Source: Rothia nasimurium (GTDB lineage: Bacteria > Actinomycetota > Actinomycetes > Actinomycetales > Micrococcaceae). From it: a stretch of DNA of 64,000 bases. Shown here in pieces: positions 1 through 64,000 of the stretch. The position numbers were made by a program, and so were the translations under genes. The stretch covers positions 310,001 through 374,000 of the forward strand of contig NZ_CP056080.1 in the NCBI RefSeq assembly GCF_014217215.1, read 5' to 3'. Position 1 is the stretch's first letter. Every line of letters starts with the position of its first letter. The notes under the pieces are model-generated. The model searched no databases. It was not told the origin of the DNA and saw only the letters and a list, made by a program, of their open reading frames with translations.

Positions 1-1
1 T

Positions 2-229
2 CTGCGTGACGCCATCCGTCCTTTCGCCGCTAAGGCCCGCCGTGTTCAGGGTGCCCAGCGCACCCCCGGCCGCCCCGCAGGTTCACGCACCACCGCTAAG
101 CGCAATCCCGAAATCGCTGAAATTCGTAAGTGGGCCCAGGAAAACGGCTACGAGGTTTCTAGCCGTGGCCGTATTCACCAGAACATTCAGGATGCCTACT
201 ACAAGGCTATGGGCAAAGAAAGCAAGTAA
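2..229 (+). CDS. lsr2: Lsr2 nucleoid-associated protein, C-terminal part
   Basis: The window opens inside this gene; the frame starting at base 2 is open to TAA at 227-229 and gives 75 residues. Lsr2 is the actinobacterial H-NS-like protein that binds AT-rich DNA and silences foreign genes. The visible part holds the basic linker and the C-terminal DNA-binding domain, with the segment IRKWAQENGYEVSSRGRI; the RGR triplet is the AT-hook-like minor-groove contact known for the family. The N-terminal oligomerisation domain lies outside the window. A strong hairpin follows 22 bases after the stop, so the gene ends its own transcript. Identity is firm from the C-terminal motif. Confidence 0.9.
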   Translation: MRDAIRPFAAKARRVQGAQRTPGRPAGSRTTAKRNPEIAEIRKWAQENGYEVSSRGRIHQNIQDAYYKAMGKESK

Positions 230-250
230 ATAATCTTCTTCTTGTCTCTA

Positions 251-283
251 TGAGGCGGAACCCGTTGAGCGGGTTCCGCCTCA
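251..283. terminator. Intrinsic terminator after lsr2
   Basis: A 13-bp perfect stem (GAGGCGGAACCCG with its complement) closes a 5-base loop and is followed by TTATTTAT. It ends lsr2 and separates it from clpC. Confidence 0.85.
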
Positions 284-553
284 TTATTTATAAGCGGCCT
301 ATAAAGCATAGGCTTGTGAGAAATGACGGATAAATTCTAGGTATGTCTAGTCGAGCAAATATAGCGGGTTATCTAGACAAAACAGAGCAACTTCAGAGTC
401 GAGCAACTGACTCAATACAGGCTCTCTTATCGGTATGGGCTATGGGGGCTTTCCCTCCCTGCGAACACCATTCATTCCGTGGCGAACAGCGCCCCGCGGG
501 GTTGAAAACGCGCGTAATCTTTTGGGTAATAGTAAGTTTCCAAGGAGTGTTCA
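284..553 (+). promoter_or_regulatory. clpC upstream region with a direct repeat
   Basis: This AT-richer, non-coding stretch between the lsr2 terminator and clpC must hold the clpC promoter. The 10-mer AGTCGAGCAA occurs twice, at 349-358 and 397-406, and the second copy lies in a small inverted repeat, GAGTC (396-400) and GACTC (409-413). clpC is usually under stress control (CtsR, ClgR or HspR). I do not see a clear match to those operators, so the direct repeat is only a candidate site. The Shine-Dalgarno AAGGAG lies at about 541-546. Confidence 0.4.
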
Positions 554-3172
554 ATGTTTGAACGGTTTACCGACCGCGCCCGTCGCGTCATCGTGCTTGC
601 TCAAGAAGAAGCACGCATGCTGAACCACAACTACATCGGTACCGAACACATTCTGCTCGGTCTGATTCACGAGGGTGAGGGTATTGCGGCTCGCGCTCTT
701 GAGTCGCTCGGTATTAATCTCACTGCCGTGCGCGATCAGGTGCAGGACATCATCGGTTCTGGCCCGCAGGCGTCCAGCGGTCATATTCCCTTTACCCCGC
801 GCGCTAAGAAGGTTCTTGAGCTGTCGATGCGCGAGGCTATCCAGCTGAACCACGGCTACATTGGTACCGAGCACATTCTGCTGGGTATGGTGCGCGCCAA
901 TGAGGGTGTAGGTAACCAGATTCTGACTAAGCTGGGTGCTGAGCCGGCTAAGGTTCGTCAGACCGTGATGGACCTGATTTCTGGCTACCCCGGTAACAAC
1001 AATGGTGAGGGTGGTAAGGAGACCGCCGGTGTGGGTGCGGGTAACTCCCGCGAGGGCACCCCGGCTGGCTCTGCCATTCTTGACCAGTTCGGACGCAACC
1101 TCACCGCTGCGGCGCGCGAGGGCAAGCTTGACCCCGTGATTGGTCGCCATAAGGAGATGGAGCGCGTTATGCAGGTGCTCTCTCGCCGTACTAAGAACAA
1201 CCCCGTGCTGATCGGTGAGCCCGGTGTGGGTAAGACCGCTGTTGCTGAGGGCCTGGCTCAGGCGATTGTGCATGGTGATGTGCCTGAAACTCTGAAGGAC
1301 AAGCACCTTTACACCCTGGATTTGGGCTCCATGGTGGCGGGTTCCCGCTACCGCGGTGACTTCGAAGAGCGCATGAAGAAGGTGCTGAAGGAGATCCGCA
1401 ACCGCGGCGACATCATCCTTTTCATCGATGAGATTCACACTCTGGTCGGTGCAGGTGCAGCTGAGGGTGCTATCGACGCTGCCTCAATTCTGAAGCCCAT
1501 GCTGGCCCGTGGCGAGCTGCAGACCATCGGTGCAACTACCCTCGATGAGTACCGCAAGCACATCGAGAAGGACCCCGCCCTGGAGCGCCGTTTCCAGCCC
1601 ATCCAGGTCGATGAGCCCAGCCCCGAGCTGGCAGTTGAGATTCTCAAGGGTCTGCGCGATAAGTACGAAGCCCACCACCGCGTGACCATCTCAGATGAGG
1701 CTCTGGAAACCGCCGTTAACCTGGCCCACCGCTACATCTCTGACCGCTTCCTGCCCGATAAGGCTGTTGACCTGATTGATGAGGCCGGTGCCCGCCTGCG
1801 TATCAAGCGCATGACCGCTCCGCCTGAAATTAAGGTGCTCGAAGAGCGCATCGCCAAGCTCAAAGGCGAGAAGGAAGAGGCCATCGCGGCTAACGAGTTC
1901 GAGAAGGCAGCTGACCTGCGTGATAAGGAGCAGAAGCTGGCCGCTGAGAAGGAAGAGGCTGAGCAGCAGTGGCGCAACGCTGGCGACGCCTTCGGCGAGG
2001 TGACCCCCGAGGTTATTGCCGACGTCCTTGCCTTCTCCACCGGTGTTCCGGTCTACAAGATCACCGAGGAAGAGTCCGGCCGTCTGCTCAAGATGGAAGA
2101 GGAGCTGCACAAGCGCGTCATTGGCCAGGAGAACGCTATCAAGGCTCTCTCCCGCTCAATCCGCCGTACCCGTGCGGGCCTCAAGGACCCCAAGCGCCCT
2201 GGTGGCTCCTTCATCTTCGCCGGCCCCACCGGCGTCGGTAAGACCGAGCTGGCTAAGGCCCTGGCTGAGTTTCTCTTTGGTGACGAGGACGCCCTCATCA
2301 CCCTGGACATGTCGGAGTACCAGGAGAAGCACACTGTGTCCCGCCTCTTCGGTGCCCCTCCCGGCTACGTTGGCTACGAGGAGGGCGGCCAGCTGACCGA
2401 GAAGGTCCGCCGCAAGCCCTTCTCCGTTGTGCTCTTTGACGAGGTCGAAAAGGCTCACGCTGACCTCTTCAACTCCCTGCTGCAGATTCTGGAAGACGGC
2501 CGCCTGACCGACTCCCAGGGTCGCGTGGTGGACTTCAAGAACACCGTCATCATCATGACCACCAACCTGGGCTCCCGCGAAATGGCCCGCCGTGTACCCG
2601 TGGGCTTCCAGCAGGTCGGCGACGACCAGGGCTCCTACGAGCGCATGCAGGGCCGCGTGATGGAATCCCTCAAGGAGCACTTCCGCCCTGAGTTCCTCAA
2701 CCGCGTGGACGACATCATCGTCTTCCCCCAGCTCTCCGAGTCTGAGATTCTGCAGATTGTTGACCTCTTTGTTGCCCGCCTGGCCAAGCGCCTGGCTGAG
2801 CAGGATATGTCAATCGAGCTGACCGATAAGGCTAAGGCTCTCATGGCAGCTAAGGGCTACGACCCCTCCATGGGTGCCCGCCCGCTGCGCCGCGAGATGC
2901 AGCGCAACCTGGAAGACCCGCTCTCTGAGAAGATCCTCTTCGGCGAGATCAAGCCCGGCGAGAAAATCACCGTGGACGTTGAGGGCGAGGGTGACCTGGC
3001 CAAGTTCACCTTCTCGTCAGCTCCCCTGGGCGAGCTGGACGCCGAGGCCTTCGACAAGGCCTTTGGCGAGGACCAGAAGGAACTCCCCGCAATTCCTGAA
3101 GCTGAGGTAGCTAACGAGACTGCTGAGCAGCGTTTCGAGGCTGAAGAGGCTCGCGAGGCCGGCGAGCGCTAA
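554..3172 (+). CDS. clpC: ATP-dependent Clp protease ATPase subunit ClpC
   Basis: An 872-residue class I Hsp100 unfoldase, which feeds substrates to ClpP in the cytosol. Two N-terminal Clp-N repeats (about 1-145; GTEHILLG occurs in each) are followed by AAA+ module 1 with Walker A GEPGVGKT at residues 221-228 and Walker [13 protein letters not shown]-like coiled middle domain comes next ([12 protein letters not shown]). AAA+ module 2 has GPTGVGKT at 557-564 and the D2-small C-terminal domain. Length is normal for actinobacterial ClpC. The tail is acidic and Ala-rich. The ATG follows a good Shine-Dalgarno, and a long hairpin follows the stop, so the gene is probably monocistronic. Confidence 0.98.
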
Positions 3173-3190
3173 GCCGCCTCCGCAAGTGCA

Positions 3191-3234
3191 AGCCGTCTGC
3201 AGCGTCCTGATATCAAGGACGCCGCAGGCGGCTT
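3191..3234 (+). terminator. Terminator hairpin after clpC
   Basis: A long imperfect stem (AGCCGTCTGCAGCGTCC pairing with GGACGCCGCAGGCGGCT, two mismatches) encloses a 9-base loop and is followed by TTTGTG. Confidence 0.7.
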
Positions 3235-3340
3235 TGTGCTGCACCGGGTAGTTTTGTGGTGCGCTGGCTGGTTCTATGATGCTTTTGTGATGGGCGGTCA
3301 AAAATGTAACCAAAGCTTGACCAACCTTTCAGCTTGCGCC

Positions 3341-3530
3341 CAGCTCTTTAAGGCTTGCGCTCAAGGCTGGCTTGCCATACTTAAGTCATACGGTTCGACA
3401 GAGCCCCTGAAGCTATAAAGCCCCGGTGTGTGGGGCAACTTTAGGACAAGAAGACTCTTGTGTGTATGTGTGTGTAATGATGTAAATCAGCTCCCGCGCC
3501 GGTTGGCGGTCGGGGGCTGATTTATTGTTT
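3341..3530 (+). ncRNA. Candidate small RNA between clpC and argA
   Basis: The 419 bases between clpC and the next gene contain no credible ORF. They hold a small hairpin, GCCCC-7-GGGGC, at 3420-3436, and a terminator-like hairpin at 3484-3523 (AAATCAGC with GCTGATTT, GC-rich inside) followed by TTTATTGTTT. The second hairpin lies 68 bases before the next start codon, so it would stop a transcript that begins in the gap. A weak promoter (TTGCGC, 17 bases, TACTTA) may lie near 3355-3385. A free-standing small RNA or an attenuator for the downstream gene are both possible. Confidence 0.35.
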
Positions 3531-3591
3531 AAGCGGTTTTGCGTCTCATGGGGCTTTGGCTCCCGGGTGGGCAGGGCAGTAGCCTTGAGGA

Positions 3592-4098
3592 ATGACAGAT
3601 GTGACCGTCCGCCCCGCCACCGTGCACGATGTGCCCGCTATCCAAGCCCTGGTGCGCCCGCTGGCACTTGAGGGGATTCTGCTTGATAAAGAGGCCGTGG
3701 CCTACTATGAGGCTATCCAGGAGTTCCTTATTGTTGAGGACGCCGCCGGGCAGGTCCTCGGCTGCGGGGCCCTGCACGTGATGTGGCAGAACATCGCTGA
3801 AATTAGGACGCTGGCGGCAGCTCCTGCTGCGCGCGGTCGGGGAGTGGGGCACGCCCTGGTAGTCGCTCTGGTGGAGCGGGCCCGGCGGCTGGGTGTTGCC
3901 AGTGTTTTTTGTCTGACCTTTGAGGTGGATTTCTTCAAGCGCCAGGGGTTTAGGGTGATGGAGAATCAGGATCAGATTGATTCTGAGACTTTTATGGAGC
4001 TGCTGCGGTCGCACGATGAGGGCGTGGCTGAGTTTCTTGACCTTGCCCGGGTGAAGCCCAATACTCTAGGAAATACCCGGATGATCCTGGAAATCTAG
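3592..4098 (+). CDS. argA: Amino-acid N-acetyltransferase (N-acetylglutamate synthase, short GNAT type)
   Basis: A 168-residue GNAT protein. It resembles the short actinobacterial N-acetylglutamate synthases (the Rv2747 type), which acetylate L-glutamate with acetyl-CoA as the first step of arginine synthesis. Recognisable parts are CGALHVMW, the acetyl-CoA loop ARGRGVGHAL, VFCLTFEVDFF and the end motif RVKPNTLGNTRM, all typical of that subfamily. It lacks the amino-acid-kinase domain of classical ArgA, as expected. It stands alone, away from other arg genes. The start codon has no strong Shine-Dalgarno. A generic GNAT function is the alternative, but the C-terminal motif makes that less likely. 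Confidence 0.85.
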   Translation: MTDVTVRPATVHDVPAIQALVRPLALEGILLDKEAVAYYEAIQEFLIVEDAAGQVLGCGALHVMWQNIAEIRTLAAAPAARGRGVGHALVVALVERARRLGVASVFCLTFEVDFFKRQGFRVMENQDQIDSETFMELLRSHDEGVAEFLDLARVKPNTLGNTRMILEI

Positions 4099-4188
4099 GG
4101 GGCGGGGCTGGAGGTTTTCCTTCTACAGGTCTAGAATACGCCCGGCTTTTAAGGTAATCTATATCACAACTTCTGAAAGGTGTGAACC

Positions 4189-4746
4189 ATGAATCGTCAG
4201 GATTTACAGGGAACATACCGTCAGAAAAAGCGACCCGGCATCGTTGCCGGCGCCGCACTCGGCTTGAGCCTCTTGCTTGCCGTTGTTGCCTCGTTTTTCC
4301 TGGCGGGAACTTCAACTTTAGGGCGCTCACCGAGCAGTGAGCCTATTGAACATATTACGGTGACCCGCAAGGCAGCAGTACCCGGCTATTCCGATGCCCA
4401 GTGCTGGCAGGCCTTCACCCGCGTTGCCGAAACGAATATTCTGGGCAAGGAGCTTCTGTCCCATAAATTCTCCGTTATCTGGTGCGCGAAGGACGGCGGT
4501 ATCGTCTACCAGCAGGACGCCACCACGGTTGACTACGAGGGCCCTAACATGCGCTCAGATCCGCCTGCTAACCCCGATTATTCACTGGCCTATGAGCTGG
4601 ATTCCCTTGAGTCATACCGCACGGTTATTAGCCGCATGGTGAATAACAGTAGCGGCCTGCCGAGCTACGGTTTCGAACGGTGTGTGGCCTTTACCCTCGA
4701 CGCTGAGGGTACAGCGGAAGGAGAGCTCTCGTGCGTCCCCAACTAG
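4189..4746 (+). CDS. Membrane-anchored extracytoplasmic protein, module copy 1A
   Basis: A 185-residue protein of unknown function. A basic N-terminus (RQKKRPG) precedes one membrane segment at about 20-42, and the rest should be outside the cell. Four cysteines, in SDAQCWQAF, VIWCAKDG, FERCVAF and ELSC, could form disulfides. It is clearly paralogous to the 188-residue product at 5086-5652: both share YSD-QCWQA, N-LG-L, and a C-terminal RCV-F--D-EGTAE--L-C. A good Shine-Dalgarno (GAAAGG) precedes the ATG. The next gene starts inside its last codons, so the two are translationally coupled. Confidence 0.75.
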   Translation: MNRQDLQGTYRQKKRPGIVAGAALGLSLLLAVVASFFLAGTSTLGRSPSSEPIEHITVTRKAAVPGYSDAQCWQAFTRVAETNILGKELLSHKFSVIWCAKDGGIVYQQDATTVDYEGPNMRSDPPANPDYSLAYELDSLESYRTVISRMVNNSSGLPSYGFERCVAFTLDAEGTAEGELSCVPN

Positions 4747-5060
4747 ACCTTGAGCAGGTACCAGGTACGGTTCTGGCTGAGAACGGTCGCCCGGTCTTTT
4801 TGCAGACAGTACCCGGCCTCTTTGCGACCTGGGTTTATCCTCTGACCCTGCTCCTGCTTTTGCTCGTAAATCAGCCCCTAGCCCTGTGGCTGGTGCTAGC
4901 CGCTGGCGTTTATGTCCACGGGGTGCGCTACCCCAGGGTCTATGAGGTCTTTTACCCGGTCTACTTCTATCTTTCGGTGGTGCTTGTGGCCCTCCTGCCC
5001 GTGGTGCACCTGGTGTTCACTTTAGCGACCGGGGTGAGCGTGACGGACGCGCGCCCCTAG
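4731..5060 (+). CDS. Small three-helix membrane protein, module copy 1B
   Basis: A 109-residue, very hydrophobic protein with about three membrane segments. The GTG start at 4731 lies inside the end of the preceding gene (16-base overlap) and has GGAAGGAG just upstream. Its paralog is the product at 5646-5945: both have PG-FA--WYP, then a hydrophobic pair of helices joined by the invariant G-Y--GVRYPR. I recognise no known family. The overlap with gene A and the repeat of the whole pair suggest that A and B products act together in the membrane. Confidence 0.7.
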   Translation: MRPQLDLEQVPGTVLAENGRPVFLQTVPGLFATWVYPLTLLLLLLVNQPLALWLVLAAGVYVHGVRYPRVYEVFYPVYFYLSVVLVALLPVVHLVFTLATGVSVTDARP

Positions 5061-5085
5061 CCTCGGAGAGAAAGCGAGGAGAACG

Positions 5086-5652
5086 GTGAAAACGAGGCAT
5101 CACACCATCCTGCTAGGGCGGGTCTGTACCGCCGTGCTGGTTATTCTGCCCCTCTTGCTGGGCTGGCTTGTCTCTAGCCAGCAAATGAAGAACTGGGACC
5201 AAATGCAGAATAATGACGGTGCGCTACTTGTATCGGTGAGCCCCTGGAGTGTCAGTAATCTGGTGACGGGGTCAACCCGCGATAAGATCACCGAAAAAGA
5301 GGCGGCCCTCTATTCAGACCATCAGTGCTGGCAGGCGAGCACACCGGTAACAGAAGAAAACCTGCTGGGGTCTGACCTGACCACCACGGTTTTCTCCCTG
5401 GGTTGGTGCACCGACGGCTCTGCTATCACCTACCTGAGTAACCTCACCTACACCTCATCCAGCTTCTCCCTGCTTGGCGATAACTCGGTCTACGACAGGG
5501 AGCCTGAGATATGGGAAGAAAAGGGGCCTGCCGCCCGGGTATCGGTGGTGAGGGAGTTCAACCGCGCCAGCCTCAACAGCTATGGCTACACCCGTTGCGT
5601 GAACTTCTCCATTGACAGCGAGGGCACCGCAGAAGCGAGGCTGACATGTTAA
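5086..5652 (+). CDS. Membrane-anchored extracytoplasmic protein, module copy 2A
   Basis: A 188-residue paralog of the product at 4189-4746, with a GTG start after GAGGAG. One membrane segment lies at about 10-28 (LVILPLLLGWLVSS) and the remainder is probably extracytoplasmic. The four cysteines of copy 1A are kept (HQCWQAS, LGWCTDG, YTRCVNF, RLTC), which suggests structural disulfides. Outside these blocks the two copies have diverged strongly, so the duplication is old. The last codons overlap the start of copy 2B by 7 bases. Confidence 0.72.
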   Translation: MKTRHHTILLGRVCTAVLVILPLLLGWLVSSQQMKNWDQMQNNDGALLVSVSPWSVSNLVTGSTRDKITEKEAALYSDHQCWQASTPVTEENLLGSDLTTTVFSLGWCTDGSAITYLSNLTYTSSSFSLLGDNSVYDREPEIWEEKGPAARVSVVREFNRASLNSYGYTRCVNFSIDSEGTAEARLTC

Positions 5653-5945
5653 AGAGAACAGACACCCACTACGACACTACCGGCCGTCAGGTCTACCTCA
5701 ACTACCGGCCGGGCTTCTTCGCCCAGCCCTGGTACCCGGTACTGGTCTTTGTGCTCCTCGCTCCCTCCGCTCAACTCTTGTCCCTTATTCTGCTCATCGC
5801 AGGCACATACGCTAACGGGGTGCGCTACCCCCGCCAGCACGGGGTCTTCAAGCGAGGCTACTTCCTCTTCTCCTTCATTGCTGGAGTGGTTATTCCTTTC
5901 GCAGCGATTTTCTGGGGCAGTGCAACAACCGTGAGCTTCGGTTAA
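5646..5945 (+). CDS. Small three-helix membrane protein, module copy 2B
   Basis: A 99-residue hydrophobic protein, the paralog of copy 1B (shared PGFFA--WYP and GTYANGVRYPR). Its ATG overlaps the stop region of copy 2A, as in copy 1. Three membrane helices are likely. It ends tail-to-tail with mutY, with a 4-base overlap. Function unknown. Confidence 0.68.
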   Translation: MLKRTDTHYDTTGRQVYLNYRPGFFAQPWYPVLVFVLLAPSAQLLSLILLIAGTYANGVRYPRQHGVFKRGYFLFSFIAGVVIPFAAIFWGSATTVSFG

Positions 5946-6907
5946 AGGCTGACCTTATTGCCCTCAACCTGCCGGGCGAGGCCGTCCGCCAGGAGCCCCG
6001 AGAAGCAACGCTCAACCTGCTCCGGCGAGGGAGAGAGCGCCCGCAGCTTCGCAACAGCAGGAACAAGACCCTCGGGAACAACCATATCTACCCGCCCTAC
6101 ACCGGTCAGCAGCTGGGCCGGCACTGGCTCCTGGGCGGCGCGCAGCACGCCCATCATGGCACCCCGCAACTGGCGGTCGGTACCGGCCCAAGCCTGGCCC
6201 TTAGGCACATAGTCGGCCTCGGGGCGTCCTGCCGCAACCCAGGCACAGGAATCCAGCACAGGGCAGCGCTCGCAGCTCGGGGCTTTAGCGGTGCAGATGA
6301 GCGCTCCCAGCTCCATGACCGAGACATTCCACAGGCAGGACGCCGCCAGGTCAGCGGGCATCAGCTCGTCGGCTAAGCGGGTTTCGGCAGCCGTTAGTGC
6401 CTTAGCCGGCAGCGCCTTGCCCGAGATAAGGCGGGCGTGAACCCGGCGGATATTGGTATCAATCACCGTGGCCCTTGCCCCAAACGCAAACACAGATATA
6501 GCTGCCGCGGTATATGATCCCACGCCGGGTAAGGCCAAAAGCTCCTCGTAGCTACCCGGTACCTGGCCACCGTGCTGCTGAACAATAGCCTGTGCTGCAG
6601 CATGCAGTCGAAGCGCCCGACGGGGGTAGCCCAGACGTCCCCACGCTCGCACAGCCTCACCCGAATCTTCAGCCGCCAAATCAGCGGGGGAGGGCCAGCG
6701 CTCTAACCAAGTCTCCCAAACCGGCAAGACCCGCTTAACCGGAGTCTGCTGCAGCATAAACTCGCTGACCATCACCTCCCAGGGAGTATTACTCCCGGTG
6801 CGCCAGGGCAGGTCACGGCGGTTCTCTAAATACCACCCGTTAATCTCGGTGTGCAGGTTCTCAAGTTCCTGGGGAGTCAACTGGCTCAACGGCAAAGTAA
6901 AAGACAC
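5942..6907 (-). CDS. mutY: A/G-specific adenine DNA glycosylase MutY
   Basis: A 321-residue base-excision repair enzyme that removes adenine paired with 8-oxoguanine. The N-terminal glycosylase core carries the catalytic Glu in VSEFMLQQT, the helix-hairpin-helix LPGVGSYTAAA, and the catalytic Asp in VIDTN. The iron-sulfur cluster cysteines follow in ALICTAKAPSCERCPVLDSC, spaced C-x6-C-x2-C-x5-C. The C-terminal 8-oxoG recognition domain is short, as in other actinobacterial MutY. The gene stands alone between the duplicated membrane module and a divergent anchored protein. Confidence 0.93.
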   Translation of the reverse strand: MSFTLPLSQLTPQELENLHTEINGWYLENRRDLPWRTGSNTPWEVMVSEFMLQQTPVKRVLPVWETWLERWPSPADLAAEDSGEAVRAWGRLGYPRRALRLHAAAQAIVQQHGGQVPGSYEELLALPGVGSYTAAAISVFAFGARATVIDTNIRRVHARLISGKALPAKALTAAETRLADELMPADLAASCLWNVSVMELGALICTAKAPSCERCPVLDSCAWVAAGRPEADYVPKGQAWAGTDRQLRGAMMGVLRAAQEPVPAQLLTGVGRVDMVVPEGLVPAVAKLRALSPSPEQVERCFSGLLADGLARQVEGNKVSL

Positions 6908-6993
6908 CCCAACACTCTAAAACACCGGCCCTTACGAGAGCTAATACGGCGCAAAAGTTCCGCAGGCGGCATAGAAAAAGGTACTCTAGATGT

Positions 6994-7788
6994 ATGTCTG
7001 AAAACGTTGATTCACAGGTGGAAGAGGTCTCACCCGAGGTCTACCGCCGCCGCCGCATTGTTGCCCTGCTTATTCTGGTCCTAGTTCTGCTCCTCATTAT
7101 CGGCCTCATCAGCTGGTTAGCAGGTCGCGGTAACAGCTCCGACAACGCAACCGCCACCGCAAGTACCTCCACCAGCGCTGAAGCCTTCAGCGACTTTAGT
7201 CAGCGCGCTACCGAATCAGCGACCCCCTCAGAAAGCGCTGAGCCCAGCGACTCCGCAAGTGCCAGCGAATCAGCGTCAGCCGACGCAAGTGAATCAGCCA
7301 CCGCCAGCGAAGAGGCTACCGAACCAGCTGAGCCCACCGCGTCCGCTGAGCCTAGCGAATCAGCTGAACCCACTGCGTCCGCCTCACCCACCGAAGTTAT
7401 TGCGGCTGCCTGCACCGCAGCCGACCTGCAGGTAAGCCTGACCGCTGACCGCAACAGCTACGCAGCGGGCCAGAACCCTGCCCTGGCCGTTACCTACACC
7501 AACACCTCGGGTAACCCCTGCATCGTGACCGGCGGTGCCAACAACGTAGACGTTAACATCACCTCCGGCCCCGCCCAGGTCTACAACTACGCCCAGTGCT
7601 ACGCCAACCCCGTAGAAGACGCTGAAGTTGCCGCAGGTGCCACCAACACCACCGCCCTGACCTGGAACCGCTCCCTCAACGTCCTGGGCTGCAACACCTC
7701 AGCAACCATCCAGCCCGGCTACTACTGGGCAACCGCAACCGTCAACGGCGTGACCTCACAGCCCGTCCGTATCATCATCACCGGTTAA
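6994..7788 (+). CDS. Cell-envelope protein with Ser/Ala/Glu-rich stalk
   Basis: A 264-residue protein of unknown function. A short cytoplasmic N-terminus (to about 24) leads to a membrane helix at about 25-45 (RIVALLILVLVLLLIIGLIS). A low-complexity stalk rich in S, A, E, T and P follows (about 50-130, repeated ASAEPSESAEP-type units), then a compact C-terminal domain of about 125 residues with three visible cysteines (NPCIVTGG, YAQCYANP, LGCNTSA). The C-terminal domain looks like an all-beta fold of the DUF4232 kind, but I am not certain. Such stalks usually hold a domain away from the membrane within the cell wall. The repetitive codons could vary in number between strains. Confidence 0.7.
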   Translation: MSENVDSQVEEVSPEVYRRRRIVALLILVLVLLLIIGLISWLAGRGNSSDNATATASTSTSAEAFSDFSQRATESATPSESAEPSDSASASESASADASESATASEEATEPAEPTASAEPSESAEPTASASPTEVIAAACTAADLQVSLTADRNSYAAGQNPALAVTYTNTSGNPCIVTGGANNVDVNITSGPAQVYNYAQCYANPVEDAEVAAGATNTTALTWNRSLNVLGCNTSATIQPGYYWATATVNGVTSQPVRIIITG

Positions 7789-7811
7789 GAACCTTAGCCT
7801 CACAGACCGCT

Positions 7812-7854
7812 ACCGCCCCGGCCCACCCTGCGCGTGCCGGGGCGGTGCCGTTTC
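7812..7854 (+). terminator. Terminator between the stalk protein and disA
   Basis: A perfect 11-bp stem (ACCGCCCCGGC at 7812-7822, complement at 7836-7846) is followed by GCCGTTTCT. An upstream GTG at 7845, in frame with disA, falls inside this hairpin, which argues against its use as a start. Confidence 0.65.
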
Positions 7855-7883
7855 TAGCCCCTCTGTGCACTAAAATTGGTGGA

Positions 7884-8951
7884 GTGCTAACGGTTTATAG
7901 TGAATCTCTGCTGAAAACAATCGCCCAAATCGCCCCCGGTACCGAACTCCGCGAGGGTCTGGAAAGAATCTTGCGCGGCCGCACCGGTGCGCTGATCGTG
8001 CTGGGCAGCGATAAGACCGTAGCGCAGATGTCGTCGGGCGGGTTTGCTATCAACACCGAATTCTCTGCCACCCGCGTGCGGGAGCTCGCCAAGATGGACG
8101 GCGCGATTGTGTGCGACAAGGACGCTTCCACCCTGCTGGCAGCAGGAGTGCAGCTGCTACCCGACCCGTCCATCGATACCAATGAGTCGGGTACCCGCCA
8201 CCGCACCGCAGAACGCGTGGCAAAACAAACCGGCTTCCCCGTCATCGCGGTGAGCGCGTCTATGTCCCTGATTTCGGTCTATACCGAGGGAATCCGTTAC
8301 ACGGTTGAAGACACCCAGTCGCTCATGAGTCGCGCCAACCAGGCTATCCGCACCCTCGATAGCTACACCGAACGCCTAGAGCAGGTGCTCCACCAGCTGT
8401 CCTCCCTCGAAATCGAAGCCAACGTAACCCTGCGCGATGTAGCCAGCACCCTACAGCGTATGGAGATGGTTCGCAGAATTACCGTCGAGGCGGGCCACTA
8501 CGTGGTGGAGCTGGGCAACGTGGGCCGCCTGGTCGCCCTGCAGCTTGAAGAACTGACGACCCATAACCTGCCAGCTACCTGGGTAGTGCTGCGCGACTAC
8601 CTGCCGTCTGAGACTACCCCTGAAGAACTTCAGGCCGCTGTAGATGCCCTGGCCCAGCTCGACGATAAGGAAATCGTTGACCCCCTGACCATCGCCCGCA
8701 CCGCAGGGTTGGGTGAGGAACTGGACGCCCCGCTCCACCCCCACGGGCACCGCCTATTAGCCGGTATCAAGTCCATGCCGGGGGCGGTCGCTGACCGCCT
8801 GGTCGACCGCTTTGACGGCCTACAGTCGCTGATGGCTGCCAGCCTCGATGACCTGCGGGCCGTCGAAGGCATCGGTGAACAGCGCGCCCGCGTGATTCGA
8901 GAATCCCTCTCCCGAATGGCCGAAAGCTCGCTCTTAGAGAGATTTATGTAG
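7884..8951 (+). CDS. disA: Diadenylate cyclase / DNA integrity scanning protein DisA
   Basis: DisA makes c-di-AMP from two ATP and scans DNA for branched structures. I choose the GTG at 7884 (355 residues), because the farther upstream GTG lies in a terminator and the family alignment begins near LLKTIAQIAPGTELREGLERI. The DAC domain shows the DGA motif (KMDGAIV) and the RHR motif (GTRHRTAER). A coiled helical spine follows, then a C-terminal helix-hairpin-helix domain (LRAVEGIGEQRARVI). The partner radA lies 51 bases downstream on the same strand, which fits the known functional link between the two. Confidence 0.93.
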   Translation: MLTVYSESLLKTIAQIAPGTELREGLERILRGRTGALIVLGSDKTVAQMSSGGFAINTEFSATRVRELAKMDGAIVCDKDASTLLAAGVQLLPDPSIDTNESGTRHRTAERVAKQTGFPVIAVSASMSLISVYTEGIRYTVEDTQSLMSRANQAIRTLDSYTERLEQVLHQLSSLEIEANVTLRDVASTLQRMEMVRRITVEAGHYVVELGNVGRLVALQLEELTTHNLPATWVVLRDYLPSETTPEELQAAVDALAQLDDKEIVDPLTIARTAGLGEELDAPLHPHGHRLLAGIKSMPGAVADRLVDRFDGLQSLMAASLDDLRAVEGIGEQRARVIRESLSRMAESSLLERFM

Positions 8952-9002
8952 GCTTTAGCTGGCAGCGCTTAAAGTGTCAGCCACCGGCCTTATGCTGTTG
9001 AT

Positions 9003-10406
9003 ATGGCTACCCGTAAAACAACCCGCTCACGCTCCGCTAACGCCTACCGCTGCACTGAATGCGGTTGGACCACCGCTAAATGGGTGGGGCGTTGCGGCGA
9101 ATGTCAGTCCTGGGGCACCGTAGAAGAAGCTGTCGGGTCGGTTGCTGCTAAAACCACCGTGGCATCGAGTGTGCAGACTCCCGCCCAGCCCATTGGGCGG
9201 GTTGATTCCACCGTGGCTCAGTATATGAGCACCTGCAACCCGGAGTTCGACCGTGTCTTAGGCGGCGGCCTGGTGCCCGGGGCAGTGATTCTCATGGCCG
9301 GTGAACCCGGCGTCGGTAAGTCCACCCTGTTGCTCGATGTAGCCGCTACCTTTGCCCGCGGTGAGTCAACGGGAAAGCCTCACAACGTCCTGTATGTGAC
9401 CGGCGAAGAATCAGCCGCCCAGGTCAAGCTCCGCGCCGACCGCATTGGTGCCCTGGCCGATACCCTCTACCTGACCAGCGAAACCGATCTCGGCACCGCC
9501 CTGGCCCATATCGAACAGGTCAACCCCGACCTGATGATCGTGGACTCGGTGCAGACCCTGGCCTCATCCGAGGTCGAGGGGAGCGCCGGTGGCGTCACCC
9601 AGGTGCGAGAGGTTGCCGCCTCGCTGATTGCTGCCGCTAAACGCCGCAATATGTGTACCCTGCTGGTGGGCCATGTGACAAAGGAGGGCACTATCGCTGG
9701 CCCCCGCCTGCTGGAGCACCTGGTCGATGTTGTCTGCCAGTTTGAGGGCGATAAGCACACCCCTATTCGTATGCTGCGGGCTATCAAGAACCGCTTTGGC
9801 CCCACTGACGAGGTGGGCTGTTTCGATATGCACGAGGACGGTATCGCCCCCGTCACCGACCCCTCGGGTCTCTTCGTCTCCCGCACCCCGCACCCGGTCT
9901 CGGGCACCTGCGTCACCGTCACCATGGAGGGCCGCCGCCCCCTGCTCGCTGAGGTTCAGGCCTTGCTCGACACCAGCGCCACCCCGCAGCCCCGAAGAAC
10001 CACCAGCGGTCTCGACAGTTCCCGTATCTCTATGCTGCTGGCTGTGCTACAGAAGCGGGCCGGGTTCAACGTGGGCAAGCTAGACTGCTATATCTCAACC
10101 GTGGGCGGGGCTAAGATTTCTGAGCCGTCCGCCGACCTGGCCTGCGTCATCGCCCTGGCCTCCGCCGCGCAAGATAAGCCCCTGCCGCGCAAGCTGGCGG
10201 TCTTTGGCGAAGTCGGTCTAGCGGGCGAGGTCCGGGCTGTTCCCGGCATCCGCCAGCGTATCGCCGAGGTCGGGCGACTGGGCTTTACCCACGTGATTGT
10301 GCCTGCCTCACCGGCCGGTGTGGGGGATGTACCTGCCGGTGTGTCGGTACGCGAGGTCGCCTCACTGGGGGAGGCCCTGGCTCTGCTCTTCCCCGGCCAG
10401 GGCTAG
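9003..10406 (+). CDS. radA: DNA repair protein RadA (Sms)
   Basis: A 467-residue RecA-like ATPase that aids branch migration in recombination. It starts with the C4 zinc finger CTECGWTTAKWVGRCGECQ, then the ATPase core with Walker A GEPGVGKST (about residue 100) and the RadA-specific KNRFG motif (about 261). A C-terminal Lon-like domain (ISEPSADLACVIALASAA, GEVGLAGEVRAVPG) completes it. Length and order are those of the family. It follows disA. Its end overlaps the 3' end of the opposite-strand FUSC-like gene by 4 bases. Confidence 0.95.
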   Translation: MATRKTTRSRSANAYRCTECGWTTAKWVGRCGECQSWGTVEEAVGSVAAKTTVASSVQTPAQPIGRVDSTVAQYMSTCNPEFDRVLGGGLVPGAVILMAGEPGVGKSTLLLDVAATFARGESTGKPHNVLYVTGEESAAQVKLRADRIGALADTLYLTSETDLGTALAHIEQVNPDLMIVDSVQTLASSEVEGSAGGVTQVREVAASLIAAAKRRNMCTLLVGHVTKEGTIAGPRLLEHLVDVVCQFEGDKHTPIRMLRAIKNRFGPTDEVGCFDMHEDGIAPVTDPSGLFVSRTPHPVSGTCVTVTMEGRRPLLAEVQALLDTSATPQPRRTTSGLDSSRISMLLAVLQKRAGFNVGKLDCYISTVGGAKISEPSADLACVIALASAAQDKPLPRKLAVFGEVGLAGEVRAVPGIRQRIAEVGRLGFTHVIVPASPAGVGDVPAGVSVREVASLGEALALLFPGQG

Positions 10407-11893
10407 TCGCCCTTCTCCTTCTTGAGGTTCTGCTCGATTACGGTCAGCTGGGCTGTATTCAGGGCCTGCTGCTTCTCAACTCTAGCGGCGCTGTCGAGCA
10501 GCTGGGCGGACGCATCCGCCCCGTTTCCTGCCGGCGGTACAGCAGGCATACTGCGGGGGTCACGTACCGAAGCTTCGCGGATCTCCCGAATGGGGGCGCG
10601 GTCTTTTGCGCGAAGAACCGTGGTGAGCTGACGGGTATCGTCCCGCTGCTTCTGCTCCACCCGCTGCCGTTGGGAACCCTGCTGACCACCGGTGTCCGCG
10701 TCTGCCTGCACCGGTAACAACGTAGTGGTGGGGGCGTGCTCCGTCATGGAATCACCCAGGGGCACCAGCATATCGACCGCCTGCTGGTGGGTAAGGCCCG
10801 AAGCCTCCAAAAGGTCGACCACCAGGGGGCGGAGCATCAGCACCAGGGCCTCAGCCTCCATGGTGCGCACACCCATCATGTGCGGCTCCAGGCGACCAGC
10901 AAGATGTGAGAGATCACGGCGTGCCTTCATCTTCCGCTCGGTACGGGTGTCCGCCTCTGGGGCAGACATACCCTCACCCAGCACCTCCACCGCATCACCA
11001 ATGCTCTTGAGGGCCTCAGCGATAGAAGTGATAGCCTCCTGCGAAATCTGCACGTTATTGATGGTTGAAGCGAGTCGGCGGTTGAGCACCCGGGTGTTGC
11101 GGATAGCGTAGTCAATCTTGCTCAGGGCCTGGGAATAGCGGTCGAGCTCCTTCATATGAGACCGGCCCGTCCAGGCCAGCTGGGCCATGCCCTTTGAGGT
11201 AATAATGTCCTTCTCACAGGTGTTATAGAGAGGCTGTAGACGACGGGCGGACGCCAGGGCATGCCAGGCCTCCTTACCGTCGTAGTGCTCCATCGCCTCA
11301 CCGGCATCGCGGAAGACCGCAGCAAAAGAACCCATCATGGTTTTAGCGTTCTCACGCGGGGTGCGACGCGGGTCTTTAGGGAAGAGGAACATGAGCAAGA
11401 AAGCGCACAGACCACCGACAATACCGTCTAGGCTTCGGGCAAAAGGCCCGTCGATATTCGGCGGGAGCAAGACCACCAGGCAGGACTGCAGACCCATCTG
11501 AATAGTAAAAATAATCCCATTATCCAAGAACCGGGCCAGCATAATCGACAGGAACATGACCAACCCTGCCTGCCAGATGCCCCGACCCAGGGCGAGCATC
11601 ATCATGTCACCCATCAAGATACCCAGGGTCACGCCAAACGACACCTCTAGGATGCGGCGGGCGTGGGTAGCGCCGGTGATATAACCCAGAGAAACAATGG
11701 CAGCGGTTGCCGCAAAAATCGGTTCGGTATGCCCCAGCACCTTCTCCGCAAAAAGATAGGCCCCGATACCCGAGACCACAATCTGAAGAGACTGGAAAAA
11801 GCCGTCCTTCATACGCTGCCAGCCCAGGCGACTATGATCCCGAGCTCGCTTCTTTAAACTTTCAACCTGCTGACCAAAACCCATACCCACCAT
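10403..11893 (-). CDS. FUSC / aromatic acid exporter family membrane protein
   Basis: A 496-residue protein. About five to six membrane helices occupy roughly residues 30-170 (AYLFAEKVLG, YITGATHARRILEVSFGVTLG, GLQSCLVVLLPP, GIVGGLCAFLLMFLFPKDPR). A long, mostly helical cytoplasmic part follows, ending in a charged, Gln-rich tail. The membrane half matches the FUSC/ArAE-type exporters, half-size variants of which are common in actinobacteria. Substrate unknown. It is convergent with radA and divergent from pstS. Confidence 0.75.
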   Translation of the reverse strand: MVGMGFGQQVESLKKRARDHSRLGWQRMKDGFFQSLQIVVSGIGAYLFAEKVLGHTEPIFAATAAIVSLGYITGATHARRILEVSFGVTLGILMGDMMMLALGRGIWQAGLVMFLSIMLARFLDNGIIFTIQMGLQSCLVVLLPPNIDGPFARSLDGIVGGLCAFLLMFLFPKDPRRTPRENAKTMMGSFAAVFRDAGEAMEHYDGKEAWHALASARRLQPLYNTCEKDIITSKGMAQLAWTGRSHMKELDRYSQALSKIDYAIRNTRVLNRRLASTINNVQISQEAITSIAEALKSIGDAVEVLGEGMSAPEADTRTERKMKARRDLSHLAGRLEPHMMGVRTMEAEALVLMLRPLVVDLLEASGLTHQQAVDMLVPLGDSMTEHAPTTTLLPVQADADTGGQQGSQRQRVEQKQRDDTRQLTTVLRAKDRAPIREIREASVRDPRSMPAVPPAGNGADASAQLLDSAARVEKQQALNTAQLTVIEQNLKKEKGD

Positions 11894-11952
11894 TCTAAAC
11901 CTGCGGCCTCAACCCGACCGCCGGCGTCCTTAACCCTAACTGTGCGCCCCCT

Positions 11953-11974
11953 GTTCACCCACCGTTCACCCACT
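11953..11974 (+). promoter_or_regulatory. PHO box (PhoP operator) of the pst operon
   Basis: Two adjacent 11-base direct repeats, GTTCACCCACC at 11953 and GTTCACCCACT at 11964, lie 128 bases before pstS. This is the actinobacterial PHO-box form, in which PhoP binds 11-nt units that begin GTTCACC. It predicts induction of pstSCAB at low phosphate by a PhoR-PhoP pair encoded elsewhere. Confidence 0.8.
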
Positions 11975-12101
11975 GCTAGCCCACCTGCTACCTAACGCTC
12001 CTAAAGTCAGATGCGTTAGACACCGTTCCCTTCCTACTCACCGTCTCACACAGTTCTCACACGAGACAGGGTAGGACACACAAACTCAAAGGAAATCACC
12101 T

Positions 12102-13211
12102 GTGAAGGCTAAGTCACTTGCTCGTTGGGGCTCACTTGCAGCTGTAGGCGCACTCGCATTCACCGCTTGCGGTTCAGACAATGCAACCGGCACCGCCACC
12201 TCCTCAGACGCAGGTTCCAGCGCAGCTTCCCTGCCCTCCACCCCCCTGACCGGCGTTGGTGCCTCATCCCAGCAGGCAGCAATCACCGCTTGGGAAACCG
12301 GTTTCGCTGACCTGGGCGGCACCGTACAGTACTCACCGGACGGCTCCGGTGCAGGCCGCGAGGCCCTGCTCGCTGGTGGCGCTAAGTTCGCCGGCTCAGA
12401 CCGCGCTCTCAAGGGTGATGAATGGGAGCAGTCCAAGGAGGTATGCGGCGACGGCGGTGCTATCAACATCCCCGTCTACATCTCCCCCGTAGCTGTAGCC
12501 TTCAACCTGCCCGGTGTTGACTCACTGAACCTGGACGGCGAAACCATCGCCAAGATCTTCAAGGGCGAAATCACCACCTGGAACGATGCCGCTATCGCCT
12601 CACAGAACGAAGGCGTTACCCTGCCCGACACCAAGATCACCGTCGTCCACCGCTCCGATGACTCTGGCACCACCGAAAACTTCACCGAGTACCTGGCAGC
12701 AGCCTCTAACGGCGCCTGGGACGTAGAAGCAGACGGCAACTGGCCCTCCCAGTACGCCGGTGAATCAAACAAGGGTACCTCCGGTGTTGTCTCCACCACC
12801 TCATCCACCGAGGGTGCTATCACCTACGCGGACGCCTCAGCCATCGGCGACCTGGGCAAGATCAACGTCAAGGTTGGCGACTCCTACGTTGAACTGTCAG
12901 CAGAAGCCGCTGCCAAGACCGTAGAACTTTCTGAGCGCGTAGGTGGCCAGAACGAAAACGACATGGCGATCAACATCAACCGCACCCCCGAGGACTCCAC
13001 CGCCTACCCCGTTGTGCTGGTCTCCTACCACATCGTCTGCTCCGGCTACTCCTCAGAAGACGACGTCACCCTGGTCAAGGCCTACGAGAACTACGTAGTC
13101 TCCGAGCAGGGTCAGCAGGACGCCGCCGATGCAGCCCAGTCAGCCCCCCTGACCGGCGCCCTCATCGCTGATGCTCAGAAGGCTATCGAATCCATCACCG
13201 TTACCCAGTAA
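12102..13211 (+). CDS. pstS: Phosphate ABC transporter substrate-binding lipoprotein PstS
   Basis: A 369-residue lipoprotein that captures phosphate outside the membrane. The signal peptide ends in a lipobox, LAFTAC, with Cys23 as the lipidation site, followed by a Ser/Ala linker. Phosphate-binding loops are visible in TGVGASSQQAAI, the AGSDRAL region and VVHRSDDSGTTENF. It is the first gene of pstS-pstC-pstA-pstB. A good AAAGGAAA Shine-Dalgarno precedes the start at 12102. Confidence 0.95.
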   Translation: MKAKSLARWGSLAAVGALAFTACGSDNATGTATSSDAGSSAASLPSTPLTGVGASSQQAAITAWETGFADLGGTVQYSPDGSGAGREALLAGGAKFAGSDRALKGDEWEQSKEVCGDGGAINIPVYISPVAVAFNLPGVDSLNLDGETIAKIFKGEITTWNDAAIASQNEGVTLPDTKITVVHRSDDSGTTENFTEYLAAASNGAWDVEADGNWPSQYAGESNKGTSGVVSTTSSTEGAITYADASAIGDLGKINVKVGDSYVELSAEAAAKTVELSERVGGQNENDMAININRTPEDSTAYPVVLVSYHIVCSGYSSEDDVTLVKAYENYVVSEQGQQDAADAAQSAPLTGALIADAQKAIESITVTQ

Positions 13212-13294
13212 CACCGCATTCATCAAGGTGCGGCCAGGTTTCCGACCCGGCCGCACCTTGACCCGCGTCAAAACGACAAAGGTTTCACATTCCC

Positions 13295-14263
13295 ATGTCA
13301 ACCACAGCAGCACCGCAGCCGGGCACCAGCAGCGCCCGTGCGAAAACCAAGGACCTTCCCGATGTAGGAAACCCGGCGGCAGATAAAATCTTCTCGGGTA
13401 TCTCCCTCGGCGCCGGCGTCCTTATTCTTATCGTTCTGGCAGCTGTCGCTATCTTCCTGGTCGCCCAGGCCCTGCCGGTTTTCACCGCAGACCCAGCAGA
13501 CCTCACCAGCGGCAGCTTCATTCGGTACATCATCCCGCTGACCATCGGCACCCTCATCGCCTCGACCATCGCCCTGCTCCTGGCAACCCCCATCGGCATC
13601 GGCGTGGCTCTGTTCATCTCCCACTACGCCCCCCGCAAGCTGGCTAAAGGTATCGGCTATGTGATCGACCTGCTGGCCGCCATCCCCTCCGTTATCTTCG
13701 GTGCCTGGGGTGCTTCGGTACTGGCCCCCAAGATCGTGCCCTTCTACGACTGGCTGGCCACCTACCTGGGCTTCATCCCTATCTTCGAAGGCCCCGCCTC
13801 ACAGACCGGTAAGACTATTCTGACCGCGGGCATCGTCCTGGGCATCATGATCTTGCCGATCATCACCTCCATGTGCCGCGAAATCTTCATCCAGACCCCC
13901 ACCCTGCAGGAAGAAGCAGCCCTGGGCCTGGGCGCCACCCGCTGGGAGATGATTCGCATGACCGTCTTCCCCTTCGCCCGCACCGGCATCATTTCCTCCG
14001 TCATGCTGGCACTGGGCCGTGCCCTCGGTGAAACCATGGCAGTGACCCTGGTACTGGCGTCCGGCCCGCTGACCGCCTCCATCATCAAATCCGGCAACCA
14101 GACCTTCGCCTCAGAGATCGCCCTCAACTTCCCCGAGGCCTACGGTCTGCGCATGTCAGAGCTTATTGCAGCAGGTCTGGTGCTCTTCGTCATCACCCTC
14201 ATCGTCAACATCCTGGCCCGCATGATTGTGGCCCGCTACAAGGACTTCTCAGGAGCTAACTAA
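13295..14263 (+). CDS. pstC: Phosphate ABC transporter permease PstC
   Basis: A 322-residue inner-membrane permease with about six helices. The binding-protein-dependent transport signature (EEAALGLGATRWEMIRMTVFP) contacts PstB. It has the typical insertion between the second and third helices. Its stop overlaps the pstA start by one base (TAATG), so the two permease halves are translated together. Confidence 0.95.
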   Translation: MSTTAAPQPGTSSARAKTKDLPDVGNPAADKIFSGISLGAGVLILIVLAAVAIFLVAQALPVFTADPADLTSGSFIRYIIPLTIGTLIASTIALLLATPIGIGVALFISHYAPRKLAKGIGYVIDLLAAIPSVIFGAWGASVLAPKIVPFYDWLATYLGFIPIFEGPASQTGKTILTAGIVLGIMILPIITSMCREIFIQTPTLQEEAALGLGATRWEMIRMTVFPFARTGIISSVMLALGRALGETMAVTLVLASGPLTASIIKSGNQTFASEIALNFPEAYGLRMSELIAAGLVLFVITLIVNILARMIVARYKDFSGAN

Positions 14264-15360
14264 TGTCTGTAGCTACCACCTCATCCCGCTTCGCCAGCCG
14301 CCAGGCCCCCAAGTGGCTGCCCCTGGCCGTCGGCGCAGGCTCCCTGATTCTGGGCGCCGCCGCCAGTGCCCTCATCGGCTTCTCCATCGCAACCTTCACC
14401 CTCTTTGCAGGCATCATCTTCGTGATTGCCGGCCCCCTGGCCGTCACCTCCTTCGAAGGCAAGCGCAAGGGCCAGGACGCCTTCGCCCGCTACCTGGTCT
14501 ACGGCACCTTCCTGGTGGCCCTCATCCCCCTGGTCTCAGTACTTTTCACCGTACTCGCCAAGGGTATCCCCGGCCTGTCAGGTAACTTCCTGAGCACCTC
14601 CATGAAGGGCGTCACCGGCGTACACGATAACGCCGCCGCTGCAGGCGAAGGCCCCGTGTTTGGCGGTATCTACCACGCCATCATCGGTACCCTCGAAATT
14701 ACCCTGCTGGCCACTATCATCTCGGTACCCATCGGCCTGCTCACCGCCATCTACCTGGTGGAATACGGCCAGGGCAAGTGGCTCTCCAAAGCCATCACCT
14801 TCTTCGTGGACGTCATGACCGGTATCCCCTCCATCGTGGCGGGCCTCTTCGCAGCCTCCTTCTTCGCCCTGGTATCAGGTAACCCCATGAACCGTATGGG
14901 CCTGGTGGCTGCGGTCGCCCTGTCCGTCCTCATGATCCCCACCGTGGTGCGTAACGCCGAAGAAATGCTGCGTATCGTACCCAACGAACTGCGCGAGGCG
15001 TCCTACGCCCTGGGCGTCCGTAAGTGGCGTACCATCATGAAGGTCGTTATTCCCACCGCTATCTCAGGCATCGCATCGGGTGTGACCCTGGCTATCGCCC
15101 GCGTCATCGGCGAAACTGCCCCCATCCTGGTGACCGCAGGCTTCGTCACCTCCATCAACTGGAGCGCCTTCAGCGGCTGGATGGCAACCCTGCCCACCTA
15201 CATCTACTACCAGATCATGACGCCCACCAGCCCCACCGCCGCCTCGGTCTCAGAGACCCGCGCCTGGGCTGCCGCACTGATCCTGATTATCATCGTGATG
15301 GTACTCAACCTCATTGCCCGAGCCATCGCCAAGATCTTCGCCCCCAAGACCGGTCGATAA
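14263..15360 (+). CDS. pstA: Phosphate ABC transporter permease PstA
   Basis: A 365-residue partner permease. Its N-terminus (about 80 residues) carries two extra hydrophobic segments before the conserved core, which is common in actinobacterial PstA. The EAA loop appears as LREASYALGVRKWRTIMKVV, and GIPSIVAGLFAASFF is a family block. It is coupled to pstC and precedes pstB by 67 bases. Confidence 0.95.
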   Translation: MSVATTSSRFASRQAPKWLPLAVGAGSLILGAAASALIGFSIATFTLFAGIIFVIAGPLAVTSFEGKRKGQDAFARYLVYGTFLVALIPLVSVLFTVLAKGIPGLSGNFLSTSMKGVTGVHDNAAAAGEGPVFGGIYHAIIGTLEITLLATIISVPIGLLTAIYLVEYGQGKWLSKAITFFVDVMTGIPSIVAGLFAASFFALVSGNPMNRMGLVAAVALSVLMIPTVVRNAEEMLRIVPNELREASYALGVRKWRTIMKVVIPTAISGIASGVTLAIARVIGETAPILVTAGFVTSINWSAFSGWMATLPTYIYYQIMTPTSPTAASVSETRAWAAALILIIIVMVLNLIARAIAKIFAPKTGR

Positions 15361-15427
15361 ACCCAGCAGCGCACCCGCCTAGCGCGCCCACCGGCCCCCA
15401 CAAGACTTTCAGAAAAAGGAAAACTCC

Positions 15428-16207
15428 ATGTCAAAGCGCATCGACGTTGAAAACCTGAACGTGTACTACGGCGATTTCCTCGCGGTAGAAGACATCTCCA
15501 TGGAAATCGAACCCCGCACCGTCACTGCCTTCATCGGCCCCTCAGGCTGCGGTAAGTCAACCTTCCTACGCACCCTCAACCGCATGCACGAGGTTATCCC
15601 CGGTGCCCGCGTTGAAGGTAAGGTACTGCTCGACGGCGAAAACCTCTACGGCAAGGGTGTTGACCCCGTGGTCGTCCGCTCCCAAATCGGTATGGTCTTC
15701 CAGCGCCCCAACCCCTTCCCCACCATGTCCATCCGCGAGAACGTGCTGGCAGGCGTCAAGCTCAACAACCGCAAGATCTCCAAGACCGACGCAGACGAGC
15801 TGGTCGAATCCTCCCTGCGCGGAGCCAACCTCTGGAACGAGGTCAAGGATCGTCTCGATAAGCCCGGCTCAGGCCTCTCCGGCGGCCAGCAGCAGCGCCT
15901 GTGCATCGCCCGCTCCATCGCGGTCAAGCCCGATGTGATCCTCATGGACGAGCCCTGCTCCGCCCTCGACCCCATCTCAACCCTGGCTGTTGAAGACCTT
16001 ATCAACGAGCTCAAGGAAAACTTCACCGTCGTCATCGTGACCCACAATATGCAGCAGGCAGCCCGCGTCTCAGACAAGACCGCCTTCTTCAACATTGCGG
16101 GCACCGGCAAGCCCGGCAAGCTCATCGAGTACGCCCCCACCCAGGAAATCTTCAACAACCCCAGCCAGAAGGCTACCGAAGACTACGTCTCAGGCCGCTT
16201 CGGCTAA
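15428..16207 (+). CDS. pstB: Phosphate ABC transporter ATP-binding protein PstB
   Basis: A 259-residue cytoplasmic ATPase of the Pst complex. Walker [10 protein letters not shown], the PstB-typical [16 protein letters not shown], the ABC signature [17 protein letters not shown] and Walker [15 protein letters not shown] are all present. The Shine-Dalgarno (AAAAGGAAA) is strong. A composite terminator follows. No phoU gene follows it here. Confidence 0.97.
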
Positions 16208-16302
16208 GCCTAGCGCCCCGCTAGCGCCCGCTGGAAGCGGGCATACAAAACTTCCCTCACCCCGTAGCTGTGCGGGGGAGGGAACACCATGGGAATGTGT
16301 GT

Positions 16303-16360
16303 GCCGCCCGGCCTCGTAACTCCTTTCGCTGCTGGAAAGGACGGGGTCGGGCGGCTTTTT
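16303..16360 (+). terminator. Composite terminator of the pst operon
   Basis: An outer stem, GCCGCCCG (16303-16310) with CGGGCGGC (16348-16355), encloses an inner hairpin (TCCTTTC with GAAAGGA) and runs into TTTTT at 16356-16360. A second hairpin at 16367-16390 (GCACCCCGG, complement) can serve the opposite gene. Confidence 0.85.
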
Positions 16361-16411
16361 AGTGTGGCACCCCGGCTTATACCGGGGTGCTGCGTATCTG
16401 CCGGTGCTTGG

Positions 16412-17896
16412 CTACTCGCCGCGCATCTTGCGTCGTACCCAGCCGCGCAGGGTGGCGTTTTCTTCGGCTTCGATGAGGGAGTCAGCCAGCTCGGCGTTAC
16501 GACGCTCTAGCTCGTCGGCACGAGCCTGAGCTCGGTCGCGCTGGAGCAGACGCTGGTAGTCCCAGGAGAGGGCCCGGTCGGTTTCTGCGCTGGCACGGGC
16601 AGCAGCCAGTGAAATGTCTGCGATATCGTCGCGCACTAGCAGGTTGGTTATGTTCCACTCGCCGGTAAAGATGGTGGGGGTGTTGCCTAGCTCGCGGACG
16701 GCCGGGGCAGCCTGCCCTGCCCCGTGCAGGAGGACGTGGGAGGCGGCGTCCCACCAGCTGGCGGAGAAACCGCGCAGCTGCTCGGCTCGCGCCAGCAGGG
16801 TTTCAGAGAGTTCATTGCGGAGCTGAATGACTTCGTGCAGGGCTTCAGCCGGGGCAGCAGAATTGAGCAGAGCCAGGGGAATAGCGTAGTTTTCAGCCCC
16901 GTACTGCTCCATCATGCCGCGTACCCGCATGTCGGTGAAGGCATCGGGCAGTAGCGCCACGAAGGGAACACCTGCTGAGAGGGAGAAGACACCGGGGTGG
17001 TAGCGGGTAGAGACCGCGATGAAGGCGCCGCGATGAACCTGCATGGCGTCGTCTGTGTGCACCATGGGTAGCTGCACGGGATCGGAGAACATGTGTGAAG
17101 TGATTTCGGCGTGCACTGCCACATCGCCCTGGTCGGTCAGTGGCTCGCCCATGTGGGGCAGGAAGACGGTGCGCAGGCCGTATTCGCGGTGCATATCGTC
17201 AAGCAGCTGCCCGATGACCCGGGCCTGCCCCGGGGTAAGACCCGAGAAAGTAGCGCAAATATAGTGTTCGGGTAGGTCTACAACCGGGCGGCCGGGCAGT
17301 GAACGCTTCTGGTGCTGGTAGAAGGTAGCGTCGTCCACAATCAGGTGGGAGTCGATATCCGCGTTATGAGCCCACGCATGCGAGAAGCGCTCACGCATAC
17401 CTACAAGCTGGGCTGACGAGAGCATATCACGCAGGGTCTCGGCGTCGGCGTCGGTGAGCACCGGCCCTACCGACTGGCCAGAGATAACCAGGGGAATCTC
17501 GTGGGCCTGGGCTACCAGGGCGTAGGCGGCACGTTCATAGAGCAACCAGCCATAGGTCGAGTTCATGTTACCGCCACCGGCAATGACAATGCCGTCCATA
17601 TCGGCTACCTGGCGCACAAACTCTTCTATCTCGGGGCGGGCTGGCTCGCCCCTAAGATGGGCTTTAACGTCGTTAAGATAGATTTCACGCTCCGCAGGTG
17701 GCCAAGGGAATTCTAGGGTTTTGATGTAGCCGGTAGCAGATCCGATATAGGCCTGGGAATGTTCGATATTACGGGTTGCGATGAAGACTTCATAGCCACG
17801 TCGAGTGAGCTCGGCAGCGGTTGCGATGCCCATGGCTTCGTCGCCAACGTGGTACACAGACTGCCCTAGGTCTGCGAGCACTAGGATGCGAGGCAT
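16412..17896 (-). CDS. Polysaccharide pyruvyl transferase family protein
   Basis: A 494-residue protein likely to add pyruvate ketals to a surface glycan, or a homolog of such enzymes. The N-terminal half opens with a Rossmann-like ILVLADLGQSVYHVGDEAM and has a glycine-rich turn (GIVIAGGGNMNS). The C-terminal half holds STRYHPGVFSLSAGVPFVAL, typical of the family. The last 60 residues are a charged coiled coil (RDRAQARADELERRNAELAD) that could dimerise or tether it. It is the second gene after the glycosyltransferase, 2 bases apart, so they form one operon. Confidence 0.75.
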   Translation of the reverse strand: MPRILVLADLGQSVYHVGDEAMGIATAAELTRRGYEVFIATRNIEHSQAYIGSATGYIKTLEFPWPPAEREIYLNDVKAHLRGEPARPEIEEFVRQVADMDGIVIAGGGNMNSTYGWLLYERAAYALVAQAHEIPLVISGQSVGPVLTDADAETLRDMLSSAQLVGMRERFSHAWAHNADIDSHLIVDDATFYQHQKRSLPGRPVVDLPEHYICATFSGLTPGQARVIGQLLDDMHREYGLRTVFLPHMGEPLTDQGDVAVHAEITSHMFSDPVQLPMVHTDDAMQVHRGAFIAVSTRYHPGVFSLSAGVPFVALLPDAFTDMRVRGMMEQYGAENYAIPLALLNSAAPAEALHEVIQLRNELSETLLARAEQLRGFSASWWDAASHVLLHGAGQAAPAVRELGNTPTIFTGEWNITNLLVRDDIADISLAAARASAETDRALSWDYQRLLQRDRAQARADELERRNAELADSLIEAEENATLRGWVRRKMRGE

Positions 17897-17898
17897 GA

Positions 17899-18876
17899 TT
17901 AGCGATTTCCTTTCACAAAGCGTTTAAGGCGAGATTTGAAAGACAACGCCCGCTCGATGCGTTCGAGTCGCTCTGAGGTGGTGCGAGTGGTTTCTTCTAT
18001 ACGGTCTAGTTTGGCACTAATTATTCTCAGCTCATCAAGAACACGGTTGGTGAGGTCAATGGTGTGCCCCACGCTGCCGTCAATTTGGTTAGCTAGATGG
18101 GCTTGATAGAGGTAGGAACCAATATGCCCGTTACCCGCTAAGTGATCACGGATAGCCTGTGCACGAACACGCCCATCATAGATTCCGTGGAGAATTTTTC
18201 CTGCATGAACACTGTTGGCGAGTGCTCCTTCGGTTTGATCGGGACGCTGTGACCAATGGGCAAGTAGCTCGTCGATAAACAGAATAGGGTATTTAGCCGC
18301 AACACGTAGGTTGAATTCCCAGTCACCTACCACCGGCAGGCTCTCGTTATAGAGACCAAGTTCGTCGTGTAGTGATCGACGATGCAGAATCGAGATCGGA
18401 ACTGCGCGGTTGATGCGGGTGAGATCTTGGACCGTGATGTCGTTGAGGATCGCCCAGAAGGGGCGTGAATCGATGAACTCAAAGGATCCGTCAGCAGTAA
18501 GCCGCTCGAAGTATTCGTCGGTGCGTACTGTGACCATCTGTTCCCCGGATTCTTCAAGACGCTGAACCGTCGTAGCGAGGAAGGTAGGCTCCCATAAATC
18601 GTCGTCATCGTGGATAGCGATATAGGTCGATTTGGTGGCCTGAATACCCTGGTTTGAAGCAGCTTCCATGCCACGAGATTCCTCGTTATGAATCACTATG
18701 GAGTTTTTAATGCGGGGTTCTTCCGCAACAATGCGGTCTACGTCCTGTCGGGAGCCCCCGTCATTTACTACCGCAACAACGTAGTCGGTATATGTTTGCT
18801 CTGCGATGTTGGCCAGGGCGCGCCGTAGAAAAACGGGGCGATCTTTGGTGCGGATGATAATAGCGACTGTAGACAT
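17899..18876 (-). CDS. Family 2 glycosyltransferase
   Basis: A 325-residue GT-A enzyme that transfers sugars from nucleotide donors, probably to a cell-surface polymer. Visible features are AIIIRTKDRPVFLRRAL at the N-terminus, the Asp of VVNDGG, and the metal-binding DDD in AIHDDDDLWEP (about residue 91). The C-terminus (about 265-325) is a coiled coil ending in basic residues (KSRLKRFVKGNR), perhaps for membrane contact. Base composition is lower in GC than the neighbours, which hints at transfer. It is co-transcribed with the pyruvyl transferase. Confidence 0.85.
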   Translation of the reverse strand: MSTVAIIIRTKDRPVFLRRALANIAEQTYTDYVVAVVNDGGSRQDVDRIVAEEPRIKNSIVIHNEESRGMEAASNQGIQATKSTYIAIHDDDDLWEPTFLATTVQRLEESGEQMVTVRTDEYFERLTADGSFEFIDSRPFWAILNDITVQDLTRINRAVPISILHRRSLHDELGLYNESLPVVGDWEFNLRVAAKYPILFIDELLAHWSQRPDQTEGALANSVHAGKILHGIYDGRVRAQAIRDHLAGNGHIGSYLYQAHLANQIDGSVGHTIDLTNRVLDELRIISAKLDRIEETTRTTSERLERIERALSFKSRLKRFVKGNR

Positions 18877-18976
18877 AGTGCTCTCTAAAAGTGGGCGTGT
18901 GCGTGGGCTTAGTCCCCAATATATCGAACGGGTGGGCTTTACGCCGAGAGCGCGCCGATATTAGGGGCACGGAGCG

Positions 18977-19987
18977 CTACAGCAGGGGCGAGAGCGCCAG
19001 GAAGAGGATTGCCGAGAGGATAAAGCAGGCCGGCATGGTGATAAGCCAGGTCAGGATTATGCGGAGCACAATTTTGTAGCGCACAGCGGCAAAGCGCTGG
19101 TTGACCCCTGAGCCGAGGACGGCGGAGGCCGCTAGGTGGGAGGATGAGACCGGGGTGTTGAGGAAGAACTGCAGAAGCACCATGGCTAGTGCGGTTGAGC
19201 TTTGGGCAACTGCCCCGCGGAAGGGGTCAACTTTGACCATCTGGTGCGCGAAGGTGTAGCCGATGCGGGAGCTGCCCCGGGCGGTGCCGAAGCCCAGCAC
19301 CATGGCAAGGAAGAGGGCGGAGATGATGTAGGTGGTGGGGTGTACTTCGAGCCCGGCGGAGAGTAGGAGAACAGCGTAGATAACGACTGCGCGCTGGCCG
19401 GTTTGGATTCCGTGAATGAGGGAGATCAGTGAGTTGGCGAGGGAGAGGACGCTGCGGGAGAATCGGTTGACGGTGGAGGGGTAGGAGCGTTGGAGCAGGC
19501 CGTAGAAGGGAAAAACTGCTGCCCAGGCGAGGATGAAGAGGACGATGGGGGCCAGGATAAGGGGCACAAAAAGGAAGGTTGCGAGGGGCTCAGAGAAGGG
19601 GGTGGAAGTGCCCAGGTCGGTGGCGCGGGCGGCCCAGGCGGCACCGGCAAAACCCCCGATGAGGGCGTGGGTGGAAGAGGAAGGAATGCGGAACCACCAG
19701 GTAATAATGCCCCAGATAATAGCTGAGATGAGGGCTGTAAGAATGAGCCCCAGGCCGGTGTTATTGTGGGGCACGGTCAGCCAGTGGGTGGTGACGGAGC
19801 CCAGCATGATACCCGTTATGGCTATGCCGATAGCGTTGAAGAGGGCGCTGGTGCGCAGGGCTATTTTAGGGGTGAGGGCCCTGGTTTTGACGGGTATGGC
19901 GGTGGCGTTGGGGGCGTCGTGAAAGCCGGTGACGAAGGTGAAGGCGACCAGGGCCAGGCAGCTGAGGGCAAAGAGGGTGAGGGTCAC
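18977..19987 (-). CDS. pit: Low-affinity inorganic phosphate transporter, PiT family
   Basis: A 336-residue membrane protein with about ten helices. The PiT signatures are GFHDAPNATAIPVKTRAL near the N-terminus and SSSTHALIGG plus a C-terminal SSSHLAASAVLGSG. It imports metal-phosphate driven by ions. The GTG start at 19987 overlaps the TAG of the DUF47 gene by one base, so the pair is translationally coupled. Expression probably depends on the structured leader described at 20704-20880. Confidence 0.92.
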   Translation of the reverse strand: MTLTLFALSCLALVAFTFVTGFHDAPNATAIPVKTRALTPKIALRTSALFNAIGIAITGIMLGSVTTHWLTVPHNNTGLGLILTALISAIIWGIITWWFRIPSSSTHALIGGFAGAAWAARATDLGTSTPFSEPLATFLFVPLILAPIVLFILAWAAVFPFYGLLQRSYPSTVNRFSRSVLSLANSLISLIHGIQTGQRAVVIYAVLLLSAGLEVHPTTYIISALFLAMVLGFGTARGSSRIGYTFAHQMVKVDPFRGAVAQSSTALAMVLLQFFLNTPVSSSHLAASAVLGSGVNQRFAAVRYKIVLRIILTWLITMPACFILSAILFLALSPLL

Positions 19988-20604
19988 TAGGATTCCTGCA
20001 CGATGATGCGGCCGATTTCTGTGGCGACGGTGCGCATAGCTTCGGACGCTTCGATGAGTTTGTGTACGAAGCGGGTGGTCTGCAGGTAGCGGGTCTGCTT
20101 GTAGCGGTCTTGGATGTCTGCATCGTATTCTTCGGCAATGCGCACGGCCTGCTTGGTGATGCGGAGCATGGTGATCCAGTAGTCGTCAAGGTCGCGCAGG
20201 GTGCTGAGTTTGGGGATGATTTCGGTGGTGAGCACTGCCTGGCGCTGGATGAGGTCGAGCAGGGTCGCTGCCTTAGGGGAGAAACGTACGATGTGGTAGA
20301 GATGCAGAATGTTGGCTGCTGAGGTGAGCTTTTCAACGACGTTGTTGAGTGAAACAGCCAGGGTGTAGATATCTTCGCGGGGGATAGGGGTTGAGAATGA
20401 GCTGCGCACAGCGGTCATGGTGGTGTGCAGCATGTCGAGGGTTGCAGCCTCGTGGGTGAGGGTGCGTTCCAGAAGTTCTAGGTAGCGGTCTTCGGGGGAG
20501 CCCACCATTTCTGAGAGCAGGGCAGCTGCTCCAGTGACCTGTTCTGAGAGCGCGGCGAGGGCGGTCAGCGAGGTGTTTTCTTGGGGGAACATGCGTTGGA
20601 GCAT
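19987..20604 (-). CDS. DUF47 (PhoU-like) partner of Pit
   Basis: A PhoU-like helical cytoplasmic protein, the usual partner of Pit transporters. I choose the ATG at 20604 (205 residues), because AGGAG lies 9 bases before it and the family typically begins near MLQRMFPQENTSLTALAALS. A longer GTG-started form up to 20664 adds 20 residues that look non-coding. The body is nearly all alpha-helix with conserved spaced acidic residues. It is the first gene of the pit operon and sits about 100 bases after the attenuator-like terminator. Confidence 0.85.
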   Translation of the reverse strand: MLQRMFPQENTSLTALAALSEQVTGAAALLSEMVGSPEDRYLELLERTLTHEAATLDMLHTTMTAVRSSFSTPIPREDIYTLAVSLNNVVEKLTSAANILHLYHIVRFSPKAATLLDLIQRQAVLTTEIIPKLSTLRDLDDYWITMLRITKQAVRIAEEYDADIQDRYKQTRYLQTTRFVHKLIEASEAMRTVATEIGRIIVQES

Positions 20605-20703
20605 GGGCCAGCTCTCCTGGGTGTGGGCGGGTGGGCAGGTGCTGAGCTTATGGTACCGCGCCAAGGTTAACGGGGTGGTGCTCGCCTGTAATGGGGCGGA
20701 CGC

Positions 20704-20748
20704 AAAAGCCGGGCTACCTGCCTCGTGGGAAGGGAGGCGGAGCCCGGC
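20704..20748 (-). terminator. Intrinsic terminator inside the pit leader
   Basis: Read on the minus strand, GCCGGGCT (20748-20741) pairs perfectly with AGCCCGGC (20715-20708). An inner GCCTC/GAGGC stem continues the hairpin, and UUUU (20707-20704) follows. It lies in the 5' leader of the DUF47-pit operon, so it must be read through or prevented for expression. Confidence 0.7.
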
Positions 20749-20769
20749 AACTGCGGTATGAAGTTTAGC

Positions 20770-20859
20770 GATGTCAGGCTGGGAGCGCCTCTCGGCGGAA
20801 GGCCGCTCGAAGCGGCTAAAGATTTGGAGCCCGGGGCTACCTATTAGCAGCCTGACATC
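20770..20859 (-). promoter_or_regulatory. Structured RNA domain in the pit leader (riboswitch- or attenuator-like)
   Basis: On the minus strand a perfect 12-bp stem (GATGTCAGGCTG at 20859-20848, its complement at 20781-20770) closes a junction. Inside are three hairpins: AGCCCCGGGCU (20838-20828), GCCGCUUCGAGCGGC (20816-20802), and CGCC-GAGA-GGCG with a GNRA loop (20797-20786). The intrinsic terminator at 20748-20704 follows. AGCCC in the domain can also pair with GGGCU in the 5' arm of the terminator, which would give an alternative structure. I do not recognise any known riboswitch class. Confidence 0.6.
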
Positions 20860-20870
20860 TTGTAATACAT
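20844..20870 (-). CDS. Possible 8-codon leader peptide of the pit operon
   Basis: On the minus strand GGAG (20878-20875) lies 4 bases before ATG at 20870, and the frame reads M-Y-Y-K-M-S-G-C then TAA at 20846-20844. Its codons overlap the 5' arm of the 12-bp closing stem, so translating it would keep that stem open. It may be a regulatory leader rather than a functional peptide. A TTGACA at 20897-20892 would start transcription too close to the ATG, so either the promoter or the ORF reading is wrong. Confidence 0.35.
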   Translation of the reverse strand: MYYKMSGC

Positions 20871-20880
20871 CTTTCTCCTC

Positions 20881-21110
20881 TGCGGTGCGTCTGTCAAGCC
20901 TCCGTGCGAGGTTATTTTGAGGGGGTCTTTGTGGGTGCAGAAGTGGTCGTGTAATGCAAATTGTTGCCCCTTGTTTCCCTGATTTTGTGGGTGGGGCTAA
21001 ATATTTGGGTAATAAGACGGGCCTCTATTGACTAGGAATGTGATGTGCGACATGGTTTTTATACACTCGCATTTTTACACCGTGAATCACTGATTCAAAG
21101 GAATCCTTCA
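20881..21110 (+). promoter_or_regulatory. Upstream region of the subtilase gene
   Basis: This stretch is less GC-rich than its surroundings and has no ORF of its own. It must hold the subtilase promoter, for example TTGACT at 21028 with an AT-poor spacer, and the far end of the divergent pit promoter. AAGGA lies 9 bases before the ATG at 21111. Confidence 0.4.
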
Positions 21111-24100
21111 ATGAATGAAAAATACACACCCAAGAAGGTGGCTCGCACTTGCGTTGCATCTGTTCTTGGCTTGGGTATGGCCGTCACATTGGGTCTGCCC
21201 GCAGCAGGTGCTATAGAAGATGCACGGCTCTTCCAGAGTTCTATAGACGCTGTAGCACAACCTGGTCACCAGGTTGGGGACCAGGTTATTACTCCCTCCA
21301 TGCAGGCAGCTGAGGGCGAGGTTAGCGTCTTCGTCCAGTTCCGCGGTAAGGGCGCTTACGAGAGCACCCAGCCAGATTCTGTTCTGCAGGGTGAGCAATC
21401 AACCGCTGTTGATGCTCAGGCGCAGGTCCAGGCTATTGCTGCAGCAGTTGAGCAGCAGGGCCAGTCAGCGGCCGCTACAGCTGGTGCAGATGTCATTTAC
21501 ACCACCTACAACACTGTGCGCGGTGTAGCCTTGCGCGGTGATGCCGCAAAGATCCGCGAACTTGCCTCCCGAAGCGACGTCGTTAAAATTTCCCCCATCG
21601 TTGCTAAGTACCCCTCGAATGCTGGCTCAGCCATCGACACCAAAACCATTGCTTCCTGGCAGCAAACAGGTTTCACCGGTAAGGGTGTCAAAATTGCTGT
21701 CATCGACACCGGCGTGGACTACACCCACACCCAGTTTGGTGGCCCCGGTACGAGCGAGGCATACGATAAGGCTGCAGCTTCAAGCGAGATGCCTGCCGCA
21801 GATTCCGGTCTCTACGACCCTGAGAAGTTCATCGGCGGTTATGACTTCGCCGGTGACGAGTATGGCAGTAACACACGGGTTCCAACACCTGACGGTAACC
21901 CTCTGGACTGTAAGGCCGCTGGCCACGGTACCCACGTTGCAGGTACTGCCGCGGGTTACGCTGTAAACCCCGACGGTAGCACCTATAAGGGCGATTACAC
22001 CAAGATCACTGAAGACGAGATGCGCGATATGAAGATCGGCGCAGGTACAGCACCCGGTGCACAGATCGTTGGCTTCCGCGTCTTTGGGTGTGAAGGTTCC
22101 ACCGATTTGACCGGTCTGGCTCTTGACCGCTCCCTGGACCCCAACGGCGATGGTAAGTACGATGACCGTGTAGATGTTGTCAACATGTCACTGGGTGCCG
22201 ACTTTGGCGCTATTGACGATCCTGAAAACGCTCTGGTAGATGCACTGACCCGCTACGGCATCCTCAGCGTTGCGGCAGCCGGTAACTCCAGTGCTGCTAT
22301 GGGCGAGGGAGACACCTACTCGATCTCGGGTAACCCCGCCAATGCCGTTTCTGCCCTAGCAGTTGCTAACAGCATCGGCTCAAAAACCTATGTTGATAAG
22401 GCAGAAGTAACCGCTCCCAGCAACCTGGCTGGCGAGGTCACCGGTGACTACTCGGTCAACTTCGACTACTCAGCAGCGAGTGAAGAGCAGCTTACCGGTA
22501 CCGTTGTTGCAGCACCTGCTAACAATAAGTTTGCCTGCGATGCTTTCCCCGAGGGCACTGACTTCAAGGGCAAGTGGGTCTTTATCGACTGGGCCGATGA
22601 AACCGGTACCTTCCCCTGCGGCTCTAAGGTCCGTTTCGACAACCTGGAAAAGGCTGGTGCTAAGGGCGTTGTCCTAGCATCACATGTTGAAATTGAGAAC
22701 GTTGGTATTGCAGGTAACAGCACGATTCCCGGTGTTCGTCTCAGCAAGAGTGACGCCGAAAAGGTCCGGGCTGCCGCTGAAGCTGGTGAACTGAAGATTA
22801 AGCTCAAGGGAGACTGGATTGGCTCCAAGGTCATTGATTCGACACAGTTCGACCAGATTAACGATTCAACCGGTCGTGGCGTTCACGGCTCACAGGGCTA
22901 CACCAAGCCCGATGTTGCCGCACCCGGTACTAACATTGGTTCAGCTGCTGTAGGTAGCGGTAGCGGTAAGGCCGTCTACAGCGGTACTTCTATGGCTAGC
23001 CCCCACGTAGCCGGTATTGCGGCTCTGGTCTACGAAGCCCACCAGAACTACTCAGCTCCCCAGGTCAAGGCAGCTATCATGAACTCCGCTGTCCATGACC
23101 TGAAAACCGCTGATGGCGCTATTCACTCCGTTGAGCGTGTAGGCTCTGGTCGTGTTGACGCCCTCCAGGCTGTCAACCAGAATGTACTGGTCTACAACGC
23201 TGACAACCCCGCGCAGGTTTCCGAGAGCTTTGGGGTGGTTGAAGTTCTTCCCAATGCCGGTGTGCAGACCTATACCCGGGATATAGTCGTGGATAACTAC
23301 GATTCTGTAGCTCACACTTACGCTCTGTCCTTTGAAGCCTCATCAAAGGCTCCCGGTGTAACCGTATCCACACCCAGTAGCGTCACCGTCCAGCCTGGCC
23401 AGAAAGTTAATGTCACCGTTACCGTGACCGTTGACCCTTCCCAGCTGGAAAAGAAAATTGATCCGGCCAGCAGCTTGGAGCAGCTGGGTACCGCGCGTCA
23501 GTACCTGAGCATTGAGTCTGGTCGTCTGATACTGACCGAAGGTAAGCAGCAGACTCGCCTGCCCATTCAGATTGCTCCCAAGCCGATTGCTGATATGAAG
23601 GCTGCATCTTCAAGCATTGAATTTGCTAACGATGCAACCGAAGCAAAGATTGACCTGGAGGGGACCCCCGTAGATCAAGGCGGTTACACCTCACTGGTCG
23701 GTGCCTACCAGCTTGGCGCTAAGAGCGACCGTATTCAGAGCTCACGTCTTGGCGCCCTGACCAGCCAGCGCGTTGACCTGCAGTACGTTGGTGCCTACAG
23801 CAACGTTCCTGCTCTCAAGGCCTCCGGCGGGGACGTAGCCAAGAACGGCATCATGACCATCGGCATCTCAACCTGGGCTAACTGGGAAAATCTCACTTCA
23901 CCCACCCCGGTTGAGGTAGGCATTGACGTCAACAACGACAATCGTGCTGACTACATCTTGATGACGAGACGCTCCCCTGGCCTGGACTACCCGCTGGTCT
24001 ACACCACCGGTTACGTCAACGGTCAGCTAACCTTGCTTGACCTTCAGCCCTTGAACGGTGCGTTTGGTGATGTTGATACCAACACCTTCGATAGCAACGT

Positions 24101-25028
24101 CATGGCCCTGCCTGTCAACCTGTCGGTTATCGGTGTTGATGAAGCTAACGCTAAGAGCTTGCGCTACTCTGTCTCTACCTATTCCTGGTACGAACCCTCC
24201 AGTGTAGATCGTACCGACTGGATTAGCTACAACCCCTACTCACCTGAACTCACTTTCACCGGTAAGGACTCAGGCGCTCAGGGTCTGTTCGTCGATGCAC
24301 CCGATGCAGACATCACCGTAGGCCGCGTCGGCCCCGGTAGCGCTACGAACTACGAGGCTCTGCTCCTGCACTTCCACAACGGTAGCGGTGATCTTTCCGG
24401 TGTTAAGCCCGGGGAAGACGGCACCAAGGCAGAGGTTCTCAATGTAACCGAGACCAGCCCCTCAACCGATGTGGCTACTCCTCGGTTTACCGATGTGAAG
24501 CCCGGTGACCAGTTCTACAAGGAAATCTCTTGGCTGGCTAACCAGAAGATCACCACCGGTTACCCCGATGGCACCTTCCGTCCGCTGAACAATGTTGAGC
24601 GTGGTGCTATGGCAGCCTTCTTCTACCGTATGGCTGGATCACCCCAGTACACTGCACCGAGCGTTTCCCCCTTCTCTGATGTGCCCACCACCCATCAGTT
24701 CTACAAGGAAATCGCCTGGATGCATGACATGGGTATCACCACCGGCTACTCCGATGGCACCTTCCGCCCCGATGCTAACGTCAACCGCGATGCTATGGCA
24801 GCCTTCTTCTACCGCTACGCTGGTGAACCTGCCTACACCGCCCCTGCTGAATCCAAGTTCGGCGATGTGAAGCCCGGTGACCAGTTCTACAAGGAAATCT
24901 CCTGGCTGAACTCGGTCGGTGTCACCACCGGTTGGGACGATGGCACCTTCCGCCCCGTCACCCCGATTGCCCGTGATGCTATGGCAGCCTTCATCTACCG
25001 CTACGACCAGAACGTAGCAAGCCGCTAA
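21111..25028 (+). CDS. Secreted S8 subtilisin-like protease with three C-terminal SLH domains
   Basis: A 1305-residue exported serine protease. The ATG at 21111 has a Shine-Dalgarno and directly precedes a signal peptide (to about residue 35, LPAAGA). An I9-like propeptide follows. The catalytic triad is Asp199 (VIDTGVDYTH), His272 (GHGTHVAG) and Ser627 (GTSMASPHVAG). A PA domain is inserted before the Ser. Fn3-like beta domains follow, and three SLH repeats of about 60 residues end the protein (FYKEI-W motif, TTGY-DGTFRP). The SLH tail suggests attachment to the cell wall. Secreted subtilases of oral Rothia have been linked to gluten breakdown; whether this one acts so is inference. Confidence 0.93.
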   Translation: MNEKYTPKKVARTCVASVLGLGMAVTLGLPAAGAIEDARLFQSSIDAVAQPGHQVGDQVITPSMQAAEGEVSVFVQFRGKGAYESTQPDSVLQGEQSTAVDAQAQVQAIAAAVEQQGQSAAATAGADVIYTTYNTVRGVALRGDAAKIRELASRSDVVKISPIVAKYPSNAGSAIDTKTIASWQQTGFTGKGVKIAVIDTGVDYTHTQFGGPGTSEAYDKAAASSEMPAADSGLYDPEKFIGGYDFAGDEYGSNTRVPTPDGNPLDCKAAGHGTHVAGTAAGYAVNPDGSTYKGDYTKITEDEMRDMKIGAGTAPGAQIVGFRVFGCEGSTDLTGLALDRSLDPNGDGKYDDRVDVVNMSLGADFGAIDDPENALVDALTRYGILSVAAAGNSSAAMGEGDTYSISGNPANAVSALAVANSIGSKTYVDKAEVTAPSNLAGEVTGDYSVNFDYSAASEEQLTGTVVAAPANNKFACDAFPEGTDFKGKWVFIDWADETGTFPCGSKVRFDNLEKAGAKGVVLASHVEIENVGIAGNSTIPGVRLSKSDAEKVRAAAEAGELKIKLKGDWIGSKVIDSTQFDQINDSTGRGVHGSQGYTKPDVAAPGTNIGSAAVGSGSGKAVYSGTSMASPHVAGIAALVYEAHQNYSAPQVKAAIMNSAVHDLKTADGAIHSVERVGSGRVDALQAVNQNVLVYNADNPAQVSESFGVVEVLPNAGVQTYTRDIVVDNYDSVAHTYALSFEASSKAPGVTVSTPSSVTVQPGQKVNVTVTVTVDPSQLEKKIDPASSLEQLGTARQYLSIESGRLILTEGKQQTRLPIQIAPKPIADMKAASSSIEFANDATEAKIDLEGTPVDQGGYTSLVGAYQLGAKSDRIQSSRLGALTSQRVDLQYVGAYSNVPALKASGGDVAKNGIMTIGISTWANWENLTSPTPVEVGIDVNNDNRADYILMTRRSPGLDYPLVYTTGYVNGQLTLLDLQPLNGAFGDVDTNTFDSNVMALPVNLSVIGVDEANAKSLRYSVSTYSWYEPSSVDRTDWISYNPYSPELTFTGKDSGAQGLFVDAPDADITVGRVGPGSATNYEALLLHFHNGSGDLSGVKPGEDGTKAEVLNVTETSPSTDVATPRFTDVKPGDQFYKEISWLANQKITTGYPDGTFRPLNNVERGAMAAFFYRMAGSPQYTAPSVSPFSDVPTTHQFYKEIAWMHDMGITTGYSDGTFRPDANVNRDAMAAFFYRYAGEPAYTAPAESKFGDVKPGDQFYKEISWLNSVGVTTGWDDGTFRPVTPIARDAMAAFIYRYDQNVASR
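24484..25012 (+). repeat. Three SLH-coding repeats
   Basis: Three in-frame repeats of about 186 bases begin near 24484, 24670 and 24856. The first and third share a long identical run starting GATGTGAAGCCCGGTGACCA at 24493 and 24865. Such near-identical repeats can recombine and change the domain number. Confidence 0.75.
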
Positions 25029-25086
25029 GGCCGGGTAGGGACTAGCCGGTAAAACTTTTACCGGCACCCCACCGGTAGATAGAGAG

Positions 25087-25125
25087 GGGCCCCGGCCCGG
25101 TAGAAATAGCGGACGGGGCCCTTTT
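25087..25125 (+). terminator. Terminator of the subtilase gene
   Basis: GGGCCCCG (25087-25094) pairs with CGGGGCCC (25114-25121), followed by TTTT. Confidence 0.8.
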
Positions 25126-25184
25126 CCGCGCCCAGAAAGTGAGCCAGACATAAGGACTCGGGGGGGGGGCAGGTTAATGAACGA

Positions 25185-25886
25185 TTAGTCGAGGGTGCCC
25201 GCCCGCCAGAGCGCGGCGGCTTCTTCAAGTTCCCGCGCTGTGCCTATGAGCCTGCGGGCCGCTGCGCGCAGCCGCTGAGAGCGGCTCGCCCCTTCGGCTT
25301 TGACCTCTGGGGAGGGCAGGTGGAGCGGCTCGGAGAGGCCGTTCCCGTATTCGGTGAGTGACTGGCCGTGCCGCAGTTCTAGGGCGATGTCGTCCTGCCC
25401 CAGGGAGAGTACTCGGCAGAAAGCGGCAAAGCGTTCCAGGGCTATGTCGAAATCACCGGTGTAGGCCCCGGCCAGAATGGCATCAACGGTGGCGCAGATT
25501 TCTTGAGCGGTGGGTGTTGAGGGAACACCAGCAAGAGCCTGGGCCAGGTAGTTGGAGTGCATACCACGCTCGTAGTAGTAGCTCATGAGCCGTGCATTTG
25601 CTCGGATAACACCGCGTAAAGCGTAGATGCGCCAGAGGGCACCTGCCACCGTCACCGGTGCGGCTCGTGCCCAGAGCTGGGCGACCGCTTCGATACCGAA
25701 CTCGTCGGTAAAGTGCACCAACCGCTTAGTGACGGAGGGGTCTTCATTAACACGTCCGCGGGCGAGAATGGCCCGGGCGGAGGCCTGGGCGGCGGAGGTG
25801 AGGTCTTCTGGGCTGGTGCCGCCTTGGAAGCGCTCGAATTTTTCGGTGGAGAACTTGACGGGGCGGTGGAAGCGGGCGGCTGACAT
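25185..25886 (-). CDS. Conserved actinobacterial protein of unknown function
   Basis: A 233-residue, mostly helical, soluble protein. It begins ARFHRPVKFSTEKFERFQGG and has alanine-rich helical repeats to the end (LEEAAALWRAG). Proteins of this kind recur in Micrococcaceae without an experimentally known role. I see no catalytic motif, signal peptide or membrane segment. It is divergent from tRNA-Lys and convergent with the subtilase gene, with a G10 run (25160-25169) in the gap. Confidence 0.65.
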   Translation of the reverse strand: MSAARFHRPVKFSTEKFERFQGGTSPEDLTSAAQASARAILARGRVNEDPSVTKRLVHFTDEFGIEAVAQLWARAAPVTVAGALWRIYALRGVIRANARLMSYYYERGMHSNYLAQALAGVPSTPTAQEICATVDAILAGAYTGDFDIALERFAAFCRVLSLGQDDIALELRHGQSLTEYGNGLSEPLHLPSPEVKAEGASRSQRLRAAARRLIGTARELEEAAALWRAGTLD

Positions 25887-25998
25887 AGCTGTTAGTTTAG
25901 CGGTAGTCGCTGGGGCACTGCCGCTACCAGATGGTTAACATTTTGTGGGTATGGTTCTCAGCGTGTATAGTGGAAGGCGCTGAGTTTACTCAGTGGAT

Positions 25999-26071
25999 GC
26001 GCCTTTAGCTCAGTTGGTAGAGCATCGGACTTTTAATCCGTGGGTCGTGGGTTCGAGCCCCACAGGGCGCA
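25999..26071 (+). tRNA. tRNA-Lys (TTT)
   Basis: Cloverleaf with acceptor GCGCCTT/AGGGCGC, D-arm AGCTCAGTTGGTAGAGC, anticodon loop CTTTTAA (anticodon TTT at 26032-26034) and T-arm GTGGGTTCGAGCCCCAC. The CCA end is not encoded. A terminator follows directly. Confidence 0.97.
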
Positions 26072-26077
26072 CAAAAC

Positions 26078-26115
26078 AAGCCCCTCACCTGGTAAAACAG
26101 GTGAGGGGCTTTTTC
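26078..26115 (+). terminator. Terminator of tRNA-Lys
   Basis: A 14-bp perfect stem (AAGCCCCTCACCTG and its complement) with a 6-base loop, followed by TTTTTCT. Confidence 0.9.
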
Positions 26116-26160
26116 TATATGGGCGGACGGGCATGTTTTGGGCTTCGTCAAGGAACGGCC

Positions 26161-26222
26161 GTCCACCTGTGGCACTCGCCGCCAAATGTGGCGGTGCTGC
26201 TGCCACATTTGACGGTGGGTGG
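26161..26222. repeat. Dispersed palindromic repeat, copy A
   Basis: CCGCCAAATGTGGC (26179-26192) and its near-complement (26202-26215, one mismatch) enclose a 9-base loop. The flank GTCCACCTGTGGC matches copy B at 48241-48323. It abuts the truncated dehydrogenase gene. Confidence 0.75.
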
Positions 26223-26719
26223 AACATGTTGTGCGTATGAACAAGTGTGGGCATCCCCTGAGCGCTAGGCGACACACGCCTTACAACACCTCGTCTCTGC
26301 TGCCCTCCGACTTCGCAGATGCTAGCGGCCACACCGACCGCTTCTTGGCCATCCACTACGCCAACCGAGTCTGGGTTCGCAACACCGCCGAAATTATGGG
26401 CACCGCCAAGACCGACGAAGAAAGCATCAAGGACGCCATTCGCTACGCCGAAGAAACCGGCATGGTCCCTGTCTACGTCCGCAAGGAGCAGCCCGGCTAC
26501 CTGCTGAACTCCCTGCTCATTCCCTGGCTCGATGCCGGCGCAAAGCTCTACGTCAACGGCGTAGGTACCCCTGAAGAAATCGATAAGGCATGGGCCATCG
26601 CTACCGGTACCAAGGCAGGCCCCTTCGCTGCCTATGACACCGTGGGCTTCTACCTCTACGATGAGGACGGCAACATCACCGGAGCCAACGACTACTGGAC
26701 CGAAAACTTCGACCAGTAG
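26219..26719 (+). pseudogene. Truncated 3-hydroxyacyl-CoA dehydrogenase
   Basis: The 166-codon frame matches only the later part of a 3-hydroxyacyl-CoA (3-hydroxybutyryl-CoA type) dehydrogenase: [46 protein letters not shown], and the C-terminal [14 protein letters not shown]. Full-length enzymes are about 300 residues and start with an NAD-binding Rossmann fold of about 90-100 residues; that part is absent here. The first about 25 codons do not look like the family. The break lies next to the palindromic repeat, so deletion of the 5' half, leaving a remnant, is the simplest reading. A newly started short protein is possible but less likely. Confidence 0.75.
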
Positions 26720-26721
26720 CG

Positions 26722-27564
26722 CTACTGCTCAACTGGGCGCAGGCCCGCCGGGTCCTCTGCGCCCCACTCGGCCCAGGAGCCGTCGTAGACAGCCAGTTCG
26801 GTATAGCCCGATACATAGGCTGCGAGGGCGTCAATGCAGGCGGTCACGCCGGAGCCGCAGGAGAAAATCAGGGTTTCAGCATCCCCTGCCACCGCGTCCA
26901 CGGCTGCCTTGACTTCTTCGGGGGCGCGGAAGCGCCCCTGTTCATCGAGCAGGGTAGTGAAGGGCAGGTTGACGGAGCCTGGGATATGGCCTGCCCGCAG
27001 ACCCGGGCGGGGTTCGGGTGCGGTGCCGGCAAAGCGTTCGGCGCTGCGGGCGTCAATGACGGCGGCGTCCTCCCGCTCGGCAAAGGCCTTGGTCGTGAGC
27101 GCGTCAACGAAGAGGCCGCGGTCTTCTGCCACGAATGAACCGGGAGTGAAAGGCCCCTCGTTGAGGGGGAGCTGGTTGAAACCTGCTGCCTCCCAGGCGG
27201 GCAGGCCACCGTCAAGCACGGCGACGTTATCGTGCCCCATGGCCACAAACATGAACCAGCCGCGGGCGGCAGAGAACATGCCCTGGCGGTCGTAGATCAC
27301 GATGGCGGCGTCCTTGCTGATGCCGAGAGCACGGACCTTAGCTTCAAAGTCCTCGGCGCTCAGCATGGTGTGCACGCCCTCGGGGGCGCTGAACTCACCG
27401 TCGATATCAAAGCGGCGGGCACCGGGTATGCCGGTGCTAGCGCCGGCGAACTCGCCGACGGAGGCGTCCAGGATGACCAGGTTCGGGGCGGCAATATTGG
27501 CTGCCAGCCACTGGGCTCCCACGATGGGGAAGCGCAGATTAATGGTGGAAGTTTCGGGCATCAT
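26722..27564 (-). CDS. sseA: Thiosulfate / 3-mercaptopyruvate sulfurtransferase (tandem rhodanese)
   Basis: A 280-residue protein with two rhodanese domains, the first inactive and the second catalytic. The active-site loop is SCGSGVTA, the CG-GVT form usual in 3-mercaptopyruvate sulfurtransferases. Other family blocks are DIDGEFS, GMFSAARGWFMF, VLDGGLPAW and YDGSWAEWG. It moves sulfane sulfur to cyanide or thiol acceptors in the cytosol. It is a single gene, ending 3 bases from the truncated dehydrogenase on the other strand. Confidence 0.92.
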   Translation of the reverse strand: MMPETSTINLRFPIVGAQWLAANIAAPNLVILDASVGEFAGASTGIPGARRFDIDGEFSAPEGVHTMLSAEDFEAKVRALGISKDAAIVIYDRQGMFSAARGWFMFVAMGHDNVAVLDGGLPAWEAAGFNQLPLNEGPFTPGSFVAEDRGLFVDALTTKAFAEREDAAVIDARSAERFAGTAPEPRPGLRAGHIPGSVNLPFTTLLDEQGRFRAPEEVKAAVDAVAGDAETLIFSCGSGVTACIDALAAYVSGYTELAVYDGSWAEWGAEDPAGLRPVEQ

Positions 27565-27628
27565 CAGCCTTTCACGGGGGATTGTTACCCTCTCATGCTA
27601 CTGACTCTGCCGCTACCCGCGAAAGGCT

Positions 27629-27673
27629 GCGCTCCGGCGTCCTTATGCGGGGAGCAGAAGGACACCGGGGCGC
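27629..27673. terminator. Hairpin between the sulfurtransferase and the beta-rich protein gene
   Basis: A 16-bp stem (GCGCTCCGGCGTCCTT with AAGGACACCGGGGCGC; one mismatch, one wobble). There is no clear T-run, so terminator function is uncertain. Confidence 0.45.
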
Positions 27674-27710
27674 AGTAAGCCGGGCACTCGAGGTCTGGGA
27701 GCCGGGCGGC

Positions 27711-28598
27711 TTAGAAGATGCCGCTTGCCTTGCGGCCGGTATCGGTCAGGGTGATTTCGCGAGAATCGCGGTTCTGGTCGTTACCGGTTGAGGTATCGCC
27801 GGCGATACGGCCGACCTGGGTGACGGTGATGTAGTTGCGCAGGCGGCCCTCTGAGGTGAGGCCGTCACCGAAGTTGAGGTTGGCAACCAGCTGGGTTTCA
27901 CCGGCCTTGATGGGGTTGGCCAGGGTGACCAGGAAGCTGCGGGTTGAGGTTGCGGCATCAAAACCCAGGTCGCGGGTGTAGGCGCCGTTGAACCAGCCGG
28001 GGGTGATCAGGCGGTCAACGCCGGTGGGGCCCGATGCGGTCTTCCCGTCGATGCGGAAGGAGACCACGGGGAAGTCGCCGTAGTAGCGCTCAGTGCCTAC
28101 GTTCTTGAGGCGCAGGGCGACGGGGTTGGACCAGGCGCCGTTGAGCATGCAGTACTGCTGGGTGCCGGTCATGGCGATGGTGCGGAAGCCGTAGGTAGCT
28201 TCGCCTGTGTAGCCTGCGGGTACTTCGTAGGGGCCGATGGTCTGGCCGACGCTCCAGGAGAGGGAGTAGGAGGCGTCGTCGCCTACGGTCTTGGCGATGG
28301 AGTAGGCGATGCCCGCGTTGATGCTGCCCTTATCGAGGTTCTGGGTGCCGCCCAGGTTGAAGGAGGCGGTTTCGGTCTTTGACCCGTTGACGCTCATGGT
28401 GACGGTCTGGGTCTTGGAGAGGTTCTGGGTGAGGTTGACGGGTGCTGAGGTGCTGTTGGTGGTTGAGATGGTACCGACGGGGGTGAAGTTATCGGTGACC
28501 TTGTAGACCATGGTGCGGTAGTCTTCCCAGGCGTTGCAGACGGGGCGGGCGTTGAGGATGTTGGCCGTGAGGGAGTCGCTCTTGTGGTAGGTCTCCAC
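27711..28598 (-). pseudogene. Beta-rich, possibly pore-forming-toxin-like protein lacking its secretion signal
   Basis: A 295-codon frame from GTG at 28598. Most of it is Ser/Thr/Asn-rich beta sequence with alternating polar residues (TQTVTMSVNGSKTETASFNL), resembling the amphipathic strands of aerolysin/ETX-MTX2 beta-pore toxins; this is a resemblance, not a firm match. Two cysteines (PVCNAW, QYCMLN) fit an exported protein. But no signal peptide is encoded: the frame stays open upstream to a TAA near 28677 and adds family-like residues (FYPETPAFNATLPIV) without a start codon, and the GTG has no Shine-Dalgarno. The 5' end with the signal sequence seems lost. Confidence 0.5.
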
Positions 28599-28829
28599 AA
28601 TGGGCAGGGTGGCGTTGAAGGCCGGGGTTTCGGGGTAAAATTTTGTGGCACACCTTACTTTCCCTGTTGTTTACCCTGCGTTTACGGAGTGCTCTCTTGT
28701 CCAAGTTCGCCATGGGCGAATTAAATCAGGGGCAGGAGGTCCCAATTCCGCCCACTGAGCCGACCACGGGCGTCCGCCTGCCTCTCCACTAGACTGAGAA
28801 ACAAAACCCCGCAACCCCTCAAGGAAGTC

Positions 28830-29336
28830 ATGCCCATCAACAATGCAGAAGCCGTGACCATACTGACCACCGGCGGAACCTTCGACAAGGTCTACTCCGT
28901 AGCCGGTGAGCTTGAAATCGGTGAACCCTCAGTACCCGAGCTGCTCAGCTACGTGCTCACTGACACCGCTTTTGAGGTTCAAAGTGTGCTCAAGCTCGAC
29001 AGCCTCGATATGGTTGATGCCGACCGCGCCGTACTGACCGAGGCTCTCAACGCCGTACAGAACGACCGCGTCATCATCACCCACGGCACCGACACCATGC
29101 CCGAAACCGCCCGCTACCTCGAAGCCAACGCCACCCTCGGCAACAAGGTAGTTGTGCTCACCGGGGCCATGCAGCCGGCGTCTATGCGAAAGTCCGACGC
29201 CAGCTTCAACCTGGGCGCAGCAGTCGCCGCCCTCAACCTGCTCGAACCCGGCGTCTACATTTCGATGAGCGGCCGTATTTTCCCTGCCTCCTCCGTAAAA
29301 AAGGACCGGGCCCGCGGCATCTTCGAAATTGCGTAA
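28830..29336 (+). CDS. Short asparaginase-domain protein
   Basis: A 168-residue protein with only the N-terminal domain of the L-asparaginase family. The catalytic motifs TILTTGGTFDK (first Thr) and VIITHGTDTMPETA (second Thr-Asp) are present, as is a lysine in MRKSDASFNLG. Usual asparaginases have about 330 residues and a second domain that completes the dimer interface. Stand-alone single-domain forms exist, so this can be intact. It begins after AAGGAAG and ends in a normal stop with no trace of a lost domain downstream. Amide-hydrolase activity is plausible but not certain. Confidence 0.75.
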   Translation: MPINNAEAVTILTTGGTFDKVYSVAGELEIGEPSVPELLSYVLTDTAFEVQSVLKLDSLDMVDADRAVLTEALNAVQNDRVIITHGTDTMPETARYLEANATLGNKVVVLTGAMQPASMRKSDASFNLGAAVAALNLLEPGVYISMSGRIFPASSVKKDRARGIFEIA

Positions 29337-29408
29337 ACCCTGGTGAGCTGGGCTATTGGCCGGTAGGCTTAAAACAAGCATCGGCCACCCACTGACCAGG
29401 AGGACCCC

Positions 29409-30146
29409 GTGAGCCAGTACCCCGGCAACGACAACACCACCGGTAACTACCAGTCCCAGCAGCCCCCCACCTACCCCAACCAGGCCCAGCCCCCGGCCTA
29501 CTCGGCAAGCCAGCCCAGTCACTATACCGAGCAGGGAGCCTACGCTGGCTACGCCCAGGCCTATGGGCAGGGCCTACCCGCCCACATGGATGCCCCCGAG
29601 CGCCCGCAGGCCCTCAAGACCGCCAGCCTCATCATGTACGTGATGATTGGCCTGGGTGTTCTGGGGTCTATTCTGGGCACTATCTTCTACCAGGAGATTC
29701 AGCAGGCAACGAGCAACAGCATCCTCTCCCTCTTCAGCGGGATGATGACCGAAGAAGACATCGCTGCGGCGGAGGCTGAGATAACTGCGAGTACAGATAC
29801 AGGTTTCGCCACTGCCGGCCTCATTATGGGTCTGGTCTTTGGTCTTATCTGGTCTGCCCTGCTCGTCTTCTTCACGATCATGATGAACAAGGGTCATAAC
29901 TGGGCCCGTATCGTTCTGACTGTCGTGGCGAGCTTCCAGATTCTGAACCTGCTCATGGGGGCACTGACACTGCTTCTGGTCTTCCACTGGGCCATGCTGG
30001 TAGACCTGCTCGCTGGCGTGCTAGCTATCGTCTTTTTGGTCTTCGTCTGGAAGAACCCCGTCTCAACCTACATGCGTCAGATTAAGGCCTACCAGCAGTG
30101 GAAACTGCAGCAGGCCTACCTGGGCGCTGACCGGGGCCAGCGCTAG
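29409..30146 (+). CDS. Membrane protein with Pro/Gln/Tyr-rich N-terminal tail
   Basis: A 245-residue protein with a GTG start after AGGAGGA. The first about 65 residues are low-complexity (SQQPPTYPNQAQPPAYSAS). Four membrane helices follow (about 72-95, 138-162, 172-195, 200-222), with an acidic loop (EEDIAAAEAEI) between the first two. Such tails before small helical bundles are common in actinobacterial envelope proteins of unknown function. The stop overlaps the GTG of the helicase gene (TAGTG), so the two are co-translated. Confidence 0.7.
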   Translation: MSQYPGNDNTTGNYQSQQPPTYPNQAQPPAYSASQPSHYTEQGAYAGYAQAYGQGLPAHMDAPERPQALKTASLIMYVMIGLGVLGSILGTIFYQEIQQATSNSILSLFSGMMTEEDIAAAEAEITASTDTGFATAGLIMGLVFGLIWSALLVFFTIMMNKGHNWARIVLTVVASFQILNLLMGALTLLLVFHWAMLVDLLAGVLAIVFLVFVWKNPVSTYMRQIKAYQQWKLQQAYLGADRGQR

Positions 30147-32365
30147 TGCCCCTGCCCCAACAGCCAGCCCCGGTGGCGGGCGGCGTCCTTTTGCCCGGGA
30201 GCCTGCGGACTGAAGCTACCGAGCTCCTTGCCCGCCTGACCGGCAACCCCGCCGCCGCCTTCCACCCCGGCCAGTTCGAGGCCATTGAGGCCCTGGTGCA
30301 GCAGCGCCGCCGGGCCCTGGTAATCCAGCGAACCGGCTGGGGTAAGTCGGCGGTCTACTTCCTCTCCGCTCTGCTCCTGCGCAGGCGGGGGAGCGGGCCC
30401 GCCCTCATCGTCTCGCCCCTGCTGGCCCTCATGCGCGACCAGGTAGAGGCCGCTGCCCGCGCCGGAGTGCGGGCAGCTATGGTCAACTCGTCGAATGTGA
30501 CCGAGTGGGACGCCGTGCGCGCCCAGCTCGCTGCCGGTGAACTCGATGTGCTGCTGGTGGGCCCTGAGCGGCTCAATAACCCCTCCTTCCGCTCAGACTG
30601 GCTGCCCGAGCTAGTGCGGACCTGTGGCCTGCTGGTCATTGACGAGGCCCACTGCATCTCTGACTGGGGGCACGACTTCCGCCCCGACTACCGCCGTATC
30701 CGTGACCTGATCGCGGCCCTGCCCGCCGGCGTCCCCGTGCTGGCTACCACCGCAACCGCTAACGAGCGGGTGGTGCAGGACGTCGCCGAGCAGCTCGGCA
30801 CCCGGCAGCAGGGTAGCGCGGGCTCCGCTGACGACGTGTTTATTCTGCGGGGCCCGCTGTCCCGCGACTCGTTACGCCTGGGCGTCCTTACCCTACCTAC
30901 CGCCAGTGACCGCCTGGGCTGGCTGGCCACCCACCTTGGCAGCCTGCCGGGCTCTGGCATCGTCTACACCCTGACCGTCTCAGCGGCTGAAGATACCGCC
31001 ACAGCCCTACGGGCTGCCGGCTACGAGGTGCTGGCCTATACCGGTAAAACCGACCCCGACGAACGGCGTGAGGCCGAAAGCGCCCTGAAAGAAAACCGGG
31101 TCAAAGCCCTGGTAGCTACCAGCGCCCTGGGGATGGGCTTTGATAAGCCTGACCTGGGGTTTGTGGTGCACCTGGGTGCTCCCTCCAGCGCCGTGGCCTA
31201 CTACCAGCAGGTGGGCCGAGCCGGTCGTGGCGCTATCAAGGCCGATGTGCTCCTGCTGCCCGGCAGCGAAGATAGGGAAATCTGGGACTACTTCGCCACG
31301 GCCTCCATGCCGACCGAAGAAAACACCGGTGCCGTGCTGGCGGCGCTGACCGAGGCAACCGCCGCGGGCACAGAGCTGAGCGTGCCTGCCCTCGAAACCC
31401 GAGTCGATGTTAAGCGATCCTCTCTTGACCTGCTCCTTAAGGTCTTAGCGGTGGAAGGGGCTGTAGAACGCGGCACCCGCGGCTGGGTAGCGACCGGAGC
31501 CCCCTGGCATTACGACGCCCCCCGCTACGCCCGGGTGCGCCAGGCCCGTCAGCGCGAGCAGGAAGCCATGCTGGCCTACCAGCACACCGATACCTGCCGC
31601 ATGGTCTTCCTCGCCCGCGAACTCGATGACACCACAGCCCGTCCCTGCGGCATCTGCGACGTGTGCGCTGGCCCCTGGTACCCCACCGGCTTTAATCCGG
31701 CCCTGACCGAGCAGGCAGGGGCGGCCCTGGCCCGCGTGGGCGTACTCATTGAGCCGCGCGGCATGTGGCCCACCGGCCTTGACCGCCTGGTTCCCCAGGC
31801 GGTACATGAAGTCACCGGTAAGCCCCTGCGTGGCAAGATCGCCGAGACTGAACGCGCTAGTGAGGGCCGGGCACTTGCCCGTCTGACCGACCTGGGCTGG
31901 GGTAACCGCCTGCGCGAGATTTTTGCCCCCAGCCCCGACGGGCAGGCTGCGGACGGCCCCGTCCCCGCCGACCTGGGCCGAGCCAGCCTGCAGGTGCTGG
32001 CTGAATGGGGCTGGGAAGAGCGCCCGGTCGCCGTTATCGGGCTGCCCTCGCCGGTGCGTCCGCAGCTGGCATCCTCGCTGGCCCGCGGTATCGCCGCAGC
32101 CGGACGCCTGGCCGACCTCGGCGACTTTGAACTGGTGGACGCCCCCGCCCACTTCGGCGGCAACAGCGTCTTCCGCTGTGCCGGGGTGCTGAACGCCTAC
32201 CGCCTACCACCGGCGGCAGCCGACTATCTGGCGATCAACCCGGGCCCGGTTCTCGTCGTCACCGATAGAATTGACTCTCGCTGGTCAACCACCGTCACCG
32301 CCCGTATCTTGCGGGCAGCCGGTGCGACTGCCGTCCTGCCCTACGCCCTGGCCCTCACCAACTAA
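30146..32365 (+). CDS. RecQ-type ATP-dependent DNA helicase with phosphoribosyltransferase-like C-terminus
   Basis: A 739-residue superfamily 2 helicase. Walker A is TGWGKSAVYF (Lys67), the DEAH box plus RecQ motif is DEAHCISDWGHDFRPDYRRI (from residue 166), motif VI is QQVGRAGRG. A zinc-binding cluster appears as C484 and PCGICDVC. There is no HRDC domain. The last about 120 residues resemble a type I phosphoribosyltransferase: a hydrophobic strand and loop VLVVTDRIDSRWSTTVTA (from about 702) stand where the PRPP loop would be, though the usual acidic pair and glycine are altered. It probably resolves recombination structures. Confidence 0.88.
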   Translation: MPLPQQPAPVAGGVLLPGSLRTEATELLARLTGNPAAAFHPGQFEAIEALVQQRRRALVIQRTGWGKSAVYFLSALLLRRRGSGPALIVSPLLALMRDQVEAAARAGVRAAMVNSSNVTEWDAVRAQLAAGELDVLLVGPERLNNPSFRSDWLPELVRTCGLLVIDEAHCISDWGHDFRPDYRRIRDLIAALPAGVPVLATTATANERVVQDVAEQLGTRQQGSAGSADDVFILRGPLSRDSLRLGVLTLPTASDRLGWLATHLGSLPGSGIVYTLTVSAAEDTATALRAAGYEVLAYTGKTDPDERREAESALKENRVKALVATSALGMGFDKPDLGFVVHLGAPSSAVAYYQQVGRAGRGAIKADVLLLPGSEDREIWDYFATASMPTEENTGAVLAALTEATAAGTELSVPALETRVDVKRSSLDLLLKVLAVEGAVERGTRGWVATGAPWHYDAPRYARVRQARQREQEAMLAYQHTDTCRMVFLARELDDTTARPCGICDVCAGPWYPTGFNPALTEQAGAALARVGVLIEPRGMWPTGLDRLVPQAVHEVTGKPLRGKIAETERASEGRALARLTDLGWGNRLREIFAPSPDGQAADGPVPADLGRASLQVLAEWGWEERPVAVIGLPSPVRPQLASSLARGIAAAGRLADLGDFELVDAPAHFGGNSVFRCAGVLNAYRLPPAAADYLAINPGPVLVVTDRIDSRWSTTVTARILRAAGATAVLPYALALTN

Positions 32366-32383
32366 GCACGCGCCGAAGGAACC

Positions 32384-32869
32384 ATGCCCCGATCCGCCCT
32401 GCCCACGCGTCCGCGCAACCCGCAGCACGAAGCCCTCATGCGCCAGGCCATTGACCAGGCAAAGCTGGCCCTAGCCAGTGACGATGTGCCTATCGGGGCG
32501 GTGGTTGTGGACGCCACCGGGCAGGTGATCGGGCACGGCTACAACCGGCGCGAAGCCGATGCCGACCCCACCGCCCATGCCGAAGTCATCGCCATTCGGC
32601 AGGCCGCCGAACACCTGGGTAGCTGGCGGCTAGAGGGCTGCACCCTGGTTGTTACCCTCGAACCCTGCCTCATGTGCGCCGGGGCTATCCTGCTGGCCCG
32701 CCTGCCCACCGTGGTGATGGGGGCCTGGGAAGAAAAAACAGGAGCTGCCGGGAGCGTCTACGACGTGCTGCGCGACCGCAAAGTCAACCACTGGGTAGAG
32801 GTCTACCCCGGCGTGCTTGAGAGCGAATGCGCCGAGCTGCTGACTACTTTCTTTAGAAAACATCGGTAG
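32384..32869 (+). CDS. tadA: tRNA-specific adenosine deaminase TadA
   Basis: A 161-residue enzyme that converts A34 to inosine in tRNA-Arg(ACG). The zinc and catalytic residues are His65-Ala-Glu67 (HAEVIAIR) and PCLMCAGAI, as in the family. Length is normal. It starts 18 bases after the helicase gene, probably in the same transcript. Confidence 0.94.
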   Translation: MPRSALPTRPRNPQHEALMRQAIDQAKLALASDDVPIGAVVVDATGQVIGHGYNRREADADPTAHAEVIAIRQAAEHLGSWRLEGCTLVVTLEPCLMCAGAILLARLPTVVMGAWEEKTGAAGSVYDVLRDRKVNHWVEVYPGVLESECAELLTTFFRKHR

Positions 32870-32976
32870 AGAGAAAATAGCTCTTCACACGAGTGATAGA
32901 AACCTGCAACCCTGCCCCGTCATCATGTATCTTTGAAAAAGAAACATTATTTTTTCAAATACGGTAAGGGGAAGGT

Positions 32977-33630
32977 GTGACCACGCAACAGGTAGAAGCG
33001 GTCGTCTATGCGCACCAAACACCGGTGGTCGAGGCGAGCACACGCCGCCCCGGGCGCACAAATAAGACCCAGCTCAAACTCTTTGAAGCCGCCATGGACA
33101 TCATGAGCGAAGGCGGCCCCACCGCGACTACCGTAGAAGATATTGCTGAACGCGCCGGAGTCTCAAAGGGCACGGTCTACTACAACTTTGGGTCGAAGAA
33201 GACCATGATCGACCAGCTCCTGCAGTACGGTGCCAAGCTGCTGCTGGCCGAGATGACCACGGTCGCCAGTAATCATGACGACCCGCGAGAAGCCCTGCGG
33301 AGTGCTCTGCACGCCGCCATTATCTATCTGAGCGAGCACCCCGGCTTCGCTCGCCTGTGGGTCTCTGAACTCTGGCGGGCCGGTGCGGACTGGTCGCCCA
33401 CCACCGACCTGATCCGTGCCGATATTATGCGCTTTATCCGCGAGCTCATTAGCCGTCTGGCTACCCGCTACACCGTGCGCACAGACCGCTCCATTGAGGG
33501 GGTTTCCCTCATTATCTTTGGTGCGGTCTTCATGCTCTCCATGGACGAAACCCGCCACGGCGCAGAACGCACCCCCGAAGAGGGAGCCGAGCTCGCCATG
33601 CTCACTATCGACGGGTATATCCAGGGCTAG
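32977..33630 (+). CDS. TetR family transcriptional regulator
   Basis: A 217-residue repressor-type protein, GTG start after AAGGGGAAGG. The N-terminal HTH spans about residues 29-75 (TTVEDIAERAGVSKGTVYYNFGSK). The ligand-binding C-terminal domain is helical with a conserved aromatic patch (FARLWVSELWRAG). No divergent transporter or enzyme gene lies next to it, so the target is not evident. An AT-rich promoter (about 32925-32960, TTTGAAAAA and ATTATTTTTTC) may carry its own operator. Confidence 0.88.
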   Translation: MTTQQVEAVVYAHQTPVVEASTRRPGRTNKTQLKLFEAAMDIMSEGGPTATTVEDIAERAGVSKGTVYYNFGSKKTMIDQLLQYGAKLLLAEMTTVASNHDDPREALRSALHAAIIYLSEHPGFARLWVSELWRAGADWSPTTDLIRADIMRFIRELISRLATRYTVRTDRSIEGVSLIIFGAVFMLSMDETRHGAERTPEEGAELAMLTIDGYIQG

Positions 33631-33695
33631 AACCCCGCCCGCAAGCCCCATTGAGTTGAGTGACCGGGGTATCTAGGGTAAAATTTCCAGAGTTT

Positions 33696-33786
33696 GGTGA
33701 CGTGTCCGAGCGGCCGAAGGTGCAACACTCGAAATGTTGTGTACGGTAACCCCGTACCGAGGGTTCAAATCCCTCCGTCACCGCCA
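33696..33786 (+). tRNA. tRNA-Ser (CGA), with attL at its 3' end
   Basis: A class II tRNA with acceptor GGTGACG/CGTCACC, anticodon loop CTCGAAA (CGA), a long variable arm and an encoded CCA at 33784-33786. Bases 33763-33786 are the left copy of the element's 24-bp attachment repeat, so integration keeps the tRNA intact. Confidence 0.96.
33763..33786 (+). repeat. attL core repeat
   Basis: Left copy of the 24-bp direct repeat, forming the T-arm and acceptor end of tRNA-Ser(CGA). After two differing bases a further 11 bases (GATAAAAACCC) also match the right end. Confidence 0.9.
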
Positions 33787-33791
33787 GTGAT

Positions 33792-33836
33792 AAAAACCCG
33801 TTTCCCCTAGTGAGAGCTAGAGGGAGCGGGTTTTTT
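33792..33836 (+). terminator. Terminator after tRNA-Ser(CGA)
   Basis: AAAAACCCG with CGGGTTTTT, with CCCTA/TAGAGGG inside. It lies just inside the element, which therefore supplies the tRNA terminator. Confidence 0.75.
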
Positions 33837-33855
33837 CATGCCCAAAAGAGGCCCC

Positions 33856-33889
33856 GTGACATAAATATGACATAAATCTGCCCAGCAAG
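33856..33889 (+). repeat. Left integrase arm-type sites
   Basis: TGACATAAAT occurs at 33857-33866 and 33868-33877, followed by TGCCCAGCAAG at 33879-33889. The same motifs in the same order lie at 42482-42527 near the other end. Confidence 0.7.
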
Positions 33890-34746
33890 TCGGCATTAAG
33901 GCGGGCTTCGGGTGCCCCTGCTGCGGGCTGGTTTCGAGGTGCTGAGAGGGGCGGGCGGGTAGCGGTGCCAGCGAGCGCGGTTAGGGTATGCGCGGTGGGG
34001 CGCTAGGGGCAGCGTATAGGCGGCGGGTTAGTGCTGCTGGGCGTACGAGGGCAACGGACGGCGGTAGGGCCGGTGAGCTTGCTGCGGTGTCGAGTGGCGC
34101 GGGGGTATCTGGTGGCCGGGTGTGGTGTCGGCTTGGGGTTCGCCGGGTTGTGGGGTGTTCCCTTGGGGTGGTTGGCTCCCATGAGGTCAGGGGGCGCGGA
34201 CTGCTGGCCGGTGTGGGTGACTGGCTGCGGTGGTGCGTGTGGTCAGTGATTTATTGGGTTCGCCTGTATAGACCTCATAAATATGCGAACTTGGTCGAAT
34301 GTTTTTCAGGGTGCGGGGGGAGAGGATAGGAACGCCCCGGGTAGTGTCCACGGGCTACGGTGCTAGAGAATTTACCGCCCCCCCTGGGGGTGCTAGGCCC
34401 GGTGGTGGGTGGTGCGCTTGCTGGCTGTGCGAGTACAGCCCTAACGTCTGTGGAAAAAGGTCGGGGGGATATTTCCCTATACCGAGGGGAGTGACTGACC
34501 TTTGCCGGGGTGGGGGATAGCCCCCTACCCCCTTCTGTGCGCTGTGTATGCCGTTTTGCGGGGCTGGGATAGGTGGGGTGGCTCAATACCTGTGCGTGCT
34601 GTGTTCGGGGCTGTAGGCGTTAATTCTGGCTCATACGCGGCCTATGAGGGGTGACTGGTAGGGTGAGAGAGCGCCCGACCCCGAGATAGTTGCTGTATTT
34701 CGGAGCCGGGTGTCTTTTGTGCGTTCTGCCTGAGTGGTGTTGGGGG
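33890..34746. other. Gene-poor left end of the element
   Basis: About 860 bases without a convincing gene. Several GC-biased frames are open by chance (for example 33988-34329 on the plus strand) but show Arg/Gly/Val-rich composition, no Shine-Dalgarno and no recognisable domain. The G-rich plus strand (many GGGTG and GGTGG runs) is striking. I see no transposase remnants. Confidence 0.4.
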
Positions 34747-35316
34747 TTAGGCGCTGGTGTCGCCGTGTTGCTGCTGGCAGAAGATAGAACAGAACCGGCT
34801 AGGGCTATTCTCTGGTACGAGGTCAGCGCAGACCGGGCAGGTATCAAGGCGGGCAGCGGCCAGGGCAGCGAGCGCGGCGCGGTCATTATCGGTGAGTTGG
34901 ATAGCGGCGGTGATGGACTCTAGGGGCGTGGTGGTCAGGGTGTCGAGGGCTGCGCGTAGGGTGGCGGTGGTCTTATCCTGCTGCGGGGCCGGGTGCGGTT
35001 GGCTGTGGGCTAACACGGCTCTTACCTGCTCTGGGGTGGCGGGTGCGTGGTTAGGTGCGTAGGAGGGTTGGGCGCTCCATAAGAGGGCGGCGGCTTCGAG
35101 GTGCTGCGTACATTCTAGGTGGGCTGCTGCTGACTCCCACACATAAGCCTTGATATAAGCCAGAGCGTTTAGGGCGGTGCGGGCAGCTGCGGCATGGTAG
35201 GCGGGGTGGGCGCTGGTGGTGTACCCGGTTAGGGCGTTTGCGAGGTGGGCTAGTTCGGTGTCGGTCAGAGCCGGGGCCGGGGCTGGTGGGGTTTGCTGCT
35301 GGCTGGTGGTGCTCAT
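34747..35316 (-). CDS. Element protein with C-terminal zinc finger
   Basis: A 189-residue protein of unknown function. The N-terminal about 160 residues are Ala/Thr/Leu-rich helices. The C-terminus carries CPVCADLVPENSPSRFCSIF, followed by CQQQH: two CxxC-like knuckles that could bind zinc, of the type seen in small phage and plasmid proteins. It is the last gene of the leftward block. Codon use is typical of the element. It could bind nucleic acid, but nothing shows this directly. Confidence 0.55.
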   Translation of the reverse strand: MSTTSQQQTPPAPAPALTDTELAHLANALTGYTTSAHPAYHAAAARTALNALAYIKAYVWESAAAHLECTQHLEAAALLWSAQPSYAPNHAPATPEQVRAVLAHSQPHPAPQQDKTTATLRAALDTLTTTPLESITAAIQLTDNDRAALAALAAARLDTCPVCADLVPENSPSRFCSIFCQQQHGDTSA

Positions 35317-35379
35317 GGTTCCCAGATTAACAGGGGTGGGCGGTGTTGTGTTTCGGTCATGGTACCGGCTGGGCTAGGG

Positions 35380-35775
35380 CTATGAGCTATGGGGTATTGC
35401 CCATTCTTCGAGCTGCTGGGCTATCTGCTCAAAGGTCAGTGAGTGCTCTGCTACCTGGACAACGAACTGTGCTTGCTCGTTATCTTCAAGCACCTCTAGC
35501 GGGAGAATATCCCAGCCGTTCAGGTACATGAAAAGGACGGTGCAGGTGTAGGCGGTGCGTTTGTTGCCGTCCGTAAAAGGGTGATTCTGTACTAGGGCCT
35601 CTAAGAGGGCTGCGGCCTTGTTGAAGATACCGGGGTAAAGTTCGTGGCCTGCGTAGCTGGTGGCAGGGCGGGCTAGGGCGCTTTCTAATAGGTGCTCCCC
35701 GCCGGGTTTGAGGTGCTGGCCCGGTGCTAGGTGGGCGTGTACTGCTAGGGCTTCAGATAGGGCCACATATCGCAT
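35380..35775 (-). CDS. doc: Doc-type Fic-domain toxin
   Basis: A 131-residue protein of the Doc (death-on-curing) branch of the Fic family. The core motif HPFTDGNKRTA matches HxFx(D/N)GNKR. Doc of phage P1 phosphorylates EF-Tu and stops translation. The length is that of Doc. A very small ORF precedes it by 17 bases on the same strand and should be the antitoxin. In a mobile element such a pair stabilises maintenance or blocks competing phages. Confidence 0.88.
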   Translation of the reverse strand: MRYVALSEALAVHAHLAPGQHLKPGGEHLLESALARPATSYAGHELYPGIFNKAAALLEALVQNHPFTDGNKRTAYTCTVLFMYLNGWDILPLEVLEDNEQAQFVVQVAEHSLTFEQIAQQLEEWAIPHSS

Positions 35776-35792
35776 AGGGGCGGGCGGGGGTG

Positions 35793-35903
35793 CTACTGAG
35801 TGGCGAGGATAGCGTTTACACCCTCTAGGCGGTCGAGGACGGTTTCTAGCGCGTCTTGGAAGTCCTGGGTGGTGTCTGTGGTTTCGTGAGCGGTTGCGGT
35901 CAT
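35793..35903 (-). CDS. 36-residue putative antitoxin upstream of doc
   Basis: The ATG at 35903 has AAAGGAG at a good distance and gives a 36-residue acidic, helical peptide (DFQDALETVLDRLEGVNAILA). A longer frame to 36008 starts without a Shine-Dalgarno. Its place directly before doc suggests it neutralises the toxin. It is about half the length of Phd (73 residues) and lacks a visible Phd DNA-binding half, so if it is an antitoxin it may be the toxin-binding part only. Confidence 0.5.
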   Translation of the reverse strand: MTATAHETTDTTQDFQDALETVLDRLEGVNAILATQ

Positions 35904-36436
35904 GGTGGGGGCGCTCCTTTCGCTGTTGGTCTGCTGGTGTGGGTTAAGCCTAGCGTTAAGGGCGGGGTGGTGGCTAGGTGCTGGTGGTGTGTCTGCGAGC
36001 GCTCGCATACGGTTGGGGGTCTGCTGCTCTGCTCGTTGTGGTGGCCGTGGGTGCTGGTGTCTGGTCGAGGGGCTGGGATAGCTAGGGGCCGGTGTCTGTG
36101 CGTTCGATAAGCCGGGGTGTGCGGTGCTGGCCGGTAGGTGTGGGGCTGGTGGCGCTCTTCATCGTCTAAGGCTCTGCCGTTGGGGGAGTGGTGGCGCTGG
36201 TGCTAGCCGGTGGTTGTGGTAGCTGCTGTGGGGGTGCAATTCTTGCAGGTGCAGATTTTGCACCGGGTGCAATTTCTCGCCCCCCTCCCCCTTAGACCCC
36301 CGCCCCCTGCGCCGGTCAAGTACCGTCCGGCTCGTAGAGTAAGGCGCGGGGCAGGACGGCAACGGCACAATCACAGGCGGGGGTCTTGCTCTTTCATAGT
36401 GCTCTTTAAATACTTGCTCTTTCTCTTACTCTTTTG

Positions 36437-36577
36437 TGTGACAAATTGTCACATGTATGTGTGATAAATTCTCACATCTGGGCTGTTCTGGTGTGACATA
36501 TTGTCACATCTGAGGTGTGATAAATTGTCACTTTTGCCGATTCAGGGGGTGCAATTAGGTGTGATGAAAAGTCACTT
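36437..36577. repeat. Five TGTGA-type palindromes
   Basis: Copies at 36437-36454 (TGTGACAAATTGTCACAT), 36460-36477, 36492-36509, 36516-36533 and 36560-36577. The first and third are nearly perfect dyads. Start-to-start spacing is 23, 32, 24 and 44 bases. Confidence 0.85.
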
Positions 36578-36588
36578 TTGACCTGGTT

Positions 36589-36629
36589 TGACGTACGTCA
36601 GGGGTGACGTATACGTCAAAATGACGTAG
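36589..36629. repeat. TGACGT palindromes
   Basis: TGACGTACGTCA at 36589-36600 and TGACGTATACGTCA at 36605-36618 are perfect dyads; a half site TGACGTAG follows at 36622. Confidence 0.8.
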
Positions 36630-36634
36630 CGGCG

Positions 36635-36682
36635 TGACACTGTTGTCAGGGGGTGACAATCTGTCACCTGACACGGCTGTCA
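36635..36682. repeat. TGACA/TGTCA palindromes
   Basis: TGACACTGTTGTCA (36635-36648), TGACAATCTGTCA (36654-36666) and TGACACGGCTGTCA (36669-36682), about 15-19 bases apart. Confidence 0.8.
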
Positions 36683-36714
36683 TGTTCCCCCAACTGACTA
36701 GGCTATTTACTTCC

Positions 36715-36773
36715 TGCGAGGGGTCGCAGGTTGCGAGGGTCGCACCCCTGCGAGGGGGGTCGCATAGGTGCGA
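36715..36773. repeat. TGCGA/TCGCA palindromes
   Basis: TGCGAGGGGTCGCA (36715-36728), TGCGAGGGTCGCA (36732-36744) and TGCGAGGGGGGTCGCA (36749-36764), then a half site TGCGA at 36769. Confidence 0.8.
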
Positions 36774-36866
36774 GAGCCTAACCTCAACCTACGGCGGGGC
36801 GGGACTCAACAGGGCAGAGAAAAGCACCCCCTGAAACACGTTCAAGGGGTGCCCTACTCAACCACG

Positions 36867-37610
36867 CTAGGCCGATTCCTCATAACGAGCCAGTGCCGCT
36901 AACTGCCTAGCCCGTTCGTCCTCTAAGTCCTCAGACTCAAACCACGGGTGAGACTTCCCGTTATCCTGCTGGCTACCACTGACCAGAGCAACAGACTCTA
37001 CCGGCTTCGAGGTATCAGCTAGAGACAACGGGGGCAGCTGTTCAGAGGTGGTGTCTTCGAGGTCTGGCAGGTCGCCCGCTGGCTCTACCTGCTGGGCCGG
37101 TTCCTCCCACACCTGGGCGGGCGGCTGCGGCTCTGCTACATCGTTCAGGTGAGAGTGAGATACACGGTCACGCCGCACTGCCTTTCGCTTTCGTTTTGCA
37201 GATTCCTGGGCCTTGAACTCCCGAGCCAGCTGCTCGCCTACCACCGGGTCGCACTGTGCTATAAGCTCTTGTAAATTCAGATACGCTTTAGACGACTTCG
37301 AGACTGGCAGCTTTTCACTAGTGCGAAAGATACGCATATCGCCGCCGTGACGACTGATAAGCCCCCGCCACATAAGTTCGTGAAAGGCCCTATTTACGGT
37401 TTCACGGCTGCAACCTATCTCAGCTGCAATAGTGGCCTGTGAGTACCAGCTCGCCCCGCCGTGGTCTGTGTTGGTGGCTTCGGCAATGCGCACTAGAACC
37501 AGTTTCGCAACAGGGGTAAGCCCGTACACACCCATAGCAAGCACTACGCGATAGTGCGGACTATACGCGATTTCTTCCAAGGGCTTTTTCACTACATGTT
37601 CAGCTCTCAC
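36867..37610 (-). CDS. Winged-helix HTH protein, candidate replication initiator
   Basis: A 247-residue protein. Residues about 25-95 form an HTH_36-like domain (GLTPVAKLVLVRIAEATN, then SQATIAAEIGCSRETVNRAFHELMWRGLI), as found in plasmid and phage replication initiators and regulators. A basic helix follows (AKRKRKAVRRDR), then a long acidic, Pro/Gln-rich disordered tail. The GTG start at 37610 has only AAGGT upstream. Its 3' end lies 94 bases from the repeat array, which fits an initiator acting on a nearby origin. A pure transcription factor is the alternative. Confidence 0.6.
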   Translation of the reverse strand: MRAEHVVKKPLEEIAYSPHYRVVLAMGVYGLTPVAKLVLVRIAEATNTDHGGASWYSQATIAAEIGCSRETVNRAFHELMWRGLISRHGGDMRIFRTSEKLPVSKSSKAYLNLQELIAQCDPVVGEQLAREFKAQESAKRKRKAVRRDRVSHSHLNDVAEPQPPAQVWEEPAQQVEPAGDLPDLEDTTSEQLPPLSLADTSKPVESVALVSGSQQDNGKSHPWFESEDLEDERARQLAALARYEESA

Positions 37611-37859
37611 TACCTTTCACCTCTCTTTCCTGGTTACTCATTCGGTTGATTCATGGGCTAGTTTCCTTTCCGCTGGCCCGCCGGTGTCTCTGGTGGTTGC
37701 GCTCGAACGGGTGGGCTGCTGCTCTATTTGTTTCCAAGGGTGTGTTCGTTTCCCCGGGGTGGGGCGCTCGCTGGCTGGTGTGGCCGGTCAAGCGCCCCGG
37801 GGTATCGGGTGCATGGGGCCGGGGTTCCCTTGCCTGCGCCCGTGCTTATGGCGGGGTGG
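37611..37859. other. Gap before the Rep-like gene
   Basis: About 250 bases without a gene or clear hairpin. It should hold the promoter or leader of the Rep-like gene, which is the only large gap within the leftward block. Confidence 0.35.
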
Positions 37860-38585
37860 CTACTCTTCCCCGGCGAACAGGGTCAGCCAGTAGGCCGACA
37901 CTTTGCCGCTTGTCTCGTCACGTCCCGGCGCGATAAGACCAGCGTTTTCCAGTGACGCGTAATCGTCCTCAACCAACAGCGCATCTTCCAGGTTCTCCAC
38001 AGGGGTGTAATCGCACTCGTACTCCCGGGCTGAGAAGATAACGAGGTACTGGGCGAACAGGTGCGCGGCGACATCTGCCCAGTTCTCTGAGTCCGTTTTG
38101 ACGGCGTACTCTTCGATACGGTCGGCAGCTTCCAGCAGGTGAGCCGCTGCGTTCACCGGGCGGTTAAGGTCTACCATCTCGCCCATGTGGTCAATCACCT
38201 GATGAACCGCTTTCAGGTACTCGCTCACCGCCTCCCCGGTCAGGTACATAGGCGCATGGACGGCGTAGGCTGCGGTGACGGTGTTAGTGTCCCGGTCGTG
38301 GTTCAGGGTGTATTCCATGTTCTCTAGCACCTTGTCGGGGGCTAGGGTGTACTGCTCGTAGTAGTCGCTTGTCTCTGCTGCTGGGCTGGCTTCGAGGGTG
38401 CCCCGGTGGATATTCAGGGCCAGCGACTCAAAGAGGGGGCGCGGCACCTCTAGGGCTACCTGCTGCGGGATAAACACGCCGCCGTCTTGGTGAACCTCAT
38501 AAGCAAGGCGGCCGGTAGTGGGTTCGGTGCCAGCGAGCGCGTTTAGGCTATCGAGGGTGTTGGCGGTCATGGCTACGGTGGTCAT
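37860..38585 (-). CDS. Element protein sharing a C-terminal domain with its neighbour
   Basis: A protein of unknown function. I choose the ATG at 38585 (241 residues), because AAGGAG lies 8 bases before it; the longer frame to 38624 overlaps the neighbouring gene without a ribosome site. The C-terminal half (NAAAHLLEAADRI ... SLENAGLI ... SAYWLTLFAGE) resembles most of the 132-residue product encoded just upstream (NIAAHLAEVAAL ... TLEAVGLI ... TGYCLNWFESD). The protein is acidic and soluble. Confidence 0.65.
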   Translation of the reverse strand: MTTVAMTANTLDSLNALAGTEPTTGRLAYEVHQDGGVFIPQQVALEVPRPLFESLALNIHRGTLEASPAAETSDYYEQYTLAPDKVLENMEYTLNHDRDTNTVTAAYAVHAPMYLTGEAVSEYLKAVHQVIDHMGEMVDLNRPVNAAAHLLEAADRIEEYAVKTDSENWADVAAHLFAQYLVIFSAREYECDYTPVENLEDALLVEDDYASLENAGLIAPGRDETSGKVSAYWLTLFAGEE

Positions 38586-38598
38586 TTGGGGGACTCCT

Positions 38599-38997
38599 TT
38601 AGTTAATCGTTGGGTTGGGGTCAATGCGGTCGATTGCGAGATTCATTTCTTCAAGGCTGGTTGCGTCTGACTCGAACCAGTTAAGGCAGTAGCCCGTAAT
38701 GTCGCCGTCCTTGTCCTTAAAGATGTCGATTAGTCCCACAGCTTCGAGGGTGTCGTATTCAATGCCCATGCAACCATCGGGGGCAAACCGTGGGCTGACT
38801 GAGTGGGCTGCGTAATCGCGGTTGATTACCAACCCGGCGTAGATTTCAAAGGTGGCGAACAAGGGGTTTGCCCTAGCGTCTTCATCAATGTGAGGTGCCC
38901 CGTGGTCAAAGAGGGCGGCAACCTCAGCAAGATGGGCGGCGATATTGCGAGGGGTGCATTTGTAGCACTCGTAGGTATCTGCGGTGGTGGTGGTCAT
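38599..38997 (-). CDS. Element protein, short form of the shared domain
   Basis: A 132-residue acidic protein of unknown function. It corresponds to the C-terminal half of the 241-residue product encoded next to it. It starts with Thr-rich MTTTTADTYECYKCTP. Its ATG overlaps the stop of the 142-residue gene by one base (TAATG), so it is translationally coupled. Confidence 0.65.
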   Translation of the reverse strand: MTTTTADTYECYKCTPRNIAAHLAEVAALFDHGAPHIDEDARANPLFATFEIYAGLVINRDYAAHSVSPRFAPDGCMGIEYDTLEAVGLIDIFKDKDGDITGYCLNWFESDATSLEEMNLAIDRIDPNPTIN

Positions 38998-39425
38998 TAT
39001 TGGTTATCCTTTCGGGTGAGATGGGTGGGCAGGGTTCGGGGCGCTGGTGAGATGGGCAGCGCGTCCCCGTCCCCTTGTAAGGCTTCGAGATGGTCGAGGA
39101 TAACGCGGGCAGCGTCTAGGCGGTTGCGGGCCTCTTGCTCCATTCCTGGGCGTAGTGCCCAGACCCCTACCGGCCCGCCGTGGCGCTGTCTGCGGGTAGA
39201 GCGGGTGTAACCGGCATGGCGCATAAGAGGACGAACCACAGGGTCAGCAAATGCCCCGCCCCAACGCCGTGCATTGGTGGGTTCCCCAACCCTGTGCAGG
39301 TTGTCAGCAACACAGGTTCCGGTGCTGGTCAGGTCTTCAAGAATGGCTACCTGTACCCGCGCCCGCCATAGGGTCAGAGCGTCCGGCGCTACAGGCTTCG
39401 GGGGAGTGGCCGGTGTAATCGTCAT
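38997..39425 (-). CDS. Element protein of unknown function
   Basis: A 142-residue protein. Its middle part (WGGAFADPVVRPLMRHAGYTRSTRRQRHGGPVGVW) is basic and may bind nucleic acid. The C-terminal third is helical (RNRLDAARVILDHLEAL). No family is recognised. It follows the second HTH gene by 16 bases and is coupled to the next gene. Confidence 0.6.
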   Translation of the reverse strand: MTITPATPPKPVAPDALTLWRARVQVAILEDLTSTGTCVADNLHRVGEPTNARRWGGAFADPVVRPLMRHAGYTRSTRRQRHGGPVGVWALRPGMEQEARNRLDAARVILDHLEALQGDGDALPISPAPRTLPTHLTRKDNQ

Positions 39426-39441
39426 AGGCCGGGTTTCCTTT

Positions 39442-39726
39442 CTAGTAGTCGGCGTTAGCGGTAATGATGTGCTGGGCTAGAACCTGCTCCACATGCTCCC
39501 GGTCGTAAAGCACATGGCCGCCTATGCGGTGGTAGTCGAACATGTACTTTCGGTGTCGCCACACAGCCAGAGTGTTCACCGGTATACCGGTAAGTTCGTG
39601 CAGCTGGGCGGGGGAGTAAAACCGGGTGGTGTCTGCCCTGCGGGTGGGGCTTTTACGGCGGCGCTCCCTGCGGTTCGGTGCTGGCTCTGAAACATCTGGC
39701 AGGGCAGCAAGGGCGGTGGCGGTCAC
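39442..39726 (-). CDS. Excisionase/AlpA-like HTH protein
   Basis: A 94-residue protein. Its C-terminal 60 residues are an HTH_17 (MerR-like, excisionase family) domain: FYSPAQLHELTGIPVNTLAVWRHR, then the wing GGHVLYDREHVEQVL. The N-terminal 35 residues are basic and disordered (RRERRRKSPTRR). The GTG start overlaps the preceding stop (GTGA). In PICI-type islands an AlpA/Xis-like protein drives excision or activates the operon; here two such proteins are encoded. Confidence 0.75.
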   Translation of the reverse strand: MTATALAALPDVSEPAPNRRERRRKSPTRRADTTRFYSPAQLHELTGIPVNTLAVWRHRKYMFDYHRIGGHVLYDREHVEQVLAQHIITANADY

Positions 39727-40010
39727 TGGGCATCACCTCCTACAGGCCGGGCGGTAGGCAGGTAGGAATAACGCACCTGGCACAGTGGGCAAATCTCAAA
39801 CTGCGGGGCCAGCTTCCCGCCTGCGGTATAAGCGGTGGTGCCGGGCCGGTAATGGTGCTCCCAGGTTCCTCCCTGTGGCTGCTCACCGCACAGGGCCGGG
39901 GCTGTGGGTCGGTGGCTGTGGAAGTAGTGCAGCAAGGTCACACTCTGCGGCGGGGTAGGGGTGGTGCGTAGTTGGTTCAAATCTTCGGGGGTCAGCTCAT
40001 GCACGGTCAC
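39723..40010 (-). CDS. Small element protein with possible zinc knuckle
   Basis: A 95-residue protein of unknown function. The cysteines in ALCGEQ and EICPLCQVRY plus histidines (LLHYFHSH, WEHHY) could hold a metal. Its GTG start lies 3 bases after the preceding stop and its end overlaps the next gene by 4 bases. Confidence 0.6.
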   Translation of the reverse strand: MTVHELTPEDLNQLRTTPTPPQSVTLLHYFHSHRPTAPALCGEQPQGGTWEHHYRPGTTAYTAGGKLAPQFEICPLCQVRYSYLPTARPVGGDAQ

Positions 40011-40013
40011 GGG

Positions 40014-40328
40014 CTAGGCTCCTTTCTTCTGCGAGGTTTCGGGGGCATGGGCGCGGTCGCGGGTTACGGCGGCGTAGTAGGCGTTGATGGTGGCAACAAA
40101 TTCATGAAGCTGGTCGATGGTCATTCCGTCCCCTACTTCTGGTGTGTCCACGATGTAGCGCGGGTTATCCCCGTGGGTGCCGATGATGGTTTCACAGACG
40201 GTCGCCCCTCCCATGAAGAGGTGAGCGCCCCAATAGGCGACACTGTGCCCGTCTGTGTCGGGTCGGGGCTGGAAGATTGCCCCGGGTAGGTCGGGGTGGG
40301 TAATGGTAAGCTGGTTGGTGTCAGTCAT
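40014..40328 (-). CDS. Small element protein of unknown function
   Basis: A 104-residue acidic soluble protein (HPDLPGAIFQPRPD, TIDQLHEFVATINAYY). AAGGAGGA precedes the ATG by 9 bases, the strongest ribosome site in the block, so it may be highly made. No domain recognised. Confidence 0.6.
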   Translation of the reverse strand: MTDTNQLTITHPDLPGAIFQPRPDTDGHSVAYWGAHLFMGGATVCETIIGTHGDNPRYIVDTPEVGDGMTIDQLHEFVATINAYYAAVTRDRAHAPETSQKKGA

Positions 40329-40442
40329 GGGGGTTGTTCCTCCTTGGTTGATGGTTTGATTACCGCGCTCGCTTTGGTCGGCTGGTGCGCGGTCTTTTTT
40401 CTTCTGGCCCCGGCTGCTCTGTGAGTGGTCGGGGCAATTCTT

Positions 40443-40712
40443 TTAAGCGGTGGCCGTCTGCTGGGCGGCGGCTGCGCGGCGGGCGGTTTCTTTCTCTACC
40501 TGTTCGCGTTCCCATCGTTCTACGTCTTCGAGCCGGTAGCGGATATTCCGCCCTACCTTGAAAGACGGGGGCAAGTCGCCGCCTGTTGCTCGTAGACGGT
40601 AGAGGGCTTTGGGGGTGATTCCTAGGCGGGTGGCGGTGGCTTCGAGCGAGAGGTTTACACCGCTCTCTGTGGTTGCCGTGGTCACGTACTGAACCTCCTT
40701 AGTGGTTTTCAT
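40443..40712 (-). CDS. Excisionase family HTH protein, first gene of the leftward operon
   Basis: An 89-residue protein with an HTH_17 domain (LSLEATATRLGITPKALYRL, wing KVGRNIRYRLEDVERW) and a helical, Ala/Gln-rich tail. It is the first gene after the divergent promoter, the usual place for Xis or an Str-like regulator. It could bend DNA at the att sites or regulate the promoter. Confidence 0.78.
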   Translation of the reverse strand: MKTTKEVQYVTTATTESGVNLSLEATATRLGITPKALYRLRATGGDLPPSFKVGRNIRYRLEDVERWEREQVEKETARRAAAAQQTATA

Positions 40713-40742
40713 GGTTTCAGCCTAGTAGATTTCAATGAGTAC

Positions 40743-40778
40743 AAAATCAACTATGCAGCAACTATTTTTTAGTGTCAA
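40743..40778 (-). promoter_or_regulatory. Promoter of the leftward element operon
   Basis: On the minus strand TTGACA (40778-40773), a 17-base spacer and CATAGT (40755-40750) form a near-consensus sigma-A promoter about 35 bases before the excisionase-like gene. It overlaps the region between the repressor gene and the operon. The direct repeat TAGTTG (two copies, 10 bases apart) is a candidate repressor operator. Confidence 0.7.
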
Positions 40779-40827
40779 GTAGTTTTCAGCATTGCCGCTT
40801 ATTCTCTTTTCGGGTTATGGTTTAGGC

Positions 40828-41337
40828 ATGGCAGAGAAGAAAGCACCTAACCCCCAGGACGTTCGAATAGGGCAGAACCTTGCAAGGTTTCGCGGGGCTA
40901 TGTCCCAAGCTGAGTTAGCTAAGAAAATGCGCGATATGAATAAAGGTCATAAATGGTCGCAAACAACAGTGTGGACAGTTGAAAAGGGCGAACGACCCTT
41001 GAAGCTCGCTGAGGCGGATACCTTAGCCGAGATTCTGGGCATAAATTTAGATGCGCTACTGGAAGATGCTGTACAGCAAACGCGATATGAGCTGAGAAGG
41101 ATAAACCTAGAGGTCAAAGAGAATTTGGTGCGCGTAGCTGGTTCATTCATTGGTTCACTCATGTCACACAACGCCGCAAGGGACGTCTATGAAGTCCTTA
41201 GAAACAGCGGGGAGTTAACTTCAACTGAGGTTGAAGAGTTTGAAAAGGAGCTGGCTGAGCAAGAAAAGTACCTGAAAATTTTTGCGGAAGGACTGACATT
41301 CGAAAATATGGATAACCTGCTTGAACAGGAAGCCTAA
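40828..41337 (+). CDS. XRE-family repressor of the element
   Basis: A 169-residue protein from the ATG at 40828. The N-terminal HTH_3 domain (IGQNLARFRGAMSQAELAKK, TTVWTVEKGERPLKLAEADT) is that of phage-type repressors. A helical C-terminal region (about 85-169) could oligomerise or sense an inducer. No Shine-Dalgarno precedes the ATG, and a promoter-like TTGCCG-N17-TTATGG ends close to it, so the message may be leaderless. It is divergent from the excisionase operon and its stop is 2 bases before the integrase start. Confidence 0.82.
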   Translation: MAEKKAPNPQDVRIGQNLARFRGAMSQAELAKKMRDMNKGHKWSQTTVWTVEKGERPLKLAEADTLAEILGINLDALLEDAVQQTRYELRRINLEVKENLVRVAGSFIGSLMSHNAARDVYEVLRNSGELTSTEVEEFEKELAEQEKYLKIFAEGLTFENMDNLLEQEA

Positions 41338-41339
41338 CG

Positions 41340-42485
41340 ATGGCTTCGGTTCACAAGTACGAGGTTAAGAACGGGCGTAACGAGCGTGACCGCACCCGCT
41401 GGCGAGTCCAGTACAAGACCCCTACAGGCGAGTGGACACACAAACGCGGGTTCAAAACCAAGGCAGAAGCCCAACAGTTTATGAGCGGCGTTGAGGTCGC
41501 CGTCTCTCGAAACGAGTACGTGACCCCCGCAGACTCCCGCGCCACAGTCGGGCAGCTAGCCCCGGCATGGCTACACAAGAAAGAAACAAGTCTCAGGCCC
41601 TCTTCATACCGGCCCCTAGAAGCTGCATGGCGCAACCATGTCGCCCCCGTCTGGGGCAAACGCGCCCTGAAAACTATCCTCCCTACAGAAGTAGAAGCAT
41701 GGATAGCCGATTTACAGCGCGGCACCACAGCCAGCGGGCGCAAAGCGGTCGGCGCGTCTATGGTCATACGGTGCCATGAGATTCTAGCCGGGGTGCTAGA
41801 TGACGCGGTGAAAGACAAGCGCCTATTGGTAAACCCTGCCCGGGGCGTGAAGCTCCCCAAAAAGTCCAAGCGCTCCAACGTCTACCTGACCCATGAGCAG
41901 ATTGGGGCGCTCGCCGCTGCGTCCGGTCGCCCCGAGCTTATTTACACCCTGGCCTATACCGGCATTAGGTGGGGTGAAGCCACGGGGCTACAGGTGCAAG
42001 ATGTTGATTTCATGGCCGGGGTGCTGCGTATCTCTCGCAACCTGGTGGAGCTGACCCCGCACAAAGTCCAAGAGGGTGCCCCTAAGAGCGGTAAGGCGCG
42101 GTTGGTGCCGTTCCCGCCGTTCATTAGCGAGCATTTGCGGGCAGCGTGCCGGGGCAAGATTGGGGCCGCGCCGGTGTTCACCGAACCGGACGGCAGCCTG
42201 TTAAAGCGTCCGCAGTCTCAGAGCGGTTGGTTTATCAAGGCCGTTGCCGCTGCGGGTATCGAGAAGCACATTACCCCGCACGATTTACGGCACTCTGCCG
42301 CGTCTTTCGCGGTGGCTTCGGGTGCGCCGGTGAACCTGATTCAAAGAATGTTGGGCCATGAGTCGGCGGCTATGACCCTTGATGTGTACGCGGACTTGTT
42401 CGAGTCTCAGCTAGGCACGGTGTCGGCTGCTATGGACGCGGCTTATAGGGCGGCTGTAAGCGGTGGTGAGAGCGCTGGTTCGTGA
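41340..42485 (+). CDS. int: Tyrosine recombinase integrase
   Basis: A 381-residue site-specific recombinase. An N-terminal AP2-like arm-binding domain (ARWRVQYKTPTGEW-like, about 1-60) and a SAM-like core-binding domain (65-165) precede the catalytic domain. Catalytic residues are Arg in YTGIRWGEA, HDLRH, GHES and Tyr in LDVYADL. It inserts the element into tRNA-Ser(CGA). It is co-transcribed with the repressor and its 3' end overlaps the right arm-type repeats, 123 bases before attR. Confidence 0.95.
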   Translation: MASVHKYEVKNGRNERDRTRWRVQYKTPTGEWTHKRGFKTKAEAQQFMSGVEVAVSRNEYVTPADSRATVGQLAPAWLHKKETSLRPSSYRPLEAAWRNHVAPVWGKRALKTILPTEVEAWIADLQRGTTASGRKAVGASMVIRCHEILAGVLDDAVKDKRLLVNPARGVKLPKKSKRSNVYLTHEQIGALAAASGRPELIYTLAYTGIRWGEATGLQVQDVDFMAGVLRISRNLVELTPHKVQEGAPKSGKARLVPFPPFISEHLRAACRGKIGAAPVFTEPDGSLLKRPQSQSGWFIKAVAAAGIEKHITPHDLRHSAASFAVASGAPVNLIQRMLGHESAAMTLDVYADLFESQLGTVSAAMDAAYRAAVSGGESAGS

Positions 42486-42527
42486 CATAAGGCGTGACAT
42501 AAACGTGACATAAATTTGCCCAGCAAG
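42482..42527 (+). repeat. Right integrase arm-type sites
   Basis: GTGACATAA at 42482-42490, 42494-42502 and 42505-42513, followed by TGCCCAGCAAG at 42517-42527. The first copy overlaps the integrase stop codon. The set mirrors the left-end set in the same orientation. Confidence 0.72.
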
Positions 42528-42607
42528 CGGTAATTTTCCTATAACTCCATAAGCTGTTTTCCCTAGTCAGAACGGTTCTAGGGGGTGTGGTTAGGGGGTC
42601 TTTTAGA

Positions 42608-42631
42608 GTTCAAATCCCTCCGTCACCGCCA
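42608..42631 (+). repeat. attR core repeat
   Basis: Right copy of the 24-bp attachment repeat: T-arm and acceptor end of tRNA-Ser(CGA) including CCA, without the rest of a tRNA. Confidence 0.9.
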
Positions 42632-42636
42632 ACGAT

Positions 42637-42682
42637 AAAAACCCCGTTTTTCCTAGTCAAACTGGGAATAAGCGGGGTTTTT
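42637..42682 (+). terminator. Former tRNA-Ser terminator after attR
   Basis: AAAAACCCCG with CGGGGTTTTT. It was probably the original terminator of tRNA-Ser(CGA) before insertion. Confidence 0.8.
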
Positions 42683-42805
42683 GCGCCCCGAAAACAGCCT
42701 ATCCGCAACATTTCCGCACATAAATACCACGTAAATGCGTATGACGGTGATACTCGTTTGCCCTCCACCTCTTTACGGGCTAGTGCCCAGTGGTAGCTTT
42801 TAACT

Positions 42806-43444
42806 ATGCGTATTAAAGTTCTGGACCACCCCCTGGTCGACCACAAAATTACCGTTCTTCGCGATAAGAACACCCCCTCCCCGATTTTCCGCCAGCTTGT
42901 TGACGAGCTCGTCACCCTGCTGGCCTACGAGGCTACCCGCGAGATTCGCGTTGAGCCGCGCGAAGTTGAAACCCCGGTTGCTACTACCGTCGGTTCACAC
43001 ATCGCCAACCCCCGCCCCCTGATTGTGCCGATCCTGCGCGCCGGTCTGGGCATGCTGGAGGGTATGACTCGCCTGATCCCTACCGCTGAGGTGGGCTTCC
43101 TGGGTATGGCCCGCAACGAGGAAACCCTGGATATCGTCACCTATGCCGAGCGTCTCCCCGAGGATCTCACCGGTCGGCAGGTCTACGTGCTTGATCCCAT
43201 GCTGGCAACCGGTGGCACCCTGATTGAGTCCATCAAGTTCTTGCGCGCTCGCGGTGCTGAGCACATCACCTGTATATGCGTACTGGGTGCTCCTGAGGGT
43301 ATCGAGGCGCTCGAGAAGGGCGTTGATGGCCTTGAGAATGTTGACCTCTTCCTGGCTGCTCAGGACGAGCGCCTCAACGAAAAGGCATACATTGTGCCCG
43401 GTCTGGGCGATGCCGGTGACCGCCTGTACGGGGTCGCTGAGTAG
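42806..43444 (+). CDS. upp: Uracil phosphoribosyltransferase
   Basis: A 212-residue pyrimidine salvage enzyme that makes UMP from uracil and PRPP. The PRPP loop is [20 protein letters not shown], and the family C-terminal [15 protein letters not shown] is present. The length is normal. A terminator hairpin follows. Confidence 0.97.
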
Positions 43445-43468
43445 GGTTTAGCCCACTGCTTTAGTTGA

Positions 43469-43502
43469 GGGGCAGCTCGCCGGATGGCGGGCTGCCCCTT
43501 GT
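43469..43502 (+). terminator. Terminator of upp
   Basis: GGGGCAGC (43469-43476) with GCTGCCCC (43491-43498), CGCC/GGCG inside, then TTGTGTTG. Confidence 0.75.
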
Positions 43503-43907
43503 GTTGTGGGGGGGCGGCGGACGGTCCCGCGCGGGGTTGGTGCGTGATGGTGGATATATTGCATGGTGAGATTCCCCCGTCAAGGGGTATTGACAAATAG
43601 CTTTTGGGTGTTCTAGTTGTCAAGTTTTTTCATTGGGTAAAAGTATGCAGAAAACCGGACTTTAGCGTGCCTTATCTATACTTCAGGGTGTAAAAATATG
43701 CCGTTGAATGTAAGGATTTTCATGTTTGCTGACACCCACCCAGAGGCTAGACTCAGATAAGTTGAAAAAATACGCGAATATTACTTGCTTTAAATGCAAA
43801 TTCGGACAACGATTAAAAATAGACAGCAGACCCACCCGCACACACGGTTTTCTGTCTAGCGGAACCACACACGAATGCTCAACTCATACAGGGAGAAGGT
43901 AGGCAAA
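43503..43907 (+). promoter_or_regulatory. AT-rich upstream region of the winged-helix regulator
   Basis: A gene-free, unusually AT-rich stretch. TTGACAA (43590-43596) and TTGTCAA (43617-43623) form an inverted repeat that also provides facing -35-like elements. Just before it lies a small hairpin (CCCC-GTCAA-GGGG). Lsr2-type silencing of such AT-rich promoters is known in actinobacteria, so this may be an Lsr2 target. Confidence 0.35.
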
Positions 43908-44681
43908 ATGTCAGGTGCACCGGGGTATGTTCACATCTCGCAGCGCAACCGTTCTGCCGCTCAGCGCCAGCAGGGCGCAGCCGGTCATAGTCGCGGTATT
44001 GCAAAGCAGCAGCCTGCTAATCTTCGCCCTATGACCTATAAGCCTGAGCCTCCGCGCGTAGCTGCGCAGGAGAACGAGGCGCGTGGTTTCGTTATTTATG
44101 TTGGCCTTAGCGAAGAAGCTGCGGCTCATCATGGAACCTCTCTAGTGCGAATCGTCCAAGACACCCGTGCCTACGTGCAGAACCAGGTGCTGGGCGCCGA
44201 ATCTTATGCAGCCGTGGCGCTGGCTCCCGCCGATGCGCAGGGTAGCGACCTTGAGGTCGTCCGCAATGCTTTGGGTGATCCCACCGCTGTGCACTACCAG
44301 CCTGAGGCGGCTGTGGCGTCCGCCCATCACACAGGTGAGGAATCAAAGCCCGCCCATTCTGTGGGTGTACTGATTGACCTTTCCCGTCGCGAGGTTTACC
44401 TGGACGGCGAGCTGCTCAACCTTACCTACAAGGAGTTTGAGCTCCTCAACTACCTGGTCGAAAACGGCCAGCGCACCGTTGCCCGCGAAGAGCTGCTGAC
44501 CAGCCTGTGGCGCGACGCTGAGGAAATCCCCAACGAACGTACCATCGATGTCCACATCCGTCGTCTGCGCTCTAAGCTGGGTCGCCTGTCGAACACCGTG
44601 CGTACCGTGCGCGGCCAGGGTTACCGCTTCTACGAGCACCCCGAGGTTGTTGTCTGGGCAGCACCGGAGTACTCCATCTAG
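43908..44681 (+). CDS. Winged-helix (OmpR/PhoB-type) transcriptional regulator without a normal receiver
   Basis: A 257-residue protein; a start at 43875 would add 11 residues. The C-terminal domain (about 150-245) is a classic Trans_reg_C winged helix: VYLDGELLNLTYKEFELLNY, then RTIDVHIRRLRSKLG and VRGQGYRF. The N-terminal 130 residues do not show the phospho-acceptor pattern of a receiver and start with a Gln/Arg-rich tail. I know similar proteins from Micrococcaceae without a proven role. No sensor kinase is adjacent. Confidence 0.8.
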   Translation: MSGAPGYVHISQRNRSAAQRQQGAAGHSRGIAKQQPANLRPMTYKPEPPRVAAQENEARGFVIYVGLSEEAAAHHGTSLVRIVQDTRAYVQNQVLGAESYAAVALAPADAQGSDLEVVRNALGDPTAVHYQPEAAVASAHHTGEESKPAHSVGVLIDLSRREVYLDGELLNLTYKEFELLNYLVENGQRTVAREELLTSLWRDAEEIPNERTIDVHIRRLRSKLGRLSNTVRTVRGQGYRFYEHPEVVVWAAPEYSI

Positions 44682-44700
44682 GCTCACACCGATCAGACGG

Positions 44701-44743
44701 GAGCGCCGCACTCAGCTATGCAGGCTGGCTGCGGCGCTCTTTG
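44701..44743 (+). terminator. Terminator after the winged-helix regulator
   Basis: GAGCGCCGCA (44701-44710) with TGCGGCGCTC (44730-44739), followed by TTTGTG. Confidence 0.75.
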
Positions 44744-44809
44744 TGTGCGCGGACGTTCCCGCCCCGGCTGCCTGCTGCCGGGTGAGCGGGCGGTAGTAGA
44801 GTAGAGGGC

Positions 44810-45589
44810 ATGACTGTTCCCTCTCTGAAAACTTCTCTTGTTGGCTCTGGCCCCCTCAAAACTGTCTTTCTGCACGGCCTGTTGGGGCGGGGCAAGAACT
44901 TCACCCGTATCGCGAAGGGGCTGGGTGAGGGGGTGCAAACCCTGCTCGTTGACCTACCCAACCACGGGGCGAGCTACTGGACAGAGAGTTTCGACTACCG
45001 GCAGATGGCAGATCTGGCGGCTGAAGCCGTTGAAGAATTCGGGGCTGGGGAGCCTGTGGTGCTGATGGGCCACTCGATGGGTGGCAAAATCGCTATGCTG
45101 CTGGCCCTGCGCCACCCCCACCTGGTGAGCAAGCTGGTCGTTATCGATATCGCCCCGGGGGAATCTAAGGGTAGCTTTGAGATTCTCATGGATTCTATGC
45201 TGAACCTGCCGATCGACACCTACACTACCCGTTCCCAGGCCGAAGCTGACCTGGCAGTCAATGTGCCAGCTGCCGGCACCCGAGCTTTTCTTCTACAGAA
45301 TCTGACCATGTCAAAAGCCGGTAACTCCTGGGAACCCAACCTACAGATGCTCCGTCGCCACCTGCCCGAGATTATGGGCTGGCCGGGGGCTGACGGAGTT
45401 TTTGAGAAGCCGGTACTGTGGGTCGCAGGTGGGGAGTCCCCCTATATTACAGATGCCGACCTTGAGCGCATGAAACGGCTTTTCCCCCTGGTGCGCCGTG
45501 TGGTGATTAAGGGAGCCGGGCACTGGGTACACTCTGAGAAGCCTGAAGAGACCATTTACCTGCTCAAGGCTTTTCTGGGCGTTCGGTAG
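44810..45589 (+). CDS. Alpha/beta hydrolase (YbfF-type esterase)
   Basis: A 259-residue cytosolic esterase. The oxyanion block is FLHGLLGRGKNFTRIA, followed by DLPNHG, the nucleophile elbow GHSMGGKIA (Ser about 92), and a C-terminal catalytic His in GAGHWVHSEKPEE. These blocks resemble the YbfF/abhydrolase_1 acyl-esterase group. Substrate unknown. Confidence 0.85.
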   Translation: MTVPSLKTSLVGSGPLKTVFLHGLLGRGKNFTRIAKGLGEGVQTLLVDLPNHGASYWTESFDYRQMADLAAEAVEEFGAGEPVVLMGHSMGGKIAMLLALRHPHLVSKLVVIDIAPGESKGSFEILMDSMLNLPIDTYTTRSQAEADLAVNVPAAGTRAFLLQNLTMSKAGNSWEPNLQMLRRHLPEIMGWPGADGVFEKPVLWVAGGESPYITDADLERMKRLFPLVRRVVIKGAGHWVHSEKPEETIYLLKAFLGVR

Positions 45590-45688
45590 AACCGTTGTCA
45601 TAGAGGGCAACCTTGGGCGACCAAGGTGAATTGGATGGCTTCTCAGAGTAAAGTCATAAATCAGTAGACTTACTGCATGAGGAGAGCT

Positions 45689-47701
45689 ATGACCCCACCA
45701 CCTGCCCACCAGCCCCCAGAGAACTCAACCGAAGCACAAGCGTCCGCACCGACTGCTGCCCCCTCCACCCGGAGATCCCGGGCAGGGCAGCTCATTAAGG
45801 ACGTCATCTACCCCCACAATATCCACCCCGCGCTCGTGCCGGGCGTCTCCGTCGACGACCAAAAGATACGATACGGACTCGATAAACCACTCTTTACCGT
45901 GGTCGCTCTGCTGATTATCGGGTTTGTCACCTGGGGCGTCATTAACCCCGACCAGGTGCTTGCCTACTCGACAACCGCCCTGACCTGGGTGATGACTAAC
46001 CTGGGCTGGGTCTTTACCTCACTGGCTGCCGGGCTCGCTGTTCTTCTACTACTACTTGCTTTCTCCCGCTACGGGCGCATCCCGCTAGGCCTTGACGGCG
46101 AAAAACCCGAGTACTCAACAGCCTCCTGGGCCGCCATGCTCTTTGGCGCCGGCATCGGTATCGGCATTATCTTCTTCGGCCCCTATGAGCCTCTCACCTA
46201 CTATCTTTCCCCGCGACCAGGAGCTTACGAAGCCGCTAGCCCCGAAGCGATCACCGGTGCCATGGCCCAGTCCGCGCTACACTGGGGAATCAATGCCTGG
46301 GCTATCTACGCTATCGTTGGGCTAGCCGTCGCCTACGCCTCCTACCGCCGCGGGCGCGTCCCCCTGATGAGCGCAATCTTAGAGCCCCTCTTCGGTAACA
46401 AAACCGGCTCACCCTGGTCACGTCTCATCGACGGTCTTGCCATCGTCGCGACCCTCTTCGGCACTGCGGCGTCTCTAGGTATCGGGGCGCTTCAAATCGC
46501 CCACGGTACCCAGCTCGTTACGGGCTGGAGCACCACCGGAAACACCCTAGCGCTCATCATTATCGTGGCGTTGACTATCGGCACCATTATTTCTGCGGTG
46601 TCGGGCGTATCGAAGGGAATTCGGCTCCTTTCCAACATCAATATGGGCCTGGCAGTAGGTCTCGCTATCTTTATCTTTGTCGTGGGCCCTACCGCTTTTC
46701 TGATGAATATTATTCCCGCGACCATTATTGAGTATGTGGGCACCCTGCCCGATGCCCTATCAGCCAACATGGCTGAAAGTGAAGAAATGCAGGCCTTCCT
46801 CTCAGCCTGGACCACCTTTTACTGGGCCTGGTGGGTCAGCTGGGCGCCCTTTGTGGGTGTTTTTGTTGCCAAGATTTCCCGTGGGCGTACCATCCGCCAG
46901 TTCATCTTAGGCGTTCTTTTTATCCCCTCTACGATTATCATCCTGGCCTTTACTATTCTCGGCGGTACGACGATCTGGCTCCAGCGGGAGTCAAACGCTA
47001 TTGCCCCTGACGGCACCGCAGCGAGCATCCCTCCCGCTCAAGAAATATTCTTCGTGGTGCTTGATCAGCTACCCGGTGCCCAGTTCATTGCCCCCTTGGT
47101 TATCGTGATGCTGGCAATTTTCTTTATCACTACCGCTGACTCTGCATCGCTGGTTAATTCTCAGCTCTCCCAGCGCGGCAACCCCGCACCCCGGCGATTG
47201 ATTACTGCTTTTTGGGCGCTATGCATGGCCGGGATTGCGGTCGTCATTTTGCTCACCGGCAGCGAGAACGCGCTCCAGGGGCTACAGAACCTCATCACGG
47301 TTACTGCCTTCCCGTTCGCTATTATTCTGGTGCTGATCTGCGTTTCTTTCTTGAAAGAGCTACGCACTGACCCGATGGTAATTCGTCAGCAGTACGCCCG
47401 AACCGCGGTAGAGAACGCAGTGCATCACGGCGTCAATGACTTTGGTGATAACTTTGCTCTGGCGGTTGAGCCGACCGACCCGTCGAGTGAATATGCCACC
47501 GGCGCTGATTTTGACTCAGCTGCTCCAGAGGTTACTGACTGGTACGTGCGGCGAGACGAGGACGGCAACGAGGTGAGCTACGATTACCAGCTCGGTGAGT
47601 ACACTGACGAGATCCCGGTGGTGCCGGCTCCCGAGGATGCCCCCTGGGTGGATCAGGACGAGGGTGCGCGCCCTGGTACGGCAAAGGGTGGAGCCGAGTA
47701 G
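45689..47701 (+). CDS. BCCT family osmolyte transporter
   Basis: A 670-residue sodium- or proton-coupled carrier for betaine, choline, carnitine or similar solutes. I choose the ATG at 45689, because GAGGAG lies just before it, inside the first codons of a frame from 45677. Twelve membrane helices are expected. The family signature is FYWAWWVSWAPFVGVFVAKISRGRTIRQF. The N-terminus is soluble and Pro/Ala-rich, and the C-terminus is a long acidic tail of about 80 residues that may sense osmotic state. No betaine-synthesis genes are adjacent. Confidence 0.93.
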   Translation: MTPPPAHQPPENSTEAQASAPTAAPSTRRSRAGQLIKDVIYPHNIHPALVPGVSVDDQKIRYGLDKPLFTVVALLIIGFVTWGVINPDQVLAYSTTALTWVMTNLGWVFTSLAAGLAVLLLLLAFSRYGRIPLGLDGEKPEYSTASWAAMLFGAGIGIGIIFFGPYEPLTYYLSPRPGAYEAASPEAITGAMAQSALHWGINAWAIYAIVGLAVAYASYRRGRVPLMSAILEPLFGNKTGSPWSRLIDGLAIVATLFGTAASLGIGALQIAHGTQLVTGWSTTGNTLALIIIVALTIGTIISAVSGVSKGIRLLSNINMGLAVGLAIFIFVVGPTAFLMNIIPATIIEYVGTLPDALSANMAESEEMQAFLSAWTTFYWAWWVSWAPFVGVFVAKISRGRTIRQFILGVLFIPSTIIILAFTILGGTTIWLQRESNAIAPDGTAASIPPAQEIFFVVLDQLPGAQFIAPLVIVMLAIFFITTADSASLVNSQLSQRGNPAPRRLITAFWALCMAGIAVVILLTGSENALQGLQNLITVTAFPFAIILVLICVSFLKELRTDPMVIRQQYARTAVENAVHHGVNDFGDNFALAVEPTDPSSEYATGADFDSAAPEVTDWYVRRDEDGNEVSYDYQLGEYTDEIPVVPAPEDAPWVDQDEGARPGTAKGGAE

Positions 47702-47710
47702 GATGGTTCT

Positions 47711-48238
47711 ATGACCGATTTCGCCCTTCCCCGTCACGATGCCCGCACCCTCATTATCATGCGTCACGCTGAAGCTGACTGGGGGCTTGATGACTTCAAC
47801 CGTCCGCTGACCCGCCGTGGGAGCGAGCAGGCCCAGCGGGCCGGGGAATGGCTGAAAGAGAAGGGGCTGATACCCGAGATGCTGGTCAGCTCAGCGGCAC
47901 TACGAACCAGGCAGACCACTACCTGGGTTTCAGATGCCCTGGGGGAGAAAGCACCCACTGCCAGCCTGGACGAACGCCTCTATAACGCGCCGGCTTCAGC
48001 TCTGCTCACAGCTATCAATCGCACCCCCGCCGGGGTGCAGTCCCTGATGCTGATTGCCCATCTACCCGGGGTTCAGGATGCCGCCCTGCAGCTGGCCCGC
48101 CCCGATTCAGAGTATGAGGCGCTCATGGATGCCTCCTATGGGTATGCCCCGTCGTCCCTGACCGTTTTTGAAGTAACGGGCGACTGGGATCAGCTAATTG
48201 AGGGGGAAGCCCGCCTCACCCACTTCGCGACCTTCTAG
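47711..48238 (+). CDS. SixA-type phosphohistidine phosphatase
   Basis: A 175-residue histidine phosphatase of the SixA group. The RHG-type motif is LIIMRHAEADW; second conserved residues are RTRQTT and the late His in LIAHLPGVQD. Such enzymes dephosphorylate phosphohistidine proteins or small molecules. It starts 9 bases after the BCCT gene, probably in the same transcript. Confidence 0.85.
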   Translation: MTDFALPRHDARTLIIMRHAEADWGLDDFNRPLTRRGSEQAQRAGEWLKEKGLIPEMLVSSAALRTRQTTTWVSDALGEKAPTASLDERLYNAPASALLTAINRTPAGVQSLMLIAHLPGVQDAALQLARPDSEYEALMDASYGYAPSSLTVFEVTGDWDQLIEGEARLTHFATF

Positions 48239-48240
48239 CG

Positions 48241-48323
48241 GACGTCCGCGCCGGTGGAGCGTCCGCACCTGTGGCGCTAACCGCCAAATGTGGCGGCGGC
48301 ATCGCCACATTTGGCGGTTAGCG
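48241..48323. repeat. Dispersed palindromic repeat, copy B
   Basis: A perfect 20-bp inverted repeat: CGCTAACCGCCAAATGTGGC at 48275-48294 and its complement at 48304-48323, with a 9-base loop as in copy A (26161-26222). The flank GTCCGCACCTGTGGC matches copy A. Both copies lie near a tRNA gene. Confidence 0.8.
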
Positions 48324-48357
48324 GCACACCTGCCAGCAGAGTGCCGTGAAGGTGCAG

Positions 48358-48392
48358 AAAAACCCCGGTCGACCAAGGTCAACCGGGGTTTT
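48358..48392 (-). terminator. Terminator of tRNA-Ser(GCT)
   Basis: AAAAACCCCGGT with ACCGGGGTTTT; read on the minus strand it ends in a U-run directly after the tRNA. Confidence 0.8.
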
Positions 48393-48393
48393 G

Positions 48394-48485
48394 TGGCGGA
48401 GACGGGGGGATTTGAACCCCCGGTCGAGTTTAACCCCGACCCTTCATTAGCAGTGAAGTCCATTCGGCCGCTCTGGCACGTCTCC
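48394..48485 (-). tRNA. tRNA-Ser (GCT)
   Basis: Class II tRNA on the minus strand: acceptor GGAGACG/CGTCTCC, anticodon loop CTGCTAA (GCT), long variable arm, T-arm GGGTTCAAATCCC and encoded CCA at 48396-48394. Confidence 0.96.
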
Positions 48486-48662
48486 ATAGTCTGTGTAGAG
48501 GCTCGTCAACGTGGCCTAGCAACACAGCTCTACCCATACTAGCGACAAAAGTAGCGGCGGTCAAAACCCCGTGGGATACAGGCGTTCACCCTGGAGGTGG
48601 CTGAGACCAGCTTGATATACTGGCATAGATAGCGTCCAACACTCAGCGGTAAGGAAATAGGC

Positions 48663-49049
48663 GTGTCAGAATCGTATAACCAGCACGACCCGCAGAATTC
48701 AGGTCAGAACTACGGCTCCTACAGTGCCCCCAGCGAGCAGCCCTACGGCCAGAACTACAACCAGCCCTACGGCCAGGTTGCTGTAAACCCCGATGGGCAG
48801 AAGCACGCCCAGAACGCCATGATTTTCGGTATTCTGTCCATCGTGATTGCGGGCCTCGGCGTGGTTTTTGGCCCCCTTGCCCTTTCTCAGGTTCGTAAGG
48901 CTGAATCCTACGGAGCTGAAGCAACCGTCGGTAAGGTCACCGGCTGGATCGGTCTGGTTCTGGGCATCCTCTCCCTGCTGTTTATTATCGCCTACATTGC
49001 CTTTATCGTTATTCTGATTGGCACCGCCGGCACTTCTTCTAGCTACTAA
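48663..49049 (+). CDS. DUF4190-type small membrane protein
   Basis: A 128-residue protein with a GTG start after AAGGAA. The first 50 residues are Gln/Asn/Tyr/Pro-rich with repeated PYGQNYNQ. Two membrane helices follow (AMIFGILSIVIAGLGVVFGP and GWIGLVLGILSLLFIIAYIA) separated by the conserved LALSQVRKAES loop, which identifies the DUF4190 type. Function unknown; such proteins are common in actinobacterial envelopes. Confidence 0.8.
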   Translation: MSESYNQHDPQNSGQNYGSYSAPSEQPYGQNYNQPYGQVAVNPDGQKHAQNAMIFGILSIVIAGLGVVFGPLALSQVRKAESYGAEATVGKVTGWIGLVLGILSLLFIIAYIAFIVILIGTAGTSSSY

Positions 49050-49074
49050 TACTAGAAGTTTTTGACGTAGAACG

Positions 49075-49111
49075 AGCGGGGGCAGGCTGAGGCTTGCCCC
49101 CGCTTCTGTCT
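49075..49111 (+). terminator. Terminator after the DUF4190 gene
   Basis: AGCGGGGGCA (49075-49084) with TGCCCCCGCT (49095-49104), followed by TCTGTCTC. Confidence 0.65.
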
Positions 49112-49126
49112 CTGAACCCGGGTATG

Positions 49127-49157
49127 AAAAAGCCCGCTCCCTTACGGAAGCGGGCTT
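49127..49157 (-). terminator. Terminator of tRNA-Ser(TGA)
   Basis: AAGCCCGCT with AGCGGGCTT; on the minus strand it is followed by UUUUU. Confidence 0.8.
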
Positions 49158-49159
49158 CG

Positions 49160-49250
49160 TGGCGGATGGTGTGGGATTTGAACCCACGAGACGGGGTTGC
49201 CGCCTACTGGTTTTCAAGACCAGCTCCTTCGGCCGCTCGGACAACCATCC
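49160..49250 (-). tRNA. tRNA-Ser (TGA)
   Basis: Class II tRNA on the minus strand: acceptor GGATGGT/ACCATCC, anticodon stem-loop CTGGTCTTGAAAACCAG (TGA), long variable arm, encoded CCA at 49162-49160. It is the third serine isoacceptor in the window. Confidence 0.96.
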
Positions 49251-49419
49251 AAACTGTGCTGAGCACTTCTACCATGGTACACAGTTGCCGCCCTAAAGCA
49301 AAATAGTGGTCTTTGTGCCCTTGCTCTCGTTAGGCTGAGGTGTAAGGGTGGGAGGTAAGCGTCCGTCCGCCTAGCTGCCCCGGTAAGGGGCAGAAAACCC
49401 TGTGAGAAAAGGAGTCCCC

Positions 49420-50412
49420 ATGCGCGCCATCCTCGAAGAAGAACACGGCGGCCCCCAGGTGCTGGTCGTGAGCGAGCAGCCTACGCCGACACCCGGCCCC
49501 GGCCAGGTACTGCTGCGCGTGGCGGCCAGCGGGGTAAACCGGGCGGACGTCTCCCAGCGGCAGGGCTTTTACCCTCCTCCCCCTGGGGCTAGTTCCATCT
49601 ACGGCCTGGAGGTCTCGGGCACGGTGGAAGCCGTGGGGGAGGGCGTCGATGAAAGCTACCTGAACCTGGAGCGGGTCGCCCTGCTCGCTGGCGGTGGGTA
49701 TGCCGAGTACGTGGCGGTGGATCTGAGCCATACCCTGCCGGTGCCCGAAGGCACCAGCCTCGAAGACGCCGCCGGCCTCATCGAGGTGGCTGCAACGGTC
49801 TACTCCAACCTGGTTCTTACCCTGGGAGTTGCACCCCGCCCCGAGGGTAACGACGGTAAAACCCTGCTCATTCACGGTGGTACCGGTGGCATCGGCACCC
49901 ACGCTATCGAGCTGGCCCGAGCCCTGGGGCTGCAGGTTTTTGCCACCGGCGGTAGCGACGAAAAATGTGACTTCATTCGGGCGCTGGGTGCTGAGGCTAT
50001 CAACTACCGCACTCAAGACTTTCGCGAAACCGTCCGCCAGCTGACGGACGGACGCGGGGTTAACTACATTCTGGACGTTGTGGGTGGAGCCTACCTAGAA
50101 GAGAACATTAAGACCCTGGCGGTAGATGGCTCTATGGCCGTCATTGGCCTGCAGGGCGGGCCCAAGGGGCAGCTCAACCTGGGCTATATGCTCCCGCGCC
50201 GCTTGAGCGTGCACGCCACCTCCCTGCGCTCGCGGTCGGCTGCTGATAAGGCCCGCATCGTCGATAGTGTGGGGCAGCTCGTGTGGCCCCTGATCGAAAG
50301 CGGGGAGATCTCGAACCATACCAGCGCCGTCTTCCCGCTTGAGCGGGCATCAGAAGCCCACGCCCATTTAGAAGCCGGGGAGCACCGTGGCAAAATCCTG
50401 CTGACCCCCTAA
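49420..50412 (+). CDS. Zinc-free NAD(P)H:quinone oxidoreductase (MDR superfamily)
   Basis: A 330-residue medium-chain reductase. The ATG at 49420 has AAGGAG 6 bases upstream; the longer frame adds 6 unlikely residues. The N-terminal GroES-like domain contains ASGVNRADVSQRQGFYPPPP, typical of the PIG3/TP53I3-like quinone reductases. The Rossmann motif is HGGTGGIGTHAIELARALG. No structural zinc cysteines are present. It probably reduces quinones or other enones with NADPH. Confidence 0.88.
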   Translation: MRAILEEEHGGPQVLVVSEQPTPTPGPGQVLLRVAASGVNRADVSQRQGFYPPPPGASSIYGLEVSGTVEAVGEGVDESYLNLERVALLAGGGYAEYVAVDLSHTLPVPEGTSLEDAAGLIEVAATVYSNLVLTLGVAPRPEGNDGKTLLIHGGTGGIGTHAIELARALGLQVFATGGSDEKCDFIRALGAEAINYRTQDFRETVRQLTDGRGVNYILDVVGGAYLEENIKTLAVDGSMAVIGLQGGPKGQLNLGYMLPRRLSVHATSLRSRSAADKARIVDSVGQLVWPLIESGEISNHTSAVFPLERASEAHAHLEAGEHRGKILLTP

Positions 50413-50517
50413 ACCGCGGGCGTCCGCGCATCTGCAGCGGGCGCCCTGCCGGCCGGTGAACGAAAAGCGGCGCCACAAGCGTCGTAATATATGACCTGGC
50501 GCCCATAGGGGAGTATT

Positions 50518-50556
50518 GTGTGAGTGCACACACCCACACGGTTGTGGGACATCACA
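50518..50556. promoter_or_regulatory. Possible CRP/GlxR-like operator before cstA
   Basis: GTGTGAGTGCACACAC (50518-50533) is an imperfect dyad, and TGTGGGACATCACA follows about 10 bases later. Both resemble CRP-family half sites (TGTGA, TCACA) but with non-standard spacing. cstA is a known CRP target in other bacteria. Confidence 0.3.
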
Positions 50557-50575
50557 GTCACATTGGAGCCTCACC

Positions 50576-52846
50576 ATGTCACCACAGAGCTCTTCAACCC
50601 TAGAGCAGGAGCGGCCAAAGCCCTACGTCGACCCCGACGTGCTCGATGCCGAACACCGTACCTGGAAGCCCAAAACTATCGCCATCTGGGCCCTCATCGC
50701 CCTGGTCGGAGCGGTTTCCTGGTCCATGATCGCTGTCTTCCGCGGCGAAACCGTCAACGCCATCTGGTTCGTCTTCGCCGCCGTCTGTAGCTACCTGATT
50801 GCCTACCGTTTCTACGCCCGCTTCATCGAAGCCAAGCTCACCCAGCCCGATGACCGCCGCGCTACCCCCGCCGAATACGACGCTGACGGCAAGGACTACG
50901 CCGCCACCGACCGCCGCGTACTCTACGGCCACCACTTCGCCGCTATCGCGGGCGCTGGCCCCCTGGTAGGCCCCGTCCTGGCAGCCCAGATGGGCTTTTT
51001 GCCCGGCACCATCTGGATTATCGTCGGCGTTATCTTTGCCGGTGCCGTGCAGGACTACCTAGTGCTCTTCTTCTCCATGCGCCGGGGCGGACGCTCCCTG
51101 GGTCAGATGGCCAAGGAAGAGCTAGGAACCGTAGGTGGCTACGCCGCCATTCTGGCAACCCTGGCCATCATGATCATCATTACCGCTATCCTTGCCCTGG
51201 TCGTGGTCAACGCCCTGGGTGAATCCCCCTGGGGTGTTTTCTCGGTAGGTATGACTATCCCCATTGCCCTCTTTATGGGCGTTTACCTGCGCTACCTGCG
51301 CCCCGGTAAGGTGGGCGAAGTATCGCTGATTGGCTTCGTCCTGCTCATGGCCGCTATCGTGGGCGGCGGCTGGGTCTCCAACACCGCCTGGGGTATGGAG
51401 TACCTGCTGCTTGACCGCGTTACCCTGGCCTGGTGCGTCATTATCTACGGCTTTATCGCCGCCGTCCTGCCCGTCTGGTTGCTGCTCGCCCCGCGCGACT
51501 ACCTCTCAACCTTCATGAAGGTGGGCACCATCGTGCTGCTGGCTGTCGGCATTATCGTCGTCCGCCCCGAAATCACCGTCCCCGCCATCAGTGAGTTCGC
51601 CGGCCGCGCCGACGGCCCCGTCTGGTCAGGTTCCCTCTTCCCCTTCCTCTTTGTCACCATCGCCTGCGGTGCTCTGTCTGGCTTCCACGCCCTCATCGCC
51701 TCGGGTACCACCCCCAAGATGGTTGAAAAGGAACGCCAGACCCGTTTCATTGGCTACGGCGGCATGCTCATGGAATCCTTTGTCGCCATCATGGCCCTGG
51801 TCGCTGCTGTCACCATCGACCGCGGCATCTACTTCGCCATGAACTCAGCAGCCGGGGCAACCGGCGGTACCGTCGAATCAGCGGCCGTCTTCGTCAACTC
51901 CCTGGGCCTGACCGGCGTGCACGTTACCCCCGAACTGCTGCAGGGCACCGCGGACGCCGTCGGCGAGCACTCCATCGTCTCCCGCACCGGTGGCGCCCCC
52001 ACCCTTGCTGTGGGTATGGCGCTGATTCTCAACCAGATGCTGCCCTGGTTCGAGCTCACCAGCTTCTGGTACCACTTCGCCATCATGTTTGAGGCCCTTT
52101 TCATCCTCACCGCGGTGGACGCCGGTACCCGCGTAGCCCGCTTCATGCTCTCAGATACCCTGGGCAACTTCTTCCCCAAGTTCCGCGACCATAACTGGCG
52201 ACTGGGCGCCTGGCTGACCACCGCCGTCATGGTGGCAGGCTGGGGTTCGATTCTGATTCTGGGGGTCACCGACCCGCTCGGCGGCATCAACACCTTCTAC
52301 CCCCTCTTCGGTATCGCTAACCAGCTGCTGGCTGCTGTTGCGCTGGCTGTCTGCCTGGCGATTGCCGCGAATAAGGGCCGCTTCAAGTACCTCTGGATTA
52401 TCGCCCTGCCCCTGGTCTTCGACCTGGTTGTTACGGTGGTGGGCTCCTACCAGAAGATTTTCTCGTCCAACCCCGCTGTGGGCTACTGGGCTAACCACTT
52501 CCGCTACAAGGACGCCCTGGCAGCCGGTGAAACCTCGCTGGGTGCGGCGAAGGACGTCGCTGCCATGGAGGCGGTTGTACGCAACACCTTCGTGCAGGGC
52601 TCGCTTTCTATCCTCTTCGTGGTGCTGACCCTGGTGGTCGTTATTACCGCCCTGATTGAGGTCGTCAAGGCTAAGAACGGCCACGCGAAGGAAAGCAAGG
52701 AAAACCCCTACATCGAGTCGAAGCTCTACGCCCCGGCTGGCATGATTGCCACCCCCGCCGAGCGTGAGCTAGAGGCCCAGTGGCAGGAGTTCTACCGCAA
52801 GCACCCCGACCAGATTAGCGGTTCTGCCGGGCACAGTGGCCACTAG
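50576..52846 (+). CDS. cstA: Carbon starvation protein CstA (pyruvate/peptide transporter)
   Basis: A 756-residue membrane protein with about 16-18 helices. The ATG at 50576 has TTGGAG upstream; an in-frame ATG-less N-terminal extension to 50516 looks non-coding. Family blocks are RFYARFIEAKLTQPDDRRAT, HHFAAIAGAGPLVGPVLAAQ and FALIASGTTPKM-like HALIASGTTPKMV. CstA-type proteins import pyruvate or peptides during starvation. The small YbdD partner follows. Confidence 0.94.
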   Translation: MSPQSSSTLEQERPKPYVDPDVLDAEHRTWKPKTIAIWALIALVGAVSWSMIAVFRGETVNAIWFVFAAVCSYLIAYRFYARFIEAKLTQPDDRRATPAEYDADGKDYAATDRRVLYGHHFAAIAGAGPLVGPVLAAQMGFLPGTIWIIVGVIFAGAVQDYLVLFFSMRRGGRSLGQMAKEELGTVGGYAAILATLAIMIIITAILALVVVNALGESPWGVFSVGMTIPIALFMGVYLRYLRPGKVGEVSLIGFVLLMAAIVGGGWVSNTAWGMEYLLLDRVTLAWCVIIYGFIAAVLPVWLLLAPRDYLSTFMKVGTIVLLAVGIIVVRPEITVPAISEFAGRADGPVWSGSLFPFLFVTIACGALSGFHALIASGTTPKMVEKERQTRFIGYGGMLMESFVAIMALVAAVTIDRGIYFAMNSAAGATGGTVESAAVFVNSLGLTGVHVTPELLQGTADAVGEHSIVSRTGGAPTLAVGMALILNQMLPWFELTSFWYHFAIMFEALFILTAVDAGTRVARFMLSDTLGNFFPKFRDHNWRLGAWLTTAVMVAGWGSILILGVTDPLGGINTFYPLFGIANQLLAAVALAVCLAIAANKGRFKYLWIIALPLVFDLVVTVVGSYQKIFSSNPAVGYWANHFRYKDALAAGETSLGAAKDVAAMEAVVRNTFVQGSLSILFVVLTLVVVITALIEVVKAKNGHAKESKENPYIESKLYAPAGMIATPAERELEAQWQEFYRKHPDQISGSAGHSGH

Positions 52847-52855
52847 GAGAGAAGT

Positions 52856-53044
52856 ATGAGCATCCGTTCTTTCCTCGCCCGTGTCCGCTGGTTCGCTAAC
52901 GGAGTTATGGGCGCAGATAAGTACCAGAAGTACCTGGCCCACCACCGTGCCAGCGGCTGCGCCCACGCTCCTATGACCGAGCGGGAGTTCTGGAAAGACT
53001 ACACTGACTCCCTCGATAAGAACCCGGGAGCTCGGTGCTGCTAG
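52856..53044 (+). CDS. YbdD/YjiX family small protein
   Basis: A 62-residue protein 9 bases after cstA, with GGAGAGAAG before the ATG. It has the family pattern VMGADKYQKYLAHHRASGC and PMTEREFWKDY, and ends GARCC. YbdD-type proteins are the usual partners of CstA and are needed for its transport activity. Length is normal. Confidence 0.92.
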   Translation: MSIRSFLARVRWFANGVMGADKYQKYLAHHRASGCAHAPMTEREFWKDYTDSLDKNPGARCC

Positions 53045-53109
53045 GAGCAGTGAGAGGCTACGTGCGAAGGGAAGACTTGCCGTAGCGCATCACAAAGAAG
53101 TCTCGATAT

Positions 53110-53226
53110 AGCGAGGTACGGGGGCACACGGAAGCCGGCTGGCTGGGGCTGGCATGAATCGCCTGTGAGCGAAGCGAACCGGCGAGAAGGTTAGTCGGCG
53201 GAGTGTGTCCCCGTACCTCGCTTTTT
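53110..53226 (+). terminator. Very long hairpin after cstA-ybdD
   Basis: A 20-bp arm at 53110-53129 (AGCGAGGTACGGGGGCACAC) pairs with 53203-53222 (one G-U, no other mismatch) and is followed by TTTTT. The enclosed about 73 bases hold smaller stems. It should terminate cstA-ybdD, but it is far larger than a normal terminator and may be a structured RNA. Confidence 0.6.
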
Positions 53227-53240
53227 CAACATCCAGTAGC

Positions 53241-53259
53241 AAATATTAGGGTAACCTAA
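53241..53259 (+). promoter_or_regulatory. DtxR/IdeR-like iron box
   Basis: TTAGGGTAACCTAA within 53241-53259 matches 14 of 19 positions of the DtxR/IdeR consensus (TTAGGTTAGGCTAACCTAA), with a perfect right half. It lies 29 bases before the next start and next to an AT-rich -10-like TATATA. Confidence 0.5.
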
Positions 53260-53287
53260 GTATATAGACCTCGTGGAAGGAGTAACC

Positions 53288-53773
53288 GTGGGTATCAAAG
53301 ACTTCCTGCAGAGCCGCAGGGACGACGCCGAACTTGGCAAAGGTCTCTGGCGTCGCGCTCACGACCGCTTCGTTCGTGGCCTCGACCGCTTCCACCAGAT
53401 TCTCGAACGCGTGCCCGCCGGGCCCACTCTTGAAGAGCTCGTCCCCCTGGCCAACGACCTGGCTGACCTGCTGCCGCGCGTCCGCACAGTTGCCGCCGAG
53501 GCCCAGCGCCTGGCCCCCAGCGAATCAAACGATATTCCCGCTTCTCCCACCGGGGTGTACTCCGACCTGCATCGGGCGCTTTCCAAGGCGGGTAATTCCT
53601 TAGCCCTTTGTGCTGAAGCCCTGGCTATGACCCGCTGCGCCGGTGAGTGCGGCACCGACTGCACCCGCACCGCCACTATCGCCCACCGGGTTGAAACGGT
53701 GCAGCAGCACGTTGCGGACGCCGAAGCCCGCCTGGATGCCGCCCGGCAGGAAGCGCTGGCCCCGGCGTCCTAA
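53288..53773 (+). CDS. Conserved helical protein of unknown function
   Basis: A 161-residue protein. The GTG at 53288 follows GGAAGGAG; a frame from 53273 would place that site inside the gene. It is highly helical (DRFVRGLDRFHQILERVPAGP, HRVETVQQHVADAEARLDAARQ) with three cysteines in TRCAGECGTDC that could bind metal. No known domain. The iron-box-like site upstream raises the possibility of iron-dependent expression. Confidence 0.65.
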   Translation: MGIKDFLQSRRDDAELGKGLWRRAHDRFVRGLDRFHQILERVPAGPTLEELVPLANDLADLLPRVRTVAAEAQRLAPSESNDIPASPTGVYSDLHRALSKAGNSLALCAEALAMTRCAGECGTDCTRTATIAHRVETVQQHVADAEARLDAARQEALAPAS

Positions 53774-53920
53774 CCGGTTCTGTCATCCATATCGCGTAGC
53801 TATCCCCTAAAAAGTGCCTGCCCGCATGTGCCGCTAGCCGGTAAGGTAGGTGGGTGCCCATTCGCGCTTTCTCAGGGCACCGCCACACACCGCACCTGAT
53901 TCAGAGGGGATTTCTACGTC

Positions 53921-55087
53921 ATGAACCGCTACGCCCACATTGATGCAATGCGCGCTTTTGCGGTGCTTTTGGTGGTGTTTTCCCACGCCGGGCTGACCTT
54001 TGTGCCGGGTGGGTCGGGTGTAACAATTTTCTTTGCTATCTCGGGCTTTATCATCACCTACCTGCTGCTGCGGGAGCGTGATAAGACCGGTAGCTTCGAC
54101 CTAGCAGGCTTTTATATTCGCCGCCTGCTCAAAATCGCCCCGCCCTTGATTCTGGCGATTGTGATACCCACGCTGGTTTATCGGTCGTTGGGTGGGGCCG
54201 TCGATACCCTGGACTTTCTGGGGCAGGTCTTCTTCTTCTTTAACCTGCGCTACCTGGACTCGCAGATTACGGTGCTGCCGGGTACGCACGTGATGTGGTC
54301 CCTGTCGATTGAAGAGCAGTTCTACCTGGTCTTTGCCCTGATTTGGCTGGTACTGGTGCGATGGACCGCCTACCGGCGGGCCCTGACCGTACTGGGTGTG
54401 GCCGTGGTGCTCTACTCATCGCTGTCTCGCTGGGTTCTGCATGACGCCGGCGCTAGTGCCGGCCGCATCTACTTCGGCACCGACACCCGTGTGGAGGCTA
54501 TTGCCATCGGCATGCTCACCGCCCTGTGGTACCACCGCTACGCCGCGGACGAAATGGTGCTGGGGCGCGAGGTCGTGGGCCGCCGCTACCGGTCGGGGGC
54601 CCTGATTCAGGACGGACGCACCATCCCGCTTCTCGGGCGCAACTGGGTGCTTTGTGCCGCCCTGGGGGTTTACCTGCTGACCCTGGTGATTCGTGATGAT
54701 ACCTTCCGCGATACGGTGCGCTATTCGCTCCAGGCCTGGGCGGCGTCCGCTGTGATGCTCTGGGGCCTGGTTGCTTCACGCCAGCCGCTGGGTGCTACTG
54801 TGCACCGCTTCTTGGCCTGGCGGCCCTTACAGCTGGTTGGCCTGTCGAGCTACAGCACTTACCTGGTACACGACGTGCTCTTCAAGGCTCTGGAACCCCA
54901 CCTGCACGGGCTGCCCACCCTGGCCCAGGTTGCCCTGCTGGCCCCTCTGGGTGTGGCCGCCGGTGTGGCGATGTATCTGGTGGTCGAAGTGCCGGTGATG
55001 CGTTTCAAAGACCGCTATTTCGGGGCGAGCTGGAAGAAGCAGGCGGCAGCGGTCGATACCCCCGGCCCCATGGGAACTAAGAGCTAG
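53921..55087 (+). CDS. Acyltransferase 3 family membrane protein
   Basis: A 388-residue integral membrane O-acyltransferase with about ten helices. The conserved block near the N-terminus is HIDAMRAFAVLLVVFSHAGL, followed by GVTIFFAISGFIITYLLLRE and WSLSIEEQFYLVF. Such proteins acetylate or acylate cell-wall glycans, peptidoglycan or exopolysaccharide. It lacks a fused SGNH domain. It is monocistronic by spacing. Confidence 0.9.
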   Translation: MNRYAHIDAMRAFAVLLVVFSHAGLTFVPGGSGVTIFFAISGFIITYLLLRERDKTGSFDLAGFYIRRLLKIAPPLILAIVIPTLVYRSLGGAVDTLDFLGQVFFFFNLRYLDSQITVLPGTHVMWSLSIEEQFYLVFALIWLVLVRWTAYRRALTVLGVAVVLYSSLSRWVLHDAGASAGRIYFGTDTRVEAIAIGMLTALWYHRYAADEMVLGREVVGRRYRSGALIQDGRTIPLLGRNWVLCAALGVYLLTLVIRDDTFRDTVRYSLQAWAASAVMLWGLVASRQPLGATVHRFLAWRPLQLVGLSSYSTYLVHDVLFKALEPHLHGLPTLAQVALLAPLGVAAGVAMYLVVEVPVMRFKDRYFGASWKKQAAAVDTPGPMGTKS

Positions 55088-55099
55088 AGCAGCCCCTCG

Positions 55100-55348
55100 T
55101 TACGGTTTATCTGATGGGCGAGCGGGGCTGATGTGCCGCCTTATCACAATGCTGGTAAGCCATACAGCCCCAAAGGCCAGAGCCCCAAGAAACATGTAGA
55201 GCGATAGGACTCCAAGCCCGATGTAATGCTCTTCACTGACCCGCGCTGACAGGTAGAGGGCTAGGGCTGCCACCGTAAAGAGCAGGGTTAGAGTAGCCGG
55301 TATTTTTCGTGCCTGTAGTAGAGACTTCTGGAACGCCATGAGGCCCAC
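55100..55348 (-). CDS. Small two-helix membrane protein
   Basis: An 82-residue protein with two membrane helices (ATLTLLFTVAALALYLSA and LGVLSLYMFLGALAFGAVWL) and a basic C-terminus. Unknown function. It ends 12 bases from the acyltransferase gene on the other strand. Confidence 0.55.
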   Translation of the reverse strand: MGLMAFQKSLLQARKIPATLTLLFTVAALALYLSARVSEEHYIGLGVLSLYMFLGALAFGAVWLTSIVIRRHISPARPSDKP

Positions 55349-55519
55349 CTCCCATGAAACCTTAAATCCGTGTATACGGTTGTTTTTATGGTGAGGCCTC
55401 AGCTCTGCCAGGTCAATGCATCAAGAAATATTTACTTAAAGTAAGGTGGCTCCCCCCCCGAGGCCTAACGAGGAGTAGTCTCATGTTAAAGACACATTAG
55501 CGCACGCCGGGAGGCCACT

Positions 55520-55897
55520 GTGAAGTACAAGTCCGCACTCATTTTTCTTGCTATCGCTCTTTTATTTTTGGTTCAGAGCCTTATCTTTCAGGCACCCAAT
55601 GAAAATGCGATGAACACCCGGCTGGTAGAGCTGTGTGCTGGATGCTTCGTAGCCGCCTGTTTCTGGTCTTGGCTTGCGACGCACCTTCGTAATAAGCTCG
55701 CAGCCTGGATTGCACAGATTTCAGGCATTCTTGGAGTTGTACTCTATGCCTACCGCGTGTTCGGGGTAAATATATCTGACCTTACCGACCCCATTGTTTT
55801 GGTAGGTTCCGCCCTGGTCTTTCTCTTGCTAGCTGTTCCTGCCGCTTACGCTATTTACCTTCTGTTTCCGCGCTTCCGTCAGCAAGAAAACTTTTAG
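55520..55897 (+). CDS. Four-helix membrane protein of unknown function
   Basis: A 125-residue hydrophobic protein (GTG start) with about four helices (SALIFLAIALLFLVQSLIF, LVELCAGCFVAACFWSWLA, AWIAQISGILGVVLYAYRVF, LVGSALVFLLLAVPAAYAIY). Lower GC than neighbours. It overlaps the end of the response regulator by 4 bases. No family recognised. Confidence 0.6.
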   Translation: MKYKSALIFLAIALLFLVQSLIFQAPNENAMNTRLVELCAGCFVAACFWSWLATHLRNKLAAWIAQISGILGVVLYAYRVFGVNISDLTDPIVLVGSALVFLLLAVPAAYAIYLLFPRFRQQENF

Positions 55898-56523
55898 AGC
55901 AGCCCCTCGCTCCGGGCCGCCGCGATAGCTGCCGTGCGGTTATCGACGCCCAGCTTGCTGTAGATATGCACCAGGTGGGTCTTCACCGTGGCCTGAGAAA
56001 TAAAGAGAGCCTCAGCCAGCTCCTTGTTGGTAGCCCCGGTAGCCAGTAGCTTGAGCAGCTCCGTCTCACGAGCCGACAGAGAAATAGCGGGCCGCTGCAT
56101 ACGCTCCATCAGGGCCGCCGTGATCTCGGGCGACAGCGTCCGCTCACCCCGCGCCGTCGCCAGCACCGCCGCCTGCACCTGCTCGGGCGGAGCGTCCTTC
56201 AGCAGATAGCCCAGAGCCCCTGCCTCAATAGCCGCAACGATATCGCCCTGGGTGTCAAAGGTCGTCAAAATCAGCACTGGCGGCCCGCCCGCAGCCTTGA
56301 ACGCGCGGGTTGCCTCGATGCCGTCCATGGGCTTCATCTGAATATCCATGACAACCACATCCAGCGCCGCCCCAGCCCGGGCCTGCTCCGCGGCCACGGC
56401 GAGCGCCGCCGACCCGTCAGCTGCTTCGGCAACCACATCGATACCTTCAAAGCTTTCGAACATGGCGCGCAGGCCGGCGCGCACAACGGGGTGGTCATCA
56501 ACGAGTAGGGCGCGGACGGTCAC
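55894..56523 (-). CDS. NarL/FixJ-family response regulator
   Basis: A 209-residue regulator. The receiver (1-120) has the acidic pocket DDHPVV, the phospho-acceptor Asp in VVMDIQMKPMDG, and the conserved Lys in LLKDAPPE. The LuxR-type HTH is at about 150-205 (SARETELLKLLATGATNKELAEAL). Its start overlaps the kinase stop region by 4 bases. The likely target is the divergent ABC transporter gene pair. With the kinase broken it may be constitutively inactive or served by another phosphodonor. Confidence 0.92.
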   Translation of the reverse strand: MTVRALLVDDHPVVRAGLRAMFESFEGIDVVAEAADGSAALAVAAEQARAGAALDVVVMDIQMKPMDGIEATRAFKAAGGPPVLILTTFDTQGDIVAAIEAGALGYLLKDAPPEQVQAAVLATARGERTLSPEITAALMERMQRPAISLSARETELLKLLATGATNKELAEALFISQATVKTHLVHIYSKLGVDNRTAAIAAARSEGLL

Positions 56524-57899
56524 TGGGCCTCCTGGTCGGGTCGGTGCTGGCTGGTCTGCTTGAGGGGGATACGGGCTGTGAGGACGGTGCCTTCACCGTG
56601 GGTGCTTTCAATGTCTAGGCTACCGTCGAGGTGGGCAACGCGCTCGCCAAGGGAGGTGAGCCCGTAGCCGGTTCCGGTTTCGCTGAGGGTGCCTGTTGCT
56701 AGGGGAGTGGGGGTGAAGCCGCGGCCGTTGTCGAAGACGTCGAGGGTGACTTCGCCGGGCCAGATGCTGAGGGTGAGGGCCGCACGGCTGGCTTCAGCGT
56801 GGGCGGCGACGTTGGCCAGGGCGCCCTGGGCTACGCGCATGATGGTTGCCTATACCGCCTCGGGCAGAGCGTTAGCTGTTTCTTCCTTCCCTTCGAGGAT
56901 AAAGGCGCAGGTGAGGGGTTTCCCGGCGGCTTTTTGGGCGGTCTCGGTGGACGCGGCGAGAGCCCTGAGCGCTGATACCAGGGAATCATCCAGGGCAGGG
57001 GATGAGAGATCCCGAATAAAGCGGCGGGCCTCAGCCAGGTTAGCGGCGGCAGAGTCCTGGATAACGCGCACCTGGGCGGCTGCGGCGTCCGCCTTTCCCT
57101 CCTGAAGCGAGGACGCCGCTGCCCGGGAAACCAGCACAATGGACGAAAGCCCCTGGGCCAGGGTGTCGTGGATTTCGCGGGCTAGGCGCTCGCGTTCTTC
57201 GAGCTTACCGGCGCTGTATTGCTGCTGGACGAGCTCAGCCTGCACCGCGCGAAGCTGCTGGGCGAGCTGGTACTGGCGGGCGGCGTCGGCGCGCAGGGCG
57301 CGGTAGGTGAAGGAGATGACGATGGCGAGCAGGGCCCCCAGGGTGGGGCCGATGAGGTAGCCGGGGGCTAGCCCCTCGGAGTGAAGGTAGTCGAGGCCAA
57401 ACCCGGCAGGCCCCACCAGGGGCAGGGCAATGGCCAGGGCGCAGAGGACGAGGGTTGCAGCTACCCCAGCTACGGGGGCGAGCAGGTGCAGGTAGAGGAA
57501 CATGATGGGGAAGACCACCCAGGTGAAGGAGCTATCGAGCGCCATAAGCCCCAGCCACAGCAGGGTGATGACCAGTAGCCACAGGTGGGCAGGGGTAAAG
57601 CGGGCTGCCTGCCGGTAGCGGGCGGACGCACCCGGCCGGGGGAAGAAGTCGGTGAAGGTTGCAGGTAGCCCCTGCCGGTTCTCGTAGACCGTACCGGCCA
57701 GATAGATTCCACCGAGCGCCAGTGAGAGCACCCCGATAACGGTATGCCGCACCTGGTAGACGCTGCCGACCACGGTCAGAACGGCACCAAAACACAGCAG
57801 AAAAGCGAACATGACGTGCAGGCTCACCCGCAGAATCTTGAGCACCAGCAGGGTCTGCTGCGAGGAGGTAGCGGGGAGGGGGCTGGGCACGGTCGTCAT
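56520..57899 (-). pseudogene. Sensor histidine kinase with an in-frame amber stop
   Basis: A NarL-type kinase read on the minus strand. Six membrane helices (about 20-195), a coiled linker, and the HisKA_3 dimerisation helix with the phospho-His in REIHDTLAQG precede a TAG at 56852-56850. Reading past it in the same frame gives the complete ATPase domain: RVAQGALANVAAHA (N-box region), DNGRGF, GYGLTSLGERV and GEGTVLTARI. So one sense codon, possibly GAG, has become TAG. The two parts are 349 and 106 codons from their own starts. Loss of function, read-through or a sequence error are the options. Confidence 0.85.
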
Positions 57900-58058
57900 A
57901 CAAACTCACTTTACCTTTTGCCGACCAGGTGCAGCTGGCGAGGCCGCATCAACCAAATGGTTGATTCCAGGTTCAACCCTTACCCCGATGTGGGCAACCC
58001 CCGGTGGGAGCTTGAATAGAAGTATCAAGTTTTCCTGTATTTGAAAGGTAGTGCAGTC

Positions 58059-59150
58059 ATGTTCGTTGGTTGGCGTGACATCCTCTTTGCCAAGGGCCGT
58101 TTTACCCTGATTGGGGCGACCGTAGCCCTGATTACCCTGCTGCTGGTCATGCTGACCGGTCTGACCGGCGGGCTGGGCAACCAGAACACCGATGCCCTTG
58201 AAAAGATGGGGGCTGACCGCTTTGTATTCGCCCCGTCTGAGAGCGGAGGCAAGGCATCCTTCACCGATTCCGCTGTCACTGCCGGCCTGCAGGAGGAGTG
58301 GCAGGCAGCCGGTGCCAATGCCATCCCGGTCGGTTTCCTCACCGGCAAGGTTGAGGGCAACGGGGCCGCTTCGATGAGCCTAATCGCTACCCCTGCCGGT
58401 TCTGACCTGGCTGAACACACTGCGCCCCTCATCCAGGGCGCCGAGCCCGGTGACGGGCAGATCGCCCTGCCCACCAGCGTTGCTGAAGAGATCGGCGCGA
58501 CCGTGGGTGATACCGTTACCTTCTCGGGCACCGATGTGACCGTCTCAGGCATCACCGAAGACACCTTCTACTCCCACACCAACGCAGGCTGGGCAACTAC
58601 CGCCACCTGGCAGGGCATCACCCACCAGCGTGCAACCGAAGGGCCGGACGCCGTGCTCGGCACCGTCCTGGCCGTAACCGGTAGCGCAGACTACGCAGCC
58701 ACCGCAGATGCCACCGGAACCCAGGCCCTGACTACCCGCGAGTCCTTCGCAGCCCTGCCCGCCTACTCCTCCGAGAATGGCTCCCTCAAAACCATGCAGG
58801 GCTTCCTCTACGGCATCTCCGCCCTGGTAATTATCTCCTTCTTGACCGTCTGGACCATTCAGCGCACCCGCGACATCGCCGTCATGCGCGCCCTGGGTGC
58901 CTCCCACGCCTTCCTCACCAAGGACGCCCTCGCCCAGGCAGCCGTGATTCTCGCCGTCGGTGCAGCCCTCGGTGCCCTGGTGGGCTGGGGCCTCGGCACC
59001 CTGGCCGCAGGAGCCGTACCCTTCCAGCTCTCAGCCCTCACCATCGCCGGCCCCGCCACCGGAATCTGGGCCCTGGGCATGGGCGGCGCCCTCATCGCCC
59101 TGCGCCGCGTCGCCACCGTAGACCCCATGATTGCCCTCGGCGGCAACTAG
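58059..59150 (+). CDS. ABC transporter permease, FtsX/MacB-like
   Basis: A 363-residue permease. The ATG at 58059 follows GAAAGG; a TTG 18 bases earlier is less likely. One N-terminal helix (LIGATVALITLLLVMLTGL) is followed by a large extracytoplasmic domain (about 45-245), then three helices, with RTRDIAVMRALGASHAFLTK marking the FtsX-like domain. It forms an exporter or stress-sensing complex with the ATPase encoded next. It is divergent from the two-component system. Confidence 0.88.
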   Translation: MFVGWRDILFAKGRFTLIGATVALITLLLVMLTGLTGGLGNQNTDALEKMGADRFVFAPSESGGKASFTDSAVTAGLQEEWQAAGANAIPVGFLTGKVEGNGAASMSLIATPAGSDLAEHTAPLIQGAEPGDGQIALPTSVAEEIGATVGDTVTFSGTDVTVSGITEDTFYSHTNAGWATTATWQGITHQRATEGPDAVLGTVLAVTGSADYAATADATGTQALTTRESFAALPAYSSENGSLKTMQGFLYGISALVIISFLTVWTIQRTRDIAVMRALGASHAFLTKDALAQAAVILAVGAALGALVGWGLGTLAAGAVPFQLSALTIAGPATGIWALGMGGALIALRRVATVDPMIALGGN

Positions 59151-59169
59151 AACAGAAAAGAGCCTCACC

Positions 59170-59928
59170 ATGGCTGACCTCCTCACCCGCCCCCTGGCCG
59201 AAGGAACCCTAGCTGCCCCCAGCGTCCTTGAACTGCGCGACATCGTGCTGGACTACCCCGACGGCGTAGACGAGAAGGGAAACCCGCGCACCATGCGCGC
59301 CCTAGATCACGTGAACCTCACCGCGGGCCGCGGCGAGTTCATCGCCCTGACCGGCGCCTCCGGCTCGGGTAAGTCCTCCCTGCTGTCGGTTGCCGCCGGG
59401 CTCATCACCCCCACCGCCGGGGTTCGCTTCATCAACGGCACCGACACCACCGCCTACAAGGACACCGACCTCGCGGCTCTGCGCCGCACCGACATCGGTA
59501 TTATCTTCCAGCAGCCCAACCTCATTGCCTCCCTCACCGCCGCCGAACAGCTAGAACTCACCGCTCGCATCAGCGGCGCCCGCGGAGCAGAACTCAAGGC
59601 CGCCCGCGCCACCGCCGCAGACCTGCTCGACATGGTAGGACTGGGCGAAGCCGCCAACCGCCGCGTACACCAGCTCTCCGGCGGCCAGCGTCAGCGCGTC
59701 AACATCGCCCGCGCCCTCATGGGATCACCCTCCCTGCTCCTAGCTGACGAACCCACCAGCGCCCTCGACGCCGAACGCTCCGCCGCCATTGTCGAGCTCC
59801 TAGCCAAGGTCACCGCAGAGTTCAATACCGCAACCCTCATGATCACCCACGACCTCGAACAGGTGCAGCTCACCAACCGCGTCGAGCACATGGTCGACGG
59901 CCGCCTAGAGAGCTCACCGGCAGCCTAG
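59170..59928 (+). CDS. ABC transporter ATP-binding protein (LolD/MacB-like)
   Basis: A 252-residue ATPase. The ATG at 59170 gives a normal length; a longer frame begins inside the permease gene. Walker A is TGASGSGKSS, the Q-loop FQQPNLIASL, the signature LSGGQRQRVNIARALMG, and Walker B LLLADEPTSALDA. This pattern is that of the macrolide/lipoprotein-exporter type that pairs with FtsX-like permeases. It follows the permease by 19 bases. Confidence 0.93.
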   Translation: MADLLTRPLAEGTLAAPSVLELRDIVLDYPDGVDEKGNPRTMRALDHVNLTAGRGEFIALTGASGSGKSSLLSVAAGLITPTAGVRFINGTDTTAYKDTDLAALRRTDIGIIFQQPNLIASLTAAEQLELTARISGARGAELKAARATAADLLDMVGLGEAANRRVHQLSGGQRQRVNIARALMGSPSLLLADEPTSALDAERSAAIVELLAKVTAEFNTATLMITHDLEQVQLTNRVEHMVDGRLESSPAA

Positions 59929-60014
59929 GTTTTACTCCGAGAGTCAGCCAGCCCCGGGGCAAGCGGGCAGGGTAAACTTGAAGCGGTCAAAATAACCTTT
60001 ACAAGGACACACCC

Positions 60015-60866
60015 GTGATTAACTTTCACCGCAACGAACGCGCAGCCTCCCTACCCGCCCGTCTCTCCCGCTCCTGGCTACTGGTCTCTGCCGCCGCAAG
60101 CGAAGAAACCATCGCCGCAGCCCTCGAATCAGAGGCTGACTCGGTGATCATCGACATCGAAGACGGCTGCCCCGAAGGGCAGAAGGCCGAAGCCCGCGAG
60201 CACCTCAAAACCATGCTCAACAGCGGCGCTTCAGCCTGGGTTCGTATCAACGGTATTGAAAGTGATCACTGGGCCAAAGACCTTGAAGCCCTCAACCAGG
60301 TCAGCGGCCTCAAGGGCGTCATGCTGGCCATGACCGAGCACCCCGATCACGTCACCCGCACCGCCATGATGCTCCCGGCAGGTACCCCCGTTATCGCCCT
60401 CATCGAAACCGCCCTGGGCATGGTGAACGTTGTGCGTATCGCCAAGGCCCCCGGCACCTTCCGCCTAGCCTTCGGCGTAGGTGATTACCGCCGAGACACC
60501 GGCGTATCAGATGACCGCATCGCGCTGGCCTTTGCTCGCTCCCAGCTGGTGCTAGCCTCCCGCGTGGGCGGCCTAGCTGGCCCCATCGACGGGCCCTCGG
60601 TAGGCAAGTACGGTGGCGACCTCCTCCAGGACTGCGCTATTACCACCAGCCACGGTATGACCGGCAAACTCACCCTCGACCCCGCCCAGGCAGAAACCAT
60701 CAACGTCGGGCTAGCCCCCAGCGCCGACGAGATTAAGTGGGCCCGAGAACTCCTGCAAAAGAGCGAAGGGGATTCCGTACCTCAGGACGGCTCCTACCTG
60801 CCCCGTCTTGCCCGCGCCCGCAAGGTCTCGTCGCTGGCCAAGACCTACGGCCTGTGGCGTAGCTAG
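60015..60866 (+). CDS. HpcH/HpaI aldolase/citrate lyase family protein (CitE-like)
   Basis: A 283-residue TIM-barrel enzyme of the CitE/malyl-CoA lyase group, GTG start. Metal-binding and substrate residues are in SVIIDIEDGC, VRING and ALIETALGMVN, and the C-terminal catalytic region is present. No citDF subunits are adjacent, so it is a stand-alone CitE-like lyase or thioesterase acting on a CoA ester. Substrate unknown. Confidence 0.87.
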   Translation: MINFHRNERAASLPARLSRSWLLVSAAASEETIAAALESEADSVIIDIEDGCPEGQKAEAREHLKTMLNSGASAWVRINGIESDHWAKDLEALNQVSGLKGVMLAMTEHPDHVTRTAMMLPAGTPVIALIETALGMVNVVRIAKAPGTFRLAFGVGDYRRDTGVSDDRIALAFARSQLVLASRVGGLAGPIDGPSVGKYGGDLLQDCAITTSHGMTGKLTLDPAQAETINVGLAPSADEIKWARELLQKSEGDSVPQDGSYLPRLARARKVSSLAKTYGLWRS

Positions 60867-60901
60867 AAGAACTCCCAGGTGGTAGCGGTAGGATAGGCAG
60901 C

Positions 60902-61138
60902 GTGAAGAAATATCTTGGTTTTCAAACGCGTAGGACGCCCACCGGCGGCTTCTCCCGCGGGTTCCTGCTACTCTTTGCCCTGCTCCTCGTGCCCTCACTG
61001 GCCCTCTGGGGTTTCTACCGCTGGCTCTTTGCCAACGACACCCACCTGCTGGTGGTACCTTTCTTGGCGGTTATCACCGCCTGGATTTGGGCCTACCTCA
61101 TCGGGTACGGGGCCGAAAACCACCTGGACGAAGGCTAG
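60902..61138 (+). CDS. Small two-helix membrane protein
   Basis: A 78-residue protein with a GTG start. Two helices (GFLLLFALLLVPSLALWGFY and LLVVPFLAVITAWIWAYLIG) and an acidic end (GAENHLDEG). Unknown function. Confidence 0.6.
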   Translation: MKKYLGFQTRRTPTGGFSRGFLLLFALLLVPSLALWGFYRWLFANDTHLLVVPFLAVITAWIWAYLIGYGAENHLDEG

Positions 61139-61215
61139 CCCCACCCGCACAGGATTGGGTGTCGCCAGAAGCGGGCGGACGCGTCCGCACGGGCGGTCTA
61201 TAGACAACAAAAAAA

Positions 61216-61251
61216 CTCGCGGCCCGCACCTGAACCGGTGCGGGCCGCGAG
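61216..61251. terminator. Strong bidirectional terminator
   Basis: A perfect 15-bp stem (CTCGCGGCCCGCACC and its complement) with a 6-base loop. On the plus strand ATTTTG follows, and on the minus strand UUUUUU follows, so it ends both the small membrane gene and tRNA-Thr. Confidence 0.9.
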
Positions 61252-61261
61252 ATTTTGTTGA

Positions 61262-61336
61262 TGGAGCCCCCAGTCAGATTCGAACTGACGACCTTTTCTT
61301 TACGAGGGAAATGCTCTACCCCTGAGCTATGGAGGC
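61262..61336 (-). tRNA. tRNA-Thr (CGT)
   Basis: Minus-strand cloverleaf: acceptor GCCTCCA/TGGGGGC, D-arm AGCTCAGGGGTAGAGC, anticodon loop CTCGTAA (CGT), T-arm GTCAGTTCGAATCTGAC, encoded CCA at 61264-61262. Confidence 0.95.
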
Positions 61337-61482
61337 CTGCTCCCACCCCTTCATCGGGGGCGAACGAAAGAAAACTTTACCAGAAAGAGAGGGCTGCAAC
61401 CACCGGTTACGGGCACTGCCTGAGCAAAAGCATGGCACCCCCAACCCTAGATTTTGTGGCCTGTAACACTAGAATGGATGGC

Positions 61483-62619
61483 ATGACAAATTCACAGCGT
61501 TCCGGGCTGCACCCCCGCCCGGTTTTCAATCAGCTCCCCAAGTACGCCGCAGGTAAACCCCCGGCACCGGTTGAGGGGCTTACTCAGTACAAGCTCTCAT
61601 CGAATGAGAACCCCTTCGGGCCGGTGGCCTCGGTTGCTCAGATTCTGGCTGAGTTCGATACCGTCCACCGCTACCCCGACCCGCTCTCTACCGCCCTGCG
61701 TACTGCGCTAGGGGAGCATCTGGAGGTTGACCCCGAGGATATCGTTACCGGCGCAGGAAGCTTAGGCGCCCTAACCCAGATTCTGACCACCTTTGCAGGT
61801 ACCCACCCCGACGGTGTGCAGGACGAAGTTATCTACGCCTGGCGCTCTTTTGAGGCCTACCCCATCTGCGTTGGCCTGGCCGGTGCTAAGAGCGTGCAGG
61901 TGCCCAACCTGCCCAACGGCGCCCACGATCTGGACGCTATGGCAGCTGCCGTGACCGACCAGACCCGCGTCATCCTTATCTGCACCCCCAACAACCCCAC
62001 CGGCCCGGCCGTCACTGAGTCCCAGGTGCGCAACTTCCTGGCCAAGGTGCCCAGCGATGTGCTCGTGGTGATTGACGAGGCCTACTTCGAGTTCTGTGCG
62101 GCCTCCGAGATTCCTGAAGGGCAAGAGCCTCCCGTCAACGGCCTGGACGTCTACCCCGACTACCCCAACGTTGCTATTCTGCGCACCTTCTCCAAGGCCC
62201 AGGGCCTGGCTGGTTTGCGCGTGGGCTACTCCATCACCCATCCCGAGGTCACCGCCCACCTGCGCGTGGGTGCCACTCCCTTTGCGGTCAGCGCCCTGGC
62301 TGAAAAGGCTGCTGTGGCCTCCCTCGACTACAACGACGAGGTCATGGAGCGAGTAGAACACCTGGTCGCTGAGCGTGAAAAGGTCGTCGCCGGGCTTCAG
62401 GAGCTGGGCTACTGGGTTCCCGAAACCCGTGCCAATTTCGTCTGGCTACCCCTGGGTGAGCACTCGGCAGCTTTCGCTGCCCTGGCTGAAGCTAACGCCC
62501 TGTCCGTGCGTGCTTTCGCCGGCGAGGGCGTGCGCGTGAGCATTGGCGAGGACGAGGCCAATGCCCGCCTGCTCAAAATCGCAGCAGAGTTCGAAGAACG
62601 CACTGATAAGCCCCTCTAG
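61483..62619 (+). CDS. Histidinol-phosphate aminotransferase family protein
   Basis: A 378-residue PLP enzyme of fold type I. The ATG at 61483 is chosen because the open frame farther upstream runs across the complement of tRNA-Thr. Blocks: KLSSNENPFGP, CTPNNPTGPAVT, VIDEAYFEF, and the Schiff-base Lys in RTFSKAQGLAGLRVGY. It is either HisC or the paralogous aromatic-amino-acid aminotransferase (Pat/HisC2) common in actinobacteria; the lack of his genes nearby favours the latter. Confidence 0.87.
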   Translation: MTNSQRSGLHPRPVFNQLPKYAAGKPPAPVEGLTQYKLSSNENPFGPVASVAQILAEFDTVHRYPDPLSTALRTALGEHLEVDPEDIVTGAGSLGALTQILTTFAGTHPDGVQDEVIYAWRSFEAYPICVGLAGAKSVQVPNLPNGAHDLDAMAAAVTDQTRVILICTPNNPTGPAVTESQVRNFLAKVPSDVLVVIDEAYFEFCAASEIPEGQEPPVNGLDVYPDYPNVAILRTFSKAQGLAGLRVGYSITHPEVTAHLRVGATPFAVSALAEKAAVASLDYNDEVMERVEHLVAEREKVVAGLQELGYWVPETRANFVWLPLGEHSAAFAALAEANALSVRAFAGEGVRVSIGEDEANARLLKIAAEFEERTDKPL

Positions 62620-62775
62620 GGCAGGCGGACTGTAGGTGGGCGGGGGCATCTGACCGCCCACCTACCTCAACTTATTTGCAATTAATCCCTCAAAATTCTA
62701 AAAATGGACCCTCTCTGTCCACCGGCAGGCGTAGGGTTAAGAAAAGGTAGTAACAGAGCAAGACCGGAGACCCCC

Positions 62776-63951
62776 ATGTCACAGACACAAACCCCAGGTA
62801 ATCCCTGGGGAATACCAGAGCGTATCCAGCTCATGAACGAAGCGGGTGAGACCACCCCCCACACCAGCTTCTCAGCCTACGCAGACGAACTCACCGGTGA
62901 AGACCTCAAAGACATGTACCGCACCATGGCCCTGACCCGCCGCTTCTGCGACGAAATGACCTCCCTGCAGCGCCAGGGGCAGCTGGCCCTCTGGGTTCCC
63001 TCCCGCGGGCAGGAAGCTGCCCAGGTTGCGTCCGCCCGGGCCCTTGCCACCAACGACTACATCTTCCCCTCCTACCGCGACCACGGGGTCCTCCTCGAAC
63101 GCGGCATCACTCCCGAAGAAATCACCCCCCTCTTCCGGGGCTCAGGCACCCTGGGCTGGGACGCCAAAAAACATAACGTGCACTCCTACACCCTGGTGCT
63201 GGCCGCCCAGGTACTCCACGCCACCGGCTACGCCATGGGACTGAACCTCGACGCCGAGATCCAGGCAGAAACCGGTCAGGCCCAGACCGGCCAGGGGCAG
63301 GGAACCGACCCCGAACAGGACGCCGAGAAACCAGCCGTAGCCGTCTACTTTGGCGACGGGTCAACCACCGAAGGCGACGTACACGAATCTATGGTCTTTG
63401 CGGCCAGCTACAACGCGCCCGTCCTTTTCTTTGTGCAAAATAACCACTGGGCCATCTCTGTGCCCTTTAGCGTGCAGTCCCGCGTGCCCATCTCAACCCG
63501 AGCTGCCGGCTACGGCTTCGAGGGCCTGCGCGTGGACGGCAACGACGTGCTAGCCGTCTACGCCGCCACCCGCTACGCCATGAACAAAATCAGGGCGGGG
63601 GAGGGGCCCGTGCTGATTGAGGCAGAAACCTACCGACTCGGCCCCCACACCACGGCCGACGACCCCACCAAGTACCGCCCCGAGGACCACGGCGCCACCT
63701 ACGAGCCGCTCGACCCCATGGTGCGCCTCGAAGCCTACCTGCGTTCAACCGGCCAGGCCGATGACGCCTTCTTTGACGAGGTCACCGCCTACACCAAAGA
63801 GCAGGTGAAGGGCGTCCGCTCCTACGTTCTTTCCAGTGAACCCGACACCTTCGAAACCTACCTGGACCGCGCCTACGCGGCCCCCCACCAGCAGGTTGAG
63901 GACGACCGCGCCTTCTACCGCGCCTACAACGACGGCTTCGAGGAGGACTAA
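62776..63951 (+). CDS. 2-oxoacid dehydrogenase E1 component, alpha subunit
   Basis: A 391-residue thiamine-diphosphate enzyme subunit of the branched-chain or pyruvate dehydrogenase complex. The ATG at 62776 is the first with family-like sequence after it. RRFCDEMTSLQRQGQLALWV, FPSYRDHGVLL and the TPP motif GDGSTTEGDVHESMVF ending in QNNHW are conserved. An insertion rich in Gln/Thr/Gly (about 165-185) precedes the TPP motif. The beta subunit follows 2 bases after the stop. Confidence 0.9.
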   Translation: MSQTQTPGNPWGIPERIQLMNEAGETTPHTSFSAYADELTGEDLKDMYRTMALTRRFCDEMTSLQRQGQLALWVPSRGQEAAQVASARALATNDYIFPSYRDHGVLLERGITPEEITPLFRGSGTLGWDAKKHNVHSYTLVLAAQVLHATGYAMGLNLDAEIQAETGQAQTGQGQGTDPEQDAEKPAVAVYFGDGSTTEGDVHESMVFAASYNAPVLFFVQNNHWAISVPFSVQSRVPISTRAAGYGFEGLRVDGNDVLAVYAATRYAMNKIRAGEGPVLIEAETYRLGPHTTADDPTKYRPEDHGATYEPLDPMVRLEAYLRSTGQADDAFFDEVTAYTKEQVKGVRSYVLSSEPDTFETYLDRAYAAPHQQVEDDRAFYRAYNDGFEED

Positions 63952-63953
63952 CT

Positions 63954-64000
63954 ATGTCAGACCAGACCCCTCAGCAGGGCACCGAAACCCTCACCCTGGC
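63954..64000 (+). CDS. 2-oxoacid dehydrogenase E1 beta subunit, first codons
   Basis: ATG at 63954, with GAGGAGGA upstream within the end of the alpha gene; only 15 complete codons (MSDQTPQQGTETLTL) lie in the window. The family is inferred from the place after E1 alpha. Confidence 0.6.
   Translation, partial: MSDQTPQQGTETLTL

Follow-up and report, generated by a model that had tools for sequence, protein, structure and literature searches.

A PICI-like, capsid-less island at tRNA-Ser of Rothia as a probable cos-type phage satellite

Phage-inducible chromosomal islands (PICIs) of Gram-positive cocci, the SaPI type, have a defined organisation (PMC6092414). According to the excerpted text of that source, integrase and repressor genes are read in one direction and xis and rep in the other, the origin lies immediately 3′ of rep and accessory genes are placed at the far end. 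Such islands are about 15 kb in size and without structural or lysis genes, and some use the cos site of their helper. Their definition includes a primase homologue together with an initiator, and an origin in which two sets of iterons flank an AT-rich region. It further comprises genes confined to this class of element, attachment sites that prophages never occupy, and induction and interference that depend on a helper. In the same excerpts, PICIs of the EcCICFT073 type lack terS, carry a helper cos sequence and HTH_17/AlpA-like regulators, and are transcribed in one direction. The PICMI of Vibrionaceae are inserted at fis and have a small gene set (int, AlpA and a replication gene, with a DUF3987/DUF5906 primase) without capsid-remodelling genes, as excerpted from PMC10803314. 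Among actinobacterial satellites, PICI candidates of Mycobacterium, defined by an integrase and a capsid gene, have already been reported (excerpts of PMC10654092), and MulchRoom and MiniFlayer of Streptomyces were described by their capsid genes (excerpts of PMC10690885). PICI candidates are thus no novelty in themselves for Actinobacteria. No paper linking Rothia with PICIs, or with a satellite and a cos site, was found in the open-licence PMC literature.

The locus is an island of 8,845 bp inside tRNA-Ser(CGA), located in a 64-kb stretch of Rothia nasimurium DNA that was analysed as a whole (the window). It is bounded by exact 24-bp repeats, as had been proposed, and these cores sit within a longer 40-nt repeat of 93% identity (Table 1). 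Unoccupied tRNA-Ser sites were found in 17 of the 30 loci checked across the genus Rothia. Site-specific integration at tRNA-Ser, the int-XRE/divergent HTH-Rep layout and a rep-iteron replicon can be read directly from the sequence. Family matches agree with the gene order first noted, in which int and the XRE gene are co-directional and a divergent, xis-first operon leads to Rep, the iteron array and Doc.

Table 1. Features of the Rothia island and its integration site, in window coordinates.
Feature	Position	Strand	Basis
tRNA-Ser(CGA), target of integration, left whole at attL	33696..33786	+	ARAGORN
attL core, 24 nt	33763..33786	+	identical 24-mer
Left arm-type repeat, TGACATAAA x2, spacing 11 bp	33855..33889	+	sequence repeat
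M1, non-coding, common to five elements (63-nt core 34320-34382)	34304..34401	+	sequence comparison
M3, non-coding, candidate diverged cos site	34458..34525	+	site models
M2, non-coding, adjoins orf189; common to G019-1, G016, G028 and G018 elements	34604..34635	+	sequence comparison
orf189, no family; C-terminal CxxC/CxxxC pattern (by eye); present in most relatives	34747..35316	-	Pfam, PHROGs, homology
Doc-type toxin (Fic/DOC)	35380..35775	-	phrog_577 4e-26; Pfam, PHROGs, NCBIfam
Small ORF adjoining doc, possible antitoxin	35793..36008	-	position
Origin; 17-bp palindromic iterons, five plus a degenerate sixth	36437..36668	.	iteron search
Rep, HTH_36/phage O-like initiator	36867..37610	-	HTH_36 2e-8; phrog_391 'replication initiation O-like' 9.5e-11
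orf254, no assigned role; C-terminal part aligns with orf132	37860..38624	-	Pfam search, alignment
orf132, no assigned role	38599..38997	-	Pfam search
orf142, no assigned role; weak relatives in Arthrobacter phages	38997..39425	-	homology search
hth94, second HTH_17-like protein	39442..39726	-	Pfam, PHROGs
orf95, no assigned role	39723..40010	-	Pfam search
orf104, no assigned role	40014..40328	-	Pfam search
xis89, HTH_17 excisionase/AlpA-like, leads divergent operon	40443..40712	-	HTH_17 4.5e-10; phrog_66 excisionase/regulator 1.2e-9
XRE repressor	40828..41337	+	HTH_31 1.2e-5, slightly under Pfam cut-off
Tyrosine integrase (int)	41340..42485	+	Phage_integrase 1.9e-21
Right arm-type repeats, GTGACATAA x3	42481..42527	+	sequence repeat
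attR core, 24 nt	42608..42631	+	identical 24-mer

All 13 annotated ORFs were searched against Pfam and PHROGs, and 10 of them against NCBIfam. Most of the small ORFs matched no family. The 13 gave no match to a structural, lysis, terminase, relaxase or FtsK-type family, in line with the earlier statement that virion, lysis and conjugation genes are lacking. For the integrase, 57/381 aa were matched only at <60% identity, the best match (43%) being to Gordonia phage Finkle. The XRE repressor matched no peptidase family, and the structure model of orf254 (pLDDT 68.5) was too low in quality for further use. PADLOC returned only sub-family Fic and HTH matches, and Rfam only the tRNA and two sub-threshold matches. 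As to genes exclusive to the class, Rep and orf254 had no match in phage records and no relatives in viral contigs, Rep was also unmatched in plasmids, and orf142 had weak phage relatives.

Five 17-mers of the origin array lie within 4 substitutions of TGTGACAAATTGTCACA, with no others in the window, and the sixth iteron is a weaker copy. The iterons are positioned 3′ of rep, and relative to the AT-richest stretch (about 36401-36450) all of them lie to the same side. Like SaPI-type PICIs, the island has an int-repressor unit with a divergent xis-replication module, an origin 3′ of rep and accessory genes at the far end. In contrast to them, it carries an O-like Rep only, its origin is one-sided, and terS, capsid-redirecting and interference genes were not recognised. 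Strict PICI membership is not indicated because of the origin layout, the lack of a primase and the size of 8.8 kb. Of the PICI-like assignment made by the initial annotation, the gene order and the want of recognisable virion genes stand. The EcCICFT073 type is similar in its regulators and its lack of terS, and its helper cos sequence has a candidate counterpart here, but the Rothia island is divergently transcribed and has an XRE repressor. The small gene set without capsid-remodelling genes recalls the PICMI, to which the related G007 island (5.6 kb) is similar in scale. The Rothia islands differ in their tRNA sites, and the window island in its O-like Rep; a Prim-Pol/D5_N/DUF5906 protein does occur in the related G026 island. 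The cf-PICIs and the actinobacterial capsid satellites have their own capsid and terminase genes, neither of which was recognised in the Rothia island.

Rep, the iterons and Doc are also plasmid-like, and M1 and M3, both conserved, are cis sites of putative role. The island could on these grounds be an integrated plasmid-like replicon that is conjugated in trans; its transfer origin would then be M1 or M3, and Doc an addiction module. We consider this improbable, since relaxase, FtsK/TraB, coupling and other transfer families were not recognised in the island, and 72,556 plasmid records gave no meaningful match to Rep, M1-region DNA or island DNA (one at E 0.8).

Six further int-XRE/HTH islands with attachment repeats were found in Rothia, at tRNA-Ser (n=2), tRNA-Leu (n=1), tRNA-Met (n=2) and tRNA-Lys (n=1), and they have three kinds of replication gene. 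The seven islands in all thus occupy four tRNA kinds, and each shows an arm repeat of its own at either end (by eye). Rep and iterons vary together between islands while their location is unchanged. The tandem G019 island is ~14.5 kb in size. The int-XRE-HTH/xis block recurs in other Rothia genomes, the homologous islands found all lie outside recognised prophages, packaging or transfer genes were not recognised, and empty sites exist. None of the three findings that the initial annotation named as refuting it was thus made, and its reading is supported. A conserved-site match in G028, taken at first for a helper prophage, turned out to be a truncated element located at tRNA-Arg(TCT). Relative to the R. 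nasimurium copy, dN/dS was 0.07-0.29 for int, rep, orf142, hth94, orf95, orf104 and orf189 and 0 for doc, the exceptions being orf254 (0.62), orf132 (0.79) and the small ORF beside doc (2.65), whose similarity to G016, G020 and G015 is confined to the final ~30-37 residues. A defective prophage remnant that retained only int and an early region would account for int and Rep being of phage-type families. Such an origin is very improbable, however, given that islands of this compact layout, intact at either end, are found repeatedly at four tRNA kinds, that dN/dS is 0-0.29 for most genes, and that Rep and orf254 are unmatched in phage records.

Of the non-coding blocks in the window island, M1, which lies at the end away from int, is the best conserved. 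A model built from four elements recovered the fifth, whose replication type is unrelated, at 9.2e-7 and gave 0 matches on reversed sequence. No counterpart of M1 was found in 15 terminase-bearing loci (best E 0.94), in phage records (best E 7) or in viral contigs, apart from three 17-mer matches in unrelated contigs, and M1 was rejected as a cos site on this basis. Comparison with the ends of six actinophage records gave one 8/10 likeness to an end of phage HelDan, which was judged too weak. Predicted RNA folds of the M1 region did not surpass those of shuffled sequence. It is conceivable that the island is a satellite packaged via M1 or by a headful mechanism, and that the likeness of M3 to a prophage cos is due to chance. 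The conservation of M1 and the weakness of the M3-to-cos match speak for this, but the want of an M1 counterpart in phages and terminase-bearing loci makes it unlikely.

A further model, M4, was made from three island ends (G019-1, G016 and G018), which are not three independent cases because the ends are near-identical and the adjoining orf189 is shared. Among all the loci compared, it matched the second G019 island, which is of a second kind (1.4e-4), and, in prophages G015:C78 (2.6e-8), G028 (3.8e-5) and G012 (3e-4), the HNH-terS gap; the reversed-sequence control gave 0 matches. The gap was matched in 3 of the 9 Rothia prophage terminase loci, the remaining 6 having no M4 match. In the three matched prophages, HNH (phrog_338) lies upstream of the gap and TerL (phrog_9, 1e-77 or better) downstream, and the gene in the terS position has a weak terS match in one. 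The HNH-terS gap is the expected, putative position of cos, a role assigned from its position. Built from only the three prophages, a second model scored the four islands at 2.7e-11 to 2.5e-9, values that are not independent because the prophage sites had been found with the island model. An integrated plasmid-like replicon would leave this match unexplained.

The top site in the 945-nt distal non-coding end of the window island was M3. Its score was reached by 2/2000 shuffles with the prophage-only model, by 0/2000 with a seven-sequence model from which the window was left out, and in 1/300 whole-island shuffles; the best of 56 other window pieces scored 5.4 bits, compared with 9.7 for M3. 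The window site was not significant alone in a 1.32-Mb search (E 3.7 for the prophage-only model and 0.71 for the larger), in which the best reversed-sequence match to the prophage-only model (9.3 bits) exceeded the window site (7.5 bits). The larger model had no match in the G007 island end. M3 and M3b had no meaningful match in phage records (none in one search, E 5 in the other), M3 had none in viral contigs, and TerL/terminase was not found in the window's own genome. M3 may be a diverged version of the M4/prophage site, the indication being weak. The indication of a helper-phage cos region is strong for four relatives and weak for the window island, so that the satellite reading of the initial annotation gains from the putative prophage cos region in relatives and less from the island's own match.

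The comparisons as a whole suggest that this Rothia island, PICI-like in layout, is likely a phage satellite of the cos type that lacks a capsid. Given integration and replication genes of its own, the want of recognised shell genes and the apparent packaging signal of local Rothia viruses in its relatives, it probably travels in virus particles. XRE would hold the island silent until a helper phage lifts the repression. The HTH_17 protein and Int would then excise it as a circle, which Rep would replicate from the iterons. The helper terminase would cut at the candidate cos site, which lies in the non-coding end remote from int, and island DNA would be packed into helper particles. In a new cell, Int would then insert this DNA at tRNA-Ser. 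Doc may aid maintenance.

It is possible, and we put this forward tentatively at somewhat below even chances, that Rothia harbours a diverse guild of capsid-less satellites that freely trade their parts for integration, repression and replication with one another. A short non-coding end would carry swappable cos-like cassettes (M1, M3, M3b and M4), each for a different helper, and the cassette rather than the genes would set the helper range.

Rothia is a common genus of animal and oral commensals. If the satellite reading is right, an island of obscure transfer route yields a packaging claim that can be put to direct test, and the genus would hold an actinobacterial phage satellite family without capsid genes, with three prophage types as candidate helpers. 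Comparison of non-coding ends could then pair satellites with their helpers where proteins are uninformative.

The integration site, layout and replicon of the window island were established at the level of sequence. A repeat search, tRNA calling, Pfam and PHROGs assignments and the iterons bore out the initial annotation in its attachment repeat, its order of genes and its array. The window (G000:C1:310001-374000) belongs to a Rothia-group genome of 2.53 Mb. The island's repeat copies are 8,845 bp apart, and its GC content is 58.7% versus 60.5% in the remainder of the window. The query of tRNA-Ser and its upstream sequence was matched in 33 of 35 genus genomes. The site was empty in 17 of 30 examined loci, with TetR, tRNA-Ser(CGA) and upp contiguous within the 1.5-kb flank, and was occupied or partly so in three (window, G019 and a remnant in G020). 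The other 10 loci lacked upp within the 1.5-kb flank and were hence placed in neither count. One genome with an empty site, G016, had a short match to the window island's small ORF there. Arm-repeat-like sequences of different islands were present about 100-170 bp past tRNA-Ser in the empty sites L018, L019, L020, L021 and L022, and are read as probable scars of earlier occupants.

At either end, each of the seven islands carried a tandem arm-like repeat specific to that island (read by eye for the islands other than the window and G019 ones). Within the window, GTGACATAA occurred at the two island ends only. By eye, the differences between the window and G019 integrases were mostly N-terminal in the alignment.

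Coordinates and repeats of the island features
Feature	Location	Repeat sequence
Window island	window 33763-42631	
M1, non-coding module	window 34304-34401	
M3, non-coding module	window 34458-34525	
Arm-like repeat, window island		GTGACATAA
Arm-like repeat, first G019 island		GTGATACTC
Arm-like repeat, second G019 island		GCAACATTT
Single copies of arm repeat types of both G019 islands, just beyond attR	window 42695-42760	
Repressor gene, window island	window 40828-41337	
Repressor gene, first G019 island	L054:6830-7549	
Second G019 island	L055:1036-15575	
Small ORF without doc, G016	L056:12119-12205	
orf189 and flanking non-coding DNA in a related island	L197:5102-5542	
Repeat zone, window	window 36715-36739	
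Two 25-mers of this zone, G019 contig 2, outside islands	L202:3701-3764	

Rep relatives (E <= 1e-8) were found in 4 of 395 Micrococcaceae genomes, three of them Rothia and the fourth a non-Rothia genome that matched in part, and the M1 region in four, all Rothia. In the first G019 island int and Rep were 96% identical to those of the window and orf254 only 47%; the repressor gene was swapped. The second island (about 14.5 kb) stood in tandem with the first at the same tRNA-Ser of R. nasimurium 64QC2CO; its int was 57% identical and most of its genes had no family. The G016 relative (about 9.5 kb; int 72%, Rep 38%) lay at tRNA-Leu(CAG). The small ORF adjoining doc in the window was present there without doc, and may be an orphan antitoxin or have another function. 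Further islands were found in G018 (7.6 kb, tRNA-Met, exact 36-bp repeat, AAA_25 protein), G026 (8.4 kb, tRNA-Met, 62-bp repeat, Prim-Pol/D5_N/DUF5906 protein) and G007 (5.6 kb, tRNA-Lys, 40-bp repeat, AAA_25 protein), and remnants at tRNA-Arg (G028), tRNA-Leu (G015, G020) and tRNA-Ser (G020). Islands differing in int and replication genes had orf189 and its flanking non-coding DNA in common; the sharing of orf189 and M3 arises partly by selection, because G018 was found via orf189, and G026 and G007 via M3.

Between window and G019, dS was 0.056-0.305 (median about 0.12) for eight island genes and 0.17-0.64 (median about 0.38) for six flanking chromosomal genes, and the ranges therefore overlap; orf254, which has been replaced, had 0.75. 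Between window and G016, orf254 (0.28), orf189 (0.29) and hth94 (0.48) were below six chromosomal genes (0.87-1.21), while int (0.84), orf142, orf95 and rep were not counted as lower. The pattern fits repeated transfer with module exchange.

Iterons TGTGACAAATTGTCACA were present in the window and first G019 islands, and a different repeat, TGTATCGGTTCGATACA, occupied the same position in G016. The iteron sequence thus changes with Rep, which ties each origin to its neighbouring rep. In the window the iterons all flank the AT-rich stretch on a single side, whereas the PICI origin described in PMC6092414 is two-sided.

Conservation of M1 far exceeded that of its flanks, and a model of four elements detected the G007 island (E 9.2e-7; next match E 4.4; reversed control 0). 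M3 occurred in 4 of 35 genus genomes, every time inside such an element (reversed-pattern control 0), and 37 nt of M3b were identical across the G019, G028 and G018 elements. The top match of an M3 model (window, G015, G026) was prophage G015:C78, between the HNH and terminase genes (E 0.056), a place resembling island module M4. An M4 model (G019-1, G016, G018) matched the same gap, where cos is expected, in three prophages, and also the second G019 island (reversed matches 0). All three prophages had the order HNH (phrog_338), gap, short ORF, TerL (phrog_9); six of nine prophage terminase loci examined had no match. The G007 island end had no match to the larger, seven-sequence model. Over the 1.32 Mb searched, the window M3 matched marginally (E 3.7 and 0.71), but in three tests on the window island itself the shuffled sequences that reached its score numbered 2 of 2000, 0 of 2000 and 1 of 300.

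In our reading, the window island is a satellite that a helper terminase would package via a cos-like site. No TerL was found in its own genome by a phrog_2 search that recovered all three candidate helpers elsewhere, so any helper would have to be external or of a type that this search misses. Capsid genes are present in actinobacterial satellites, as far as the available descriptions extend, whereas none were found here. We do not class the island as a PICI, since its origin layout and size differ from that class and no primase was recognised. It probably works like a PICI or PICMI, with predicted repression, induction, excision and packaging.
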